A stretch of DNA of 64,000 bases from Polynucleobacter nymphae. GTDB taxonomy: Bacteria; Pseudomonadota; Gammaproteobacteria; Burkholderiales; Burkholderiaceae. The stretch is from positions 248,001 through 312,000 of the forward strand of contig NZ_JACVPA010000001.1 in assembly GCF_018882155.1 (NCBI RefSeq), written 5' to 3'. Every line of letters starts with the position of its first letter. Position 1 is the stretch's first letter. A program made the position numbers and the translations under genes. The notes under the pieces were generated by a model. That model was not told the origin of the DNA, did not search any database, and saw only the letters and a list, made by a program, of their open reading frames with translations. Shown piece after piece: positions 1 through 64,000 of the stretch.

Positions 1-933
1 TGATTTCCCATCTAAGTCGATGGATTGCTTTGGACTCAAGATGCTAGAAGTGGGTTTAATAGCAATCGAAACACGTAAATCTTGACCACTACTAATGCCG
101 CCCAAGGTACCGCCAGCATGATTACTAGCAAATCCATCAGGATGCATTTCATCGCCATGCTCGCTACCACGCTGAGCAACTGATTTAAAGCCAGCGCCAA
201 TCTCAACGCCTTTAACAGCATTGATGCCCATCATCGCATGCGCAATATCTGCATCCAATTTATCAAAGAGAGGTTCGCCTAAGCCAATAGGAACATGACG
301 TGCACGTACCTCAATGCGAGCACCGCAAGAGTCCCCTGCTTTACGCAGCTCGTCCATATAGGACTCAAGCTGAGGAATGATGTCAGCGTTGGCAGCAAAA
401 AATGGATTCTTCTCAACTTGAGAAAGATCCTTAAATGGGATTTCTATTGTGCCCAGTTGGCTCATGTAGCCATAAAACTGCGTGCCATATTGCTCATGCA
501 GCCATTTTTTTGCAATCGCTGCTGCAGCAACTACGGGCGCAGTTAGGCGCGCAGACGATCGACCACCGCCACGGGGATCGCGAAAACCATACTTATGGTG
601 ATAAGCATAATCAGCATGGCCTGGACGAAATGTTTGCAAGATATCGCTGTAGTCTTTGCTACGTTGATCAGTATTGCGTATGAGCAGGCCTATTGGCGCT
701 CCTGTCGTCTTGCCCTCGAAGACACCAGACAGAATCTCAACACGATCTTCTTCTTTGCGTTGGGTAACGTGGCGGGATGTACCTGGCTTACGGCGATCTA
801 GGTCTAGTTGCAGATCCGCCTCAGATAACAACATACCTGGCGGGCAGCCATCTACTACCGCCCCGATAGCGGGACCGTGAGATTCACCAAAAGTGGTGAC
901 AGTAAAGAGGAGGCCTAAAGTATTTCCTGACAT
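1..933 (-). CDS. aroC: chorismate synthase (partial, 3' end outside window)
   Basis: Last step of the shikimate pathway: converts 5-enolpyruvylshikimate-3-phosphate to chorismate using reduced FMN. Reading the minus strand from the ATG at 931-933 gives an uninterrupted frame to base 1 (311 codons). It has the N-terminal FGESHG motif (about residues 15-20) and the family signature GGRSSAR (about 123-129). The family is usually 350-370 residues, so about 50 C-terminal residues lie beyond the window. It sits 53 bases downstream of the CBS-domain gene on the same strand. The identification is firm; only the missing end is unseen. Confidence 0.96.
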
Positions 934-986
934 AACTACATTATGTCATTTGTCAGGAATATCGGGTTAAAACAAGCAGTTAGAGG

Positions 987-1442
987 CTAGTTGCTAGCTT
1001 TTTCGGTGTCTTCTGGCCAATCACGAATATAGGCCTTGAGCATCGTATTTTCGAAGTCTTGTGCTTCAACTACAGATTTGGCAACATCATAAAAAGAGAT
1101 TACGCCCATGAGCATTTTTTGATCCACCACAGGCAGGTAGCGTGCATGATCAACCAGCATCATGCGACGAACTTCATTAATCTCAGTTTCCATATTGCAA
1201 GTTAATGGCTTTTGATTCATGACGGCGCTTACTGGCAGACCATCTAACTTACCTTGGTGTGTTGCTAAAGCAGTAATCACTTCACGGAAAGTCAAAATAC
1301 CGACTAGCTTGTCATACTGCATAACAACCAAGGAGCCTATGTCATGTTCACTCATCACCAATACTGCAGTTTGCAGCGCAGTCTCAGGGGCAACAGTAAA
1401 TAAGGTGCCACCCTTTACACGCAATATGTCACGAACTTTCAT
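987..1442 (-). CDS. CBS-domain pair protein
   Basis: A 151-residue protein made almost entirely of two CBS domains, about residues 8-60 and 74-135. The domain hallmarks are visible in DIGSLVVMQ/LVGILTFREV and ARYLPVVD/LMGVISFYDV. Stand-alone CBS pairs (Bateman modules) usually bind adenine nucleotides and act as energy sensors, but no partner is evident here. No signal peptide or membrane segment is seen. It lies upstream of aroC on the same strand and may be co-transcribed. The domain call is firm and the cellular role unknown. Confidence 0.9.
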   Translation of the reverse strand: MKVRDILRVKGGTLFTVAPETALQTAVLVMSEHDIGSLVVMQYDKLVGILTFREVITALATHQGKLDGLPVSAVMNQKPLTCNMETEINEVRRMMLVDHARYLPVVDQKMLMGVISFYDVAKSVVEAQDFENTMLKAYIRDWPEDTEKASN

Positions 1443-1529
1443 CTAATCTCCAGAAGCAATACAAACAGAGTATTGATGGTTTCAATATATTCCCAAGAAC
1501 CTATTCAATCAAGGGCGTAAGAGCCTCTT

Positions 1530-2378
1530 TTAGTAACGAATAACCCTAATGACCCCGCTACGGATATTGGGTAGATTGGCAACTAAGACTGCTCCAGCAA
1601 GGGTTATCCACCAGGTCATGTAAATCCAGAGCAGCCCCAAAGGGAAGATGGCAAAGGCGCCATAGACAGTTTTATAAAAAGCGGTGTTACTGAGAAAAAT
1701 AGCGTAGCCAAACTTCATCAGCTCAAAACTGATAGCCGCAAATAAGGCCCCTGAGAAGGCGTCTGACCAAAGAATCTTGGAGTACGGTAGAACCTTATAA
1801 ACGACGGTATAAACGGCGATTGCTAGAAAAATAGGCGCAACCGCTGCCATGATTCGAAAACCAAAAGAGATTGCTTTAATCCAACCCTCTGAAGCACTAA
1901 ATAAAACGCCGCTCAAGTAAATGCCGATACCCAAAAGCACTGGACCTAAAAAAGTTGCCGCGCTATAAATAATTACCTTTTTAAATAGAGGGCGTCGTTC
2001 TTGCGCTTTAAATATTTGATTAAATGCTGCCTCGATCACTGCCAATGTCATGATGGTGGTAATGACTAAACCAATTAAGCCAAGGAAAGTTAAGCCTCGT
2101 GCTTTAGATGAAAACTGATCTAGGTAGGTATAGACCTGCTGATTTAAGCCGCCAGGCATAGAGGTATCTAGCAACCAAGTTCTGAAGGCATTTTTTACCT
2201 GGATGACGCTGGGTAGATAGCCAATTAAAATACTAGCAATGGTGAGCATTGGCACCAAAGATAAAGTAGTCGTAAATGCTAGACTAGCGGCAATCTGATT
2301 GAGATTGAGGCCGCGATTTTGCTCCCAGAGCTTTTTGCCCAGAGCAAGCCATAATTGGGGATTACGAATAAGGCGCAT
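1530..2378 (-). CDS. YihY/UPF0761 family inner-membrane protein
   Basis: A 282-residue polytopic membrane protein of the YihY/virulence-factor BrkB family, once misnamed ribonuclease BN. Several hydrophobic segments are visible, including a first one after LNQIAASLAFTTT and the family-typical YGAFAIFPLGLLWIYMTWW near the C terminus. The function of the family is not settled; a transporter-like or envelope role is usually assumed. Its start codon lies only 19 bases from the divergent wrbA start, so its promoter must overlap wrbA coding sequence. Confidence 0.9.
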   Translation of the reverse strand: MRLIRNPQLWLALGKKLWEQNRGLNLNQIAASLAFTTTLSLVPMLTIASILIGYLPSVIQVKNAFRTWLLDTSMPGGLNQQVYTYLDQFSSKARGLTFLGLIGLVITTIMTLAVIEAAFNQIFKAQERRPLFKKVIIYSAATFLGPVLLGIGIYLSGVLFSASEGWIKAISFGFRIMAAVAPIFLAIAVYTVVYKVLPYSKILWSDAFSGALFAAISFELMKFGYAIFLSNTAFYKTVYGAFAIFPLGLLWIYMTWWITLAGAVLVANLPNIRSGVIRVIRY

Positions 2379-2391
2379 CGCCGTATCATAA

Positions 2392-3003
<612 letters not shown>

Positions 3004-3008
3004 TTGAG

Positions 3009-3398
3009 ATGCTAAAAAAACTGCTTGAAAAGAATTCGTACCAACTACTGGCAACAGCAGCCTTTGTTGATTTATTTATTCTCTGTGTATGTTGGGAATG
3101 GTTTATTTCCCCGCTGCGCCCTGGTGGTTCATGGCTCATACTGAAAGGAATTCCTTTACTCTTTGCTATTCCAGGTTTATGGAAAGGCAAGGTCTACACG
3201 ATGCAATGGGCTTCAATGTTAATTCTCCTGTATATCACCGAAGGTTTAGTGCGCATTCTGGAAACTGGTAGCAATTTTTGGATGGCTTTATTAGAGACCA
3301 TCATTGCTACTATCGGCTTTGTTTGTTTACTTTGCTATTTAAAGCCAATCAAACAAGAAGCAAAAATCTTGGCCAAACAAAAAGCTCAGGCTAAATAA
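3009..3398 (+). CDS. DUF2069 family membrane protein
   Basis: A 129-residue protein with about four hydrophobic segments (roughly residues 14-30, 42-56, 64-80 and 92-112) and a lysine-rich cytosolic tail. The motif near WEWFISPLRPGGSW and the overall layout fit the DUF2069 family, usually found beside wrbA in betaproteobacteria, but no biochemical role is known. Its stop codon shares its last base with the next gene's ATG, so translation of the two is probably coupled. Confidence 0.85.
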   Translation: MLKKLLEKNSYQLLATAAFVDLFILCVCWEWFISPLRPGGSWLILKGIPLLFAIPGLWKGKVYTMQWASMLILLYITEGLVRILETGSNFWMALLETIIATIGFVCLLCYLKPIKQEAKILAKQKAQAK

Positions 3399-4816
3399 TG
3401 ATGACAGGCTTGATCGAACAATTGAGTGCGGCACTAGGTAAACAATACGTTCTTACTGAGGATCCGGATAAAGCCCCTTACCTCACTGATTGGCGCAAAC
3501 GTTTCACTGGTAAAGCCTTAGCAGTCCTGCTACCTAAAACGACTGAAGAAGTCTCCACTATTGTGAAGCTTTGCGCTACTCATCATGTCGCAATCGTTCC
3601 GCAAGGTGGTCATACTGGTTTTTGTGGGGGCGCTACACCTGACAATACCGGTAAGCAAATCATTCTGAATCTCAAGCGCATGAATCAAATCCGTGAGATT
3701 GATACCGCCAACCAAACCATGACACTTGAAGCGGGATGTATATTGCAGGCCGCTCAAGAAAAAGCAGCGGCACAAGATTTTTTGTTTCCACTCAGTCTGG
3801 GTGCAGAAGGTAGCTGCATGATTGGTGGTAACTTAGCTACTAATGCCGGCGGCACAAATGTGCTGCGCTATGGCAATACCCGAGATCTTTGTTTAGGGCT
3901 TGAGGTCGTTACTGCTGGGGGCGAAATCTGGAATGGCATGAAGGGTTTGCGTAAAGACAATACTGGTTATGATTTGCGTGACCTTTTCATTGGCTCAGAA
4001 GGAACCCTAGGAATCATCACTGCAGCAGTTATGAAACTGTATCCATTGCCGATCTCTCAATGGACGACGCTGGTTGCCGCTGATAATATTGCATCAACTA
4101 TTGCTCTGCTGACTTTATTTCAGAGACGCGCAACATCATTACTCACAGGCTTTGAAATGATGACGCAAGAATCATTAACCCTAAATGAAAAGCACTTTCC
4201 ACAGATGGCTAATCCATTGAAAGGAAATCCACCCTTCACAGTGTTGATTGAGCTCTCCGATCATGAGAGTGAAGACCACGTTCGACAACTTCTAGAAACT
4301 ATATTGGAGGAGGCTTTCACTGCGAATCTCATTAGCGACGCAGTAATCGCGAGTAACCTGAGTCAGGCAAATACGTTTTGGCATATGCGTGAGCACATTA
4401 CCCTGGCACAAGCCCAAGAAGGCGCTAATCTGAAGCATGACATTACGATTCCCCTTTCCTCCTTAGATAGCTTTATTCTGGAAACTGACGCCCTCATAAG
4501 GAAAAACTACCCTGGGGTACGGATCATTAATTTTGGCCATTTGGGTGATGGCAATCTGCATTACAACATCGCCCCACCCCCAGGAGTTGACCACAAGATA
4601 TTCAATCTAAAGCATGAAAAACCGATTCAGGAGCTCGTTTATGCCCAAGTTGAGCGTTGCCAAGGCTCGATATCTGCGGAGCATGGCGTTGGTCAGCTCA
4701 AAATAGGTGATTTAAGAGCCCATAAGGGTGAGGTAGCCCATGACCTGATGAAGAGCATAAAAATGGCCCTAGACCCCCAAAATATCCTCAATCCGCATAA
4801 AGTAGTCTCAATTTAA
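3398..4816 (+). CDS. FAD-linked oxidase, D-2-hydroxyacid dehydrogenase type (GlcD-like)
   Basis: A 472-residue VAO/PCMH-fold flavoprotein. The N-terminal FAD-binding half shows PQGGHTGFCGGATP and the pyrophosphate-contacting region GSCMIGGNLATNAGGTN. The C-terminal oxidase half carries the metal/substrate histidines in NFGHLGDGNLHYN and the closing SAEHGVGQLK. Homologues oxidise D-lactate, glycolate or D-2-hydroxyglutarate; the sequence alone does not settle the substrate, though the lone gene without glcE/glcF favours the D-2-hydroxyglutarate/D-lactate class. The start ATG overlaps the preceding stop by one base. Confidence 0.88.
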   Translation: MMTGLIEQLSAALGKQYVLTEDPDKAPYLTDWRKRFTGKALAVLLPKTTEEVSTIVKLCATHHVAIVPQGGHTGFCGGATPDNTGKQIILNLKRMNQIREIDTANQTMTLEAGCILQAAQEKAAAQDFLFPLSLGAEGSCMIGGNLATNAGGTNVLRYGNTRDLCLGLEVVTAGGEIWNGMKGLRKDNTGYDLRDLFIGSEGTLGIITAAVMKLYPLPISQWTTLVAADNIASTIALLTLFQRRATSLLTGFEMMTQESLTLNEKHFPQMANPLKGNPPFTVLIELSDHESEDHVRQLLETILEEAFTANLISDAVIASNLSQANTFWHMREHITLAQAQEGANLKHDITIPLSSLDSFILETDALIRKNYPGVRIINFGHLGDGNLHYNIAPPPGVDHKIFNLKHEKPIQELVYAQVERCQGSISAEHGVGQLKIGDLRAHKGEVAHDLMKSIKMALDPQNILNPHKVVSI

Positions 4817-4920
4817 GGGCCTAAAACCCTTAATGCCCTTAAGATATTTGTTAAATATTTAGTAATTCTTGTCATCTCCACCCATTTCTGGTGCGTTGTA
4901 TGCACATGGAGGTGACATAT

Positions 4921-5106
4921 ATGTCAACAAGACTCAAACGTTGGGCTCGTGCAATTCAACAAATCGACTTGTCCAAAAGGACGCCTGAGGTGGCTATTGG
5001 CTACTTGGACGATAAATATCGCGATATCGCTTGGCGTTACATTCGCATTCTAGGCTTTGAACGCACCATCAGCTTCATGGCTAGTAGCAACTTTCACCCA
5101 GAGTAA
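4921..5106 (+). CDS. small hypothetical protein (61 residues)
   Basis: I do not recognise this family. The start at 4921 is chosen because a near-perfect Shine-Dalgarno GGAGGTGA (4908-4915) sits five bases upstream, while the in-frame upstream codons lack one. The protein is basic at the N terminus (MSTRLKRWARAIQ), has no signal peptide or membrane segment, and contains an aromatic/charged stretch YLDDKYRDIAWRYIRIL likely to be helical. A strong terminator follows 9 bases after the stop. The ribosome site and clean terminator suggest a real, well-translated single-gene unit. Confidence 0.7.
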   Translation: MSTRLKRWARAIQQIDLSKRTPEVAIGYLDDKYRDIAWRYIRILGFERTISFMASSNFHPE

Positions 5107-5114
5107 GTGTGAAG

Positions 5115-5155
5115 AAAAAACCCTAAATATCTGAATTATTTAGGGTTTTTTGTTT
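5115..5155. terminator. intrinsic terminator, probably bidirectional
   Basis: A 9-base perfect stem CCCTAAATA / TATTTAGGG (5121-5129 and 5137-5145) with a 7-base loop, preceded by A6 and followed by a T-rich tract. It lies between the plus-strand 61-residue gene and the minus-strand rhodanese gene that converge here, so it can end both. Confidence 0.88.
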
Positions 5156-5176
5156 TAAAGCGGTTAGATTCAGAAT

Positions 5177-5710
5177 TCAATTGCTTTTGGCCTTCAGCGC
5201 CTCTTCTAGCTGATTGATCTTATTTTGCATCGCACTTAACTTGGCATTTAGCGCCCCTACATTGAGGAAGGTCTCATCAGCAACCGGTGCTTTCAAGTTA
5301 TTTCCCCATCCGAGCCAAGCTGAGTCATAAACCTTTACCTTTTTAAATCCCAGGTTTTTCAAGACAACTGCTGTTTCGGCAGCACGAACACCGCTTTGGC
5401 AATACACGACTGTTTCCTTATCTGGATCTAAGTTGGCATAGAGTTTTTTGAGGTCTGCCTCATTTTTGAGAGCCATGCCAGAATTGTCTGCAACCTGTTT
5501 CTTACCAAGCTTGATCGCCGTAGCAGGATCCTGCCAGTTATCTTCAAAGGGAATATTGATTGAGTTAGGAATATGACCCCCCCGAATAGCGCGGACGTCC
5601 TTGCCAGAATATTCATCAGGCGTCCTCACATCTAAAATCTGCACAGATTTAGATTGGGCAAGTTTAAGCATTTCTTCATTCGATACCACTAACTGAGTTT
5701 GAGGCACCAA
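5177..5710 (-). CDS. rhodanese domain with active-site Cys, C-terminal fragment
   Basis: C-terminal half of the split gene, about 177 residues if it starts at the TTG at 5708-5710; no convincing ribosome site is seen there. The rhodanese hallmarks are ILDVRTPDEYSG, the GGHIPNSINIPF segment and the active loop VYCQSGVRAAETA with the catalytic Cys. A predicted coiled coil (KLSAMQNKINQLEEALKAK) forms the C terminus. Without the upstream half it lacks the signal peptide, so any product would be misplaced in the cytosol. Probably not an independent gene. Confidence 0.6.
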   Translation of the reverse strand: MVPQTQLVVSNEEMLKLAQSKSVQILDVRTPDEYSGKDVRAIRGGHIPNSINIPFEDNWQDPATAIKLGKKQVADNSGMALKNEADLKKLYANLDPDKETVVYCQSGVRAAETAVVLKNLGFKKVKVYDSAWLGWGNNLKAPVADETFLNVGALNAKLSAMQNKINQLEEALKAKSN

Positions 5711-5770
5711 GGTTACCGAGACAGGGGCAGAAGTTTGACGCTCCTTCTGAATGGGCAGCCCAGCAGATTT

Positions 5771-6178
5771 CTAACCGTCAAAGCCATCGTGATAAATCTG
5801 AGCCTGCTTGCCACCAAAATATTGAACGGTATACAGCCCAAAGTAGGCATAGGGATTGCCACGGGCGCCATAGACAACAATGTCTCGATTAACGCTCAAG
5901 CCAGCATCATTAAAGATCTTTTGGATCTTTTCAGTGGCTATGTAATCTTCTTTATTGGGGTCTCTGAGAACACTCCCCGCCTCACCAATATTGATTGCCC
6001 CTGGTATATGCCCTTCTAAAAAACTTTTTTCATCGCGCACATCCCAAACAATGGCTCCTCGAGCAATCGCTTGTCGAACTTGCTCCGTATTGAGAATGGC
6101 ATCATTTTTCTGGGCATAGGCAGAGACAGAAATAAGTGCAGCGCCGATTAGGAATAGTTTTTTGATGGCTAGATTCAT
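5771..6178 (-). CDS. rhodanese-like domain, N-terminal fragment with signal peptide
   Basis: N-terminal half of the split gene, 135 residues. ATG at 6178 is preferred over the upstream TTG at 6193 because it opens directly into a classical signal peptide (MNLAIKKLFLIGAALI...SAYAQ). The rhodanese fold is recognisable in VWDVRDEKSFLEGHIPGAIN, but the catalytic loop position reads YGARG without cysteine, so this domain alone would be inactive. If translated alone it would be an exported, catalytically dead rhodanese domain. The stop codon is the suspected nonsense mutation. Confidence 0.7.
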   Translation of the reverse strand: MNLAIKKLFLIGAALISVSAYAQKNDAILNTEQVRQAIARGAIVWDVRDEKSFLEGHIPGAINIGEAGSVLRDPNKEDYIATEKIQKIFNDAGLSVNRDIVVYGARGNPYAYFGLYTVQYFGGKQAQIYHDGFDG

Positions 6179-6189
6179 GAGAGATACTT

Positions 6190-7089
6190 TCAACTAGAAA
6201 TAAAGAAGGCTCGAGCTTGCGCAATGAGTTCCGCTGGAAGCTCTTCTGGGATGTAGTGTCCACAAGGGACTGTCTGCCCAGACACCTCTTGGGCTACTGC
6301 TTGCCAGTCCTCTATAGGACGAAAACATTTATTGACTAAGCCATGCTCGCCCCATAGCACCCTTAATGGCATTGTGAGCTTCTTACCTAAAGCCCTATCA
6401 GCTCGATCATGTTCTAAATCAATGCTCGCAGCTGCACGGTAGTCTTCGCACATGGCATGCATACTCTGCGGATTACTTGCTCCTGCAAGATATTCAGCCC
6501 AGCGCTCAGGGGAAAATATGTCTGTGCCACCATGACGCCCCATATGCTTACTAAGCCAAAACTCAGGATTAGCACCAATTAAAGTTTCTGGAATAGGCTC
6601 TGGCTGAATCAAGAAGAACCAATGCCAATAACCTTTAGCAAACTCCATTGTGGTGTTGTCATACATTGTTAAGGTTGGGGAAATATCTAAGACCATCACA
6701 CGTAAAACACTGTCTGGAAAATCCATTGCAAGGCGGTGAGAGACTCTGCCACCGCGATCATGCCCTAGTAAGAAAAATTGCTGATGACCCAATGCTCTCA
6801 TGAGGGCATGTTGATCAGCTGCCATAGACTTCTTGGAGTAAGTTGAATGATCTTTTTTACCGTGGGGTTTGGATGACTCACCATAGCCGCGCAGGTCAGA
6901 AGCAATAGCAGTAAAGTTCTTGGCTAATTCAGAAGCAACATTTTCCCAAATGGCTTTAGTTTGCGGGAAACCATGGAGCAATAAAATGGGTGGGCCATTA
7001 CCGCCGACTTGATAAGCAATCTCTATTGGGCCATCTTCAGATGAAACAGTAATGCTTTTAAGCTCAAAACCTTTAAATGCTACAGACAT
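6190..7089 (-). CDS. alpha/beta hydrolase, haloacetate dehalogenase-like
   Basis: A 299-residue cytosolic alpha/beta hydrolase. The oxyanion HG is in LLLHGFPQ (about 37-42). The nucleophile elbow reads GHDRGGR, with Asp at about residue 111 rather than Ser, as in haloacetate/fluoroacetate dehalogenases and epoxide hydrolases. The catalytic His is likely in CGHYIPEE near the C terminus. The Asp nucleophile and DISPT segment resemble DehH1-type dehalogenases, but substrate cannot be read from sequence. It lies 11 bases upstream of the tandem rhodanese and is probably co-transcribed. Confidence 0.87.
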   Translation of the reverse strand: MSVAFKGFELKSITVSSEDGPIEIAYQVGGNGPPILLLHGFPQTKAIWENVASELAKNFTAIASDLRGYGESSKPHGKKDHSTYSKKSMAADQHALMRALGHQQFFLLGHDRGGRVSHRLAMDFPDSVLRVMVLDISPTLTMYDNTTMEFAKGYWHWFFLIQPEPIPETLIGANPEFWLSKHMGRHGGTDIFSPERWAEYLAGASNPQSMHAMCEDYRAAASIDLEHDRADRALGKKLTMPLRVLWGEHGLVNKCFRPIEDWQAVAQEVSGQTVPCGHYIPEELPAELIAQARAFFISS

Positions 7090-7145
7090 ACAATATCCAA
7101 TGTAAAAGAGCCTCCTAAGAGACTCTGTATTGAAATGAACCGAAA

Positions 7146-7406
7146 TTAATTATCAGCAACCGCTTGAATCTCAGCAACCGTTAAATAACCCTTCTTAGAG
7201 GAATCGATATAGTCAAAATGGCTGAAGATACGAGGCATGCAACCCTTAGCCTCATCCCGAGTCAGTTTGCCGTCCTGATTAGTGTCGCATTTTGCAAAGC
7301 GTTCAGCAATTTCCTGATTACGAGATGCATTATTTGCAGATGCACTCATTGGCAAAGCAGACAATACGCAAGCAGCCAATATCAGAAGATTTTTAACAAA
7401 ATGCAT
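7146..7406 (-). CDS. secreted EF-hand protein
   Basis: An 86-residue protein with a cleavable signal peptide (about 1-24, ending ASANN) and two EF-hand motifs. The first is canonical (DTNQDGKLTRDE, D-x-N-x-D-G-x-L-x-x-D-E); the second (DSSKKGYLTVAE) lacks one acidic ligand and may bind calcium weakly. Two cysteines (KCDT and KGCMP) flank loop 1. A calcium-buffering or sensing role in the periplasm is inferred from the motif only. It forms a cluster with two lipoproteins and a second EF-hand gene. Confidence 0.82.
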   Translation of the reverse strand: MHFVKNLLILAACVLSALPMSASANNASRNQEIAERFAKCDTNQDGKLTRDEAKGCMPRIFSHFDYIDSSKKGYLTVAEIQAVADN

Positions 7407-7415
7407 GAAGATCGC

Positions 7416-8099
7416 TTATTTACCAGTTGGACTTGGGTTTGCAGAAGTTTCCATTGAAGCCTTAACTGCTTTTTTTGTCATTGCTATAAATGAATCAACA
7501 GAGCCACTAGCAGTTCTAAATGATTCACCTTGAACAATCACTAAACCCTCACCCAAGAGCTTATTACTTTGGCTATCAGTAATCTTGCTTTCAATCACGA
7601 GGGCGGGAGTTTTTGAGTTCACACCCCCTGCAAAAGCCGCTGCATTGGCAGCTAATCCAATAGGTGTGAAGTTCCACGGCTTTAAATAATCATTTGAACT
7701 TTCAGCGCCGGTAATACCCACAGATATTCGAACAACACCTGGTCCTGGCTTAGTGACGATCTGCATACTGCCACGGGCATTCACTGTTTCCAACATAGAA
7801 TCCTGCAAAGCTGATTTTGCTTTGGTAATAGATTCAGCACTGACATCTTTTGTGGCGTTTTGGTGTAGATAGATAGGCTCTAAAATCACTGCGGTGTAAG
7901 TGCCTGGGCTAACTCCGGAGATTCTGTACCTCCAAATGCGAGCATCAGGAACGCTGGTAGCCATTGGAACCAAGATTGAGTAGTCTGGCAAGAAACCAGA
8001 CCTAGGCATGTTATCGGTTGTCAGTTTGGGAGCATTACTGCATGCAGCAAGCAACATAACTGCAATGATCGATGCAGTTACAAGATTCTTTTTCTTCAT
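7416..8099 (-). CDS. DUF3313-like outer-membrane lipoprotein
   Basis: About 227 residues. The start at 8099 (MKKKNLV...) is preferred over upstream in-frame codons up to 8132 because it gives a compact lipoprotein signal and has GGGAAG just upstream. The lipobox is LLAACS. The mature part begins with SGFLPDYSILVP and AVILEPIYLH, both characteristic of DUF3313 lipoproteins of unknown function. It ends 9 bases before the EF-hand gene start, so the two are probably one transcript. Confidence 0.8.
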   Translation of the reverse strand: MKKKNLVTASIIAVMLLAACSNAPKLTTDNMPRSGFLPDYSILVPMATSVPDARIWRYRISGVSPGTYTAVILEPIYLHQNATKDVSAESITKAKSALQDSMLETVNARGSMQIVTKPGPGVVRISVGITGAESSNDYLKPWNFTPIGLAANAAAFAGGVNSKTPALVIESKITDSQSNKLLGEGLVIVQGESFRTASGSVDSFIAMTKKAVKASMETSANPSPTGK

Positions 8100-8171
8100 T
8101 TTTCTTCCCATATGGGTACTGCCTACATGCATTAAAGATTAATGGCACTAAACCATCATAACCAATAATGC

Positions 8172-8543
8172 TTAATCTAGGGGTGGGCAAGGCAGAATGC
8201 CACCGGTCTTCTGATGAATCGAAGGTTTGCAGTTAACTTGAACTGGCAATGATGGATTGGGCTGGGTTAATTGGGGTGTTGGGGTTTGTGCTGCAACAGG
8301 ACTCGCTGCAGCTGTATTTGGAACCACTACTGCCTTGGCTTGGCTTGGCGCATCTAGCCCTGCTGCAAGATAAAAAGATTTATCACTGCCAGGGCATGGC
8401 ATCAATGCTCCAGTTTTAGCGTTATAGACATCCTTGCATTGTGGGTTGGCTTCAAGTCGCGCCTCTAGTTTTGCTGTAGTACAGGATGATAGCGTGGTCA
8501 GTAAAAATACTAAAAAACTGGAAGTTTGGATTAATTTATTCAT
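8172..8543 (-). CDS. small proline-rich lipoprotein with duplicated Cys motif
   Basis: A 123-residue putative lipoprotein (signal ending LSSC, lipobox-like). The mature protein contains two copies of a motif, CKDVYNAKTGALMPCP and CKPSIHQKTGGILPCP, separated by an Ala/Pro/Thr/Gln linker. The shared pattern is C-K-x5-K-T-G-x-[LIM]-[LM]-P-C-P, with the first copy near residue 36 and the second at the C terminus. I do not recognise the family; the paired cysteines in an exported protein suggest a disulfide loop in each repeat. No enzymatic motif is seen. Confidence 0.72.
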   Translation of the reverse strand: MNKLIQTSSFLVFLLTTLSSCTTAKLEARLEANPQCKDVYNAKTGALMPCPGSDKSFYLAAGLDAPSQAKAVVVPNTAAASPVAAQTPTPQLTQPNPSLPVQVNCKPSIHQKTGGILPCPPLD

Positions 8544-8671
8544 GCACTGATTCTATGGCAACTACGTAACTGAAGAATCAATTCGCAAATGATTTGTTGA
8601 GACTATCTGCACCAATATAGTACCCGCAGGGATCATTGGGAGCCCACCTTGCGTAGCATAAGCCCAGAAAG

Positions 8672-8699
8672 CACAATACCCGCCGAAGCGGGTATTGTG
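8672..8699. terminator. GC-rich hairpin, possible terminator
   Basis: A perfect 12-base stem CACAATACCCGC / GCGGGTATTGTG with a CGAA tetraloop (TTCG on the minus strand, a very stable loop). It lies 38 bases beyond the stop of the minus-strand EF-hand gene at 8738. The following T tract is short, so termination strength is uncertain. Confidence 0.65.
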
Positions 8700-8737
8700 T
8701 AAATTCTATTCCCCTTATTTTTTATAGGGGGTAAGAC

Positions 8738-8983
8738 TTAACCTGCGTTTGCAATCTCAATAGCTTCGATCTGACCGCTTTGGTCTTTGTCGAACATCTT
8801 CCATTGCGCATCAGTCATGCCGCATTTTTTTGCTTCATCTTTGGTGATAATTTTATCGCCGTTGATATCGCAAACAGCTAACTCTTTTGAGGAAATCTTA
8901 CCGTCATTATTCGAGTCAAGCCCAGCTGCAACAGCGCCGAAAGACAAGAAAGATAGGGTAACTGCTGTAGCTAATAATTTCAT
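8738..8983 (-). CDS. secreted EF-hand protein
   Basis: An 81-residue exported protein: signal peptide about 1-20 (MKLLATAVTLSFLSFGAVAA) followed by three acidic loops, DSNNDGKISSKE, DINGDKIITKDE and DKDQSGQIEAIE. The first and third match the 12-residue EF-hand loop; the middle one is shortened by one position. A single Cys precedes loop 2 and another follows it, as in the EF-hand gene at 7146. A calcium-binding role is inferred from motif. It is transcribed alone or ahead of the lipoprotein genes, with a stable hairpin downstream. Confidence 0.83.
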   Translation of the reverse strand: MKLLATAVTLSFLSFGAVAAGLDSNNDGKISSKELAVCDINGDKIITKDEAKKCGMTDAQWKMFDKDQSGQIEAIEIANAG

Positions 8984-9232
8984 ATTTACTCCGTGTGTTA
9001 TTGATCAATTTAAACAGAACTACGAAAAAAATTATATAACCTCTTTTTTTTATAGTAAACAAGCAAATATAGTAATAACCCTAGTTTTGGGGAAAAATAT
9101 AGGCTAGATTGTCATAAGGACGTCAAAAACACCCTTTAGGAAGCGAATTTCGGCCTGTCCAGCACAATTTCAGGGTTTGGATAAGACCGCTGAAATAGCT
9201 GCCATTTAAGCCGCCATTACCTTAGTTTTAGA

Positions 9233-9247
9233 GTCTATCTGATAGAC
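9233..9247. repeat. short inverted repeat
   Basis: GTCTATCTGATAGAC is a 7-base perfect inverted repeat about one central base, 25 bases beyond the stop of the secreted hydrolase gene (9272). The loop is too small for a good hairpin, so it looks more like a dyad protein-binding site than a terminator. The rest of the 288-base gap 8984-9271 shows nothing I can identify. Confidence 0.4.
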
Positions 9248-9271
9248 CCAGCGCTTGATTATTGGCAGATT

Positions 9272-10315
9272 TTATTTCTCTGGCTTGAAATTGCTATCTA
9301 AGAACTCTTGCACTCCCGCAAACATCAACATACGGTTCTTCTCCATGATGATGCTGTGTGTGCCTTCGCTGATTTGCAACATTATTTTGTATGGTGCATT
9401 TTCTAGCTTAGTGAAATATTCATACAACATGTAGCTAGGAAGGTCTGCATCCCACTCTGCATGAACGAGCATCACTGGAACACGGATATTTTTAGGTTCG
9501 TATAGCGGAATTCCGGCTGTCCAAAACTCACGTGCATCTTGAACCGTGCCGTTGGGGGCTCGAAGTTTTTTAGGTGTTTGAGACCTTCCCCATGGATCTG
9601 TATCAAAGGTTGCTTCTGCCCACTTCTCAAACCATCCTGGCGGAATTAACGTGGCTTTTGCACTTTCTGGAACACCAGTTAGCCAGCGATTTTTAGCATC
9701 AGCAATAGAGGCAACTCGATAGGCACCTAACTGACCACCTTTATCTGTTAGAGGAGCTCCGCCTTGACGAAGCCATTGTGGTGCATAGAGAATGAGTTTA
9801 TTCACCTTCTCATTATTCTCAGTGGTGTACTTACCCATAATGGTCGTACCCCAAGACCAACCAAGTAGATTGATCTTATTCAGGTTGCGCTTTTTGAGGA
9901 TGTAATCCACCGCGCTTGAAACATCCTTTACCGCTGTATCTGTTCTGACAATTGGAGGATTCTGATCAGCGGGCTGATCCATCTCGGGTGGGCGCGTAGA
10001 TTTACCGTAGCCTCTTAAATCTACTAACCAGACGTCGTAACCTCTCGCTGCCATGTGTTCCATCCAAGAGGTCCCATTTAGGGATAAATCAAAAGCAGTT
10101 TCTGCAGGATAGGTAGAACCATGAACATAGAGCAAGGTTTTTTCAGCTGTGAATTTCTTCATACCAGCTAGGTGCTTATTACGAACATAGAGGTAAATGC
10201 CTGGGGTATCGCTTTGCACCATGAACTCGTTCATTTCAATCTTGCCTGCGGCAAACGCTTGGCCAAGGAATAAACAAGCAATGAGTACCACTAGTGAGCG
10301 TGCTATCAGTTTCAC
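9272..10315 (-). CDS. exported alpha/beta hydrolase
   Basis: A 347-residue hydrolase with a signal peptide (about 1-22, ending AFAAG), so probably periplasmic. The fold is shown by LLYVHGSTYP (about 61-70), DLRGYGKST, and the nucleophile elbow LGWSWGTT with Ser at about 154. The acid is probably in HAEWDAD and the catalytic His in EGTHSIIM. Substrate is unknown; the family includes lipases, esterases and peptidases. It is divergent from trhP across a 140-base gap that must hold both promoters. Confidence 0.85.
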   Translation of the reverse strand: MKLIARSLVVLIACLFLGQAFAAGKIEMNEFMVQSDTPGIYLYVRNKHLAGMKKFTAEKTLLYVHGSTYPAETAFDLSLNGTSWMEHMAARGYDVWLVDLRGYGKSTRPPEMDQPADQNPPIVRTDTAVKDVSSAVDYILKKRNLNKINLLGWSWGTTIMGKYTTENNEKVNKLILYAPQWLRQGGAPLTDKGGQLGAYRVASIADAKNRWLTGVPESAKATLIPPGWFEKWAEATFDTDPWGRSQTPKKLRAPNGTVQDAREFWTAGIPLYEPKNIRVPVMLVHAEWDADLPSYMLYEYFTKLENAPYKIMLQISEGTHSIIMEKNRMLMFAGVQEFLDSNFKPEK

Positions 10316-10455
10316 TTCGTCTCCTTATGGGCTAATGCCCTTATCTACATACTGTTTGGTCAATATAGCATTCGCCAGGATCTCCTGAGAGGGGAAATCC
10401 TGTTTTTTAGGTGTTTTTACTACTCATAGGCGCTAAGCGCTTTAAAATAAACCCT

Positions 10456-11775
10456 ATGAACAAGATCCCAGAACTACTAGCCCCTGCCGGCAGCCTTTCC
10501 ATGTTGCGCACTGCTTTCGAATTCGGAGCAGATGCCATTTATGCTGGTCAGCCTCGCTATTCCTTACGTGTTCGTAATAATGACTTCGGCAAAATTGAAG
10601 TACTCAAAGAAGGCATTGATGCTGCGCATGAGCTAGGCAAAAAGTTTTACTTGGTGTCTAACTTATTGCCGCATGGCGGAAAGACTCGCACCTATATTAA
10701 AGATATGTCGCCAGTAGTCAATTTAAAACCTGATGCGATCATCATGTCTGACCCTGGTCTGATCATGATGGCTAGAGAAGCTTGGCCAGATATGCCGATT
10801 CATTTATCTGTTCAAGCGAATACGGTCAATGGCGCTTCTGCTAAATTCTGGCGCTCTGTTGGTATTAGCCGAGTGATTTTGTCCCGTGAGCTCTCTTTTG
10901 ATGAGATTGAAGAGGTTCGTCAAGATTGTCCTGAGATGGAGCTTGAGGTATTCGTTCATGGTGCTTTATGCATAGCGTATTCAGGGCGTTGCTTACTCTC
11001 AGGCTATATGTCTCATCGTGACTCTAACCAAGGCGCCTGCACCAATGCCTGTCGTTGGGATTACAAGGTCAAGCCTGGCCAACAAACTTCTAGTGGCGAT
11101 GTCGTTCTCCTGCAAGAAGCTAAAAGGCCTGGTGAATTAATGCCGATGGAAGAAGATGAGCATGGCACCTACATCATGAATTCTAAAGATTTACGTGCTG
11201 TTGAACATATTGAAAGACTTACGAAGATGGGTGTCGACTCATTCAAGATCGAAGGTCGCACGAAGTCACCCTATTATGTTTCGCGAACCTGCCAAGCCTA
11301 TCGCTCAGCTATTAATGATGCCGTTGCAGGAAAACCTTTTAATACAACCTTACTTGGCAATCTAGAAGGTCTTGCCAATCGCGGCTATACCGATGGTTTT
11401 TATGAGCGCCACCACGATAAGGATTACCAACTGTATATGAGGGGCTACTCCCTTTCAGGTAGAAGTTTGTACGTTGGCGAAACCCTCGATATTGATTCTG
11501 CTTCTGGTCGGGTCAAAGTAGATGTTAAAAACCGCTTTTCAGTTGGTGACAGGCTTGAAATAATCGAACCAGAAGGGAATCAAGACATTGTCTTAGATGC
11601 TATGTGGAATATGGGTGGTGAGCCCATTGATGTTGCTCCTGGTTCTGGTCACTTTGTATGGATCAAGCTACCACTCCACAGTAAACATGCATTTATTGCA
11701 CGCTACACCAATGAACCAGCTCCTATAGAAACTACCTCCGCATGCTCTAGCGGTGAATCTTGCTGTAACGCTTAA
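10456..11775 (+). CDS. trhP: tRNA hydroxylation protein TrhP (YegQ), peptidase U32 family
   Basis: The start at 10456 (MNKIPELLAPAGSL) is chosen because the protein core begins there; an in-frame upstream codon at 10411 adds 15 unlikely residues. The 439-residue product carries the U32 signature EVFVHGALCIAYSGRCLLS with its two cysteines, followed by CTNACRWDY, typical of Fe-S-linked U32 proteins. In E. coli, YegQ (TrhP) makes 5-hydroxyuridine at the wobble base of certain tRNAs using prephenate. A Cys-rich tail (CSSGESCCNA) ends the protein. Confidence 0.9.
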   Translation: MNKIPELLAPAGSLSMLRTAFEFGADAIYAGQPRYSLRVRNNDFGKIEVLKEGIDAAHELGKKFYLVSNLLPHGGKTRTYIKDMSPVVNLKPDAIIMSDPGLIMMAREAWPDMPIHLSVQANTVNGASAKFWRSVGISRVILSRELSFDEIEEVRQDCPEMELEVFVHGALCIAYSGRCLLSGYMSHRDSNQGACTNACRWDYKVKPGQQTSSGDVVLLQEAKRPGELMPMEEDEHGTYIMNSKDLRAVEHIERLTKMGVDSFKIEGRTKSPYYVSRTCQAYRSAINDAVAGKPFNTTLLGNLEGLANRGYTDGFYERHHDKDYQLYMRGYSLSGRSLYVGETLDIDSASGRVKVDVKNRFSVGDRLEIIEPEGNQDIVLDAMWNMGGEPIDVAPGSGHFVWIKLPLHSKHAFIARYTNEPAPIETTSACSSGESCCNA

Positions 11776-11778
11776 ATA

Positions 11779-12318
11779 ATGAATGCTCCCGCAGGCAGCG
11801 AAAATCATTTGCCAGGAATTAAAAAGAAAATAAAGTCAGAGGCTGAGCAGGCATTAATTCTTACCGTTTATTTTGCTAGCTGGTTCTGCGCTCTTACGCT
11901 TTTAGCTGCCACGACTTTAGATAAACACCCTATTCCCTTATCTATGTTTGGGATTGCCATCATTAAGGCAGGTTTATGCGCTAAATTTATGTTGATAGCG
12001 CAAGCTATTTTTCCAATTAATGTCCAAAAATCCAATGGCATTATTAAATCTTTATTTCTGGAATCGATCTTGTACCTCTTGGTTGTTCTGGGTTTGAACT
12101 ATATCGAAGCTGGAATCGAAGGCCTCATGCATGGAAAGAACTTTCTAGACTCCATGACTAGCTTTGGCCAAAAAAATCCTCTGCATATTTTGGCAATGTC
12201 TCTAGTTTATTGGTTGATAGTCTGGCCATACTTAGTATTAATTGGCATGAAATTGGCCTTAGGGACAAATGTAATTACAACTATTCTCTTTGGCAAAAAA
12301 AATTCTGTTGGCCAATAG
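11779..12318 (+). CDS. hypothetical inner-membrane protein
   Basis: I do not recognise this 179-residue protein. It has four likely membrane helices (about residues 25-45, 52-75, 88-108 and 133-160), a basic N-terminal cytosolic segment (KKKIKSEAE) and a basic C-terminal end. No conserved catalytic motif is seen. It begins 3 bases after the trhP stop and its 3' end overlaps the next frame by 29 bases, so it sits in the middle of a tight three-gene unit. Confidence 0.7.
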   Translation: MNAPAGSENHLPGIKKKIKSEAEQALILTVYFASWFCALTLLAATTLDKHPIPLSMFGIAIIKAGLCAKFMLIAQAIFPINVQKSNGIIKSLFLESILYLLVVLGLNYIEAGIEGLMHGKNFLDSMTSFGQKNPLHILAMSLVYWLIVWPYLVLIGMKLALGTNVITTILFGKKNSVGQ

Positions 12319-13216
12319 CTTTTCTTGCTGGCGCTCTCTGCCTTCATTTTTCATAAAACTATTTTTGTTTTGCGCTCTTGGCTTTATCACTTGTCAGGTT
12401 CATGCTCAAGAAATTGAAGCCCGCGCTTATTCAAATGCACCGATTGATAGTAACTTTATTACAGGCGGTATTGCACAAGCCAAAAGTAGCACCTACACAC
12501 TCACTACCGAAGTCATTAACTTAACTCATGTTTTAGATGTTGCAGGTCAATCTGGAAGACTCTCTCTAACACTTCCTTATGCGCAATTATCTGGCACAGG
12601 TAGTGTAAATGGCCAAGTGATCAATGCATCTGCTGAAGGTCTTTCAGATCCAATGATTAAAGCCTCAGTCAATTTATATGGTGCTCCCGCCCTCACGGAA
12701 AGTCAGTTCAAAAATTATCAACAAGATCTCATCATTGGCGCAAGCTTAGCCGCAACAATTCCTTGGGGTAAGTACAACAACGATCAAATGGTGAATATTG
12801 GTGGAAATCGCACAGTAATCCAACCCGGTATTGGCGCTTCACAAGCAGTTGGTCCATGGCGCTTAGAACTGGCTGGTATGGCATCGATCTATACCAGTAA
12901 CGCTAGCTACATGGGCAATAACACCCTATCCCAAAACCCAGTGTATTCAACCGAAACGCATGTGATCTATTATTTCCCGAATACCGCCTGGATATCAGCT
13001 GATGCTACCTACTTCTTTGGTGGGCAAACCTATATCAATGGATCTACTATTAATGGCTCACAAGAAAGCTGGCGTTTTGGCAGCACGCTCTCGTATCCGA
13101 TCGATAAGTACAACGCGATTCGATTGACTGGCAGTACCGGTGTCTACTCTAATACCAATACAAGCTATGACATGCTGGGGATATCTTGGCAATACCGCTG
13201 GGGCGGCGGCTTGTAA
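12290..13216 (+). CDS. outer-membrane 'MetA-pathway of phenol degradation'-type protein
   Basis: About 300 residues with a Sec signal (SLPSFFIKLFLFCALG...VHAQ). The mature N terminus EIEARAYSNAPIDSNFITGG closely matches the RAYSNAP signature of the MetA-pathway/SphA outer-membrane family. The remainder alternates hydrophobic and polar residues with many Tyr/Trp/Asn and ends WQYRWGGGL, as a beta-barrel would. No ATG is available: TTG at 12290 or TTG at 12308 is likely, inside the upstream gene, implying translational coupling. Cargo unknown. Confidence 0.8.
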   Translation: MAKKILLANSFSCWRSLPSFFIKLFLFCALGFITCQVHAQEIEARAYSNAPIDSNFITGGIAQAKSSTYTLTTEVINLTHVLDVAGQSGRLSLTLPYAQLSGTGSVNGQVINASAEGLSDPMIKASVNLYGAPALTESQFKNYQQDLIIGASLAATIPWGKYNNDQMVNIGGNRTVIQPGIGASQAVGPWRLELAGMASIYTSNASYMGNNTLSQNPVYSTETHVIYYFPNTAWISADATYFFGGQTYINGSTINGSQESWRFGSTLSYPIDKYNAIRLTGSTGVYSNTNTSYDMLGISWQYRWGGGL

Positions 13217-13289
13217 GCGGTTTAGTGCTTGCATGGCTACAATTAACCTTAAATAGCATTTATACAAATTATTCCTTACTAAGACCAAT

Positions 13290-15035
13290 ATGAGCACCAA
13301 GCCAACAGATCCTAAAACAGCACCTGAGACAGGTTTACGTAAGGGCTTAACAAGCTACGGCGATAAGGGCTTCTCATTATTTTTACGTAAAGCATTTATT
13401 AAGGGAGCTGGCTATACCAATAGCGCCTTAGATCGCCCTGTGATTGGAATTATTAATACCGGTAGCGCATACAACCCATGTCACGGAAATATGCCGCAGC
13501 TGCTTGAAGCAGTGAAGCGCGGCGTTATGCTTGCTGGTGGTTTGCCAATGGAATTTCCAACGATCTCGATTCATGAGAGCTTTGCTGCACCAACGAGTAT
13601 GTATTTACGTAACCTCATGTCGATGGATACCGAAGAGATGTTGCGCGCACAACCGATGGATGCAGTGGTCATGATTGGTGGCTGTGACAAAACGGTTCCC
13701 GCGCAAATGATGGGCGCTGCTTCTGCAGGTTTGCCTGCTATCCAACTGATCACCGGCTCAATGCTCACTGGCTCACATCGGAGTGAGCGCGTTGGCGCCT
13801 GCACAGACTGTCGTCGTTACTGGGGTAAGTTTCGCGCGGGCGAGATTGATGAGCTTGAAAAAGATGAAGTCAATGATCAGCTAGTTGCAAGCGTAGGTAC
13901 CTGCTCAGTCATGGGTACCGCAAGTACCATGGCCTGCATCTCTGAAGCCTTGGGGATGACTGTTCCTGGGGGCGCCACCCCACCAGCTGTGACTGCAGAT
14001 CGCATTCGGGTTGCGGAAGAAACTGGTACATGTGCAGTGCAAATGGCTAAAGATGGCTTGAGCATTGACAAGATTTTGACGGCGGATGCCTTTGAAAATG
14101 CTATCCGAGTATTGTTAGCGATTGGCGGCTCTACTAATGGCATTGTCCACTTGACCGCAATTGCTGGTCGCATGGGTCTGGAGATTGATTTAGAGGCCTT
14201 AGACAAAATGGGCAATGAAACACCAGTACTCGTAGATCTCAAGCCCTCTGGCGATCATTACATGGAAAATTTCCATGATGCTGGTGGTATGACTACACTG
14301 CTTCGTGAGCTCAAGCCACTGCTAAAGCTGAATGCCATGACTGTTAGTGGCAGAACTCTCGGCGAAGAAATCGATGCAGCACCGCCAAGCTTTAAACAAG
14401 ATGTAGTTCGCAAAATTGACAATCCAATTTACCCCCGCGGCAGTATTGCTGTTCTGCATGGCAATCTTGCTCCTGGCGGCGCAATCATTAAGCAATCAGC
14501 TGCCAACGAGAAGCTCATGGAGCATGAAGGTCGTGCGGTGGTATTTGAGAATGCCGAAGATCTTGCCAGTCGGATTGACAGCCCTGATTTAGATGTCACA
14601 GCGGATGATATTTTGGTACTCAAGAATATTGGACCTAAAGGTGCGCCAGGCATGCCTGAAGCAGGCTACATTCCTATTCCCATGAAATTAGCGCGCGCAG
14701 GTGTAAAAGACATTGTGCGTATCTCTGATGGGCGCATGAGTGGCACAGCATTTGGCACGATTGTGCTACACGTTACCCCTGAATCCGCTATTGGCGGGCC
14801 ATTGGCTCAGGTTCGTAATGGTGATCGCATTCGCCTGAGTGTCAAAAATCGCGAGATTAGTCTACTGATTTCTGCTGAAGAGTTAGCCAAGCGCACTAAA
14901 GAAAATCCGATTACATCACCCACTGCTGAACGTGGCTATAAGAAACTATTCTTAGATACAGTGACACAGGCTGATCAAGGCGTTGACTTTGACTTCTTAA
15001 GGGCAGCCAAGATGGTTGGTAAAACTCCTCGCTAA
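13290..15035 (+). CDS. IlvD/Edd family dehydratase
   Basis: A 581-residue member of the IlvD/Edd family, which dehydrates dihydroxy acids or sugar acids using an Fe-S cluster. The three cluster-type cysteines are seen in NPCHGN, GGCDKT and VGTCSVMGTAS. The C-terminal RISDGRMSGTAFG motif is also present. Details such as SIHESFAAPTSM, TGSHRSERVGACTDCRRYW and the long insertion differ from the classical valine-pathway IlvD and resemble aldonic-acid dehydratase-type paralogues. The assignment to the branched-chain pathway is therefore not safe; no ilv genes are nearby. Confidence 0.85.
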   Translation: MSTKPTDPKTAPETGLRKGLTSYGDKGFSLFLRKAFIKGAGYTNSALDRPVIGIINTGSAYNPCHGNMPQLLEAVKRGVMLAGGLPMEFPTISIHESFAAPTSMYLRNLMSMDTEEMLRAQPMDAVVMIGGCDKTVPAQMMGAASAGLPAIQLITGSMLTGSHRSERVGACTDCRRYWGKFRAGEIDELEKDEVNDQLVASVGTCSVMGTASTMACISEALGMTVPGGATPPAVTADRIRVAEETGTCAVQMAKDGLSIDKILTADAFENAIRVLLAIGGSTNGIVHLTAIAGRMGLEIDLEALDKMGNETPVLVDLKPSGDHYMENFHDAGGMTTLLRELKPLLKLNAMTVSGRTLGEEIDAAPPSFKQDVVRKIDNPIYPRGSIAVLHGNLAPGGAIIKQSAANEKLMEHEGRAVVFENAEDLASRIDSPDLDVTADDILVLKNIGPKGAPGMPEAGYIPIPMKLARAGVKDIVRISDGRMSGTAFGTIVLHVTPESAIGGPLAQVRNGDRIRLSVKNREISLLISAEELAKRTKENPITSPTAERGYKKLFLDTVTQADQGVDFDFLRAAKMVGKTPR

Positions 15036-15049
15036 GCTTTTTTGAAGGC

Positions 15050-16726
15050 TTATAAGTTTCTAAGCTCGCGACGTAAAATCTTACCGACATTTGATTTTGG
15101 GAGCTCATCGATAAAGACGACTTTCCGAGGACGTTTATAGCTGGTCATATGATCTTTGCAATATTGCAAGATATTTGCTTCAGTTAAATGATGGTTATCT
15201 CTCACTACGTAAGCTTTTACGATTTCTCCTAGCTTGCGGTGTGGCACCCCAATCACAGCACATTCTCTAATACCATCCATTTGCACTAAGTGATCTTCTA
15301 CATCATTTGGAAACACTTTAAATCCTGCTACTACGATCATATCTTTCTTACGATCAACAATCTCTACGTAACCTTGATCAGTGATGAAGCCAATATCTCC
15401 TGACTTAAAGAAGCCGTCAGCTGTCATGCAATGGTTCGTTTCTTCCGGTTTATTCCAATAGCCCGCCATGACTTGTGGTCCTTGAATACAAATCTCTCCA
15501 GGGGTGCCATATGGCAGCTCTACCCCATCATCATCCAGAATGACAACATTGGTGCCGGGAATTGGCATGCCAATATGCCCTGTGAAATGCTTCTCTAATG
15601 GCGTATTTACACAGACAACTGGAGATGTCTCTGATAAACCATATCCCTGCGCAATAGGAACGCCTGTGAGTGCCTGCCAATGATCTGCTGTCTTCTTATG
15701 TACCGCCATGCCGCCGCCAATCGTGACTAATAAATTGGGTAGCTTTACCTTCTTAAACTCCGGTCGATGAATCAGCGCATGAAAGAGTGTGTTCACACCA
15801 GGAAATATGTTGATATTGGGATGCTTCATGAGCATTTTGATAAAACCAGTGATGTCACGTGGATTGGGGACAAGAACCAAGAGACTACCCTTAGCAATAC
15901 CCAGCAAAGCACAAGCTGTCAAAGCAAAAATATGGGTCATTGGCAGTGCACACAAAAATACCAATTGCTGTTCTGATTTTTGCTTGAGGCCGGGATTTAA
16001 CCAGCTCTCTATTTGCATCACATTTGCAAGAATATTGCGGTGTAGTAGTACTGCTCCCTTTGAAGTTCCAGTAGTGCCGCCGGTATATTGCAAAAAAGCA
16101 ATATCCTCTAAACCAATCTTTGGTTTCTGAAAATGGTGCTCACTACCTTTCTGAAGTGCATCTTTGAAGCTAATGTGCGCAAACTCCCAGGCCGGGATTA
16201 GTTTTTTAATCTTTCTTGCTACCCAATTGATTAAATATCCTTTAAGGCCCATTAACTCACCCGGACTACTCACAATTACTTGGTGAATACCTGTTTGGGA
16301 GCTCACTACTTGATAGGTATGGGCAAAGTTCTCCATCACTACCAGCACAGCTGCTCCACTATCTGCTAGCTGGGCCTCAAGCTCACGCGCGGTGTAGAGC
16401 GGATTGATATTCACGACCACATAACCTGCACGCAGGGTGCCAATCATGGCTACAACATACTCGATCACATTGGGATACATCAACGCAACCCGTGCACCCT
16501 GCTCTAGATTAAGGGTTTGTAGATAAGAAGCAAAGTCTTTAGAAAATCTATCGACTTCCTTGTATGAGAAAAACTTTCCCATCGCCTCGACAGCTTTACG
16601 CTTTCCAAAGCGACTAAAGCACTCATCGAGAAATTCAGTTAAGGATGAATGACTCAGAGGCCCGATGTCATGGGGAACCCCTGCTGGGTAATTTTTTAGC
16701 CAAGGCTTGGAAGTATCTGGGGCCAT
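15050..16726 (-). CDS. fadD: long-chain fatty-acid-CoA ligase
   Basis: A 558-residue acyl-adenylate-forming enzyme that activates fatty acids to acyl-CoA for beta-oxidation. The AMP-binding P-loop is LQYTGGTTGTSKGAVLLH (about residues 210-228). The A5 motif QGYGLSETSP, the A7 segment FKSGDIGFI and the A8/A10 region VDRKKDMIV ... PKSNVGKILRREL are all visible in order. Length fits FadD. It is convergent with the dehydratase (14-base gap) and follows a YqjD/YqjE/YqjK-like cluster on the same strand. Substrate chain length is inferred from family only. Confidence 0.9.
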   Translation of the reverse strand: MAPDTSKPWLKNYPAGVPHDIGPLSHSSLTEFLDECFSRFGKRKAVEAMGKFFSYKEVDRFSKDFASYLQTLNLEQGARVALMYPNVIEYVVAMIGTLRAGYVVVNINPLYTARELEAQLADSGAAVLVVMENFAHTYQVVSSQTGIHQVIVSSPGELMGLKGYLINWVARKIKKLIPAWEFAHISFKDALQKGSEHHFQKPKIGLEDIAFLQYTGGTTGTSKGAVLLHRNILANVMQIESWLNPGLKQKSEQQLVFLCALPMTHIFALTACALLGIAKGSLLVLVPNPRDITGFIKMLMKHPNINIFPGVNTLFHALIHRPEFKKVKLPNLLVTIGGGMAVHKKTADHWQALTGVPIAQGYGLSETSPVVCVNTPLEKHFTGHIGMPIPGTNVVILDDDGVELPYGTPGEICIQGPQVMAGYWNKPEETNHCMTADGFFKSGDIGFITDQGYVEIVDRKKDMIVVAGFKVFPNDVEDHLVQMDGIRECAVIGVPHRKLGEIVKAYVVRDNHHLTEANILQYCKDHMTSYKRPRKVVFIDELPKSNVGKILRRELRNL

Positions 16727-16751
16727 ATTTCTATCTAGCTCAACACTCGCC

Positions 16752-17033
16752 TTAAATCAGCTTCTTAGCGCTCTTTAAGAGTTTCATAGCGCCCCAACCT
16801 ACGGCGAGTACCTTACTCGCTAATTTAGGCTTGTAATGAACTAGCGCTGCGAACGCACTGGTCCAGAGAATCGGATTGTTTTTTAAGAAATGAAAGGTAT
16901 CAATACCTTTGTCTGCCCAAGAGAGCGGCTTTTCCCAGGCTTCAAAGTGTTCACTAAATGCCTGGCGCTCACGATTCGCCTGGGCTTTGAGCTCATGCTG
17001 GCGAAGCTCCAGGTCCTTTAATGCGCTGCTCAT
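16752..17033 (-). CDS. YqjK-like protein
   Basis: A 93-residue protein: a charged, probably coiled N-terminal half (LRQHELKAQANRERQAF) and a hydrophobic stretch near residues 50-70. Its position as third gene after DUF883 and YqjE-type genes, overlapping the latter by 4 bases, matches the elaB/yqjD-yqjE-yqjK arrangement of stress-induced membrane proteins. Sequence similarity to YqjK is judged by layout only. Function in the family is poorly known; ribosome-binding has been reported for YqjD, not for YqjK. Confidence 0.72.
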   Translation of the reverse strand: MSSALKDLELRQHELKAQANRERQAFSEHFEAWEKPLSWADKGIDTFHFLKNNPILWTSAFAALVHYKPKLASKVLAVGWGAMKLLKSAKKLI

Positions 17034-17398
17034 TTTGAGAGCGCCTCTCGATCTTTAGCAAGCTCAGCAATTGAAGCCTCAAATAATTTGGGCATGGTGC
17101 GCAATGATTGCATGATTAATAAGGCCAAAATTAGGCCAATAGCTAAGAAGGTGCCAGTCAGCAAACCAAGCGCCATCATCCGGTCAGACTCCCAGCTATA
17201 AATCACAATGAATAATGCCAACATCACCAGGCCAAAGAATAAGAAAAATAAGGCGCTGACAATCATTACCAGCAAACTAATTAATTTACTTCGAGCAATT
17301 TGCACATCAACTGAAATTAACTCTAGGCGCGTTTGTGCAATCGATGTACCAGTAGAGACAAGATTCTTAATGGAGGATAGTAAATTTTCTTGGGACAT
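17030..17398 (-). CDS. YqjE-type (phage holin superfamily III) membrane protein
   Basis: A 122-residue protein with two adjacent membrane helices (about 37-62 and 70-95) flanked by amphipathic N- and C-terminal segments. The pattern TRLELISVDVQIARSKL before the first helix is typical of the Actino-holin/YqjE family. It is not evidence of a prophage here: no other phage gene is nearby. It starts 6 bases after the DUF883 stop and overlaps the next gene by 4 bases. Confidence 0.83.
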   Translation of the reverse strand: MSQENLLSSIKNLVSTGTSIAQTRLELISVDVQIARSKLISLLVMIVSALFFLFFGLVMLALFIVIYSWESDRMMALGLLTGTFLAIGLILALLIMQSLRTMPKLFEASIAELAKDREALSK

Positions 17399-17404
17399 AT
17401 AATC

Positions 17405-17740
17405 TTAGCGACGGCGAATCAATAAGCCGATTAATAATCCAAGTCCTGCAGCAACCCCTACCGCCTCCCAAGGACTACGATGGACAAAATCATCTGCACC
17501 TTGTGCAACCACTTTAGCTTTGTCTGTAATAACCCCTTCAAAACCAGAGATACTTTCTTTTGCACCCGCAATAGTTTCTAAAGCCTTGGATCGAATCGAT
17601 CCAATAGCACCATCAGCATGGCCTTCAGTCGCCTGAATCAATGCCTCAGCATCAGCCATCAGCGCTTTGAATTCGCCAATGAGCTGGTCGGCTCCTGCTG
17701 TAGCTGCTTCTGAAGAAAATTCGGATTTCTTTGCTGTCAT
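17405..17740 (-). CDS. DUF883 family protein (ElaB/YqjD-like)
   Basis: A 111-residue protein: a long helical, acidic N-terminal region (about 15-80) and a C-terminal membrane helix ending GLGLLIGLLIRRR, the hallmark of the ElaB/YqjD/DUF883 family. The motif FVHRSPWEAVGVAAGLG directly precedes the anchor as in YqjD. In E. coli, family members are induced in stationary phase and tether ribosomes to the inner membrane. First gene of a three-gene cluster ahead of fadD. Confidence 0.88.
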   Translation of the reverse strand: MTAKKSEFSSEAATAGADQLIGEFKALMADAEALIQATEGHADGAIGSIRSKALETIAGAKESISGFEGVITDKAKVVAQGADDFVHRSPWEAVGVAAGLGLLIGLLIRRR

Positions 17741-17772
17741 CGGAATGCTTTCCTGATTAAGATAGCCCTATT

Positions 17773-18234
17773 CTAAGCATTTCTATAGTGGGAGCCCAGT
17801 AATAACACTGTCATCCCAGCATTGCCTTCTTTGAAGCGCTTTAAATATCTTTTGAGGCCTGGACGGCGTTTTAGCAATGCCTGGTAAGGCTCGCTACCGT
17901 AAGCTACATTCTCGCCATAAAAGTATTCATCTACGCGGTCTGAATAACGGTTGTTATCCAGCGCATCATGAATCGCCCACTTGATGCGGCCACCCTCCCC
18001 ACTGGATCCATAACCATGAATCAGGATGATGGCTTTAACTCCTAAGTCTAAGCATTTACGCAACTGCTCTGTTAACAACTCCAAAGCCTCCTCAACATGG
18101 GGGCTTCCTTGTTTTATATTGATCTCAATCGTGTCGGCGCTCAAGGTTGGTAACTGCTCAGAACCACAATGTGGACAGTGATTGAACAAGGCCCGTCCAT
18201 TCCCACAATCAGGACACAGTGCAATAAAAGACAC
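17773..18234 (-). CDS. zinc-ribbon plus Smr-domain protein
   Basis: A 153-residue protein with an N-terminal zinc ribbon (CPDCGNG...CPHCGSE, residues about 8-26). An Smr-like domain follows (about 35-150), whose core reads AIILIHGYGSSGEGGRIK, close to the Smr LxIIHGxGxH..G.LK consensus. The usual His after the HGxG motif is replaced here by Ser-Gly. Smr domains are nicking nucleases found in MutS2 and stand-alone proteins. Catalytic competence is uncertain given the changed residue. No partner gene is evident. Confidence 0.78.
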   Translation of the reverse strand: MSFIALCPDCGNGRALFNHCPHCGSEQLPTLSADTIEINIKQGSPHVEEALELLTEQLRKCLDLGVKAIILIHGYGSSGEGGRIKWAIHDALDNNRYSDRVDEYFYGENVAYGSEPYQALLKRRPGLKRYLKRFKEGNAGMTVLLLGSHYRNA

Positions 18235-18261
18235 CCTTAAGACTCTAGAAGAACGCAGGGA

Positions 18262-18561
18262 TTAAGAGCAATACTTACCCTCTAAGGTGGCGACATCTGT
18301 TGATTTGTCATCAATCATCAGGATTAAAGCTTTCTGCACTATCTCACGATTCTCAGGTGTCTTTAAGTGATTATTAATAAGACTAGAGACATCCTTTTTA
18401 ATTGAGGTATTCCCGTAACGCAAGGCTTTTAAAGCTGAAACTGCCTGCGCAGAAATTTGGCATTGCTGATTTACTAACGCAGAAGAATCTGAAGGCATGG
18501 TATTAGCGTACGCAAATGCAGCAACAGAAATTGATACGACGGCTAGTAGACTCTTTTTCAT
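18262..18561 (-). CDS. small secreted protein of unknown function
   Basis: A 99-residue protein with a clear signal peptide (about 1-20, AAFAYANT). The mature part is helical and contains one cysteine near its start (QQCQIS) and one at the very end (GKYCS), which could form a disulfide. No family is recognised. It begins one base after the stop of the newly seen HTH/zinc-knuckle gene, so the two are almost certainly co-translated. Confidence 0.7.
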   Translation of the reverse strand: MKKSLLAVVSISVAAFAYANTMPSDSSALVNQQCQISAQAVSALKALRYGNTSIKKDVSSLINNHLKTPENREIVQKALILMIDDKSTDVATLEGKYCS

Positions 18562-18562
18562 C

Positions 18563-18742
18563 TTAGTTCCTTATTTTGTGACCACAGGTTGGGCAACAGC
18601 CCGAATCTTTTGCTTTCGATTTTCTGAGAGCGGCATACACACTGGATTCTGAAATCTCCATCTTCCTCGCTGCTTGCGCAGCACTTAAGCCCTTCCTTAC
18701 CCACTCCAAGGCTTGATGTGTTTTTGGTACCTGTCTTTTCAT
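18563..18742 (-). CDS. small HTH protein with C-terminal zinc knuckle (59 residues)
   Basis: An ORF of 59 codons: ATG at 18740-18742, stop at 18563-18565. The first part (about residues 8-45) is a helix-turn-helix of the homeodomain-like/resolvase type: GLSAAQAARKMEISESSVYAAL, read as helix, turn and recognition helix. The last part holds CCPTCGH, a half zinc ribbon. Its ribosome site GGGAGAAG is well placed. A tandem 8-base repeat sits at its putative promoter. A DNA-binding regulator is inferred. It is transcribed immediately ahead of the small secreted protein gene. Confidence 0.75.
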   Translation of the reverse strand: MKRQVPKTHQALEWVRKGLSAAQAARKMEISESSVYAALRKSKAKDSGCCPTCGHKIRN

Positions 18743-18772
18743 TTCTTCTCCCAGTAAAGCTACTATACTACA

Positions 18773-18788
18773 GAAGTTGTGAAGTTGT
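18773..18788. promoter_or_regulatory. tandem 8-base repeat at promoter of the HTH gene
   Basis: GAAGTTGT occurs twice back to back (18773-18780 and 18781-18788), about 31-46 bases upstream of the ATG at 18742. On the minus strand it reads ACAACTTC twice, just upstream of a TATAGT-like -10 sequence. It is a plausible operator for the adjacent HTH protein. The -35 element is not obvious. Confidence 0.45.
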
Positions 18789-18861
18789 GAGCTTTATTTA
18801 TATAGGAAAACCCTAAGTAAGGGTTAAATAAAGGGACTTATAGAACTCGAAGGAAAGTAGG

Positions 18862-18890
18862 AAAGAAAAAAGCCGCCCGAAGGCGGCTTT
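18862..18890 (-). terminator. intrinsic terminator of the phasin gene
   Basis: Minus-strand RNA folds into a 9-base perfect stem AAAGCCGCC / GGCGGCTTT closed by a TTCG loop and followed by a T-rich run (TTTTTTCTTTC). It starts 22 bases after the phasin stop codon. Confidence 0.92.
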
Positions 18891-18911
18891 GGAAATACTG
18901 GTGAAACTAAA

Positions 18912-19487
18912 TTAAGCAGCTAATTTAGTAGCAGATTTCTTTGTTGATTTAGGTGCGTACTGACCTTGAATGTTTGCCAATGCAGCATCAACACTTTTCT
19001 CAAAGTTTGCGAAAGCATCAGTAGCTGAAGCGCGAACTTGGTCAAACTGTTGGAGTGAAGCATCAAATGCAGTGTGGAATGCTGATACAAAAGCCTCAGA
19101 TCCAGCAGGTGCAGTCTTAGTAGACTCTTTAACAAACTTCACTAAATCATCACGTGCATCATCAATAGAAGCATCAATTACTTGAGCAACTTCTTTATTG
19201 CCATTGCGAACTACTTTGTTCACTTTAGCTTGATAAGCAGCAGCATATTTAGCGGCTTCTTGAGCAGCTTCTGGAGTAGCCAACTTAGTAAACTGTTGTG
19301 CATCTTTGATTGCTAACAACTGTGTGCTGGCATCTTGTGCAGCAGCCATTGCATCTTTAGCAGCAGCTTGGTTGATTTCTGCCAATTCTTGAGCACTTTC
19401 AACAGCTACTTGAGCCAAATGTTTTGCCTTCTCTACAGCTTTAGCTTGAGATTGAGCGATTTGATCGTTTAATTGAGTTTGGAACAT
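18912..19487 (-). CDS. phaP: phasin family protein (PHB granule-associated)
   Basis: A 191-residue, Ala/Lys/Gln-rich, almost entirely helical protein with the phasin_2 layout: FQTQLNDQIAQSQAKAVEKA at the N terminus and a Lys/Ala-rich tail (APKSTKKSATKLAA). Phasins coat polyhydroxybutyrate granules and control their number and size. This points to PHB storage in the organism, although no pha synthesis genes are in the window. Single-gene unit: about 180 bases of upstream gap and its own strong terminator. Confidence 0.9.
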   Translation of the reverse strand: MFQTQLNDQIAQSQAKAVEKAKHLAQVAVESAQELAEINQAAAKDAMAAAQDASTQLLAIKDAQQFTKLATPEAAQEAAKYAAAYQAKVNKVVRNGNKEVAQVIDASIDDARDDLVKFVKESTKTAPAGSEAFVSAFHTAFDASLQQFDQVRASATDAFANFEKSVDAALANIQGQYAPKSTKKSATKLAA

Positions 19488-19614
19488 GATTTATCCTTAA
19501 TAAGTTAATTGGTTAAAATTTGTTGCGATGCATCATTCTAAACACAAATATGCTGTGGTGCAACATTTAGTTGTAAAAATACCAACAATTATTATTATTA
19601 AGGGGATTTAGGGC

Positions 19615-19652
19615 AACAAAAAACCCAGCAACTCATTGAATTTACTGGGTTT
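19615..19652 (-). terminator. intrinsic terminator after tRNA-Ser
   Basis: On the minus strand the sequence after the tRNA gives an 8-base stem AAACCCAG / CTGGGTTT (19645-19652 and 19621-19628) around a 16-base loop, followed by TTTTTTG. It starts 13 bases beyond the tRNA 3' end. Confidence 0.85.
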
Positions 19653-19664
19653 ATTGAATATTAC

Positions 19665-19759
19665 TGGCGGAGACGAGAGGATTCGAACCTCCGATCAGAG
19701 TTTTAGCCCCGATGCTCCCTTAGCAGGGGAGTGCCTTCGACCAGCTCGGCCACGTCTCC
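19665..19759 (-). tRNA. tRNA-Ser (GCU anticodon)
   Basis: About 95 nt with an encoded CCA, long variable arm, acceptor stem GGAGACG / CGTCTCC and discriminator G, all typical of serine tRNA. The anticodon loop reads CTGCTAA, giving anticodon GCT (top-strand bases 19722-19724), which reads AGC/AGU serine codons. The T loop GGTTCGAATCC is intact. A terminator follows directly. Confidence 0.95.
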
Positions 19760-19850
19760 GTATTTCTAAGTCTTTACAACGACCCACAGTTTAACGGATT
19801 ACTGTCTTACTGTGGTTTTAAAGGGGGTTTTACCGCCCTTTTACTAATGC

Positions 19851-21101
19851 TTACTTCTGGTCGAGCTCAAATGCCTTATGAAGTGCCCGTACTGCTAGCT
19901 CCATATATTTCTCATCAATCACAACTGAAATCTTGATTTCACTAGTCGAGATCATGAGGATATTGATGCCCTCCTCAGATAATGTGCGGAACATTTTGCT
20001 AGCAACACCAACATGCGAACGCATACCTACACCAACCACTGAAACTTTAGAAACCTTAGGGTCGCCAGAGATTTCTTTCGCTCCGATGTGGGCTTGCACT
20101 GTGTTCTTGAGTAGGTCTAATGCTTTTTGATACTCAGCGCGAGGTACCGTAAAAGTAAAGTCAGTCTTTCCATCAACGGATTGATTCTGAATAATCATAT
20201 CGACATCGACATTAGCGTCAGCGATAGGCCCCAGAATTTGGTATGCAATACCTGGGCGGTCAGGAACCCCCAAGACGGTAATCTTCGCTTCATCACGCGC
20301 AAAGGCGATGCCGGAAATAACTGCGGCTTCCATAGTGCTGTCCTCTTCAAATGTAATCAAGGTACCCGACTTCATCTCGATGTCTAAGGGCATCAACGGG
20401 TCTGTCAGGGAAGACAGAACTCGGGTTTTAACTTTGTACTTACCAGCAAACTCCACTGAACGAATCTGCAATACCTTCGAACCTAAGCTAGCCATTTCTA
20501 GCATCTCTTCAAAGGTAATCTTATCTAAGCGACGTGCATCTTCACAAACACGGGGGTCGGTGGTGTAAACACCGTCAACATCAGTGTAGATCAAGCACTC
20601 GTCTGCTTTCAGTGCAGCAGCCATCGCTACTGCAGAAGTATCTGAGCCACCGCGACCCAAGGTCGTAATGTTGCCTTCTGGATCAACACCCTGAAAACCA
20701 GTAACTACTACAACTTTTCCGGCATTTAAATCATTCAGAATTTTTTTGTCATCAATACTTTTAATGCGCGCTTTAGTAAAAGAAGAGTCGGTATGAACGG
20801 TTACCTGCCAGCCAGCGTAACTGACTGCATCAACACCTTCGCGCATCAATGCTAAGGCTAAAAGACCCGAGCTGACTTGTTCGCCAGTAGAGGCAATCTG
20901 ATCTAACTCACGGGGGTTCGCATCTGCATTAATTTCTTTTGCCAAACTCAGCAAGCGGTTGGTTTCACCTGACATGGCCGAGGGTACTACGACCACTTGA
21001 TGGCCAGCACGCATCCATTTGGCAACGCGTTTAGCGACATTACCAATGCGCTCTGTAGAGCCCATTGAGGTGCCGCCATACTTATGAACGATAAGAGCCA
21101 T
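19851..21101 (-). CDS. lysC: aspartate kinase
   Basis: Phosphorylates aspartate, the first step towards lysine, threonine and methionine; dapA for the lysine branch is also in the window. The 416-residue product begins with the nucleotide-binding KYGGTSMGS (about 7-15) and includes TLGRGGSDTSAVAMA in the kinase core. Two C-terminal ACT domains follow (from about 270), with VPDRPGIAY and VSVVGVGMRSHVG, the usual feedback site. Length fits the single-function class. tRNA-Ser lies downstream on the same strand. Confidence 0.95.
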   Translation of the reverse strand: MALIVHKYGGTSMGSTERIGNVAKRVAKWMRAGHQVVVVPSAMSGETNRLLSLAKEINADANPRELDQIASTGEQVSSGLLALALMREGVDAVSYAGWQVTVHTDSSFTKARIKSIDDKKILNDLNAGKVVVVTGFQGVDPEGNITTLGRGGSDTSAVAMAAALKADECLIYTDVDGVYTTDPRVCEDARRLDKITFEEMLEMASLGSKVLQIRSVEFAGKYKVKTRVLSSLTDPLMPLDIEMKSGTLITFEEDSTMEAAVISGIAFARDEAKITVLGVPDRPGIAYQILGPIADANVDVDMIIQNQSVDGKTDFTFTVPRAEYQKALDLLKNTVQAHIGAKEISGDPKVSKVSVVGVGMRSHVGVASKMFRTLSEEGINILMISTSEIKISVVIDEKYMELAVRALHKAFELDQK

Positions 21102-21161
21102 AAAAACCGTCTAGTTAACTATCTATAACAGGAAATGAATTTCCTGAGGATCAAAAGAGCC

Positions 21162-22466
21162 TTATTTTACAGGGTTTTGAACCCACTCGGGCCGCACCCT
21201 GGGTCCTGAATGAACCAGATGGGGATGACTTAACCCGACTCCCGCGACTGCAATCAACTCACCATTGATATACAAGAGAGGTGCATTTCTCTGCCACGGA
21301 GGAATGTCACCCTCTTGAAAGAGATTTTTCAGGGTCTTACGCGGTGTATTGGCTTTGATTTGAATTTTTTCTGAACCAGACCTGTCTTTTTGAGTAATCA
21401 GTCCTTTTTTCTGGGCCTCTTTGAACCATTGACTCGGAAGTCCCGGGGTTTTACTGGCGCTCGGAATTGTTTTAAAAATCCACTCGCCCAGCTTTAACTC
21501 TTCAATCTGCAAGATGCCGCGCCAAAGCCGAATACTCTTTTCATCATGAGCCCATTCCAACTGAGCGCCTGCTTTGACTGTATTAAGGTCACGCCACCAG
21601 GCGGCAAGACGCTCTTGTGATGGCATCGTCAACTCGCTCATCTTTAACCAATATCTCAGAACATTATTGGCAGCAGGTAAATCTTTTTTTGCGAGCTCAA
21701 GTAATTGCTTCAATTGAATACCATCTTTAATGAAAATGGTTTTTGCATCCTGCATGGCCAATCGGTCAAGCAAGGTTTGCGCCTCACCCAGCAATCCTGC
21801 GCTGCGAGCAAGATTAGCAATGGTCTCAGGTTGAAGCTTTTCTAAGGCTGGAATAATTGTTTTGCGAATGGCATTGCGACGATACTTAGAATCTTGATTA
21901 CTGGGGTCCTCAATCCACTTCAGCTTGTGCCCTTTAGCGTAAGCCTCGAGTTCTTTTTTGCTTTGGTTCAATAAAGGGCGCCAAAGTGTAATCTTGCCAT
22001 CTTTGATTTTGAGCTCACGGCTACTAGGCATACCAGCCGTCCCTGCCACACCAGCACCCCGCAGAAGTTGCAAGAGCACCGTCTCCGCTTGATCATTTTG
22101 GTGGTGTGCCAGGAGCAAGTCATCGATACCATATTCAGTACAGAGATCAGTGAGCGCCTCGTAACGTCCTGCTCTTGCTCTTGCCTCAAGATTACCCTGC
22201 TCTTGATTGCCAGTTAAATGCAGTAGCCTGAAATCAAAATGAATTTTGTGTTTTTTGGCAAGCTTCTCACAGAAGATAAGCCAATCATCAGCCTGTTTTT
22301 GTAAGCCATGATGAATATGAAAAGCATAAATTTGACTTTGCTGATTTTTTGCCTGCGCTTTGCAAACAGTATCGAGCAGCACAACCGAATCGAGGCCACC
22401 ACTTAAGGCAACCGCAATTCGCTTTCCTGAATTAGGACTTGGCTGTGATTTCCTTGAACTTGCCAT
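21162..22466 (-). CDS. tilS: tRNA(Ile)-lysidine synthase
   Basis: Converts the wobble cytidine of tRNA-Ile(CAU) to lysidine, needed for reading AUA. The ATP-pyrophosphatase P-loop [14 protein letters not shown] lies at about residues 18-31, and [13 protein letters not shown] and [11 protein letters not shown] follow. The C-terminal TilS domain is recognisable in [13 protein letters not shown]. At 434 residues it is normal length. The 5' end overlaps the end of accA by 35 bases, so the start may lie slightly downstream; no alternative ATG precedes the P-loop. Confidence 0.93.
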
Positions 22467-23403
22467 AACTCATTAAACGTTCATGACGACGTTCAAGAAG
22501 TGCGTCTACCTTCATGCCATCAAAAGTCTTGATTGATTCACTCAAAGCCTTACGCATATTGGCCATCATAGTGTCGTAGTCGCGATGGGCGCCACCCACT
22601 GGTTCAGCCACAATCTTATCGATCAAGCCCAGTGCTTTTAGTCTTTGGGCAGTCAAGCCCAGCTGCTCTGCAGCCTCAGGGGCCTTATCAGCGGTCTTCC
22701 ATAGAATAGAAGCACATCCCTCTGGAGAAATAACGGAATATGTGGAGTTTTGCAACATCAGCACTACATCACCCATCGCAATTGCTAAAGCTCCACCTGA
22801 GCCACCTTCACCAATAATCGTTGCGATGATTGGCACTTCTAATTCAGCCTGAACATAAAGATTGCGTCCAATCGCCTCGGATTGATTGCGCTCTTCTGCA
22901 TCAATACCAGGGAATGCTCCTGGGGTGTCTACAAAGGTAAAAACCGGAATTCCAAACTTTTCAGCTAGGCGCATGAGGCGCATTGCTTTGCGATAACCTT
23001 CAGGACGACTCATACCGAAATTGCGCAGAGCACGCTCTTTGGTGTCGCGGCCTTTTTGATGGCCAATGATTATGCAGGGTTGATTATCAAAGCGCGCTAG
23101 ACCTCCAATGATGGATTGATCATCAGCAAATGTGCGATCGCCATGCAGCTCATGAAAATCAGTAAATAATGAACTGACATAATCCAAAGTGTATGGACGC
23201 TGTGGATGACGCGCTACTTGCGAGACCTGCCAAGGTGTGAGGTTAGCGTAGACATCTTTCGTGAGTTGCTGACTTTTTTCAGCAAGCGTTTTGATCTCAT
23301 CCGAAATATCTACCGATGACTCATCTTGTACAAAACGCAGCTCTTCGATCTTTGTTTCTAATTCGGCGATTTGCTGCTCAAAATCTAGGAAAGTCGTTTT
23401 CAT
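22432..23403 (-). CDS. accA: acetyl-CoA carboxylase carboxyltransferase, alpha subunit
   Basis: Carboxyltransferase alpha subunit of acetyl-CoA carboxylase, which makes malonyl-CoA with AccD. The 323-residue protein shows the alpha-subunit coiled N terminus, [42 protein letters not shown] and the acyl-CoA loop [10 protein letters not shown]. Length equals the family norm (about 320). It lies upstream of and overlaps tilS, a common betaproteobacterial order. Confidence 0.96.
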
Positions 23404-23412
23404 AGTCTGATT

Positions 23413-24084
23413 TTAATATTCAACTGGAATGGGGTCGATACTTCTCCACATATACCAGGTAGCAACCGTGCGCCAGGGGGCCCAATTAGCAGCCACCTCA
23501 CGGGCTTCATGGCGGCTTACTGGCTCTCCACTGAAGTAATTCAGGGAAATAGCCTTAATGAGCCCAATATCGTCTAGTGGCAGGATATTAGGGCGAACCA
23601 TATTGAAAATTAGGAACATTTCAGCTGTCCAGCGGCCAATTCCCCGAATTGCGCTTAATTCCTTAATGACGCTCTCATCGTCCATGTCTTTCCATTGATT
23701 GGCATGTAATCGTCCAGCATCAAAATGATCAGCCAAGTCTTGGATGTATTCCACTTTGCGCCCGGATAAGCCAGCAGCTCTCAGCTCTTCAACCGATAGC
23801 GCCAGGATGTTCTTAGGATTGATTTTTTTCTTGCTAGCAATCACCACTCTATCCCAAACTGCTTGTGCTGCAGCTACCGAAATTTGCTGCCCTACGATTG
23901 CTCTAGCCAAGGTTGTGAAAGGGTCACCGCGAGTGACCAAAAAACCAGTTCCATATTTAGGAATCAATTTTTTGAGAATACGATCCTGCTTCATGAGTTC
24001 GCGACAAGCTTGCTCCCAATACTCTGGAGCAACTTCTTGCAAAATGGCTTTATCCTTTACCGCAGCCACTAATCTCTTCGCCAT
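23413..24084 (-). CDS. DNA-3-methyladenine glycosylase, HhH-GPD type
   Basis: A 223-residue base-excision repair glycosylase related to AlkA. The helix-hairpin-helix with Gly/Pro loop reads [16 protein letters not shown] (about 145-160) and the catalytic aspartate is in [18 protein letters not shown] in the first half is a standard AlkA-family motif. The 3'-end of cysS overlaps its 5' end by 16 bases, so the two are co-transcribed. It lacks the N-terminal AlkA beta-domain, as expected of the short class. Confidence 0.88.
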
Positions 24085-25487
24085 TCTGTTAGGCCACCCG
24101 GCTTGTCTTCTAAGACTACGCCTTGGTCTAAAAGTACCTTACGGATCAAATCTGCCTTAGCAAAATCTTTTGCTTGCTTAGCTGCCACACGCTCAGCAAT
24201 TTTTTCTTCAATATGAGCCGCGCTTAAGCCGACTTCTTGCTTTGAGCCTGCCTGTAGAAATGCTGTTGGATCGCGCTGTAAGAAATTGAGCTTTGCTCCT
24301 AAGGACTTTAGAGTACTAGCGAGTATTTGTTTTTCAGTACCTTGGGCACGATTTACTTCGCTTGCCAAATCAAAGAGCACGGCAATTGCCTCGGGAGTAT
24401 TAAAGTCATCATTCATGGCAGCGGCAAAACGCTTGGCCCATGGGTTATGTGGATCCAGAGCATTGGATTGAAGTTCTACTTGAGCTAAGGCTTTATAAAG
24501 CCTTAACAATCCAGCGCGGGCTTCTTCAAGCTGAATATCACTGTAATTGACTGGGCTACGGTAATGGGCTTTAAGCATGAAGAAGCGCACCACCTCAGGA
24601 TCAAAGCTTTTAAGAACATCTCGAATCAAAAAGAAATTGCCTAAAGACTTAGACATCTTTTCTTCATTTACCCGAATATGGCCATTGTGCATCCAATAAT
24701 TGACAAAGGGGGCATCGTTGTCTTTGCGACCCTGACCATATAAAGCACCCTCACTTTGTGCAATCTCATTTTCATGATGCGGGAATTGCAAGTCAGCACC
24801 ACCACCATGAATATCAAAATGCTCGCCCAGTAAATCACAAGCCATAGCAGAGCACTCGATATGCCAACCTGGGCGTCCTTCTCCCCATGGGGAGGCCCAG
24901 CGTGTATCTGCTGGCTCTTCAGACTTGGCAGTTTTCCAGAGAACAAAATCTAAGGGGTCGCGTTTACCGCCAACAATCGCAACACGCTCACCCGCATTGA
25001 GCTCATCTAATGACTTGCCAGAAAGTTGACCATACCGCGGGAGTAAGCGTACTGCAAAATTAACATCCCCATCGTCTGCCTGGTATGCCAATTGATTGTC
25101 AATGAGCTTACCAATCATGCCTTGCATTTGTTTGATGTAATCCGTAGCGCGCGGCTCTTGATCGGGATGCATTAAACCTAACTCATCAGAGTCGGCATGC
25201 ATAGCATCAATAAAGCGATTGGTCAGCGCAGAAATAGGTTCGCCATTTTCAATAGCGCGATTAATAATCTTGTCATCGATATCAGTGATGTTGCGGACAT
25301 AAACAACCTCATAAGCACTGGCACGTAGCCAGCGAACCACCATGTCAAAAACAATCATGACCCTAGCGTGGCCAATGTGGCAGAAATCATAAACCGTCAT
25401 ACCGCAGACATACATCTTCACCTTACCCGGTACGATGGGCTTAAATACCTCTTTTGAGCGGCTAAGGGTGTTATAGATTTGCAGCAT
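24069..25487 (-). CDS. cysS: cysteinyl-tRNA synthetase
   Basis: Charges tRNA-Cys. Start at 25487 ([15 protein letters not shown]) is preferred over an in-frame ATG 21 bases upstream because family members begin this way. The class I HIGH motif is [10 protein letters not shown] (about residues 30-39), the zinc ligands are in CGMTVYDF and SAMACDLLG...[14 protein letters not shown], and KMSKS is in [11 protein letters not shown]. About 472 residues, as usual. It is divergent from the TPR lipoprotein gene across only 60 bases. Confidence 0.95.
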
Positions 25488-25547
25488 ATGGCTATAAAGG
25501 TGGGGCAAGTAGCGCCAATTTGTTAGACTGAGCGCTGAGTATATCGA

Positions 25548-26381
25548 ATGAGCCAGTTTTATACCCCTTCCCCTATGCCTTCAACCATCCCAGCACCACG
25601 CCCCGCCCTTTTAAATATCCTTGCCGCAATATTGGCTGCCACATTGATTGCGGGCTGTAGTACTCCTGCCCAACAGCGTGCAGACGTAGAAATGCAGGTG
25701 GCAAACGCACAAGAATTGAAATGCGGACCAAATACCCCTTATTTAGGCGGCTATAGCCCTAACGATCCCCCAAGGATCTCACCCGACACACCGTATGACG
25801 CACTTAATCCAGTGCTTTCTGAGACCGTAGCATTGCCATTCTTATCTTTTCTGATTATTGAGCCAGATCCTGTAACCAAAAATGCGGTGCCCTCTGATAT
25901 TGAAAAATTAGTCAAAGCACGTCAGTTCCCAGAGGCCATCACACTGATTGATGCCCGTTTAAAAAAATCTCCCAAAAATGTGCAATTGCGTTTTTTAAAA
26001 GCCCGTCTTCAAATTGAAATGCGCGAACTTGAGCAAGCCAAGAAAACCTTAATCCAAATTACCCAACAATTCCCAGAATTGCCTGAGCCCTATAACAATC
26101 TTGCGGCAATTGCGGCCAGCCAGGAAAAATGGATTGAAGCAAGAGATTATTTGGAGCTCGCTCTAAAACTGCGCCCAAGCTATGCCATTGCTTCTGCCAA
26201 TTTAGGCGAGCTCTATGTGCGTCTTGGAGCCAAAGCCTATGAAGACGCTGCCTTATCGGCCCAATTAAATCAACGTCAATACTCAAACCGAGCTAAAGCG
26301 TTAATGAATCTCATTAAACAACCCAATAAAGCACCAACAACTATTCCAACCACTAACCCTCCAGAAAGCAAATCCAAATAA
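25548..26381 (+). CDS. TPR-repeat lipoprotein
   Basis: A 277-residue protein with a lipoprotein signal ([14 protein letters not shown], lipobox IAGC near residue 37). Tetratricopeptide repeats fill the second half: about three helical pairs from residue 130 to 235, including [30 protein letters not shown]. The tail is Pro/Thr-rich and disordered. Envelope anchoring and a scaffolding role are inferred. Its stop overlaps the ppiB ATG by one base, so it is part of the ppiB-lpxH unit. Confidence 0.85.
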
Positions 26382-26884
26382 TGGCTAAAGTACTGTTAAA
26401 AACGAATCAGGGTGATATCACCCTCAGCCTTGATTCCGCCAAGGCGCCTAAGACTGTTGCCAATTTTTTGCAATACGTTAAGAGTGGCCACTATGATGGC
26501 ACTATCTTTCATCGCGTGATTGATAACTTCATGATTCAAGGTGGCGGCATGGCTCCTGGCATGAAAGAGAAGTCTGCTGGTAAACAAATTGAAAATGAAG
26601 CTAACAATGGTCTCAAGAATGATCTTGGCACCGTTGCAATGGCTCGCACTAGCGACCCCCATTCAGCAACAGCGCAATTTTTCATCAACGTCAATGACAA
26701 TGATTTCTTAAATCACACTGCGCCCAATGCGCAAGGTTGGGGTTATGCTGTATTCGGCAAAGTTACCGACGGCATGGATGTGGTGAACGCCATTCGCAAA
26801 GTCAAAACTGCTAGCTCAGGCTTTCATCAAGATGTGCCTTCAGTAGATGTTGTCATTGAGAAAGCGACCGTACTCGAGGAATGA
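26381..26884 (+). CDS. ppiB: peptidyl-prolyl cis-trans isomerase, cyclophilin type
   Basis: A 167-residue cytosolic cyclophilin without signal peptide, hence the PpiB rather than PpiA type. The catalytic region [13 protein letters not shown] holds the conserved Arg and Phe, and [20 protein letters not shown] and [15 protein letters not shown] follow in family order. Starts on the last base of the TPR lipoprotein stop and overlaps lpxH by 4 bases. Confidence 0.96.
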
Positions 26885-27669
26885 TTCTGCAATACGCGAG
26901 CGCGCTGCTCATCTCAGATATTCACCTAACGCCGTCAATGCCTTTGACGGCGCAATATTTTTTTGACTTCTGCGAAAAAGAAGGTCCTAAGGCAGAGGCT
27001 GTATTTATTCTGGGAGACTTGTTTGAGTATTGGGTTGGTGATGACACATCCACGAACTCCCCATTTCAACAAGAAGTCATACGCGCACTCGCTAAGCTAT
27101 CGGCAAAAACGAAGACCTATTACGTTCATGGCAACCGTGATTTCCTGATTGGCTCTGGCTTTTTGAAAAAGACAGGTATGACTTTCTTGCCTGATCCCTC
27201 GTTGATTGAAATCGCGACTGAAAAATATGTGGTTTGTCATGGCGACTCTTTATGCACAGCCGATGTGGGGTATCAAGTATTTCGCAGCCTCGTTAGAAAG
27301 CCTTGGATTCAAAAATTATTTTTAAGTATGCCGCTTAGCTGGCGCCGATCTATCGCTAACGGCCTTCGCAGTAATAGCCACACCCAATATCAACGCAGTG
27401 CGAGTAAATCATCTACGCAAAATAATATGAGGACCAATGTGACTCTACAGGCTTGCGCTTCGGTACTTAAAAGCCAATCTGTCGATAAACTCATCCACGG
27501 TCATACCCACTTACCCGCTCATCATCACGAGCAATTGCATGAGCAAACCTGGCAACGCTGGGTACTATCAGACTGGGATCTAGATCATCCTGAAAGTACT
27601 GCCCCAAGAGCGAGCGCACTATCAATCAATAGTCAGGGTGTGCGTTATATTGATCTGAGTAAATCTTAA
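26881..27669 (+). CDS. lpxH: UDP-2,3-diacylglucosamine diphosphatase
   Basis: Hydrolyses UDP-2,3-diacylglucosamine to lipid X, a lipid A precursor step at the inner membrane. The metallophosphoesterase motifs appear in order: SDIHLTP (about 14-20), [22 protein letters not shown] and [10 protein letters not shown]. The ATG overlaps ppiB stop in an ATGA. Length (262) is near normal. Presence implies an outer membrane with lipid A. Confidence 0.94.
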
Positions 27670-27690
27670 GTAGATCTACTGACTCAGCTC

Positions 27691-28479
27691 TTAGGTGTTG
27701 GAGTATTTAGATAAACACTGCACCATCTGTGCAAAGATTCTGGGATTTGCCGCGATCACTTCACCGTTCTTGAGAAAACCTTCTTCGCCACGGTAATTGC
27801 CAACCAAGCCACCAGACTCGGTGATCAATAAGGCGCCTGCCGCCATATCCCAAGGCTTGAGATCGCTCTCAAAGAAGCCGTCATAACGACCGGCAGCGAC
27901 ATAAGCTAAATCTAAAGATGCGGCACCAGGGCGGCGTAAGCCAGCGCACTGACGTGTCATCTCTGCAAATATTTTTAAATACTTTTCTAGATCTTGATCT
28001 TCGCGATACGGAAACCCGGTGCCAATCAAGCAACTTACTAAACGATCTTGAGAAGCCACTCGCAAGCGACGGCGATCTAAATAAGCGCCCGCACCACGGG
28101 TAGCAGTAAACAACTCATCGCGAGTTGGGTCATAGACTACTGCTTGCTGGGTTACGCCATTCACTGCCAACGCAATGGATACCGCATATTGCGGAAAGCC
28201 GTGAATGAAATTGGTTGTGCCATCTAATGGATCGATGATCCAGATGTTTTCTGCATCAATATTGTATTCGCCCGTTTCTTCAGCCAAAAACCCATGGGTT
28301 GGATAAGCCTCACTGAGCGTTTCAATGATTGCCGACTCTGCGGCTTTGTCCACCTCGGTTACGAAATCATTGTGCTGTTTACGATCAACCTGCAGGCGCT
28401 CTAAATTGAGAGAGGCTCGATTAATCACAGTTCCAGCACGACGGGCAGCCTTTACGGCCACATTTAACATGGGATGCAT
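27691..28479 (-). CDS. suhB: inositol monophosphatase family protein (SuhB)
   Basis: A 262-residue Mg2+-dependent phosphatase with the metal motif [15 protein letters not shown] (about 82-96), the upstream EETGEY, and the C-terminal [15 protein letters not shown]. These are the three family signatures. In E. coli SuhB also acts with Nus factors on rRNA transcription. It is convergent with lpxH and divergent from the trmJ-like gene. Confidence 0.93.
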
Positions 28480-28608
28480 AAGTATTGATGGGCAAATTAA
28501 ATAAGAACGAGCCTGTAATATTGCCTAAACTGCATGACAATATGAAGCTAATACACTGATTCTAAACGATGAGCGCTTTGAGCCTCCATAGACCCCTATA
28601 AGCAGCCC

Positions 28609-29361
28609 ATGAATACCGAGAAATCCTCACTACTACGCTGGGTTCTGGTTGAAACCAGCCACCCCAGAAATGTAGGTTCAGCAGCGCGAGCACTGAAAAC
28701 GATGGGCTTTGCCGATCTACGTCTCATCAAGCCCAAAATCAAGGATGTTGCCAAAGAATCTGAGGCGATTGCCTTAGCAAGCGGCGCTGTTGATGTTCTT
28801 GAATCCTCACAGGAGTCAGAATCCTTGTCCTTGGCGGTTGAAGGTTGCTCACTAGTACTTGGCCTTACAAGTCGGGATCGAGAATTTGGTCCTCCAGTCC
28901 TAGATTGGGAATCAGCCCGTACTCTCATTAAGGAAACAGTCGCCAATCAGGGGCAAGTTGCCATCGTCTTCGGGCCGGAGAGAACGGGTCTGGATAATGA
29001 ACACTTGGCCTTGTGCACCCATAGGGTTTGGTTAGAGGCTAACCCAGTCTATCCCTCTCTCAATCTAGCCCAAGCCCTCATGATCTGCGCCTATACGCTG
29101 CGACAGACACTCAAGCAAGCCTCAGATGAGCCAGAATGGATGATTAATCGGGAAGAAATCGCCCAATTAGCTGATCCAGCAGCAATTGCAGCGATGCTTG
29201 ATCATTGGCGCGACGGCCTACAGGCTATTGGCTACCTAGACCCCAAGAATCCAAAAAAGCTGATGCCTCGCTTACAGGCCCTATTTGCACGCAGTCGGCT
29301 ACATAAAGAAGAAATTGATCTCTTGCGTGGCATAGCAAAACAGATGCTCCTGAGAAAATAA
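28609..29361 (+). CDS. trmJ: tRNA (cytidine/uridine-2'-O-)-methyltransferase TrmJ
   Basis: A 250-residue SPOUT methyltransferase that methylates the ribose at position 32 of tRNA. The knotted SAM-binding region is visible in HPRNVGSAARALKTMGF, AIVFGPERTGLDNEHL and NPVYPSLNLAQALMICAY. A C-terminal helical extension with a final HKEEIDLLRGIAKQM fits TrmJ rather than TrmL. It precedes cysE by 23 bases on the same strand, a common betaproteobacterial arrangement. Confidence 0.92.
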   Translation: MNTEKSSLLRWVLVETSHPRNVGSAARALKTMGFADLRLIKPKIKDVAKESEAIALASGAVDVLESSQESESLSLAVEGCSLVLGLTSRDREFGPPVLDWESARTLIKETVANQGQVAIVFGPERTGLDNEHLALCTHRVWLEANPVYPSLNLAQALMICAYTLRQTLKQASDEPEWMINREEIAQLADPAAIAAMLDHWRDGLQAIGYLDPKNPKKLMPRLQALFARSRLHKEEIDLLRGIAKQMLLRK

Positions 29362-29384
29362 GCACATCCCGTTAAAATCAAAGC

Positions 29385-30143
29385 ATGTTTAGCTCACTAT
29401 TCGACCAAGTCGACTCCATTATTGCCAGAGACCCAGCAGCAAGAAACCGTCTTGAGGTCATTACTTGCTATCCAGGTTTGCATGCAGTTTGGCTCCATCG
29501 TATCTCTCACTTTTTATGGAATCTAGGTCTCAAATGGATTGCGCGTGTGCTTTCTATGTTCGCTCGTTTTTTTACCGGAATTGAAATTCATCCGGGCGCA
29601 AAGATCGGTCGTCGAGTATTTTTAGATCACGGTCTTGGCATTGTCATTGGCGAGACTACTGAAATCGGTGACGATTGCACGATCTATCAGGGCGTGACCT
29701 TAGGCGGTACTTCACTTTACAAAGGCGTTAAACGTCATCCTACTCTTGGTAAAGGTGTGGTTATCAGTGCCGGTGCAAAAGTGCTTGGTGGCTTTACTGT
29801 TGGTGACGGTGCACGCGTTGGATCAAACGCAGTAGTCTTAAAAGAAATCCCAGCAGGCGCTACTGCTGTTGGAATACCTGCTCGCGTCTTACATCCAGAT
29901 CTACCGCAAAGTGCCGATAGCAAAACAAAAGAATATTTCTCTGCTTATGGCGTAACGCCAAATGTCGATGATCCTGTATCGATGGCGCTCAAGGGCTTAA
30001 TTGATGCGACGATTGAACAAGAAGCAAAGATTGCTATGCTAGAAAAGGCATTGGCTAAGTTGAGTAACACGCCTACTGATACCGTAGGTAGCAGTGATAC
30101 CAAGCGGGACCTGGATGCCATTAAAGAATGGCTTAAAGAGTAA
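29385..30143 (+). CDS. cysE: serine O-acetyltransferase
   Basis: Acetylates serine with acetyl-CoA, the first step of cysteine synthesis. The 252-residue protein shows the N-terminal HRISHFLWN, then the left-handed beta-helix hexapeptides IHPGAKIGRRVFLDHGLGIV and GETTEIGDDCTIYQGVTLGG, and ends its helix with VPxxSxx-type turns (NAVVLKEIPAGATAVGIPAR). A polar C-terminal extension with a coiled segment (about 200-250) goes beyond the E. coli core. Follows trmJ. Confidence 0.93.
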   Translation: MFSSLFDQVDSIIARDPAARNRLEVITCYPGLHAVWLHRISHFLWNLGLKWIARVLSMFARFFTGIEIHPGAKIGRRVFLDHGLGIVIGETTEIGDDCTIYQGVTLGGTSLYKGVKRHPTLGKGVVISAGAKVLGGFTVGDGARVGSNAVVLKEIPAGATAVGIPARVLHPDLPQSADSKTKEYFSAYGVTPNVDDPVSMALKGLIDATIEQEAKIAMLEKALAKLSNTPTDTVGSSDTKRDLDAIKEWLKE

Positions 30144-30162
30144 ATTCAGGAATAAGTACTAT

Positions 30163-30771
30163 CTAATGCAGTGTACGTGGATTGGTACTGCTTGAACCTA
30201 AAGCAGTGCTCGGAAACTCTTCCCCATCGTCATCTTCCCCATCATCATTAGGCATTCCAAAAGTAAAACTCTCACCGCCTTCGGGATGACGATTTTGAAT
30301 CTCTTCTTCACTAGCAGCACGAACATCTTCAACTTGAACCCAAAAACGTAAGGCCATACCTGCTAATGGATGATTGCCATCAAGCACCACTTGACTATCT
30401 GCAACATCAGTGACGGTATAGATGAGCGGCTCATCATCAGAATCTGGCTCTTGCGCAGAAGCTGATTCTTCATCAGCGTCCGGTATACCTTCAAACTGCA
30501 TGCCCACTTCAAGCGGCTCTGGAAAACGCGTGCGTGGTTCAATCTTGAGAAGCTCTGGGTCATACTCACCGAAAGCCTCGCCTGGCTCAAGCTGAATACT
30601 GGCTTCATAGCCAATGTCTTGGCCATCCAAAAGGGTTTCTATTTTTGGGAAAGTGCCCTCATAGCCACCGTGCAGGTATACCATCGGAGAATCTGGTTCT
30701 TCAATGACATTATTTTGCGCATCAGTTAACTTATAACGAAGGGATACGATGGTATTTTTTTCAATCTTCAT
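30163..30771 (-). CDS. slyD: FKBP-type peptidyl-prolyl isomerase, SlyD-like
   Basis: About 202 residues. The start at 30771 (MKIEKNTIVSLRYKL) is chosen over an in-frame upstream ATG because SlyD-type proteins begin with this strand. FKBP elements are LEPGEAFGEYDP, VYLHGGYEGTFPKIE and DGNHPLAGMALRFWVQV (GNHPLAG is diagnostic), and an IF insert is present. The C-terminal tail is acidic (PNDDGEDDDGEEF) rather than His-rich, so Ni-binding as in E. coli SlyD is unlikely. Convergent with cysE. Confidence 0.85.
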   Translation of the reverse strand: MKIEKNTIVSLRYKLTDAQNNVIEEPDSPMVYLHGGYEGTFPKIETLLDGQDIGYEASIQLEPGEAFGEYDPELLKIEPRTRFPEPLEVGMQFEGIPDADEESASAQEPDSDDEPLIYTVTDVADSQVVLDGNHPLAGMALRFWVQVEDVRAASEEEIQNRHPEGGESFTFGMPNDDGEDDDGEEFPSTALGSSSTNPRTLH

Positions 30772-30824
30772 GCGAAATCTGTCGAACATTCGTTTTTAAT
30801 GAGTTTTTATTAAGCTTTTACTTT

Positions 30825-32057
30825 ATGACTCCATTTTACTTGAGCAAACCCTACGAGCCTCCCCAGGCTCCTCAAAATCTACCTTTAAATGAGCCCTGGG
30901 CATTATTTGGGGGCATTAGCCCGGATAGCTTCATGAAGCAGTATTGGCATAAAAAACCCTTATTAATCCGTGGGGCCATTCCCGCATTTGCCCTCGCCAC
31001 CCAAAATGGTGAATGTCTAGACAGCCCCATTTCTGCAGATGAACTGGTCAAACTGGCCAGCAAAGATAACATTGAATCACGACTAATCAAAGCAAAGCCA
31101 TGGAGCTTTGATGCTGGACCGTTTTCAAAAAAAGCGATCCCATCATTGGGCAAGTCCAATTGGACATTACTACTTCAAGGAATGGAAGCCCACCACCAGG
31201 CCGCTGCAAAAATTCTGTCCTGGTTTCGCTTTATCCCAGATGCACGTCTTGATGATTTAATGATTAGCCTTGCCGGAATTGGGGGTGGCGTTGGGCCTCA
31301 CTTTGATTCTTATGATGTCTTTTTAATTCAGATGTCTGGTAGAAGGCAGTGGCAAATATCTAAGCAAAAGGATTTAAGCCTCAGCCCTAATTTGCCCCTC
31401 AAAATTTTGCAGCGCTTTAAAGCTGAGCATGAGTGGGTCTTAGAGCCAGGCGATATGCTGTACTTGCCGCCTCATATTGCCCATTATGGCATTGCCCTAG
31501 ATCCTGGTTGTCAAACGTGGTCAGTTGGATTTCGGTCTCCCAGTTTTAAAGAACTACTTCAAGAGGGCTTGTGGCGCTTAGCGGAATCGCTAGAAGAGAT
31601 TCCGGAACTTGAGCGTAAATTTTCTGATCCATTGCAAAAAGCAACTGCGAATGCAGAGCAACTGCCAGAGGAGCTGGTTAAACAACTCACGCTCAAGCTG
31701 CATGAGCTGAAATTGAATCAGATAGATCGTTTTTTACCTGGGATCACTGCATACCTATCCGAACCCAAACAACAGGCCTTGTTCGATGGCCCAATCAAGC
31801 CCTTAAACCCTAGCCGTTTTAACAAACAGCTTGGCTCAAAGAAGCTTCTTCCTAGCCCCCAAACGCGCATTCTTAGTCTTGGCAATGAGGTCTTTTGCAA
31901 TGGCGAAAATATGAGCAAAGACCAGGCAAAGGATATTACGCAAGCCTGGCGAACCCTCTCAAGCCAGAAAGGGCTTTTAAGCCAAAAAATTCAGGCTACC
32001 GCCCAGAGCAGTCTTTATGTGGCCTACCTGGCTGGCTGGCTGGTTTTTGAGACTTAA
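30825..32057 (+). CDS. ribosomal-protein arginine hydroxylase RoxA-like (cupin/JmjC oxygenase)
   Basis: A 410-residue 2-oxoglutarate/Fe(II) oxygenase of the YcfD/RoxA family, which in E. coli hydroxylates arginine 81 of ribosomal protein uL16. The iron triad is seen in GPHFDSYDVFLIQ (HxD) and HYGIALDPG, with the C-terminal winged-helix region after about residue 250 for dimerisation. ISPDSFMKQYWHKKPLLIRGA at the N terminus is typical. It is divergent from slyD with a 53-base gap. The longer size than the usual about 370-390 residues sits mainly in the C terminus. Confidence 0.88.
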   Translation: MTPFYLSKPYEPPQAPQNLPLNEPWALFGGISPDSFMKQYWHKKPLLIRGAIPAFALATQNGECLDSPISADELVKLASKDNIESRLIKAKPWSFDAGPFSKKAIPSLGKSNWTLLLQGMEAHHQAAAKILSWFRFIPDARLDDLMISLAGIGGGVGPHFDSYDVFLIQMSGRRQWQISKQKDLSLSPNLPLKILQRFKAEHEWVLEPGDMLYLPPHIAHYGIALDPGCQTWSVGFRSPSFKELLQEGLWRLAESLEEIPELERKFSDPLQKATANAEQLPEELVKQLTLKLHELKLNQIDRFLPGITAYLSEPKQQALFDGPIKPLNPSRFNKQLGSKKLLPSPQTRILSLGNEVFCNGENMSKDQAKDITQAWRTLSSQKGLLSQKIQATAQSSLYVAYLAGWLVFET

Positions 32058-32076
32058 AAGCAAGGATGGCTATAAT
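32047..32076 (+). promoter_or_regulatory. sigma70-type promoter for the small lipoprotein
   Basis: TTGAGA (32047-32052) and a perfect TATAAT (32071-32076) separated by 18 bases. The -35 overlaps the end of roxA. Expected transcription start is about 80 bases before the lipoprotein ATG at 32167. Confidence 0.75.
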
Positions 32077-32166
32077 AAATTCTGGAAATCACCTAAGGGC
32101 AATCCCTAGGAATTTTCAACACAATTACCGGTAATTGTTGTTAAATTTTTTTTGAGGAAATTACAA

Positions 32167-32346
32167 ATGAAGAAGTCACTCGTATTCGTTGCAATGTTAG
32201 CTATCGCTTTGGCCGCTTGCGGTAAAAAAGAAGAAGCAAAACCTGCTGAAGCTCCTGCTGCTGCTCCAGCTGCTCCTGCTGCTGACGCTGCTGCTCCAGC
32301 CGCTCCTGCTGCTCCTGCCGCTCCTGCTGCTGACGCTAAGAAGTAA
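32167..32346 (+). CDS. small Ala/Pro-rich lipoprotein
   Basis: A 59-residue probable lipoprotein: MKKSLVFVAMLAIALAACGK with lipobox LAAC at about 16-19, followed by KKEEAKP and a low-complexity tail of Ala-Ala-Pro-Ala units ending ADAKK. The GAGGAAA ribosome site lies 7-9 bases before ATG 32167; the in-frame TTG upstream is not used. Has its own strong promoter and terminator, suggesting high expression. Function unknown; resembles abundant tiny lipoproteins of the group. Confidence 0.8.
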   Translation: MKKSLVFVAMLAIALAACGKKEEAKPAEAPAAAPAAPAADAAAPAAPAAPAAPAADAKK

Positions 32347-32360
32347 TCTTCTTCTTGAAG

Positions 32361-32391
32361 AAAAAAAGCCGCTTAATAGCGGCTTTTTTAT
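32361..32391. terminator. bidirectional intrinsic terminator
   Basis: A 10-base perfect stem AAAAGCCGCT / AGCGGCTTTT (32364-32373 and 32378-32387) with a TAAT loop, A-rich before and T-rich after. It ends the lipoprotein transcript and can also end the convergent bamC run on the other strand. Confidence 0.93.
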
Positions 32392-32404
32392 TGCTTGGAT
32401 TTAT

Positions 32405-33556
32405 TTATTTGGCCAACTGATCCGTTAGTAAAGTTAACAATTGAATACCAGCCGGAGTATTTTCTGGCTTTCCATCAGCATCCTGTACATAGACATTCGC
32501 TGAATTTTCACCAGTACTCTTAACGATCACCTGATATTTCTTAGCTTGTAACTTGGAATCGTCTTTGCTACTAAAGAGGTTTGAGAAGAAACCTTTTTTA
32601 TCATCGACATCCTTAGCATTGATATAACGCACATAGTAAACACCGTTGGAACGGTTGCGATCTTCAACAGTAAAGTTAGAGCGATCCAAGGCCAAACCTA
32701 CATCGCGCCATGCACGATCAAAGCTAGAATTCAACTCGATATAACCTTGGTTGTTAGCTCCTTGTACAAATTTTGCTTTTGCAGTTTTGGCTACTAAAGG
32801 CACTGCCACCATTGCTTTGGCTTGCTCTTGAGTCATGCCAAGACGCTCCATCAAGCGCGCCAAAAATACAGCCTCCAAATTAGGGTCATTAGGGCGGCTA
32901 GTCCAAATGGTATAGAGACATTGATCGCCAGCTGTATCTGTGACGCACTTTTCTAGCGTACCTTTTTGCGTGATGTAAATTTCAGTTTCATCAGACTTAG
33001 GCGCTTCTAAACGGGTTTTATATTTATCACGCTCCCCGGTGTCATAAACTGAACCAAGAACACTGCCGAGCGCTGAGCGGATAAAGTCCTGTGGCAGCTT
33101 AGCGCGGTTTTCTGCCCAATCGGTTTCCATAATGCCGGTAGATGGCGAATCGACAATTAACAAGAAACCATTTTCCTGCCAAAAATCTTTTACCTGCGGG
33201 TATAGCTCGGTAGCAGGTTTTTCAACTACCAGCCAACGACGCTCGCCATCTCGTTCAATCCGCATGCCCGGGATTCCAGTCATGACGTTATTACGCATCT
33301 GCACTGATTTTTTCATTGCAGCGTTGTATTCAGACATGGTTGCAGTACCGTCTTGAACGATGTAACGACGATCAGCCTGAGCAGTAATCAAATCCGGCGG
33401 ATAAGACAAATTAGGGCCGCGCACTGCTCCAGTAGATTTGTAATCTACCGTATCGTTACTAGTAACCGATTTGCATGCCGTCAAGATAATCGCGGCAGTG
33501 ATCGTAAGGCCAAGTATCGCTATATATCGGCTAAGTATTCGCATCAAATTCATCAT
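32405..33556 (-). CDS. bamC: outer-membrane assembly lipoprotein BamC
   Basis: Accessory lipoprotein of the BAM complex, which inserts beta-barrel proteins into the outer membrane. The 383-residue product has a lipoprotein signal ending ILTACKS (Cys at about 28), the unstructured N-terminal segment ([19 protein letters not shown]), and two helix-grip domains; [12 protein letters not shown]-like sequence ([20 protein letters not shown]) marks the second. It follows dapA with a 4-base overlap, the usual dapA-bamC pair. Confidence 0.93.
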
Positions 33557-34476
33557 ATCAAGTCAGCCTGTTTTAATGCTGCCTTCAAGGGTTCACGTAA
33601 AGACGCGCTTAAAGGCGTTAGTGGCAAGCGGATGCCAGCGGTGATCTTACCCATTTCATGAAGGGCCCATTTGACAGGGATTGGATTTGCTTCCGTAAAC
33701 ATCGCCTTATGAACTGCTAGTAATTTGTATTGAATCTCGCGGGTTTTTTTCACATCATCGGACATCGCAGCAACACACAATTCATGCATCAAGCGAGGCG
33801 CAACGTTGGCTGTTACTGAAATATTGCCCTTGCCACCCATGAGCATCAACATTGCAGCAGTTAAATCATCACCAGAAAATACTGAAAAATTGCTATGCCC
33901 AGCCCGCTTGAGGTCAGCAATCAATAAAGTTCCGCGCTCTAAGTTTCCGGTTGCATCCTTAATCGCAATGATCCCAGGAACTCCTGCTAAACGCACGACC
34001 GTATCGCCAGCTAAATCCGCTACTGTGCGGCCAGGAACGTTATACAAAATGGCTGGCAGGTCAACAGACTCTGCAATTTTTTTGAAGTGGGCATACATAC
34101 CCTCTTGCGTTGGCTTGTTGTAATAAGGAACTACCTGCAAGCTAGCATCAGCGCCCACTTTTTTAGCAAACTGGGTTAATTCAATCGCTTCGGTCGTAGA
34201 ATTTCCGCCTGTTCCTGCAACCACAGGAATGCGCCCAGCGATCTGCTCTACCGTAACGCGAATGAGTTCACAGTGTTCTTCTACAGAGACCGTTGGCGAT
34301 TCACCGCTAGTACCAACAATGACGATGCCATCAGAACCTTCAGCTACATGCCAATCTAACAATGCTCGCAGGCCGGCGTAATCCAAACTACCATCCTCAT
34401 ACATCGGCGTAACAATGGCTGGTATGCTGCCAGAAATGGGCTTTTTGCTGCCTTTAGATTGAACTGTATTTGTCAC
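33553..34476 (-). CDS. dapA: 4-hydroxy-tetrahydrodipicolinate synthase
   Basis: Condenses aspartate semialdehyde and pyruvate, the first committed step of the lysine/diaminopimelate pathway. A TIM-barrel of 307 residues with [10 protein letters not shown] (about 55-64, pyruvate-binding TT/S-type), LYNVPGRT with the catalytic Tyr, and the Schiff-base lysine in IAIKDATGN (about residue 175). The first about 14 residues ([14 protein letters not shown]) are an extension beyond the usual 292. Overlaps bamC by 4 bases; upstream gene is a methyltransferase. Confidence 0.95.
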
Positions 34477-34501
34477 CGAATATGCACCGATATGGACTGT
34501 C

Positions 34502-35089
34502 TTAACCTTGAAATTGTAACGGAATGCGGTCTTTTAGCCCGCCTTTTACAGCGCAAAGGGCTTGAACCATGGCTGGTTTGGGCTCATCCACATAAATATC
34601 CTGATATGCCATGACTTTGAGGCTATGGCGGGCAGCAAAAGCCAATAATTCACCTGGATTTAAGAGGAAATTCGGGTTAGAAGGCTTACCGAATTCCCCA
34701 TTACCCTGAGCAAAGGTTTCATAGATCAAAATTCCGCCTTCCTCTAACATTTCAGGCAAACGATCAAGATGAGGTCGATATAGGTAATTCGTCACCACAA
34801 TACCCCCAAACCTTAACTCAGCCAGCGGCCAAGTATCTTGCTCAAGATTTAGGCATTTTGGAATAATTGAAGAAGACTTTAAAGCCTCGATTGCAGCTAT
34901 ATCTTGATCTACAGCCAAAACTGAATAACCCAGATCAGCTAATAATTGAGAATGGCGCCCTGAACCGCAAGCAAGATCGAGAACCACGCCATCCTTAGGA
35001 ATGAGTGGTGCAAACCGCGCTACCCAAGAGGATGGCCTCACAATCACATCGTGCAGATTAGGCAAGCCAAGAACCTTAATCGTAATCAA
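34502..35089 (-). CDS. class I SAM-dependent methyltransferase
   Basis: About 196 residues of Rossmann-fold methyltransferase (TehB/SAM type). Motif I is [20 protein letters not shown] with the following acidic [20 protein letters not shown] is at the end. The reading frame extends upstream into trpS, but sequence beyond about 35089 is a shadow of trpS, so a real start near the TTG at 35089 (14-base overlap with the trpS stop) is proposed; other TTG/GTG codons just downstream are possible. No substrate can be read. It lies between trpS and dapA. Confidence 0.75.
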
Positions 35090-36278
35090 GGCCCATTGCT
35101 TCGCGGACCTCACGCATCGTTTCTTGAGCAACTTTGCGCGCTTTATCGCCGCCATCAGCAATGATCGAACGTAAAAGACTCGGATCATCCAAATACTTTT
35201 GAGCACGCTCAAACATGGGTTGTTGTTCAGCAAGAATGGCATCAATTACTGGCTGCTTACACTCAAGACAACCAATACCTGCTGACTTACAACCCTTTTC
35301 AACCCACTGCTTGGTTGCTTCATTGGAGTAGACAGTATGTAGTTGCCATACTGGGCAACGCGCGGGGTCCCCGGCATCTGTTCTACGAACACGAGCTGGG
35401 TCAGTTGGCATGGTACGGATTTTTTTAATGACCTCTTCAGGCTCTTCGCGAATGCTAATCGTGTTGCCATATGACTTGGACATCTTTTGGCCATCAATGC
35501 CTGGCATGCGTGATGCCGAAGTTAATAACGCCTGTGGCTCAGGGAGAATAATTTTGCGCGAGCCTTCTAAGAAACCAAACAATCTCTCACGATCAGCCAT
35601 GGATAAACTTTGCGCTTCATGCAGCAATGCTTTAGCTTGCTCCAAAGCCTCATCATCACCACGCTCCTGAAACGCTACACGTAACTCTGTATACATCTTG
35701 GCGCGTTTACTACCCAGTTTTTTTACAGCCTCTAAGGCTTTTTCCTCAAAGCCTGGTTCACGACCATACAAATAGTTAAAGCGGCGCGCCACTTCACGTG
35801 TCATTTCTACGTGAGGCACTTGATCTTCACCTACTGGTACATGTTGAGCACGGTAAATCAGAATATCGGCAGCTTGTAGCAATGGATAACCTAAAAAGCC
35901 ATAAGTTTGCAGATCTTTTTCTTTTAACTTTTCAATCTGGTCTTTATAGGTCGGAACCCGCTCAAGCCAGCCCAATGGGGTTCCCATAGATAGCAGCAAA
36001 AAGAGTTCTGCGTGCTCTGGTACCTTGCTCTGAATAAATAAAGTGGCTTGGTTTGGATCCACGCCCGCTGCCAACCAATCAATCACCATATCCCAAACGG
36101 ATTGCTCAATCACATCCGGAGTTTCATAGTGCGTAGTTAGCGCATGCCAATCTGCAACGAAGAAAAAGCAGGGATACTCAGATTGCAAGCGTACCCAATT
36201 CTTGAGCACGCCATGATAGTGGCCAAGATGCAAATTACCCGTAGGTCGCATACCAGAGAGAACACGTTCAGCAAACAT
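35076..36278 (-). CDS. trpS: tryptophanyl-tRNA synthetase, with putative Fe-S cysteine motif
   Basis: Charges tRNA-Trp. A 400-residue class I enzyme: HIGH-like motif GNLHLGHYHG (about 15-24) and KMSKS in DGQKMSKSYGNT. Longer than the usual about 335 residues. After KMSKS come four cysteines in RCPVWQL...KGCKSAGIGCLECKQ, spacing x21, x6, x2. That resembles the [4Fe-4S] set reported for the Thermotoga maritima enzyme. A flanking PHP gene lies upstream and a methyltransferase overlaps its 3' end. Confidence 0.94.
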   Translation of the reverse strand: MFAERVLSGMRPTGNLHLGHYHGVLKNWVRLQSEYPCFFFVADWHALTTHYETPDVIEQSVWDMVIDWLAAGVDPNQATLFIQSKVPEHAELFLLLSMGTPLGWLERVPTYKDQIEKLKEKDLQTYGFLGYPLLQAADILIYRAQHVPVGEDQVPHVEMTREVARRFNYLYGREPGFEEKALEAVKKLGSKRAKMYTELRVAFQERGDDEALEQAKALLHEAQSLSMADRERLFGFLEGSRKIILPEPQALLTSASRMPGIDGQKMSKSYGNTISIREEPEEVIKKIRTMPTDPARVRRTDAGDPARCPVWQLHTVYSNEATKQWVEKGCKSAGIGCLECKQPVIDAILAEQQPMFERAQKYLDDPSLLRSIIADGGDKARKVAQETMREVREAMGLDYD

Positions 36279-36307
36279 CTTTATTCTTTATCTTTATCGT
36301 TAATGAA

Positions 36308-37159
36308 TCAATGAAATGCAGACCATACTGGTGTAAGGTGGTCTGGCAAATGCGGCAAATTTCCTAAATCGATATGGCTTTCATTCGGATCATGAAAATC
36401 AGATCCTCGAGAAGCCAAGAAACCGTATTGCTGAGCAATCTTCCCAAAGGTTTGATACTGGTCTGGACTATGACTTCCAGTGATGACCTCAATCGCCAAG
36501 CCGCCGATGTCTTTAAAGTGCTTATAGAGCTCATCCATCTGCATCGCATTCAGTCTGCTATAGCGTCCCGGATGGGCAATGACTGCGACCCCGCCAGCGG
36601 CCTTAATCCAGGCAACTGCATCATCTAATGTTGCCCACATATGCGGAACAAAGCCGGGCTTATCTTCCACTAGATAATTTTTGAATACGTGTTCAGTATC
36701 ACGGCAAATACCCTGCTCTACTAAGAAGCGCGCAAAGTGTGTTCTTGAAATCAGCTGATCATTACCTGCGTAATGCAATGCACCTTCATACGCACCAGGA
36801 ATCCCTACTTTTGCTAATTGGTCAGCCATCAGTTGAGCGCGATCTCCGCGACCCTCGCGCGTGCGACGTAGACCTTCTAGAATGCCAACATGCTTAGCAT
36901 CAATACCAAGTCCAACAATGTGGATGGTGACCCCCATCCAGGTCACTGAAATTTCTACGCCAGCTAGGTAGTCCATGTTCAAAGCGCTGGCTGCATCTCT
37001 TGCGCGTTGTTGACCACCCAACTCATCATGATCCGTTAATGCCCATAAATGAACACCGTTTGCCTTAGCGCGCTCTGCAAGCTGTTCAGGCGTCAAAGTG
37101 CCATCAGAAACTACTGAGTGGCAATGCAAATCGGCGTTAATGGGAGAAAAGCTGCTCAT
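36308..37159 (-). CDS. PHP-domain phosphoesterase (RNase AM / nucleoside-bisphosphatase type)
   Basis: A 283-residue metal-dependent phosphoesterase. PHP motifs are NADLHCHSVVSDGTLTPEQL (motif 1, about 8-27), LTDHDELGG (motif 2, about 41-49), VIAHPGRYSR (motif 3) and GSDFHDPNE (motif 4). This set is that of the YciV/RnmA group, which in E. coli trims rRNA 5' ends and degrades short RNAs, or hydrolyses nucleoside 3',5'-bisphosphates. Exact substrate inferred from family. In a run downstream of zapE. Confidence 0.88.
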   Translation of the reverse strand: MSSFSPINADLHCHSVVSDGTLTPEQLAERAKANGVHLWALTDHDELGGQQRARDAASALNMDYLAGVEISVTWMGVTIHIVGLGIDAKHVGILEGLRRTREGRGDRAQLMADQLAKVGIPGAYEGALHYAGNDQLISRTHFARFLVEQGICRDTEHVFKNYLVEDKPGFVPHMWATLDDAVAWIKAAGGVAVIAHPGRYSRLNAMQMDELYKHFKDIGGLAIEVITGSHSPDQYQTFGKIAQQYGFLASRGSDFHDPNESHIDLGNLPHLPDHLTPVWSAFH

Positions 37160-37168
37160 AACCCTATT

Positions 37169-38272
37169 TTAGGTCAAGCTGGTGTCAATGACCCGCCGAG
37201 GTGCATCTAGGTAGTCGCGGGACTGCATCTCAATGAGGCGCGACACTGTTCTGGAGAATTCAGAGGTAATTTGGCCCTCGGTATACAGATCTGTGGCCGG
37301 AACCTCAGCAGAGATGATTAATTTGATCTTATGGTCATATAAGACGTCAATCAGCCAGATAAAGCGACGTGCTTCATTAGTCATCCTAGGAGGCATGTAG
37401 GGCACCCCCGAGAGAATCACGGTATGAAATTGCTTAGCAATCTCAAGGTAGTCGTTTTGGGAGCGCGGGCCACAGCACAAAGTTTGAAAATCAAACCAAA
37501 CAACTCCATTAGCCAAATGTAAGGGCCTAAGCTCACGAGACTCAATATTTAAGACAGGCATCGCAACCTCTTTGCGATTACCAATTAATGTTTGAAACAT
37601 CTGGCCTAACTTGACCTGTGTTTCTGCGCTGGCTGGAGTTAAATACGCTTGTACTTGTGCCATCTGCACACGACGATAGTCATTGCCTGCATCCAGATTT
37701 AAGACATCGAGCTTTTCTTCCAGCAATTGAATCGCTGGAATCAATCGATCACGATGCAAGCCATTGGGGTATAGCTGATCTGGACGATAGTTTGACGTCA
37801 TCACAAATTGCACACGGTCCTCAAATAGCGCGCTCAAGAGACGATATAAAATCATCGCGTCAGCAATGTCGTTGATATGGAACTCATCAAAGCAGATTAA
37901 GCGAAAGCGCTGAGATATTCTTTTGGCAAGCTCATCCAGAGGGTCGGCCATGCCGGATAACTCATGTAATTCGCGGTGAACTTCCCGCATGAACTCATGA
38001 AAATGAATACGAATCTTTTTTTCTACTGGGGAGGCTGCATAAAAGCAGTCCATCACAAAGGACTTTCCACGCCCTACTCCACCCCATATATACAAGCCCT
38101 GAGGGAGGGCCGGCTTGAAGAGCGCCTTCTTAAGATTGTTACTGCGAATCTCTTTATACGCAATCCATTCATCTTCGCACTGCTGTAAACGCTCTACAGC
38201 ACGAAGCTGCGCGGAATCGGTATGATACCCGCGCGTTTTTAACTCTTGTTGGTAGTACTCAATTGTTTTCAA
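37169..38272 (-). CDS. zapE: cell-division ATPase ZapE (AFG1-like)
   Basis: A 367-residue AAA-type ATPase of the AFG1/ZapE family, which is linked to Z-ring constriction under stress. The Walker A is WGGVGRGKSFVMD (about 62-74) and Walker B LICFDEFHINDIADA, with the sensor-like MTSNYRPDQLYPNGLHRDRLIP. Its start codon lies directly after the lpdA stop (no spacing), so translation may be coupled to 2-oxoglutarate dehydrogenase synthesis. Confidence 0.93.
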   Translation of the reverse strand: MKTIEYYQQELKTRGYHTDSAQLRAVERLQQCEDEWIAYKEIRSNNLKKALFKPALPQGLYIWGGVGRGKSFVMDCFYAASPVEKKIRIHFHEFMREVHRELHELSGMADPLDELAKRISQRFRLICFDEFHINDIADAMILYRLLSALFEDRVQFVMTSNYRPDQLYPNGLHRDRLIPAIQLLEEKLDVLNLDAGNDYRRVQMAQVQAYLTPASAETQVKLGQMFQTLIGNRKEVAMPVLNIESRELRPLHLANGVVWFDFQTLCCGPRSQNDYLEIAKQFHTVILSGVPYMPPRMTNEARRFIWLIDVLYDHKIKLIISAEVPATDLYTEGQITSEFSRTVSRLIEMQSRDYLDAPRRVIDTSLT

Positions 38273-39709
38273 TTACATATTTAATGCGCGTTGATCAGTT
38301 GCCAACGCTGCTTCGCGCATGACTTCTGACAGACTTGGATGCGGATGACAGATACGGGCAATATCCTCAGCCGCTGCTTTAAATTCCATTGCCACAGCAG
38401 CTTCCGCAATTAAATCAGAAGCATTTGGTCCAATGATGTGAACGCCGAGGATTTCATCAGTCTTAGCATCAGCCAAGATTTTGACAAAACCATCAGTGCG
38501 ACCCATGCCCAATGCACGGCCATTAGCCCCAAATGGGAATTGACCAGCCTTATAAGCAATGCCAGCCTCTTTCAAGGCTTGCTCAGTCTTACCAACCCAA
38601 GCAATTTCAGGATCGGTGTATATCACCCAAGGAATGCAGTTGTAATCGATATGCGGCTTTTGGCCAGCAATCACTTCTGCTACCAAGACACCCTCATCTT
38701 CCGCTTTATGTGCCAACATCGGGCCGCGCACTACATCACCTACAGCGTATACGCCAGGTGCGGCAGTGGCACAAGTGTGATCATCGATTGGAATAAAACC
38801 ACGCTCATCCACTTTCAGGCCAATCTTGTCTAAACCCAATTTATCGGTATTTGGTACACGACCAACTGAAACGATCAAGCGATCACACTCTAACTTAGCA
38901 GCCTTACCAGCACTATCAGTGTAGTTAACAACAATACCCTTCTTATCAGCCTTCACATCACCAATTTTCACACCCATATTGATGTTCAAGCCCTGCTTCA
39001 GAAAAAGTTTTTGTGCTTCTTTAGCAATACCCGTATCGCATGCCGCCAAAAAAGAAGGCAATGCTTCGAGCACAGTCACCTCAGAGCCTAAACGACGCCA
39101 TACAGAACCAAGCTCTAGGCCAATTACACCTGCACCAATGACGCCAAGCTTCTTAGGAACTGAATCAAATTTCAGTGCGCCTTCGTTATCGCAGATCAAG
39201 ATGTTATCGACTGGCAAACCAGGCAAGTGGCGCGCTTTAGAGCCAGTTGCAATGATGACATTCTTCGCAGTAACAGTCTCTTTATCTTTGCCATCAATCT
39301 TAATTTGATAACCATCAGCACCTTTAGCTTCGAAAGAAGCATGGCCTTTTAATAAGGTCACTTTGTTTTTGCGAAAGAGGTACTGAATGCCACCAGTCAT
39401 CTTCGTAACGATATCGTCTTTACGAGCAACCATCTTTTTAGAATCAATGCTGACAGATCCAACCTTGATCCCATGATCAGCAGCCTGATGACCAATCTTC
39501 TCGAACTCCTCGGAAGAGGCTAACAAAGCCTTTGAAGGTATACAACCCACGTTTAAGCAAGTGCCTCCTAAGCGAGGCTCACCCTTAGGATCGTCATAAG
39601 AGCTGGATTCTGCGCAGGCAACCTTAAAACCGAGTTGCGCTGCACGAATTGCGGCAATGTAGCCGCCAGGACCACCACCAATTACAACTACATCAAAAGC
39701 TTGGCTCAT
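38273..39709 (-). CDS. lpdA: dihydrolipoyl dehydrogenase (E3)
   Basis: Re-oxidises dihydrolipoyl groups with NAD+ in the 2-oxoglutarate dehydrogenase complex. A 478-residue flavoprotein: N-terminal FAD site [21 protein letters not shown], redox disulfide [16 protein letters not shown] (about 49-64), NAD site [16 protein letters not shown], and the C-terminal His-Glu pair in [15 protein letters not shown]. Third gene of sucA-sucB-lpdA. Confidence 0.96.
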
Positions 39710-39721
39710 GATCTTCCCTTT

Positions 39722-40924
39722 TTATAAATCAAGAAGAAGACGTGCTGGATCTTCTAAGGCATCCTTCATGGCAACCAAACCAAGTACAGCCTCACGGCCA
39801 TCAATGATGCGATGATCATATGACAAAGCAAGGTAGTTAATTGGACGAACTACTACTTGGCCGTTTTCAACAACAGCGCGGTCCTTAGTAGCGTGGATAC
39901 CCAAAATAGCAGATTGTGGTGGGTTGATGATCGGCGTAGAAAGCATAGAGCCAAACACACCACCATTAGAGATGGAGAATGTACCGCCAGTCAACTCTTC
40001 AATTGATAACTTGCCTTCGCGTGCTTTAACGCCAAACTCAGCAATCTTCTTCTCAATATCAGCCAAATTCATTTGATCCACATCACGCAGAATCGGAACT
40101 ACCAAGCCACGTGGTGAGCTTACAGCGATACCGATATCAAAGTAACCGTGGTAGACGATGTCATTGCCATCTACAGAAGCATTGAGTAATGGGAATTTCT
40201 TCAAAGCATGGGTTGCCGCTTTGACAAAGAAAGACATAAAGCCCAACTTCACACCATGAGTTTTCTCAAACTGATCTTTGTATTTATTACGAAGCGCAAT
40301 CACTGGACCCATATTGACTTCATTAAATGTAGTCAAAATTGCGTTGTTTGCTTGTGACTCTAGCAAACGTTCGGCAATCCGAGCGCGCAAGCGGCTCATG
40401 GGAACACGTTCCTCTGGACGATCACCCATTGGAATGGATGCACTTGGAATAGCAGCAGATTTTGCACCGCCAGCAGCGGCATTTAAGGCATCACCCTTAG
40501 TAATGCGCCCATCACGACCGGAGCCAGTAACTTGACCAGCGCTCAGATTATTTTCTGCCAGAATTTTTGCCGCAGAGGGAGCTGCAGCTACAGTTGAAGC
40601 TTTAGCTGCTGGAGCAGTTTTTGCTGGAGCTGCGGCTGGAGCTGCGGCTGGCGCTGCTACAGGAGCAGACTTAATAGCAACTGCAGTGCTATCAATCTTA
40701 GCAATCAATTGCTCAGCAACGACGGTACCGCCATCGGCAACTACGATTTCAGTAAGCACACCAGCAGAAGGTGACGGCACTTCGAGAACCACTTTGTCAG
40801 TTTCAATTTCAATCAAGATTTCATCTTGACCAATAGCATCGCCGACCTTCTTTTTCCATTGCAACAAAGTTGCTTCAGCAACAGATTCAGAGAGTTGTGG
40901 AACTTTAACTTCAAAAATAGCCAT
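39722..40924 (-). CDS. sucB: dihydrolipoyl succinyltransferase (E2 of 2-oxoglutarate dehydrogenase)
   Basis: E2 of the 2-oxoglutarate dehydrogenase complex. A 400-residue protein: one lipoyl domain (about 1-78, [11 protein letters not shown] with the lipoyl Lys), an Ala/Pro-rich hinge with Pro-Ala repeats (about 85-115), the E3-binding domain ([10 protein letters not shown]...[12 protein letters not shown]), and the catalytic core with [15 protein letters not shown] carrying the active His. One lipoyl domain is typical for SucB. Follows sucA by about 40 bases. Confidence 0.96.
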
Positions 40925-40964
40925 GATTAATCCTAGTTATATGTATGTAGAGTTATGACGACGA

Positions 40965-43820
40965 TTATTTCGTAATCACGTAACCTTTTAGATTGGCAAA
41001 TGCCGTATTCAATAAAGACTTCTGCTGTTCTTGATGGAGATGAGCATATCCACAGGCGGGTGAAGCAGATGCAGGACGTCCTGCATATGCCAACTTCATG
41101 CCATCAGACATGTTTTCCAAAATATTATGTTGTACGAAGAACCAAGCACCTTGATTCTGTGGCTCATCCTGACACCACACAACCTCTTGAACTTTTGGAT
41201 ACTTCTTCAACTCGACAGCAAGTGCTTTATGCGGGAATGGATATAGCTGCTCCAAGCGAATGATGGCAACGTCAGTAATCTTCTTCTCTGTGCGCTGTTT
41301 CACAAGATCGTAATAAACCTTACCTGAACACATCACCAAACGAGTGACTTGCTTAGCATCGATAGTCTCATCACGCTCAGGCAATATTGTGTGGAATTTG
41401 CCTTTGGTAAATTCTGATAAAGGCGACGCTGCCTCTTTATTGCGAAGTAATGATTTGGGAGTGAGCAAGATGAGTGGCTTGCGGAACTGACGAATCATTT
41501 GACGCCGTAATACGTGGAAGATCTGCGATGCAGTAGTTGGCTGAATCACTTGCATATTGGTATCAGCACATAACTGCATGAAGCGCTCAAGACGGGCCGA
41601 TGAATGTTCTGGGCCTTGACCCTCATATCCATGCGGCAACATCATGACTAAGCCATTGACACGGCCCCACTTCACCTCACCCGAGGCGATAAATTGGTCA
41701 ATAACCACTTGGGCACCATTGGCAAAGTCACCAAATTGCGCTTCCCAGATTGTTAGAGTATTGGGTTCAGCTGAAGCGTAGCCATACTCAAACCCAAGCA
41801 CAGCCTCTTCAGACAAAATAGAGTCGATCACTAAAAATGGTGCTTGATCTTTGGCAATATGACGCAAAGGAATATAAACGCCGGTATCCCATTTCTCGCG
41901 ATTTTGATTGTGCAAAACTGCATGACGATGCGTAAAGGTTCCGCGACCGCTGTCTTCACCTGATAAGCGAACTGGATAACCACTCGCCACCAAGGATGCG
42001 AATGCCATATGTTCACCCATACCCCAGTCAATATTGGTTTCACCACGCCCCATTGCTGCGCGATCATTTAATACCTTTTCAACTAAGGGATGAACTTTAA
42101 AGCCTTCGCGTGCAGTAGAAACGCGTTCAGCCAAACGCTTCCATTCTGTCAAAGGAATAGCTGTATCGGCTTCATCGGTCCATTTCTTATTTAAAAACGG
42201 CGCCCAATCAACTGCAAACTTACCCTTGTAATTACTGAGAACCGGATCAGAGGTCTGAATACCGGCATCCATCGCAGCTCGGAAGTCCTTGACCATCTGG
42301 TCTCCCGTACCGACAGGCAATGTGCCCTCTGCCTCTAGCTTATCTGCATAAAGCTTACGTGTGCCAGGATGCTCAGCAATAATTTTATACATCAAGGGCT
42401 GGGTCATCGAGGGTGTATCTTGCTCGTTATGGCCTAGTTTTCTAAAGCAAACAATGTCGATTGCCACATCTTTATGAAACTGTGTACGAAACTCTATGGC
42501 TAGTTGAGTTGCCAATACCACTGCTTCAGGATCATCGCCGTTCACATGCAATACTGGCGCATCAATAATCTTCATGATGTCTGTGCAGTACAAGCTAGAA
42601 CGCAAGTCTCGCGGGTCTGAAGTAGTGAAGCCAATTTGGTTATTGATCACAATGTGAACTGTGCCGCCGGTGGAATAGCCACGCACCTCTGCCAAAGACA
42701 AAGTCTCTTGCATCACACCTTGGCCAGCAATTGCAGCATCACCATGCACTAGCACCGGCAATACCTGTTCTCCCAAAACATCCCCTCGACGATCCATACG
42801 GGCTCGGGCTGAACCTTCTACTACTGGATTAACGATCTCTAGATGAGAAGGATTGAATGCCAAAGAAACGTGAACGGGTCCCGTTGGCGTAGAAATATCG
42901 CTAGAAAATCCTTGATGATATTTCACATCGCCAGCAGGTAAAGTCTCAGGGCCTTTGTGCTCAAACTCTGCAAACAAATCTTTCGGCATTTTGCCTAAAG
43001 TGTTTACTAAGACATTGAGACGACCGCGGTGCGCCATGCCAATGACGATCTCTTGCACCCCTTTGGCACCTGCTTGATGAATTAATTCATCCATGCAAGC
43101 AATGAAACTATCGCCACCCTCGAGAGAGAAGCGTTTTTGACCAACATACTTGGCTTGCAGATAACGCTCTAAGCCCTCTGCCGCAGTAACGCGATCTAAA
43201 ATTTGACGCTTTTTATCCACATCAAATGAAGGTCTTGAGCGGATGGATTCCAACTTCTCTTGCCACCACTTCTTAATCTTTTGGTCAGCAATGAACATAT
43301 ATTCAGCACCAATCGTGCCGCAGTATGTTTCACGCAATGCTTGCAGCAAGTCCCGCAAGCTCATTTCGTTTCTGCCGAAGAATGTATTACTAATATTGAA
43401 GACGATATCCATATCGCCATCAGTAAATCCGTAGAAGGCTGGGTCTAACTCAGGAATGTCCTGGCGCTCAGTGCGCTTCAAGGGGTCAATGTCTGCCCAG
43501 CGATTGCCAACGTTACGATACGCCGCTATCAACTGCTGCACTGCGACACGTTTACGTCCCATATCGGAGTTAGCTGAATCAGAAATCGTTCTGATGGGGC
43601 CTTGTTTAGCGCGCTCGGCAAAAGACGCAACAATGGGTCCGTGAGCAATGTCAGTGCGAGATGAACCGTCGACAGCTGGGACTTGCTTCACGTTATCAAA
43701 ATAAGCTCGCCAATGATCAGCTACAGAAGCTGGATCGTGCAAGTAGGATTCGTAGAGATCCTCTACATAGGGTGCGTTACCGCCAAAGAGATAAGAGTTA
43801 TCTCTTGATTCCTGCATCAT
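40965..43820 (-). CDS. sucA: 2-oxoglutarate dehydrogenase E1 component
   Basis: Thiamine-dependent E1 that decarboxylates 2-oxoglutarate in the TCA cycle. About 951 residues. Start at 43820 (MMQESRDNSYLFGGNAPYV) is chosen because AAAGGTGA lies five bases upstream; an in-frame GTG nine bases further up precedes it but would overlap this ribosome site. GMAHRGRLNVLVN, GDPEAVV, and SQFGDFANGAQVVIDQ-type segments (EAQFGDFANGAQV) are visible. First gene of the sucABlpd run. Confidence 0.95.
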   Translation of the reverse strand: MMQESRDNSYLFGGNAPYVEDLYESYLHDPASVADHWRAYFDNVKQVPAVDGSSRTDIAHGPIVASFAERAKQGPIRTISDSANSDMGRKRVAVQQLIAAYRNVGNRWADIDPLKRTERQDIPELDPAFYGFTDGDMDIVFNISNTFFGRNEMSLRDLLQALRETYCGTIGAEYMFIADQKIKKWWQEKLESIRSRPSFDVDKKRQILDRVTAAEGLERYLQAKYVGQKRFSLEGGDSFIACMDELIHQAGAKGVQEIVIGMAHRGRLNVLVNTLGKMPKDLFAEFEHKGPETLPAGDVKYHQGFSSDISTPTGPVHVSLAFNPSHLEIVNPVVEGSARARMDRRGDVLGEQVLPVLVHGDAAIAGQGVMQETLSLAEVRGYSTGGTVHIVINNQIGFTTSDPRDLRSSLYCTDIMKIIDAPVLHVNGDDPEAVVLATQLAIEFRTQFHKDVAIDIVCFRKLGHNEQDTPSMTQPLMYKIIAEHPGTRKLYADKLEAEGTLPVGTGDQMVKDFRAAMDAGIQTSDPVLSNYKGKFAVDWAPFLNKKWTDEADTAIPLTEWKRLAERVSTAREGFKVHPLVEKVLNDRAAMGRGETNIDWGMGEHMAFASLVASGYPVRLSGEDSGRGTFTHRHAVLHNQNREKWDTGVYIPLRHIAKDQAPFLVIDSILSEEAVLGFEYGYASAEPNTLTIWEAQFGDFANGAQVVIDQFIASGEVKWGRVNGLVMMLPHGYEGQGPEHSSARLERFMQLCADTNMQVIQPTTASQIFHVLRRQMIRQFRKPLILLTPKSLLRNKEAASPLSEFTKGKFHTILPERDETIDAKQVTRLVMCSGKVYYDLVKQRTEKKITDVAIIRLEQLYPFPHKALAVELKKYPKVQEVVWCQDEPQNQGAWFFVQHNILENMSDGMKLAYAGRPASASPACGYAHLHQEQQKSLLNTAFANLKGYVITK

Positions 43821-43835
43821 GATGCTCACCTTTCA

Positions 43836-43848
43836 TCGGGTTTCCCGA
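43836..43848. promoter_or_regulatory. small hairpin in sucA 5' leader
   Basis: TCGGG TTT CCCGA, a 5-base perfect inverted repeat immediately upstream of the sucA ribosome site. It may affect access to the ribosome site. Weak evidence beyond base pairing. Confidence 0.35.
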
Positions 43849-43857
43849 CTAAAACTG

Positions 43858-43869
43858 TGGTTATAACCA
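43858..43869. promoter_or_regulatory. 12-base palindrome upstream of sucA
   Basis: TGGTTATAACCA is a perfect palindrome 38-49 bases before the sucA start. Its core contains TATAAC on both strands, close to a -10 box, so it could be an operator overlapping the promoter. No regulator is identified. The rest of the 289-base gap to the plus-strand gene at 44119 is AT-rich and otherwise unremarkable. Confidence 0.4.
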
Positions 43870-44118
43870 TTCGTTACGCGGCTTCACCGTTTCACGAATT
43901 GATCTGTGCAAAAACTGCTGCTACGTATCTAATTTAACACGATTGACCATTTTCTACAAAAGGACTTTCCCTATCTGTTGCGATTTAGGGGCATTTATCT
44001 AGCGAGATGAAATTAATAAGAACTTTCCTACCTGGCTTTAAAGATCTCCTGACAGATTCCCTTAGCTTTGATTTTTATTCTCTAAATCTTCAAATGAATT
44101 AATGAAATTAAGGGAAAT

Positions 44119-44817
44119 ATGAAAACCATCACCCCAGATATGGAGTATCTCAGCACTAGACAAAGTGCCAAGATTTTGCAGGTATCACTTGGAACGGTCC
44201 AAAAAATGGTGGAATTAGGCGAATTAATCGCCTGGAAGACTCGTGGTGGGCATAGGCGCATATTGGCAAGCTCTCTAGAGCAACAGCTCCAGCGTCGCAA
44301 AAGAGCCATGCGGCAAAAAACCAGCCAAAACTGTATTGCCATCGGCATCTTCCGCAGGGCTGAAAATAGCCAAGATCTCCTAGAATCGATCCAAGATTGG
44401 CAGCTCAAAGTGGAAATGGAGGTTGCTATTGATAGCCTAGAGGGCTTAATGAAGGCGGTATCAATAGCGCCTGATTTGATCTTTTTAGATGCCTTAATAC
44501 CTCCAGTGGAACAGGTTCATTTAATCCATTATTTGAGTAAAAACAAGGATACACAGAGGATTCCTATCCTAGTAGATGAAGGTTTTATCAAGCTCCACCC
44601 TGGTGTAGTTGCTCTAGCGGATGAAAATCATGGTCATAAGCCACCGTTCACAGAAAATATCAAAGCAGAGCTAGAAAATGGCCTGATTGAGCATAACCCC
44701 CTCATTATTGGATATCCTGCCACCAATATCGAAGCAGATCAATCATGGCCTCAAGGAAGCCGCCATGAACTATTAGAGTCTATCTTTATAGAAGCTCTAG
44801 GAAAGAAGTGCATGTAA
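44119..44817 (+). CDS. excisionase-type HTH protein with receiver-like C-terminal domain
   Basis: A 232-residue probable DNA-binding regulator. The N-terminal 55 residues are a MerR/excisionase-type winged helix: YLSTRQSAKILQVSLGTVQK followed by WKTRGGHRRI, the wing typical of the family. From about 75 the sequence looks like a degenerate response-regulator fold (CIAIGIFRRAEN, then DLIFLDALIPP where receivers have DLVLLDxxLP, with the phospho-acceptor-like Asp in LDAL). The later receiver Lys is not clear. Architecture is unusual. Has its own terminator; partner unknown. Confidence 0.75.
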   Translation: MKTITPDMEYLSTRQSAKILQVSLGTVQKMVELGELIAWKTRGGHRRILASSLEQQLQRRKRAMRQKTSQNCIAIGIFRRAENSQDLLESIQDWQLKVEMEVAIDSLEGLMKAVSIAPDLIFLDALIPPVEQVHLIHYLSKNKDTQRIPILVDEGFIKLHPGVVALADENHGHKPPFTENIKAELENGLIEHNPLIIGYPATNIEADQSWPQGSRHELLESIFIEALGKKCM

Positions 44818-44822
44818 GTGAT

Positions 44823-44850
44823 AAAAAAGGCCGCAATTACGGCCTTTTTT
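44823..44850. terminator. bidirectional intrinsic terminator
   Basis: An 11-base perfect stem AAAAAAGGCCG / CGGCCTTTTTT (44823-44833 and 44840-44850) with a CAATTA loop. It lies between the convergent HTH/receiver-like gene and the H-NS-like gene and can stop both. Confidence 0.93.
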
Positions 44851-44867
44851 AATGTATAAAATGGTTT

Positions 44868-45152
44868 TTAGATTAAGTAGCTGCTGCGATCTTTGCCATC
44901 AATCCACTTTGGAGCCTTACCACGGCCTGTCCAGGTGTCACCTGTAGATGGATTACGGTATTTAGGGGCTACCTTGCCTCCACTGCTTTTGACGCCTGCT
45001 TTGCGACTAAACAAGTCTGAAGCACTTAAGCCATATTGCTCAATAATCACTTTAGCCTTAGCAATACCATCAGCCTTTTCACGGGCAACTGCCTCTTTAA
45101 TCTGTTTATCTAATTGCTCGCGCTGAGCTAATAGGTCTTTATAAGAAGACAT
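44868..45152 (-). CDS. H-NS family nucleoid protein
   Basis: A 94-residue protein: an N-terminal coiled coil for dimerisation (about 8-40, LAQREQLDKQIKEAVAREKA), a linker, and the C-terminal H-NS DNA-binding motif KYRNPSTGDTWTGRGKAPKWI, which matches the YRNPxTGxTWSGRGRxPxWI core. It probably binds AT-rich minor grooves and silences or organises such DNA. The 206-base upstream gap is strongly AT-rich, which would suit autoregulation. Confidence 0.92.
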   Translation of the reverse strand: MSSYKDLLAQREQLDKQIKEAVAREKADGIAKAKVIIEQYGLSASDLFSRKAGVKSSGGKVAPKYRNPSTGDTWTGRGKAPKWIDGKDRSSYLI

Positions 45153-45358
45153 GGATATTTTTCTCCGAATAATGGGTTATTTAAAGTAGCTCAATTAACG
45201 CAATTAAACTATTTAAGGAATCATTATATATAAATAAAATTAGACAGCAATTTATATTATTAACCTTTTATTAAAAGGCTTATCTGACTTAATATTTACA
45301 ATAATCAATATAATCGTTATAAATATTATGATCGATTATGGTGAATTTATAGCAATTA
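45153..45358. other. AT-rich intergenic region upstream of the H-NS-like gene
   Basis: Conspicuously AT-rich stretch with several short TTATATAT/TTAATATT-like runs between the H-NS-like start and the thioesterase stop. I see no ORF. It is a reasonable site for H-NS binding and for the H-NS gene promoter, but no -10/-35 pair stands out. Confidence 0.4.
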
Positions 45359-45790
45359 CTATTTTCTCAGAGTAAAGGTGCCGCTGGCTTTGGCAGTGAC
45401 TTCACCAACATCATTTAATACAACCGCTTCACAGTAATGAATCGTATTACCGCCCTTGAGAATGCTGCCCTCAACTATGAGCTTGCCGATACTGGGACGC
45501 AAGAAGCTTGTAGTCATATCAATCGTAATAACCCCCAAAGGGTGCTGAGCAGCGCTGCGAGCTGCTGCGGCCATCGCAAAATCGAGCAAAGTCATAATCA
45601 AACCCCCATGGGCGACATGAAAGCTATTGGTAAATTCGGGCTTTAAATCAAGACTGATGCGTGACTTACCGTCGCGAGCATATTCCGGAACAACGCCGAG
45701 GTGATCTAGAAAAGGAATATCTAAACCAAAGAAACTGGTTCTTTCTTGATCATTGGGCTTGAGATTCGTTGTGCTCATATTGTGATTCAT
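45359..45790 (-). CDS. PaaI-type hotdog thioesterase
   Basis: About 143 residues after choosing ATG 45790; the open frame extends further into the tRNA-Pro, which cannot be coding. An AGGG ribosome site precedes ATG 45790 (an ATG at 45778 is an alternative). The hotdog core shows FHVAHGGLIMTLLDFAMAAAAR, with HGG..x..D as in PaaI/YdiI-type acyl-CoA thioesterases, and VITIDMTTSFLRP. Substrate unknown. Confidence 0.87.
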   Translation of the reverse strand: MNHNMSTTNLKPNDQERTSFFGLDIPFLDHLGVVPEYARDGKSRISLDLKPEFTNSFHVAHGGLIMTLLDFAMAAAARSAAQHPLGVITIDMTTSFLRPSIGKLIVEGSILKGGNTIHYCEAVVLNDVGEVTAKASGTFTLRK

Positions 45791-45808
45791 TAAAACCCTA
45801 AAGATGGA

Positions 45809-45885
<77 letters not shown>

Positions 45886-45908
45886 ACGAGACAAAATTGT
45901 ATCAGTAA

Positions 45909-46259
45909 CTATTTAGACAGAATTTGCAGAACAGCTTGCAATTCATCGCGTAGGCGCAGTTCGCCACGCACTTCATCAAGACGATTTCTAGCGCCACTGA
46001 TGGTAAAGCCCTCCTCATAGAGAAGTGCTCTAATTTTACGAATTAACACTACCTCATGATGCTGATAGTAACGACGATTGCCACGGCGTTTCTGAGGACT
46101 CAGCTGCGAAAATTCCTGCTCCCAATAACGCAAAACGTGTGAACGCACACCGCATAGTTCTGCTACTTCGCCAATAGTGAAATAGCGTTTAGATGGTATC
46201 GGGGGAAGTTGAGAGCTCGGCAGTGCCAAGCTTGCATCAAACTCGGATTTCTCGAGCAT
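45909..46259 (-). CDS. MerR family transcriptional regulator
   Basis: A 116-residue regulator. The N-terminal HTH with wing reads [25 protein letters not shown] (about 25-50) followed by [16 protein letters not shown], the MerR DNA-binding pattern. A short C-terminal helix probably mediates dimerisation; there is no metal- or drug-binding domain. It overlaps ihfA by 23 bases and is the last gene of the thrS-pheT-ihfA run, a position conserved in betaproteobacteria. Confidence 0.92.
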
Positions 46260-46560
46260 GTGACTCCACTACATCTTTAAGCTTTTGACTTGCATGAAAT
46301 GTCACTACACGTCTTGCTGCTATCGGAATCATTTGACCTGTTTTTGGATTTCGGCCAGGACGAGCCGATTTATTACGCAACTGGAAATTACCAAAGCCAG
46401 AGATCTTCACTTCAACACCAGACTCAAGTGAATGGCCAATGCGATCAAAAAAAGCATCGATCATATCTTTTGCTTCGCGCTTGTTTAAACCAACTTGATC
46501 AAAAAGTGCTTCTGATAGCTCATTTTTTGTCACGGTGTCGTTGATATTGAATTCGCTCAT
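46237..46560 (-). CDS. ihfA: integration host factor alpha subunit
   Basis: DNA-bending protein, heterodimer with IhfB. 107 residues: [20 protein letters not shown] at the N terminus, and the DNA-intercalating arm [22 protein letters not shown] with its conserved Pro. The core is the normal about 100 residues. Located directly downstream of pheT as in many proteobacteria, so it shares the translation operon. Confidence 0.96.
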
Positions 46561-46604
46561 TGCCAGTCTCTTCTATAGCTTTTTGATATTTATGTAATAT
46601 TAAA

Positions 46605-49061
46605 CTAGCGCAGACGGGCTGCGCATTTTTTTTCTACGGCTATCAATAAAGCAGCCATAACCGCATCAATTTGGGGGTCTTGCAATGTTTCATTAGGGTT
46701 TAACAGGATCACACGGAAAGCCAAGCTCTTTTCATCGTCAGCCATGCTGCTTGATCCTGCCTTTGGTTTGAACTCATCAAAGAGCTCAATGGTTCGAACA
46801 AAATTCTGCTTGCTAGCCATCATTGCATCTAACAAAGATTGCGCAGAAACGGCTTGTTTAACTACTAAGGCTAAATCACGTTGAACTGCCTGAAACTTAC
46901 TTAACTCTTCGGGCTGAGGTAGACCGAGCTTTCTAATTGGATCTAAATCGAATTCAAACAAAACGGGGGCTTGTGGCAGCTCATAGGCTTGTTGCAAACT
47001 TGGGTGTAATTCACCTATCCAACCAACTGCAGTTTTTCCTGCGTTTGTTTTTAAGAAGATCTGTGCAGAGCGACCTGGATGCAAAGCGAGATGCTGAGCG
47101 GCTTCTGTAATGAAATGCAAAGGATCTAAAACTCTCTCGATGTCGCCCTTTACATCAAAGAAATCAACCGCACGATTAGCGCTTGCCCATTGTTCTGGAA
47201 CGAAAGAGCCGTAAGCTAAGCCCCCAAGCTTTTGCGCTTGAGTAAAGCCAGTAACCATACCGGGCCCTTCTTGAATACTGGAATCACGCTTAAATACGCG
47301 ACCTGCCTCAAAAAGACGTACACGTCCTGCACCACGATTCAAATTGGCTTTGAGATTATTGAGTAAGCCACCCCATAGAGTGCTGCGCATGACACCGTAT
47401 TGACTAGCAATCGGATTCAAAACGGCAATTACCTCTTTCTCAGTAGCACCAGCCAGACGCTGTTCGCTTTCAAGATCAGTAAAGCCAAAATTAATAGCCT
47501 CTTGATAGCCTTGCAATGCTAAACGCTGGCGTAATACATGAATGCCCCGCTTAGCTTCAGCCTTTGCACTCATTTTTAATAAAGCAACGGGTGGCTGATC
47601 AGGAATGTTTTCAAAGCCGTACATGCGTGCAACTTCTTCAATCAAATCTTCTTCAATTTCAATATCAAAGCGATAGCTTGGAGGGCTTACAACAAATACA
47701 TCACCCTCTTGCTTAAATTCAAAGCCAAGACGCTGAAAGACATCAGTAACAATGTCATTAGTCAACGGAATACCAATGACCTGCATTGCACGCGCCAGGC
47801 GCATACGTACGGGTTTGAGTACTGGTACATTGAGAACCTGGTCATCTACTGGACCTGCTTGACCACCACAGACCTCTAGAATTAAGGCTGAGAGATACTC
47901 AAGGCAATTGACGGTATTTTGTGGATCTACACCACGCTCAAAACGGTGTGCAGCATCGGTACTGAAATTAAAACGGCGGGCACGTCCCTGAATCGCGGAT
48001 GGCAACCAATAAGCAGCCTCTACGTAGATATTTTTAGTGTCATCGCTAACAGCGCAGTGATTACCGCCCATGATCCCTGCAAGCGCTACTGGACCTTTTT
48101 GATCTGCAACGACACCAGCTTCTTGCGTCTTGCCAGCAGAATCTGGGCCTTGCAAAGTGACTGTCTGGCCATTCAATAACTCAAGCGTTTCACCAGATTT
48201 CGCCCAGCGAACGGTAATATCGCCCTCTAACTTATCAATATCAAATACATGGGTGGGCTGACCCATTTCTAACATGACGTAGTTAGAAAGATCGACTAAT
48301 GCAGAAATACTTCTTTGCCCAGCGCGAGCTAAACGTTGAACGATCCAATCAGGTGTCTTTGCCTTGGGATTAACGCCACGAATAACGCGACCCGCAAAGC
48401 GACCACAAAGCTCTTTGTTCTCAATTAAGACTTTACGCTTGTCTTGTATTGATGTTTGTGGTGGATTCCATTGAGGAGCACATAGTGCAGCGCCGGTGAT
48501 CGCCGAAACTTCTCGGGCTATGCCCATGAGGGAGAGACAATCTGCTTTATTTGGCGTTAACTTAATAACAAAGATTTGATCATCTAAATTGAGGTACTCA
48601 CGGATATCTTTTCCAAGGGGTGCATCTGCCGGTAACTCTAGAATACCTTCATGATCATCACCTAAACCGAGTTCACGACCAGAGCACAACATGCCCTGGC
48701 TTTCAACGCCGCGTAGCTTGCCTACCTTAATCATGAAAGGCTTGCCACCCACTTCTGCTGGAGGTAATTCTGCACCTACTAAGGCGCAGGGAATCTTGAT
48801 GCCGACACGTGCATTAGGCGCACCGCAAACAATTTGTAACTCTTGACCCGTCCCGGCATCAACTTTGCATACCCGTAAACGATCGGCATCAGGATGTTGC
48901 TCAGCAGATAGAATCTGTGCAATCACAATCTTCGTAAATGCTGGAGCTACTAAATGCCGGTCTTCCACTTCTAAACCAGCCATTGTCATTGCATGTGCCA
49001 ATGCATCGCTATCCTGCGATGGATTTACATACTGACGCAGCCAAGATTCAGAAAATTGCAT
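46605..49061 (-). CDS. pheT: phenylalanyl-tRNA synthetase beta subunit
   Basis: Beta subunit of the alpha2-beta2 PheRS. The 818-residue chain shows the N-terminal tRNA-binding OB domain (VCKVDAGTGQELQIVCGAPNAR, about 65-85), the B3/B4 editing region, the B5 segment, the degenerate catalytic core, and a C-terminal FDX-ACB anticodon-binding domain (from about 725, DLALVVKQAVSAQSL). Length is normal. Follows pheS by 18 bases. Confidence 0.96.
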   Translation of the reverse strand: MQFSESWLRQYVNPSQDSDALAHAMTMAGLEVEDRHLVAPAFTKIVIAQILSAEQHPDADRLRVCKVDAGTGQELQIVCGAPNARVGIKIPCALVGAELPPAEVGGKPFMIKVGKLRGVESQGMLCSGRELGLGDDHEGILELPADAPLGKDIREYLNLDDQIFVIKLTPNKADCLSLMGIAREVSAITGAALCAPQWNPPQTSIQDKRKVLIENKELCGRFAGRVIRGVNPKAKTPDWIVQRLARAGQRSISALVDLSNYVMLEMGQPTHVFDIDKLEGDITVRWAKSGETLELLNGQTVTLQGPDSAGKTQEAGVVADQKGPVALAGIMGGNHCAVSDDTKNIYVEAAYWLPSAIQGRARRFNFSTDAAHRFERGVDPQNTVNCLEYLSALILEVCGGQAGPVDDQVLNVPVLKPVRMRLARAMQVIGIPLTNDIVTDVFQRLGFEFKQEGDVFVVSPPSYRFDIEIEEDLIEEVARMYGFENIPDQPPVALLKMSAKAEAKRGIHVLRQRLALQGYQEAINFGFTDLESEQRLAGATEKEVIAVLNPIASQYGVMRSTLWGGLLNNLKANLNRGAGRVRLFEAGRVFKRDSSIQEGPGMVTGFTQAQKLGGLAYGSFVPEQWASANRAVDFFDVKGDIERVLDPLHFITEAAQHLALHPGRSAQIFLKTNAGKTAVGWIGELHPSLQQAYELPQAPVLFEFDLDPIRKLGLPQPEELSKFQAVQRDLALVVKQAVSAQSLLDAMMASKQNFVRTIELFDEFKPKAGSSSMADDEKSLAFRVILLNPNETLQDPQIDAVMAALLIAVEKKCAARLR

Positions 49062-49079
49062 AGCGCTCTATATTCTTTC

Positions 49080-50126
49080 TTAAGCAGGGAACTGCGCTAA
49101 GAAACGTAAATCATTCTCAAAGAAGAGGCGTAAATCATCTATGCCATAACGCAACATCGATAAACGCTCTAGACCAGAACCAAAAGCAAACCCGGTATAA
49201 CGCTCCGGATCAATACCCATATTGCGCAGAACATTTGGATGAACCTGCCCTGCTCCGGAAATCTCTAACCAACGGCCAGCCAGTTTGCCGCTACCAAAGG
49301 CCATATCGATTTCTGCAGAAGGCTCTGTAAATGGGAAATAAGATGGACGAAAACGAACTTGTAACTCATTCGTTTCAAAGAAAGTTCTCAAGAAATCGGT
49401 ATACACGCCCTTCAGATCAGCAAAGGAAACTTTTTCTGCGATCCACAAACCTTCAACCTGATGAAACATTGGCGAATGCGTTGCATCGCTATCTACACGA
49501 TAGGTTCTACCGGGTGCAATCACTTTAATTGGAGGCATGACGTCTGCCTTGGCATATTTCTTAACATGCTCACTTGCATAACGGACCTGAATTGGGCTGG
49601 TATGGGTACGCAATAAGAGAGGTTTACCTTGAGAATCTTTGCCGTCAATATAAAAAGTGTCCTGCATAGAGCGGGCAGGATGATTCTCAGGGCTATTTAA
49701 GGCTGTGAAATTAAACCAGTCAGTTTCAATTTCAGGACCATCTGCAACATCAAAACCGATGGAGCTAAAGATCTCTTCTACACGCTCCCAAGTGCGCATT
49801 ACCGGATGCAAACTACCTACTGCTTGGCCACGACCAGGCATAGAGACATCGATTGACTCAGCTGCCAAACGTTGCATCATTACGGCATCAGACAAAGCCT
49901 GACGACGCTCTTGTAATGCATCTTCTACTTGGGTTTTGATTTGATTAATTTGGGCGCCAGCACTCTTGCGCTCCTCAGGCGACATTCCACCAAGCGCTTT
50001 TAAACGCTCAGTGAGAACACCTGATTTACCGAGATACTTGGCTTTCGCGTCCTCAAGAGCTGCCCCATCAGCAGCTCCGAGGAAATCACGTTTAGCATCC
50101 TCGACAATTTGGTCGAGAGAAACCAT
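49080..50126 (-). CDS. pheS: phenylalanyl-tRNA synthetase alpha subunit
   Basis: Catalytic subunit of PheRS. 348 residues: an N-terminal coiled-coil tRNA arm (about 15-100), then the class II motifs 2 and 3, visible in [21 protein letters not shown] and [18 protein letters not shown]. Only 25 bases separate it from rplT, so there is no room for the Phe attenuator seen in E. coli. Confidence 0.96.
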
Positions 50127-50151
50127 TGCAGCTTAGTTTTTTAGAAAAAAA

Positions 50152-50517
50152 TTAAGCTGCAGCGCTTACTACGGATTTAATCCGAGTAACCAAAGCGGCA
50201 AAAGCCGGCTTGTCAGCAATGGCCATATCAGAAAGTACTTTACGATCGAGATCGATTGAAGCCTTCTTCATACCATTCATGAATACGCTATAGGTCATAT
50301 CATGCTCACGCACTGCCGCATTGATACGAGCAATCCACAAAGCGCGGAATACACGTTTCTTATTGCGACGGTCACGATAGGCGTATTGACCAGCACGCAT
50401 AACCGCTTGCTTAGCAATACGGAATACGTTTTTACGACGACCGCGGTAACCTGTTGCGGCATCAGTGATTTTCTTATGACGGGCTCTTGCTGTAACCCCA
50501 CGTTTGACTCTTGGCAT
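50152..50517 (-). CDS. rplT: 50S ribosomal protein L20
   Basis: A 121-residue basic protein of the large subunit. The typical start [16 protein letters not shown] and the [28 protein letters not shown] helix are clear. In E. coli L20 also represses translation of its own operon by binding upstream of rpmI. Lies between rpmI and pheS. Confidence 0.97.
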
Positions 50518-50542
50518 TTGATTCTCCTAATCTAGTCTGAGG

Positions 50543-50740
50543 TTAAGCGTAAGGAAGCATGGAGCGAATTGACTTAACGTCAGCTTTCGCAACTTCTGTG
50601 GTACCACGCAAGTGACGCTTATTCTTGGTAGTCTTCTTGGTAAGGATATGGCGTTTAAAAGCCTGGCCTCGTTTAATCGTTCCGCCTGCGCGAACCGTAA
50701 AGCGCTTTTTAGCGCTACTCTTGGTCTTCATCTTGGGCAT
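50543..50740 (-). CDS. rpmI: 50S ribosomal protein L35
   Basis: 65 residues, with start at 50740 ([14 protein letters not shown]), the usual N terminus; five in-frame codons upstream are not used. [21 protein letters not shown] is the family core. A 140-base spacer separates it from infC, longer than any other gap in this operon. Confidence 0.97.
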
Positions 50741-50880
50741 AAAGCACCCCTTCATTTACTTGTGCAACATAGGTGGCAACCGACGGTTACTCTTCCTGTA
50801 CCCAGAAGCACTTCTAACTACCAGCACCCTCAGTGATTCACTTCGAGTGCCTCCCTACATAAGAACCAGGTAGAACCTAG
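50741..50880 (-). promoter_or_regulatory. infC-rpmI leader region, possible L20 autoregulatory site
   Basis: 140-base untranslated stretch within a compact operon. It contains an 11-base near-palindrome AACCGTCGGTT (minus strand) and several short complementary segments. By analogy with E. coli, an L20-binding structure upstream of rpmI is expected here. I could not assign the exact pseudoknot. Confidence 0.4.
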
Positions 50881-51405
50881 TTACTTAGCCTTGCGAATGG
50901 GGGCCAATACCATCACCATCTGGCGGCCTTCCATTTTTGGAAACTGTTCGACTTGGCCATGCTCAACAAGGTCCAACTTCAAACGCTCCAACATTCTTGC
51001 CCCGATTTCTTGGTGGGCCATTTCACGACCCCGAAACCGTAACGTAATCTTTGTCTTATCGCCATCTTCCAAAAAGCGGATTAAATTGCGTAGCTTTACA
51101 CCGTAGTCACCATCATCTGTGCCGGGACGGAATTTGACTTCCTTCACCTGAATCACTTTTTGCTTCAGCTTTGCTTCATGCATCCGCTTGGCTTCTTGGT
51201 ACTTGAATTTGCCGAAGTCCATAATTCGGACAACAGGTGGTTCAGCTGTCGGAGCAATTTCAACCAGATCGGTCTCTTTCTCTTCTGCTGCAGCCAAGGC
51301 TTCACTCAACTTAACTACACCGATGGGCTCTCCATCAATTCCAATCAAACGCACTTCAGGAGCAGTAATTTCCCGGTTAATGCGCTGCAATTTTTCAGTA
51401 GCGAT
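50881..51405 (-). CDS. infC: translation initiation factor IF-3 (probable ATC start)
   Basis: IF3 controls initiation fidelity. No ATG is available at the expected start. A TTG at 51390 begins the conserved core, but an in-frame ATC at 51403-51405 sits 9 bases after AGGA (51415-51418), giving [14 protein letters not shown] when read as initiator. IF3 genes use rare start codons (AUU in E. coli) so that IF3 represses its own synthesis, so ATC is favoured. The 174-residue protein has [15 protein letters not shown] and [16 protein letters not shown]. Follows thrS by 42 bases. Confidence 0.92.
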
Positions 51406-51447
51406 CTTCTTAATTCCTTTAAAAAAACAATAAAAACCGCTCTACCC

Positions 51448-53373
51448 CTAGCTAGGCTCGGGTCCGACTTTCTGGGATATATCCTGCTGGAGTCGGGCAA
51501 CGAAGGCATCAAGAGGCATTACACCTAAATCCACTCCGCCACGGGCACGAACGGCCACCGTATTACTTTCAGATTCTTTATCCCCAACAACTAACAAAAA
51601 TGGGATCTTCTGTAATGCGTGCTCGCGTATTTTATACGTTATTTTCTCATTCCGCAAATCGGATTCCACTCTAAACCCTTGTTTTTTCAGCGATTGCTGG
51701 ACTTGTTGTGCATATGCAGCAGAATTTCCGGAGATATTGAGAACCACAGCCTGGGTTGGGGCAAGCCAAACTGGCATATTTCCAGCGTGGTTTTCGATCA
51801 AAATACCGATAAAACGCTCTAAAGAGCCCACAATTGCTCTATGAAGCATGACTGGGGTCTTGCGGCTATTGTCTTCAGCCACATATTCAGCGCCTAAACG
51901 CTCTGGCATCGAGAAATCCACCTGAATCGTGCCGCACTGCCAAGTACGCCCAATCGAGTCTTTTAGGTGATATTCGATCTTAGGACCATAAAAAGCGCCC
52001 TCGCCTGGCAATTCTTCCCACTCTTGGCCTGAAGCCTTAAGGGCTCCGCGAAGGGCTGCTTCCGCCTTATCCCAAATTGCATCATCGCCAACCCGCTTGG
52101 CAGGACGTAAGGCCAACTTCACAGCCACTTCAGTAAAACCAAAATCTTGATAGACATCGCGGACCGCTTTATCAAAGCTGGCTACTTCGGATTGAATTTG
52201 ATCTTCAGTACAAAAAATATGGCCATCGTCTTGCGTAAAACCACGTACGCGCATCAAACCATGCAATGCACCAGATGGTTCATTGCGGTGGCATTGACCA
52301 AACTCACCAAAGCGCAACGGCAACTCGCGATAGCTATGGAGTCCAGAGTTATAAATTTGTACATGACCAGGGCAGTTCATCGGCTTTAATGCATAAGCAC
52401 GATTCTCCGACTCGGTCGTGAACATATTTTCTTTATAGTTTTCCCAGTGGCCCGATTTTTCCCAAAGACCACGATCCAAAATTTGCGGGGCCTTTACTTC
52501 TTGGTAGCCTTCTTGCTGATACACGCGTCGCATGTACTGCTCAACTTCTTGCCAGATCGACCAACCTTTGGGATGCCAGAAAACTAGACCAGGAGCCTCA
52601 GATTGAAAATGAAAGAGGTCCAGTAATTTTCCAAGACGTCGGTGATCACGTTTTTCTGCCTCTTCAAGCATATGCAAATAGGCATCTTGATCTTCTTTGC
52701 GTAACCAGGCTGTGCCATAGATACGCTGCAACATCTCATTCTTACTATCGCCACGCCAATAAGCGCCAGCAACACTTTGCAACTTAAATACTTTTAACTT
52801 ACCAGTGGAAGGTACATGAGGGCCGCGACATAAATCAGTGAACTTACCTTCTGCATAAAGGGAAACATCTTCGCCCTGCGGGATGCTGGCAATGAGTTCT
52901 GCTTTGTAGTTTTCTCCCTGATCTTTGAAAAACTTCACCGCTTGATCACGTGGCATAACAGTGCGCACCACTGGCTCATCTTTTTTAGCAAGCTCAGCCA
53001 TTTTGTTTTCAATCGCCACCAAATCATCTGGTGTAAATGGACGGTGATAAGAGAAGTCGTAATAAAAACCGTTCTCTACCACTGGACCAATCGTCACCTG
53101 CGCTTCAGGGAATAATTCTTTTACAGCATAGGCCAATAAATGGGCTGTTGAGTGGCGCACTATCTCAAGTGCTTCAGGACTCTTGTCGGTAATGATCGCG
53201 AGCTGACTGTCTTTGTCGATCAGAAAACTCGTATCAACCATCTTGCCATCAACGATGCCGCCTAAGGCTGCTTTTGCAAGACCACTACCGATGCTTTGAG
53301 CGACATCCGCTACGCGAACGGGGGCCTCAAACTCACGTTTTGATCCATCGGGCAGAGTAACTACAAGCATCAT
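51448..53373 (-). CDS. thrS: threonyl-tRNA synthetase
   Basis: Charges tRNA-Thr. 641 residues: N-terminal TGS domain (about 1-62), the editing domain with the [16 protein letters not shown] motif (about 74-90), the catalytic class II core with zinc ligands in [10 protein letters not shown] and HCH-type positions, and the C-terminal anticodon domain ([16 protein letters not shown]). Starts the thrS-infC-rpmI-rplT-pheS-pheT-ihfA-merR run and lies downstream of tRNA-Val. Confidence 0.96.
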
Positions 53374-53417
53374 GACTCCATCTTAATTACTGAACTTCTG
53401 TTTTACTACTACGACCT

Positions 53418-53452
53418 AAAAATAAAGCGCGGCAGCTTATGGGCATCCGCGC
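53418..53452 (-). terminator. probable intrinsic terminator after tRNA-Val
   Basis: On the minus strand a 6-base GC stem GCGCGG / CCGCGC (53447-53452 and 53427-53432) with a 14-base loop is followed by TTTATTTTTA. It separates tRNA-Val from thrS. Confidence 0.75.
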
Positions 53453-53481
53453 CTTGGGTTTCCCCATCGGGTCTTATTCGT

Positions 53482-53558
53482 TGGTAGGCTCGATTGGACT
53501 CGAACCAACGACCCCCACCATGTCAAGGTGGTGCTCTAACCAGCTGAGCTACGAGCCT
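53482..53558 (-). tRNA. tRNA-Val (GAC anticodon)
   Basis: 77 nt with encoded CCA: acceptor AGGCTCG / CGAGCCT, D-arm TAGCTCAGCTGGTTAGA, anticodon stem CCACC / GGTGG with loop TTGACAT (anticodon GAC, reads GUC/GUU), T-arm GTTGGTTCGAGTCCAAT. Located between relA and thrS. Confidence 0.95.
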
Positions 53559-53576
53559 ATACAGCCATAGAGTTTA

Positions 53577-55565
53577 TCACCGGCGACGCACTTGGGTGAC
53601 CCCTTTAACTTCCTCTAGGCTATTTTGAACAAGGCGCAATACTTCAGAATCCTTGACCTCAACTGTTAAAAGGATCTGGGCTAGGCCTTTTTTGGCAGAT
53701 TTACGTAAATCAATGACATGTACACCTTGCCGAGTCAGAATTTCAAAGAGCTCACGCATCAGGTCTTGACGATCTAAGCCAGTCACCACCAAATCCGCTG
53801 GGAACACCCGCTTTGGGTCTTTATCTGCAGTTGAATTGGCTGTAGCAGTCCAAGCGGTTTGGATAACGCGTTCAGGAGCTCTTTCTAAAAGTCCTCTAAA
53901 GGTCCTACATGTTCGCCGATGAATTGAAACGCCTCTACCCTGAGTCACAAATCCTGCAATCGTGTCTGGCGGAACTGGCCGGCAGCAACGTGCCAATTGC
54001 GTGAGCAAAGAATCTACGCCAACTACCAAGACATCGCCGCTCTGACCGGCCTTTCTTGTACTGTTGCGAAGAATAATTTCTGGCGTGGCTACTTTTGCTT
54101 CAGAACCTGCTTCGACTTTAGGCTCTACAGGCTTTGCTGTAAGGCCAGTCTCTTCGTCATCGAGCGCATTAAACCAAGCGCGCACTCTCGAGCGCGCTCT
54201 TTGCGAGCGTAAATAATTTTTATCGGGACTAATCCAATCGCGCGAAGGACCGCCATGCTTGACTGTAACAATCTCAATGGTCTGACCATTTTGTAATGCA
54301 GATTCTAGGGGAACCATTGCGCCATCAACACGGGCACCTCTGCAACGATGGCCTAAGTTAGTGTGAACCGCATAGGCAAAATCAACTGGGGTAGAACCTT
54401 TTTCTAGTGAAATCACTTTACCTAATGGTGTGAGCACGTAGATGTGATCATCGATCTCATGATGTTTGAGTTGCTCCCAAGCGTCTTCCTTCCAGGAAAT
54501 CAACTGTCTTGCCCAAGCAATCTGTCTTTCATAGGCTACTTCTGCACTATCGGTTCCAGCTTGATGGGAAGAATTAGGCGGTTTAGACATGCCACTATAG
54601 GCACCCTCTTTATAACGCCAGTGAGCCGCCAAACCGTACTCTGCTTGTTGATGCATGTCTTGAGTGCGGACCTGGATCTCGAAGGCCGTGCCATTCTCAT
54701 TCATCACCACTGTATGGAGTGATTGATAGCCGTTTGGTTTAGGGCGTGCAATGTAATCGTCAAACTCACGCGGTACTGGTTGCCAGACGTTATGTACGAT
54801 ACCTAAGACTGCGTAGCAAGATCTCACATCCGCAAGCAAGACACGAAATGCTCTCACATCATAAAGATCGGCAAAGTCGAGTGACTTGCCTTGCATCTTC
54901 TTCCAAATGCTATAGATATGTTTCGGTCGACCATGCACCTCGCCTTCAATCTGCGCTAGCTTCAATTCTTCTTGGAGTTGCAAAACAATTCGATCAATGA
55001 ATGATTGGCGTTCTATTCTTTTGGCATCTAGCATATTGGCAATATCGCGGTAGGTATCTGGCGACATTGCTCTAAATGCCAAGTCCTCCATCTCCCACTT
55101 CATTTGCCAGATACCCAGACGATTGGCCAATGAGGCATCGATATTGAGAATCTCATGCGCCCAAGGGGCGGGCATAGATATATTCTCTTGAGTGATCCAA
55201 CGCAGTGTTTGTAGACGAGAGGCTAAATAGATGAGCACAACACGCAGGTCATCTCCAAAGGCCAAGAGCATCTTACGCAACATCTCTTCTTGGCCTGCCA
55301 CACTTAAGCCACCATCATCACGTACCAATTTCGCTTGTGCCTGGCGTAAGCCTCGGTAGCCAATTAATAACTTTGCAGACTCTTCACCAATCAGCTTGAT
55401 GAGCGCTTCTTTGCCATGCGTTCGGGCAATATTGCTAGCAGCAGTTAATGTAGCCTCATCTAAACCGAGGGATTGCAGAATTTGCAAAGCGCCAGCGGCG
55501 TGCGCTTCTGCTGGCTCGCCATACCAAGCATCAATGAAGATTGGTTTGCTGGAAACATTTGCCAT
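53577..55565 (-). CDS. relA: GTP pyrophosphokinase RelA
   Basis: Synthesises (p)ppGpp during amino-acid starvation. 662 residues: an N-terminal HD-like region (about 20-170) without the metal HD pair (NIARTHGKEAL at that place), so probably no hydrolase activity; the synthetase (about 215-340) with EFDDYIARPKPNGYQSLHTVV, in which the acidic EFDDY pattern is the RelA rather than SpoT type; TGS (about 375-435, LTPLGKVISLEKGSTPVDFAY); and a C-terminal ACT domain ending VTQVRRR. tRNA-Val follows. Confidence 0.93.
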   Translation of the reverse strand: MANVSSKPIFIDAWYGEPAEAHAAGALQILQSLGLDEATLTAASNIARTHGKEALIKLIGEESAKLLIGYRGLRQAQAKLVRDDGGLSVAGQEEMLRKMLLAFGDDLRVVLIYLASRLQTLRWITQENISMPAPWAHEILNIDASLANRLGIWQMKWEMEDLAFRAMSPDTYRDIANMLDAKRIERQSFIDRIVLQLQEELKLAQIEGEVHGRPKHIYSIWKKMQGKSLDFADLYDVRAFRVLLADVRSCYAVLGIVHNVWQPVPREFDDYIARPKPNGYQSLHTVVMNENGTAFEIQVRTQDMHQQAEYGLAAHWRYKEGAYSGMSKPPNSSHQAGTDSAEVAYERQIAWARQLISWKEDAWEQLKHHEIDDHIYVLTPLGKVISLEKGSTPVDFAYAVHTNLGHRCRGARVDGAMVPLESALQNGQTIEIVTVKHGGPSRDWISPDKNYLRSQRARSRVRAWFNALDDEETGLTAKPVEPKVEAGSEAKVATPEIILRNSTRKAGQSGDVLVVGVDSLLTQLARCCRPVPPDTIAGFVTQGRGVSIHRRTCRTFRGLLERAPERVIQTAWTATANSTADKDPKRVFPADLVVTGLDRQDLMRELFEILTRQGVHVIDLRKSAKKGLAQILLTVEVKDSEVLRLVQNSLEEVKGVTQVRRR

Positions 55566-55578
55566 TGACAGCTAAGCC

Positions 55579-57447
55579 TTAGCTGAAGAATTCTTTTGCT
55601 AGGGCAATTTGTTCTTGTTTCACAAATGCGGGGGCATGACCCACATTTGGAATCTCAATGCTGCGAGCATGCGGATTTACTTTGCACATCTGGGCAACCG
55701 TAGCTGCAGAGAGTAAATCAGATTGAGCGCCACGCACGATCAAGATCGGAATATGAATTTGCTTAAAAGCATGCCACATCGCCATCTCACCCGCCTTAGC
55801 CATGATGGGATTGACAGAGGCAAACGGCACAGCAATATCGGGGTCGTAATGCATGATCCATAAACCATTGCGTTCAATCAACATCGGGCCGTTATAGGTT
55901 TCCCACTCATCTGGTGTGTGCTCACCAAAAGTAGCGCAAAGTGCGTTGAGTCGACTTAAGGCATCAGCACGGCTCGCAAATGAAAAAGGTTGGCCTACGT
56001 AAGAGCCTAGACGCTGAATGGCTTCAGCCTCAATTTTTGGTCCCACATCATTAATCAACATTCTGCGTATAGGAGAGTTTGGCATCGCTGCATAAACCAT
56101 CCCAATCAGACCACCCATTGAAGTTCCAAGCCAATCAACTTGGGATACACCCAGGTGTTTTACCAGTTGGGCAATGTCAGCTACATACTGAGGGACGGCA
56201 TACTGCATTGGATTGCTTAAGCGATCAGAGTCTCCCCTGCCAACAACATCTGGGCAAACTACGTAATATTCCTGACACATGGCTTCAGCCAAAGTCTTAA
56301 AGTCACTGCCGCGCCTTGTTAGGCCATGAACACATAGCAATACTTTTGGATTTCTGGGGTTGCCCCAAGCGTGATAGGCCATGCGATGAGTAATATCACC
56401 ATCGGCACACTGAACATAAAAAGTATCACCCTGGTGATTAACTGGTGTTGAGCTGACCTCATCTTGCAGGTCCTCATCATGGGTATGTTCATCCATACTC
56501 CCAAATACCTCAGGCTGCAAAGTCACATGGTCAATACCATGTTGATCTAAAAGCATAGTATTGATACGAGACATGATTTGTGGCCACTCTTGCATTTCCG
56601 CAATTTCAATATGGCCAATCAGTGCTGGAAAGCTGGGGGTCATCTCCCAAACGTGGAGATCGTGCACCGCCAATACGCCAGGAACTCCTCTCAGATCTTT
56701 TCCCACCTGCAAATAATCAATATGAAGTGGCACTCCCTCCATGAGGAAGTGATAAGACTCATGGAGAATGGAAACTGTTGATTTAAGAATCAAAAGAGAT
56801 ACAAGAATAGAAAGAATTGCATCAATTGGCATCCATCCAGTCAACTGAATAACAACACCAGCAATCAAAGCAGCGATTGATCCGAGCAAGTCACCCATCA
56901 CATGTACAAGGGCAGCGCGGGTGTTCACACTTTTCTTGTCACGTGAAAGAACCCAGGCAACTACGATATTCATGAGAAGGCCGATACTAGCCACGACAGT
57001 GACTGTGAATCCATCGACTTTATGTGGGTCATAAAAACGACTAATCGCCTCAAACACAATCCATACGACTAAAGCTAACATCGCAATGCTATTCACAAAA
57101 GCAGCTAGGGCTTCTGCTCTACCAAAACCAAAAGAATGTTTTGGTGAAGGCGGACGACGAGAAATAATTTGCGCTAGGAGTGCCAAGCCCAAGGCAGCAG
57201 CATCAGTCACCATGTGACCGGCATCGGAGATCAATGCTAATGAATTGGCAAAATAAGCGGCGGCGCCCTCAACCCCTGCAAAACCAAGAGTAAGTATCAG
57301 AGCAATCAAAAGTAAGTTTTGGTTTGAGACTTGCTTGCTATGAGTATGCTGAGCATCACCCTTTTTATGAGCGTGCAGCGAAGGATCAAGCTCAGAACTC
57401 ATCTGAGCTCTGGGTTTTGTTGAAGGTGAAGAATGGGATCCCGACAT
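55579..57447 (-). CDS. fused cation-diffusion-facilitator transporter and alpha/beta hydrolase
   Basis: A single 622-codon frame encodes two proteins. Residues about 35-310 are a CDF metal exporter: His-rich N terminus (HAHKKGDAQHTH), six helices with metal sites SDAGHMVTDA and HVMGDLLGSIA, and a cytosolic domain (LLDQHGIDHVTLQPEV). After an acidic, His-containing linker (about 316-332), residues about 340-622 are an alpha/beta hydrolase with VHGLTRRGSDF, nucleophile WLGTSMGGLIGM, and GHAPAFV carrying the His. An internal ATG in the linker, preceded by GAGG, could give the hydrolase alone. I know of no standard protein with this fusion. Confidence 0.85.
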   Translation of the reverse strand: MSGSHSSPSTKPRAQMSSELDPSLHAHKKGDAQHTHSKQVSNQNLLLIALILTLGFAGVEGAAAYFANSLALISDAGHMVTDAAALGLALLAQIISRRPPSPKHSFGFGRAEALAAFVNSIAMLALVVWIVFEAISRFYDPHKVDGFTVTVVASIGLLMNIVVAWVLSRDKKSVNTRAALVHVMGDLLGSIAALIAGVVIQLTGWMPIDAILSILVSLLILKSTVSILHESYHFLMEGVPLHIDYLQVGKDLRGVPGVLAVHDLHVWEMTPSFPALIGHIEIAEMQEWPQIMSRINTMLLDQHGIDHVTLQPEVFGSMDEHTHDEDLQDEVSSTPVNHQGDTFYVQCADGDITHRMAYHAWGNPRNPKVLLCVHGLTRRGSDFKTLAEAMCQEYYVVCPDVVGRGDSDRLSNPMQYAVPQYVADIAQLVKHLGVSQVDWLGTSMGGLIGMVYAAMPNSPIRRMLINDVGPKIEAEAIQRLGSYVGQPFSFASRADALSRLNALCATFGEHTPDEWETYNGPMLIERNGLWIMHYDPDIAVPFASVNPIMAKAGEMAMWHAFKQIHIPILIVRGAQSDLLSAATVAQMCKVNPHARSIEIPNVGHAPAFVKQEQIALAKEFFS

Positions 57448-57458
57448 GGTGATCCCAT
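57433..57458. promoter_or_regulatory. inverted repeat spanning the start codon of the CDF-hydrolase gene
   Basis: ATGGGATC (57433-57440) and GATCCCAT (57451-57458) form an 8-base perfect inverted repeat; the start ATG (57445-57447, minus strand) lies in the 10-base loop. In mRNA this would place the start codon in a hairpin. A second perfect repeat CATTATTT / AAATAATG (57456-57475) adjoins it. Confidence 0.45.
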
Positions 57459-57482
57459 TATTTCATTAAATAATGACTACGG

Positions 57483-58133
57483 TTAGAAACCCGCTGTATC
57501 AACAGGGGCACCTGTTTTAGCGATCACCTCTTCTTTGGTGACACCAGGGGCTAATTCAGTCAATTTCAGACCTTTGGGAGTGATATCGAGCACGCACAGG
57601 TCGGTGATGATTTGACTAATGACACCCACGCCGGTTAATGGCAAGTTGCATTTGGGCAGAATCTTGAGCTCTTCTGTGCCATCTTTCTTTTTAGCAACAT
57701 GTTCCATTAAGACAACTACGTGCTTTACGCCTGCAACTAAATCCATTGCGCCGCCCATACCTTTAACCATCTTGCCAGGAATCATCCAATTGGCAATATC
57801 ACCGTGCTCACTCACTTGCATCGCACCTAAAAATGCAATGTTAATTTTCCCGCCGCGAATCATGCCAAAGGCATCGGCTGATGAAAAAATGGAGGAGCCA
57901 GGCAGCGTCGTAATTGTTTGTTTTCCGGCATTGATCAAATCAGCATCGATCTGATCTTCCGTTGGAAATGGTCCGATACCCAGTAAACCATTTTCAGATT
58001 GCAACCATACTTCTATGCCTGCAGGTACATGATTGGCTACTAAGGTAGGAATACCGATTCCCAGGTTTACGTAATAACCATCTTTTAATTCTTTGGCAGC
58101 ACGTGCCGCCATCTCATCTCTAGTCCAAGGCAT
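57483..58133 (-). CDS. scoB: 3-oxoacid CoA-transferase subunit B
   Basis: Moves CoA from succinyl-CoA (or acetyl-CoA) to acetoacetate with ScoA. 216 residues with the catalytic glutamate in [13 protein letters not shown] (about 42-54), the SENGLLG signature of subunit B, and [20 protein letters not shown]. It follows the A subunit by 40 bases. Subunit order matches SCOT-type enzymes. Confidence 0.93.
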
Positions 58134-58173
58134 TTTGATCTTCCTAAATTCTTTTCAGTGTTCTTTGGGGTAA

Positions 58174-58875
58174 TTAGCGTGCAGCCGAGATAGTGCGTTG
58201 TTCAATGCGCTTCTCAGGACTACTATTAATCACAAGGCGATGCACATAGATACTTGGAGTATGAATCTCAGCAGGATCTAAAGCGCCGTTCTCAACAATC
58301 TCTTCCACTTCAGCAATAGTAATCTTTCCTGCCATTGCCACTACTGGGTTGAAGTTACGAGCAGTATGTCGATAAATCAAATTACCTGATCGGTCCGCCT
58401 TCCAAGCTTTTACTAGAGAAATATCAGTGACAATCGAGCGCTCCATGATGTATTTTTCGCCATCAAATTCTTTGACCTCTTTACCCTCAGCTACCAAAGT
58501 GCCAACACCCGTTTTTGTGTAGAAGGCAGGAATACCGCAACCACCAGCGCGTAATTTTTCTGCCAGCGTGCCTTGTGGGGTGAACTCTAACTCCAGCTCG
58601 CCTGCAAGGTATTGACGTTCAAACTCTTTGTTCTCGCCTACATAAGATGCAACCATTTTCTTTACTTGACGAGAATTGAGCAAAATACCTAAGCCGAAAC
58701 CATCCACGCCAGCATTATTAGATACAGCGGTCAAGTTTTGCGCGCCAAGTTCTTTCACTGCCTCAATTAAGGCCTCAGGAATGCCGCATAGACCAAAACC
58801 ACCAACACCGAGTTTTTGTCCGTCTTTTAAGATATCCCTCAAGGCATCTGCTGCCGATGGGTAGGTTTTATTCAT
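58174..58875 (-). CDS. scoA: 3-oxoacid CoA-transferase subunit A
   Basis: 233 residues when started at ATG 58875 ([16 protein letters not shown]), which has AGGA 8 bases upstream; the frame extends 27 codons further without a good ribosome site. It shows the CoA-binding pattern [14 protein letters not shown] (about 25-38) and FYTKTGVGT. Partner of ScoB. Together they handle acetoacetate and link to PHB or ketone-body turnover, consistent with the phasin. Confidence 0.93.
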
Positions 58876-59045
58876 AACATTTGTCCTAATATTGCCAAAA
58901 TGGGTAAAAACGCAATCATAACGCTTTAGGCTCCCAAGCCTAGCTTGCTCAGGCACGACTTAGGTACTACTGAGGCGCTAAATTGGTTTTTGGCTATTCG
59001 CACTAAACTAAAGGGGGCTAATAAGCCTATTTTTGAGGATTAGGA

Positions 59046-60716
59046 ATGAACGCTGCAGAACTAGTAGAGCAATTTGGGCCTAGAGAGTCGATGGACTATG
59101 ACTTAGTCATCGTTGGCGGCGGCCCCGCTGGTCTATCAGCAGCCATTAAGGCCAAACAATTAGCCCAGTCCTCTGGCAAAGATATCAGCGTCTGCGTTTT
59201 GGAAAAAGGCTCTGAGATTGGCGCGCACATTCTGTCTGGCGCCGTCATGGATCCAAAGGCCCTCACTGAGCTCTTTCCTAATTGGAAGGAAATGGGCGCC
59301 CCACTTGAAACCGAAGTAACTCAAGATCAATTTCTATTCTTAACATCTAATCATTCTTATCAAGTCCCTAATTGGATGTTGCCTCACTGCTTTAAAAATG
59401 AAGGCAACTACATTGTTAGCTTGGCTAACGTCACTCGCTGGTTGGGTCAGCAAGCAGAAAGCCTTGGCGTAGAAATTTTTCCTGGCTTTCCTGCAGCAGA
59501 AATTTTGTACAACGAGCAAGGCGCAGTGAGTGGCGTCATTACAGGCTCAATGGGTCTCGATAAAGAAGGTAAGCCAACTGATCAGTTCCAGCTAGGTATG
59601 GAACTACGCGCTAAATACACACTCTTTGCTGAAGGATCTCGTGGGCATCTTGGTAAGCAACTCATTTCTAAATTTGCCTTAGATAAAGATGCTGACCCAC
59701 AAAGCTATGGCATTGGGATTAAAGAGCTCTGGGAAGTTGAACCCTCTAAAAGCAAACCTGGTCTAGTGGTTCACACTGCTGGTTGGCCTTTGGAGAGTGA
59801 TACCTATGGCGGCTCCTTTCTGTATCACTTGGGAGATAACAAGGTTGCCGTTGGCTTGGTAGTCGGGCTGTCCTATAAGAATCCTTACCTATCACCTTTT
59901 GAAGAATTCCAACGCTATAAATTACACCCGAAGATTCGTGGAACATTTGAAGGCGGAAAACGAATTGCTTACGGCGCACGTGCGCTGACTGCTGGTGGAT
60001 TAAATAGCTTACCTAAGACAGTCTTTCCGGGCGGCGCACTCATTGGTTGTGATGCAGGCTTTCTTAATGCTTCGCGCATTAAAGGCAGTCATGCCGCTAT
60101 TAAGACTGGCATGCTCGCTGCCCAAGCTGCCGTTGCTGCCATTCATGAAAATCGCTCTGCTGATGTTCTCTCCGCATACCCAGCAGCCTTCCAAAATAGC
60201 TGGCTACATGCTGAACTAAATCAAGCGCGTAATTTCAAACCTTGGATGTCCAAAGGGCTCTACCTTGGTACGCTGATGGTTGGCTTAGAACAGAAGCTCT
60301 TGGGCGGCAATCCACCATGGACAGTTCATATCAAACATGCAGATCATGAATGCCTAGAACCTGCAGCACAACATCAGCCGATCAACTATCCCAAGCCAGA
60401 TGGCAAGATTAGCTTTGATCGTCTCTCATCGGTATTTATCTCCAATACAAATCATGCTGAGAATCAACCGATTCATTTAACTCTGAAGAATGATTCTGTG
60501 CCCGTAGATATCAATCTCAAAACGTATGCAGGTCCAGAGCAACGCTATTGCCCCGCAGGCGTTTATGAATATGTAGAAACCGACGGCAAACCCCGTTTAC
60601 AGATTAATGCGCAGAACTGCGTGCATTGCAAAACCTGTGACATTAAAGACCCTGGCCAAAATATCATCTGGATCACACCAGAAGGTGGTGGTGGCCCTAA
60701 CTACGCAGGAATGTAA
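59046..60716 (+). CDS. electron-transfer flavoprotein-ubiquinone oxidoreductase
   Basis: Passes electrons from ETF to ubiquinone during fatty- and amino-acid oxidation. 556 residues: FAD site [19 protein letters not shown] (about 18-36), a ubiquinone-binding/membrane segment in the middle, and the C-terminal [4Fe-4S] cysteines in CPAGVYEYV and [12 protein letters not shown]. Complements the nearby acyl-CoA genes. First gene of a four-gene plus-strand run. Confidence 0.95.
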
Positions 60717-60718
60717 TC

Positions 60719-61105
60719 ATGATGATGCTTCACACTATGCTGCGCGTCGGCGATTTGAATCGCTCGATTGATTTTTACACCAAAGTTCTGGGGATGAATT
60801 TACTTCGTACTACCGAACGCCCTGATCAGAAATACTCCCTAGCCTTTGTTGCCTTTGGTAAAGGCAATGCAGATGGCCAATCTGAAATTGAGCTCACCTA
60901 TAACCATGGTGTTTCTTCATATGACTTAGGCACGGCTTATGGGCATATTGCAATTGGCGTGCCAGATGCTTATGCTGCTTGCGAGAAGATTAAAGCAGCC
61001 GGTGGCAATGTCACTCGCCAGGCTGGTCCTGTAGCTGGTGGTGACACCATCATTGCCTTTGTAACCGATCCAGATGGTTACAAGATAGAACTTATTCAGC
61101 GTTAA
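60719..61105 (+). CDS. gloA: lactoylglutathione lyase (glyoxalase I)
   Basis: Detoxifies methylglyoxal by isomerising its glutathione hemithioacetal. 128 residues: [27 protein letters not shown] with the metal His, IELTYN with the metal Glu, [10 protein letters not shown], and [14 protein letters not shown] with the final Glu. Follows ETF-QO by 2 bases and overlaps the next gene by one. Confidence 0.95.
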
Positions 61106-62280
61106 TGGCAAAAAGCGCTGAGCAATATCAGCTAGAAATTATTGACAGCCTTGCTGAAATACCCGCATCCGAGTGGAATACACTTTTACCGGAAGATGCG
61201 GGGCCTTTTCTAAATCATGCATTCTTATCTGCACTTGAAGAAACTGGATGTGTGGGGGGTAATACTGGCTGGCAGGTTGCCCATCTTGCTTTAAAAGACC
61301 AAGACACATTAGTCGGGGCCCTACCCCTCTATTTGAAACAACATTCTTATGGTGAATTTGTCTTTGATTGGTCATGGGCACAAGCTTATGAACAACAGGG
61401 CATGAACTACTACCCAAAAGCACTTTGCGCCATCCCCTTTACACCCGTTCAAGGCGCTCGCATCTTATGCGCTCCCGGTAAAAATATAAAAGATATTCAT
61501 ACTAGCTTAATTACAGGACTCAAATCCTTATTAGCAGCTAATGAGCTCTCTTCTGCGCATATCCTTTTTCCATTAGCCTCTGAGGTGCAGGCATTTAAGG
61601 ATCAAGGATTTATGCTGCGTGACTCTGTGCAGTTTCACTGGCACAACCAAGCCTTCCAAAGTTTTCAGCATTTTTTATCTGCCCTCACCATGAAGCGGCG
61701 CAAGAATATTCGGCGTGAACGAGAACAGGTATCTAGAGAGCAGATTACTTTTAGGCATGTTCCTGGGAAATTATCTACTGACCAAGACTGGGAATTCTTT
61801 TACCGCTGCTATCAAAATACGTATGCTGAACATCTGTCTAGCCCCTACTTAAATGAAGCGTTTTTTAAGTTATGGGCGCAGCGCATGCCAGACAATTTGC
61901 ACCTCATCATTGCCCAGCGCGATCAAGCACCCATTGCCGCTTCACTCCTAGTGGTTGATAAAGACTCCTCCAAAGCCTATGGGAGATACTGGGGTGCGAT
62001 AGAGCATGTGCCTTGCCTACACTTTGAAACAGCGTATTACCAAGCGATTGAATACTGTATTGAGCAAGGTATTCAAACTTTTGAGGGTGGCGCCCAAGGT
62101 GAGCACAAAATGGCACGGGGGTTTTTGCCAACGACGATTCAATCAGCCCATTACATCGTAGACCCACAGTTTGCGAAGGCTGTTAAACACTTTTTGGAAC
62201 GTGAGCATGCAGGAATTGGCGCTTACGTAGATGAGCTTGGCGAGCATAGCCCACTGAAATCGACTAAAGTACAGCCATGA
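61105..62280 (+). CDS. GNAT-fold DUF482-type (FemAB-like) protein
   Basis: A 391-residue protein of the DUF482 (peptidogalycan biosynthesis-like) family, GNAT fold. The match rests on LNHAFLSALEETGCVGG...GWQ near the N terminus, MKRRKNIRRERE, the GAQGEHKMARGF core and ARGFLPTTIQSAHY. Real substrate unknown; often annotated as acyltransferase. It overlaps gloA and the DUF1289 gene, so the four genes form an operon. Confidence 0.87.
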   Translation: MAKSAEQYQLEIIDSLAEIPASEWNTLLPEDAGPFLNHAFLSALEETGCVGGNTGWQVAHLALKDQDTLVGALPLYLKQHSYGEFVFDWSWAQAYEQQGMNYYPKALCAIPFTPVQGARILCAPGKNIKDIHTSLITGLKSLLAANELSSAHILFPLASEVQAFKDQGFMLRDSVQFHWHNQAFQSFQHFLSALTMKRRKNIRREREQVSREQITFRHVPGKLSTDQDWEFFYRCYQNTYAEHLSSPYLNEAFFKLWAQRMPDNLHLIIAQRDQAPIAASLLVVDKDSSKAYGRYWGAIEHVPCLHFETAYYQAIEYCIEQGIQTFEGGAQGEHKMARGFLPTTIQSAHYIVDPQFAKAVKHFLEREHAGIGAYVDELGEHSPLKSTKVQP

Positions 62281-62540
62281 ATTCCGAAAGCAATAAACCC
62301 CCTACTCAAGACGGCTCATATTCACTCTCTACGGGAGATGATGAATCTGACTCTCCTTGCATAGGGGTCTGCACCACTCTTTACGATGAGATTTGCCAAG
62401 GCTGTGGCCGCACATTGAGCGAGGTCAGTAATTGGGTATTTCTTTCTGATGAAGAGAAGGCCTCGGTCTGGAAGCGTGTTCGTGAAGACGGCACTGCGAT
62501 GCGCTTTCAGAGACAGCTAAAAGAAAATAAGTCTGCGTAG
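62277..62540 (+). CDS. DUF1289 family protein
   Basis: 87 residues. The family hallmark is SPCIGVCTTLYDEICQGCGRT (Cys at C-x3-C-x8-C-x2-C), a small metal-binding knuckle, followed by E-x-W-x-x-x-x-E (SNWVFLSDEEKASVWKR). Overlaps the preceding gene by 4 bases (ATGA). Function unknown. A Ser/Glu-rich N-terminal tail precedes the domain. Confidence 0.9.
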   Translation: MNSESNKPPTQDGSYSLSTGDDESDSPCIGVCTTLYDEICQGCGRTLSEVSNWVFLSDEEKASVWKRVREDGTAMRFQRQLKENKSA

Positions 62541-62553
62541 TTAGTCTGCGTCG

Positions 62554-64000
62554 TTATCCAGCTAGTGCTTGGCTTCGTAAATACTCTTCGTAAGTACCAG
62601 AGTAATCAACAACCGTACCATCCATCTTCACTTCTAAGATGCGATTGGCTAGCGCAGATACAAATTCACGGTCATGAGATACAAATAACAGGGTGCCATC
62701 GAATTTCTCTAAGGCAATCTGTAAACTTTCAATGGACTCCATGTCCATGTGATTGGTAGGCTCGTCCATTGCCAGAACATTGTATTTTTGGAGCATGAGT
62801 TTGCCCCAAATCATTCTGCCCTTTTCGCCGCCAGATAGAACTTTGACAGATTTTCCAATGTCATCACCAGAAAACAATAAGCGTCCCAAGGTACCGCGAA
62901 TGGATTGATCGTCATCACCAGTATTGCGCCACCAATTCATCCAATCCATGAGCAATTCATCTTTAGCGAACATCTCAGTGTTGTCTTGAGGCATGACACC
63001 AACCTTCGCATTCTCAGCCCACTTCACATCACCGCTATCAACAGCAATACCGTCAAAACGTTTACTCAGAATAGAATTTAGTAGCGTTGTTTTACCAGCG
63101 CCATTCTGACCAATGATGGCAATTTTTTCACCAGCACGAACACCAAGCTTAAAGTTTTTAAAGATGGTGCGATCAAATGTTTTAGTCAGGCCATTGCACT
63201 CTACTGCCATGTTGTGTAGTTTTTTCTCAGTCTCAAAACGAATGAATGGGTTTTGACGTGAAGAAGGCTTTACTTCAACAATCTCAATTTTTTCCAACTG
63301 ACGCTGGCGTGAAGTTGCTTGGCGTGCTTTAGAGGCATTGGCAGAGAATCGAGCCACGAAAGCCTGTAATTCCGCAATTTTTTCTTTGGCTTTAACGTTA
63401 GAACTCAGTTGCTGTGTGCGTGCCTGCACAGAAGCAAGCATGTAGGAATCATAATTTCCTGGATAAACCTTGAGAGTACCAAAGTCCATATCAGCCATGT
63501 GCGTACAGACTTCATTCAGAAAGTGGCGATCATGTGAAATGATGACGATGGTGCTCTTAATATCATTGAGAATATCTTCAAGCCAATGAATCGAGTGAAT
63601 ATCTAAGTTATTGGTTGGCTCATCAAGAAGCAGTACGTCTGGATCAGAGAACAATGCTTGCGCAAGTAATACGCGCAATTTCCAACCGGGTGCTACGTTA
63701 CTCATCGGACCATTGTGTTGCTCAATTGGAATGCCGATACCTAATAACAGCTCACCTGCTTTTGCTTCAGCGGTATAGCCACCGTACTCGGCATACTTAC
63801 CTTCAAGTTCAGCTGCCTTCATGTAATCTTCATCGGTCGCATCTGGATTTTCGTAAATAGCATCGCGCTCAGCGGCTGCCTTCCACATTTCTTCGTGGCC
63901 CATCATCACCACATCGAGCACGCGCACATCTTCATAAGCGAACTGGTCTTGGCGCAATTTACCCAAGCGAACACCAGGATCTAAGCTAACGTTGCCGCTA
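62554..64000 (-). CDS. ABC-F family ATPase, YbiT-like (partial, 5' end outside window)
   Basis: Two ABC ATPase modules without membrane helices, typical of ABC-F proteins that act on the ribosome. The frame runs to the last base of the window (reading [20 protein letters not shown] at its edge), so the first Walker A is missing. The first module retains [16 protein letters not shown] and [11 protein letters not shown]; the second has [27 protein letters not shown] and MDEPTNHMD. Best fit is the YbiT subgroup, judged from the inserted linker. Confidence 0.93.

Follow-up and report, generated by a model that had tools for sequence, protein, structure and literature searches.

Within the window, the 64,000-nucleotide stretch of Polynucleobacter nymphae DNA analysed here, a single ATG-to-stop frame on the minus strand (55579..57447) encodes 622 amino acids in the order CDF transporter, linker and alpha/beta-hydrolase, an arrangement supported by Pfam and by conservation within the genus. 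Its neighbours lie on the same strand. Upstream, at a distance of 35 nt, is scoB (57483..58133; 3-oxoacid CoA-transferase subunit B, TIGR02428, 314.8 bits, cut-off 243.55), and beyond it scoA (58174..58956; subunit A, TIGR02429, 255.4 bits, cut-off 128.5). A gene for a RelA/SpoT-type protein (53577..55565) begins the downstream side after 13 nt; it scored 472.5 bits with TIGR00691, just below the cut-off of 499.2. The downstream end of the syntenic block is formed by an ORF at 51448..53373, whose homologues occur in equal order in relatives and which we take, by the look of its sequence, to be thrS (threonyl-tRNA synthetase). No promoter-like or terminator-like sites were listed for the minus strand between 55300 and 59100, which fits one operon, as weak evidence. 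In the RelA/SpoT-type protein the HD hydrolase motif is absent by eye from the N-terminal half and the synthetase region looks complete, so that this protein is perhaps synthetase-only. In the passages of PMC9049629 that bear on it, Ralstonia eutropha SpoT2 is described with synthase activity only.

The frame contains what the sequence-only reading had proposed, a CDF transporter and then a serine hydrolase with no stop between them, as ORF calling and Pfam both confirmed. The N-terminal 41 residues (57325..57447) contain His and are variable (pLDDT <50 at residues 1-41). The CDF domain (residues 42-313, 56509..57324) matched Cation_efflux at residues 46-236 (E 2.3e-43, 148.7 bits against a cut-off of 26.6) and ZT_dimer at residues 242-313 (E 1.6e-9, 38.1 bits against 26.7). 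It has six predicted membrane helices, the metal-site motifs H78/D82 and H182/D186 and a cytosolic ZT_dimer with HDLHVW at 262-267. The CDF half passed TIGR01297 (261.3, cut-off 82.35) and did not pass the ZitB equivalog NF002923 (266.1, cut-off 408 bits). Next comes the linker (residues 314-349, 56401..56508), which in the window's gene is rich in His, Asp and Glu, as had also been claimed; it contains one in-frame ATG (residue 318), has pLDDT <50 at 309-334, and a strand is predicted from residue 338. The hydrolase domain (residues 350-622, 55582..56400) matched Abhydrolase_1 at residues 369-609 (E 3.5e-19, over the cut-off), with an HG oxyanion motif at 374-375 and a likely triad of S443 (in GTSMGG), D577 and H604, which we assigned from the motif and from where the residues follow predicted strands. 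The fused protein had a single full-length match in its own 2.13 Mb genome, where the fused ORF was also the sole match to the CDF Pfam model; the hydrolase half alone gave weak matches at three further places.

We then considered the predicted structure. The AlphaFold2 model, built from a 45-sequence alignment (mean pLDDT 68.2, pTM 0.44; the placement of the CDF relative to the hydrolase is not reliable), shows six long helices (from 37-67 to 208-237), followed by a small alpha/beta cytosolic domain and by the hydrolase from the strand at 338. When the model was compared with solved structures by VIA-align, the CDF half matched SLC30A10 (Z 23.1, rmsd 7.0, 270 residues) and ZnT7 (Z 22.5, rmsd 7.0, 265 residues), and the hydrolase half matched the esterase 1zoi (Z 24.0, rmsd 3.2, 232 residues), 4ose (Z 23.4, rmsd 3.2, 255 residues) and 3bwx (Z 23.2, rmsd 4.0, 269 residues). 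By sequence, the best solved matches to the hydrolase half were 4ose (E 4e-43) and 3bwx (E 5.8e-42). The metal site of zinc-type CDFs consists of one HxxxD motif in each of helices 2 and 5, and the CDF half has both. Besides the two Pfam domains over their cut-offs, the model predicts the six transmembrane helices and the cytosolic dimer domain that are expected of a CDF. We take the CDF half to be a metal exporter, with zinc as the probable metal.

How widespread is the fusion? We used the full-length fused protein as the query against 151 Polynucleobacter genomes, an even sample of a larger group. The junction lay within one match or ORF in 118 of them (G120 is counted here by its 641-aa ORF); two of the 118 carry a lesion, a stop within the hydrolase half in G023 and a frameshift in the CDF half in G117. 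The stops reported for G125 fall outside its intact 606-aa ORF (L089). In G067 the two parts are on two contigs, each extending beyond the junction, and G017, G103 and G108 have broken copies with the fused arrangement. The CDF and the hydrolase were two separate genes in 23 genomes; as for the rest, G139 (one match) was placed in no class and five genomes had no match. Inspection of all 23 unfused loci revealed that a bdhA-like gene separates CDF and hydrolase in 13 and that none lies between them in 10, where the gap is -4 to 269 nt (including two of 11 and 31 nt taken from ORFs). One such middle gene was compared with NCBIfam and proved to be a 3-hydroxybutyrate dehydrogenase (TIGR01963, 370.2 bits, cut-off 307.05); three were compared with Pfam, and all of these have short-chain dehydrogenase domains. 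A CDF-bdhA-hydrolase triple fusion, suggested in six genomes by frame values of 924-952 aa, was ruled out by direct calling, which gave three separate ORFs with a CDF frame of 313-318 aa; frame values of 647-952 aa at unfused loci span several ORFs and are not fusions.

Among the matches listed, no match spanned the junction in 259 genomes from other genera of the family or in 246 other genomes of the order; a diverged fusion that shows as two weak matches could escape these listings, and the absence applies to these samples of 259 and 246 genomes and not to bacteria at large. We also inspected twenty loci outside the genus with long frames (about 470-1255 aa), among them every listed frame of at least 575 aa, and none holds both domains at E 1e-5. 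In 10 of the 15 long-frame hydrolase loci outside the genus, bdhA lies just upstream on the opposite strand, which may explain the long frames there. Among the papers listed from the open literature (titles and abstract openings, a weak test) we found none on a CDF or Polynucleobacter fusion of this type.

We compared three trees. The flank tree was built from RelA, ScoB and ScoA (106 loci, 1111 columns; 112 loci had sufficiently long RelA and ScoB, and six were left out as identical in RelA). In it, 86 fused loci and two broken ones (L094 and L097) form one clade (support 0.88), whose sister consists of nine bdhA-split loci, and seven adjacent-gene loci fall outside both. An equal fused clade was recovered from the CDF halves (104 sequences, support 0.993) and from the hydrolase halves (106 sequences, support 0.916). 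The adjacent genes outside the sister clade favour insertion of bdhA within that clade, whereas the position of bdhA next to the hydrolase in other genera points to an ancestral bdhA whose loss made the join. In the genome of the window, unlike in the sister clade, where a 3-hydroxybutyrate dehydrogenase gene separates CDF and hydrolase, such a gene (L189, G000:C9:585434-586189, over the TIGR01963 cut-off) is found far from the scoAB locus. The CDF gene follows scoB also in two genomes from other genera of the family (L107 and L108), so the scoAB-CDF neighbourhood may predate the fusion. We infer that a ZnT/ZitB-type CDF gene was joined in frame with the downstream hydrolase gene in an ancestor shared by most of the Polynucleobacter sampled; this would have taken place in a scoAB-CDF-hydrolase-relA neighbourhood.

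Conservation was measured in 114 complete unique fused proteins (from 119 unique ones, five shorter than 595 aa were left out). S443, D577, H604, H78 and D82 were invariant in all 114, H182 and D186 were kept in 113, and each position of HDLHVW was kept in at least 110. The single exception at helix 5, L070, has lost both H182 and D186, with an intact hydrolase triad. The mean major-residue fraction was 0.90 in the CDF core, 0.87 in the hydrolase, 0.51 in the linker and 0.61 in the N terminus (residues 1-40). In pairs with a whole-gene dS of 0.2-1.0 (65 sequences), the CDF half had a dN/dS of 0.024 and the hydrolase half one of 0.041 (103 pairs each); the linker reached 0.092 (95 pairs) and the N terminus 0.105 (100 pairs). 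Purifying selection is strong on each of the two halves. Frameshifts or stops break the fused gene in L050, L093, L094, L095/L187 and L097; L187 carries the label Polynucleobacter necessarius isolate PPGSP2. The fusion is real, old and under selection in most of the sampled Polynucleobacter. Its breadth in the genus, the single clade and the selection on both halves bear out a true fusion, one of two origins that had been offered; the other, recently merged neighbours, was not supported, although a merger of neighbours long ago was. Close relatives with two genes and an intact stop, which had been named as a sign of an artefact, were looked for, and two genes were present only in distant members of the genus.

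The linker varies in both sequence and length. Between residues 313 and 353 it is 31-65 residues long and always in frame in the 114 proteins; a frame kept through such changes in length speaks for selection on the junction as coding sequence. The suggestion of a possible internal start was upheld in part: the ATG at residue 318 is present in the window's gene, but this feature is not conserved, as only 41 of the 114 genes have a linker ATG. An SD-like 4-mer precedes eight of these 41, and 19 of the 114 genes have any linker start codon with such a 4-mer. Compared with the background at internal Met codons (103 of 2565), the 8 of 41 would allow a free hydrolase in some species, although the excess may reflect purine-rich linkers. 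Residue 356, which is inside the hydrolase fold, is Met in all 114 proteins, with an SD-like 4-mer upstream in nine.

What does the hydrolase act on? None of the 25 NCBIfam matches listed passed a curated hydrolase cut-off, and the best hydrolase models among them, MenH, PHA depolymerase and PcaD, each fell well short; the intracellular PHA depolymerase i-nPHAscl (NF050089) reached 55.3 of the required 300 bits. A serine nucleophile, an acid and a histidine are general for this hydrolase fold, and the set expected of a PhaY2-type hydrolase is present as S443, D577 and H604 throughout the 114 proteins. The locus is informative. By the gene order of R. eutropha, a PhaY2-type locus would have scoAB/bdhA on one side and relA/spoT on the other; scoAB and relA flank the window's hydrolase, some of the relatives have bdhA next to it, and in the window's own genome bdhA is elsewhere. 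In 38 hydrolase loci of other genera we found RelA nearby in 29, ScoB in 21 and a bdhA-like gene in 16 (weak partial matches to bdhA in L239 and RelA in L240 were left out), while 22 had no clear bdhA within the stretch read. As 15 of the 38 were chosen for long frames, which a divergent bdhA may produce, the bdhA count is biased upward; the other 23 loci give 6 of 23. This setting of scoAB, bdhA, relA and thrS suggests a PhaY2-like 3-hydroxybutyrate-oligomer hydrolase, and, by analogy of locus position, we hold such a role to be somewhat better than an even bet, in which case the enzyme may help to digest stored polyester.

The machinery for that polyester is common in the genus: among 39 chosen genomes, PhaC was over its cut-off in 35 and intracellular PhaZ in 38. 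No PhaC match was found in G042 and G119, draft assemblies that are split into many contigs. The PHA synthase gene and the fused gene are both broken in G017 and G103, but the fused gene alone is broken in G023, G108 and G117, and we gave this pattern no weight as support for a PHB role. The hydrolase could instead act on another ester or an enol-lactone, which would be compatible with any reading of the join. The distant MenH, PHA depolymerase and PcaD scores fit this, as do the nearest solved sequences, 4ose and 3bwx, which are unassigned hydrolases, whereas the recurrent setting beside scoAB and bdhA speaks against it; we consider another substrate possible, at rather less than even chances.

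Which reading best explains the join? We lean, with moderate confidence, towards an old fusion gene in which a zinc-exporting CDF passively tethers a hydrolase of 3-hydroxybutyrate oligomers, or of similar compounds, at the inner membrane. The gene would be translated into one polypeptide, whose CDF half would form a homodimer and export Zn2+ against protons. Solved CDFs are dimers with both termini in the cytosol; a CDF homodimer would therefore hold the C-terminal hydrolases as a pair on the cytosolic face of the inner membrane, hanging from flexible linkers, so that membrane tethering would follow from the architecture. The hydrolase would cleave 3-hydroxybutyrate oligomers or similar small esters from PHB mobilisation, and its products would feed BdhA and ScoAB. 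The lack of linker conservation suggests a passive tether, and neither activity need regulate the other. Joining might bring local hydrolysis near membrane partners, a fixed stoichiometry, or no gain.

A neutral cistron fusion, in which an accidental join was tolerated by both parts and had no functional consequence, is less probable, though it deserves consideration. The CDF and hydrolase genes are close neighbours in the 10 unfused genomes without bdhA between them, and the unconserved linker would also fit. However, reversion to two working genes was not seen, the exceptions within the fused arrangement being broken copies. Moreover, the divergence of the hydrolase relative to that of the CDF is only slightly higher when the two are fused (1.16, compared to 1.08 and 0.94), showing no sign of decay.

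The fusion could also be a metal-gated enzyme, as the sequence-only reading had proposed; Zn2+ on the CDF cytosolic domain or on the His-rich linker would then switch the hydrolase on or off. Many members do have a linker rich in His, Asp and Glu (14% to 56% of residues, median 31%), His pairs occur in the linkers of 83 of the 94 sequences that branch later and of 13 of the 20 that branch early, and HDLHVW is kept in the cytosolic domain. Yet the linker drifts in both length and sequence, and its content of His and Asp is 0.16-0.17 in the four early-branching groups (20 sequences) compared to 0.30 in the other 94; nine early-branching sequences (L076-L084) have only one or two linker His, although L085-L092, also early-branching, keep four or five. 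The proposal thus received no positive support, and we regard it as improbable. We give a still smaller place to the idea that the zinc exporter doubles as a membrane scaffold, with cytosolic zinc or the conformational cycle of the transporter tuning the release of 3-hydroxybutyrate from PHB oligomers at the inner membrane; if it were true, metal stress would be tied to carbon mobilisation at a locus whose genes include one for a RelA/SpoT-type alarmone enzyme. Finally, a sequencing or assembly artefact or a recent merger private to the window's strain has practically no chance of being correct, as the identical join in 118 of 151 genomes refutes it, one ORF holds both domains in 151 of 188 loci (some genomes counted twice), many of them from named isolates, and the unfused members are outlying branches of the genus.

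The locus is a plain example of how a transporter and an enzyme of a metabolic gene cluster turned into one predicted protein and stayed joined in a large genus of freshwater bacteria. The fusion combines known parts in a new way and offers a handle on a hydrolase family without an assigned function. Furthermore, the matched unfused, bdhA-split and fused lineages make it testable, in cultivable strains, whether joining matters.

With ZnT/ZitB-type CDFs, including the solved SLC30 proteins and YiiP, the window's protein shares both domains, HxxxD in helices 2 and 5, six predicted helices, a His-containing N terminus and the fold; it differs in carrying a whole hydrolase after the cytosolic domain. 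The solved hydrolases 3bwx (Novosphingobium) and 4ose (Rickettsia) are stand-alone proteins with titles that give no function, whereas the window's hydrolase is fused. The nearest described system may be that of R. eutropha, in which H16_A1335 is presumably neighboured by bdh and spoT2. The passages available from two papers list this protein, PhaY2, as a 3-hydroxybutyrate oligomer hydrolase (PMC3430594; PMC3734047), and those of PMC6011247 name H16_A1334 without a function. Related genera have a similar locus of scoAB, bdhA, hydrolase, relA/spoT and thrS. Here, in contrast to PhaY2, the hydrolase is fused to a membrane transporter and bdhA lies elsewhere in the genome.
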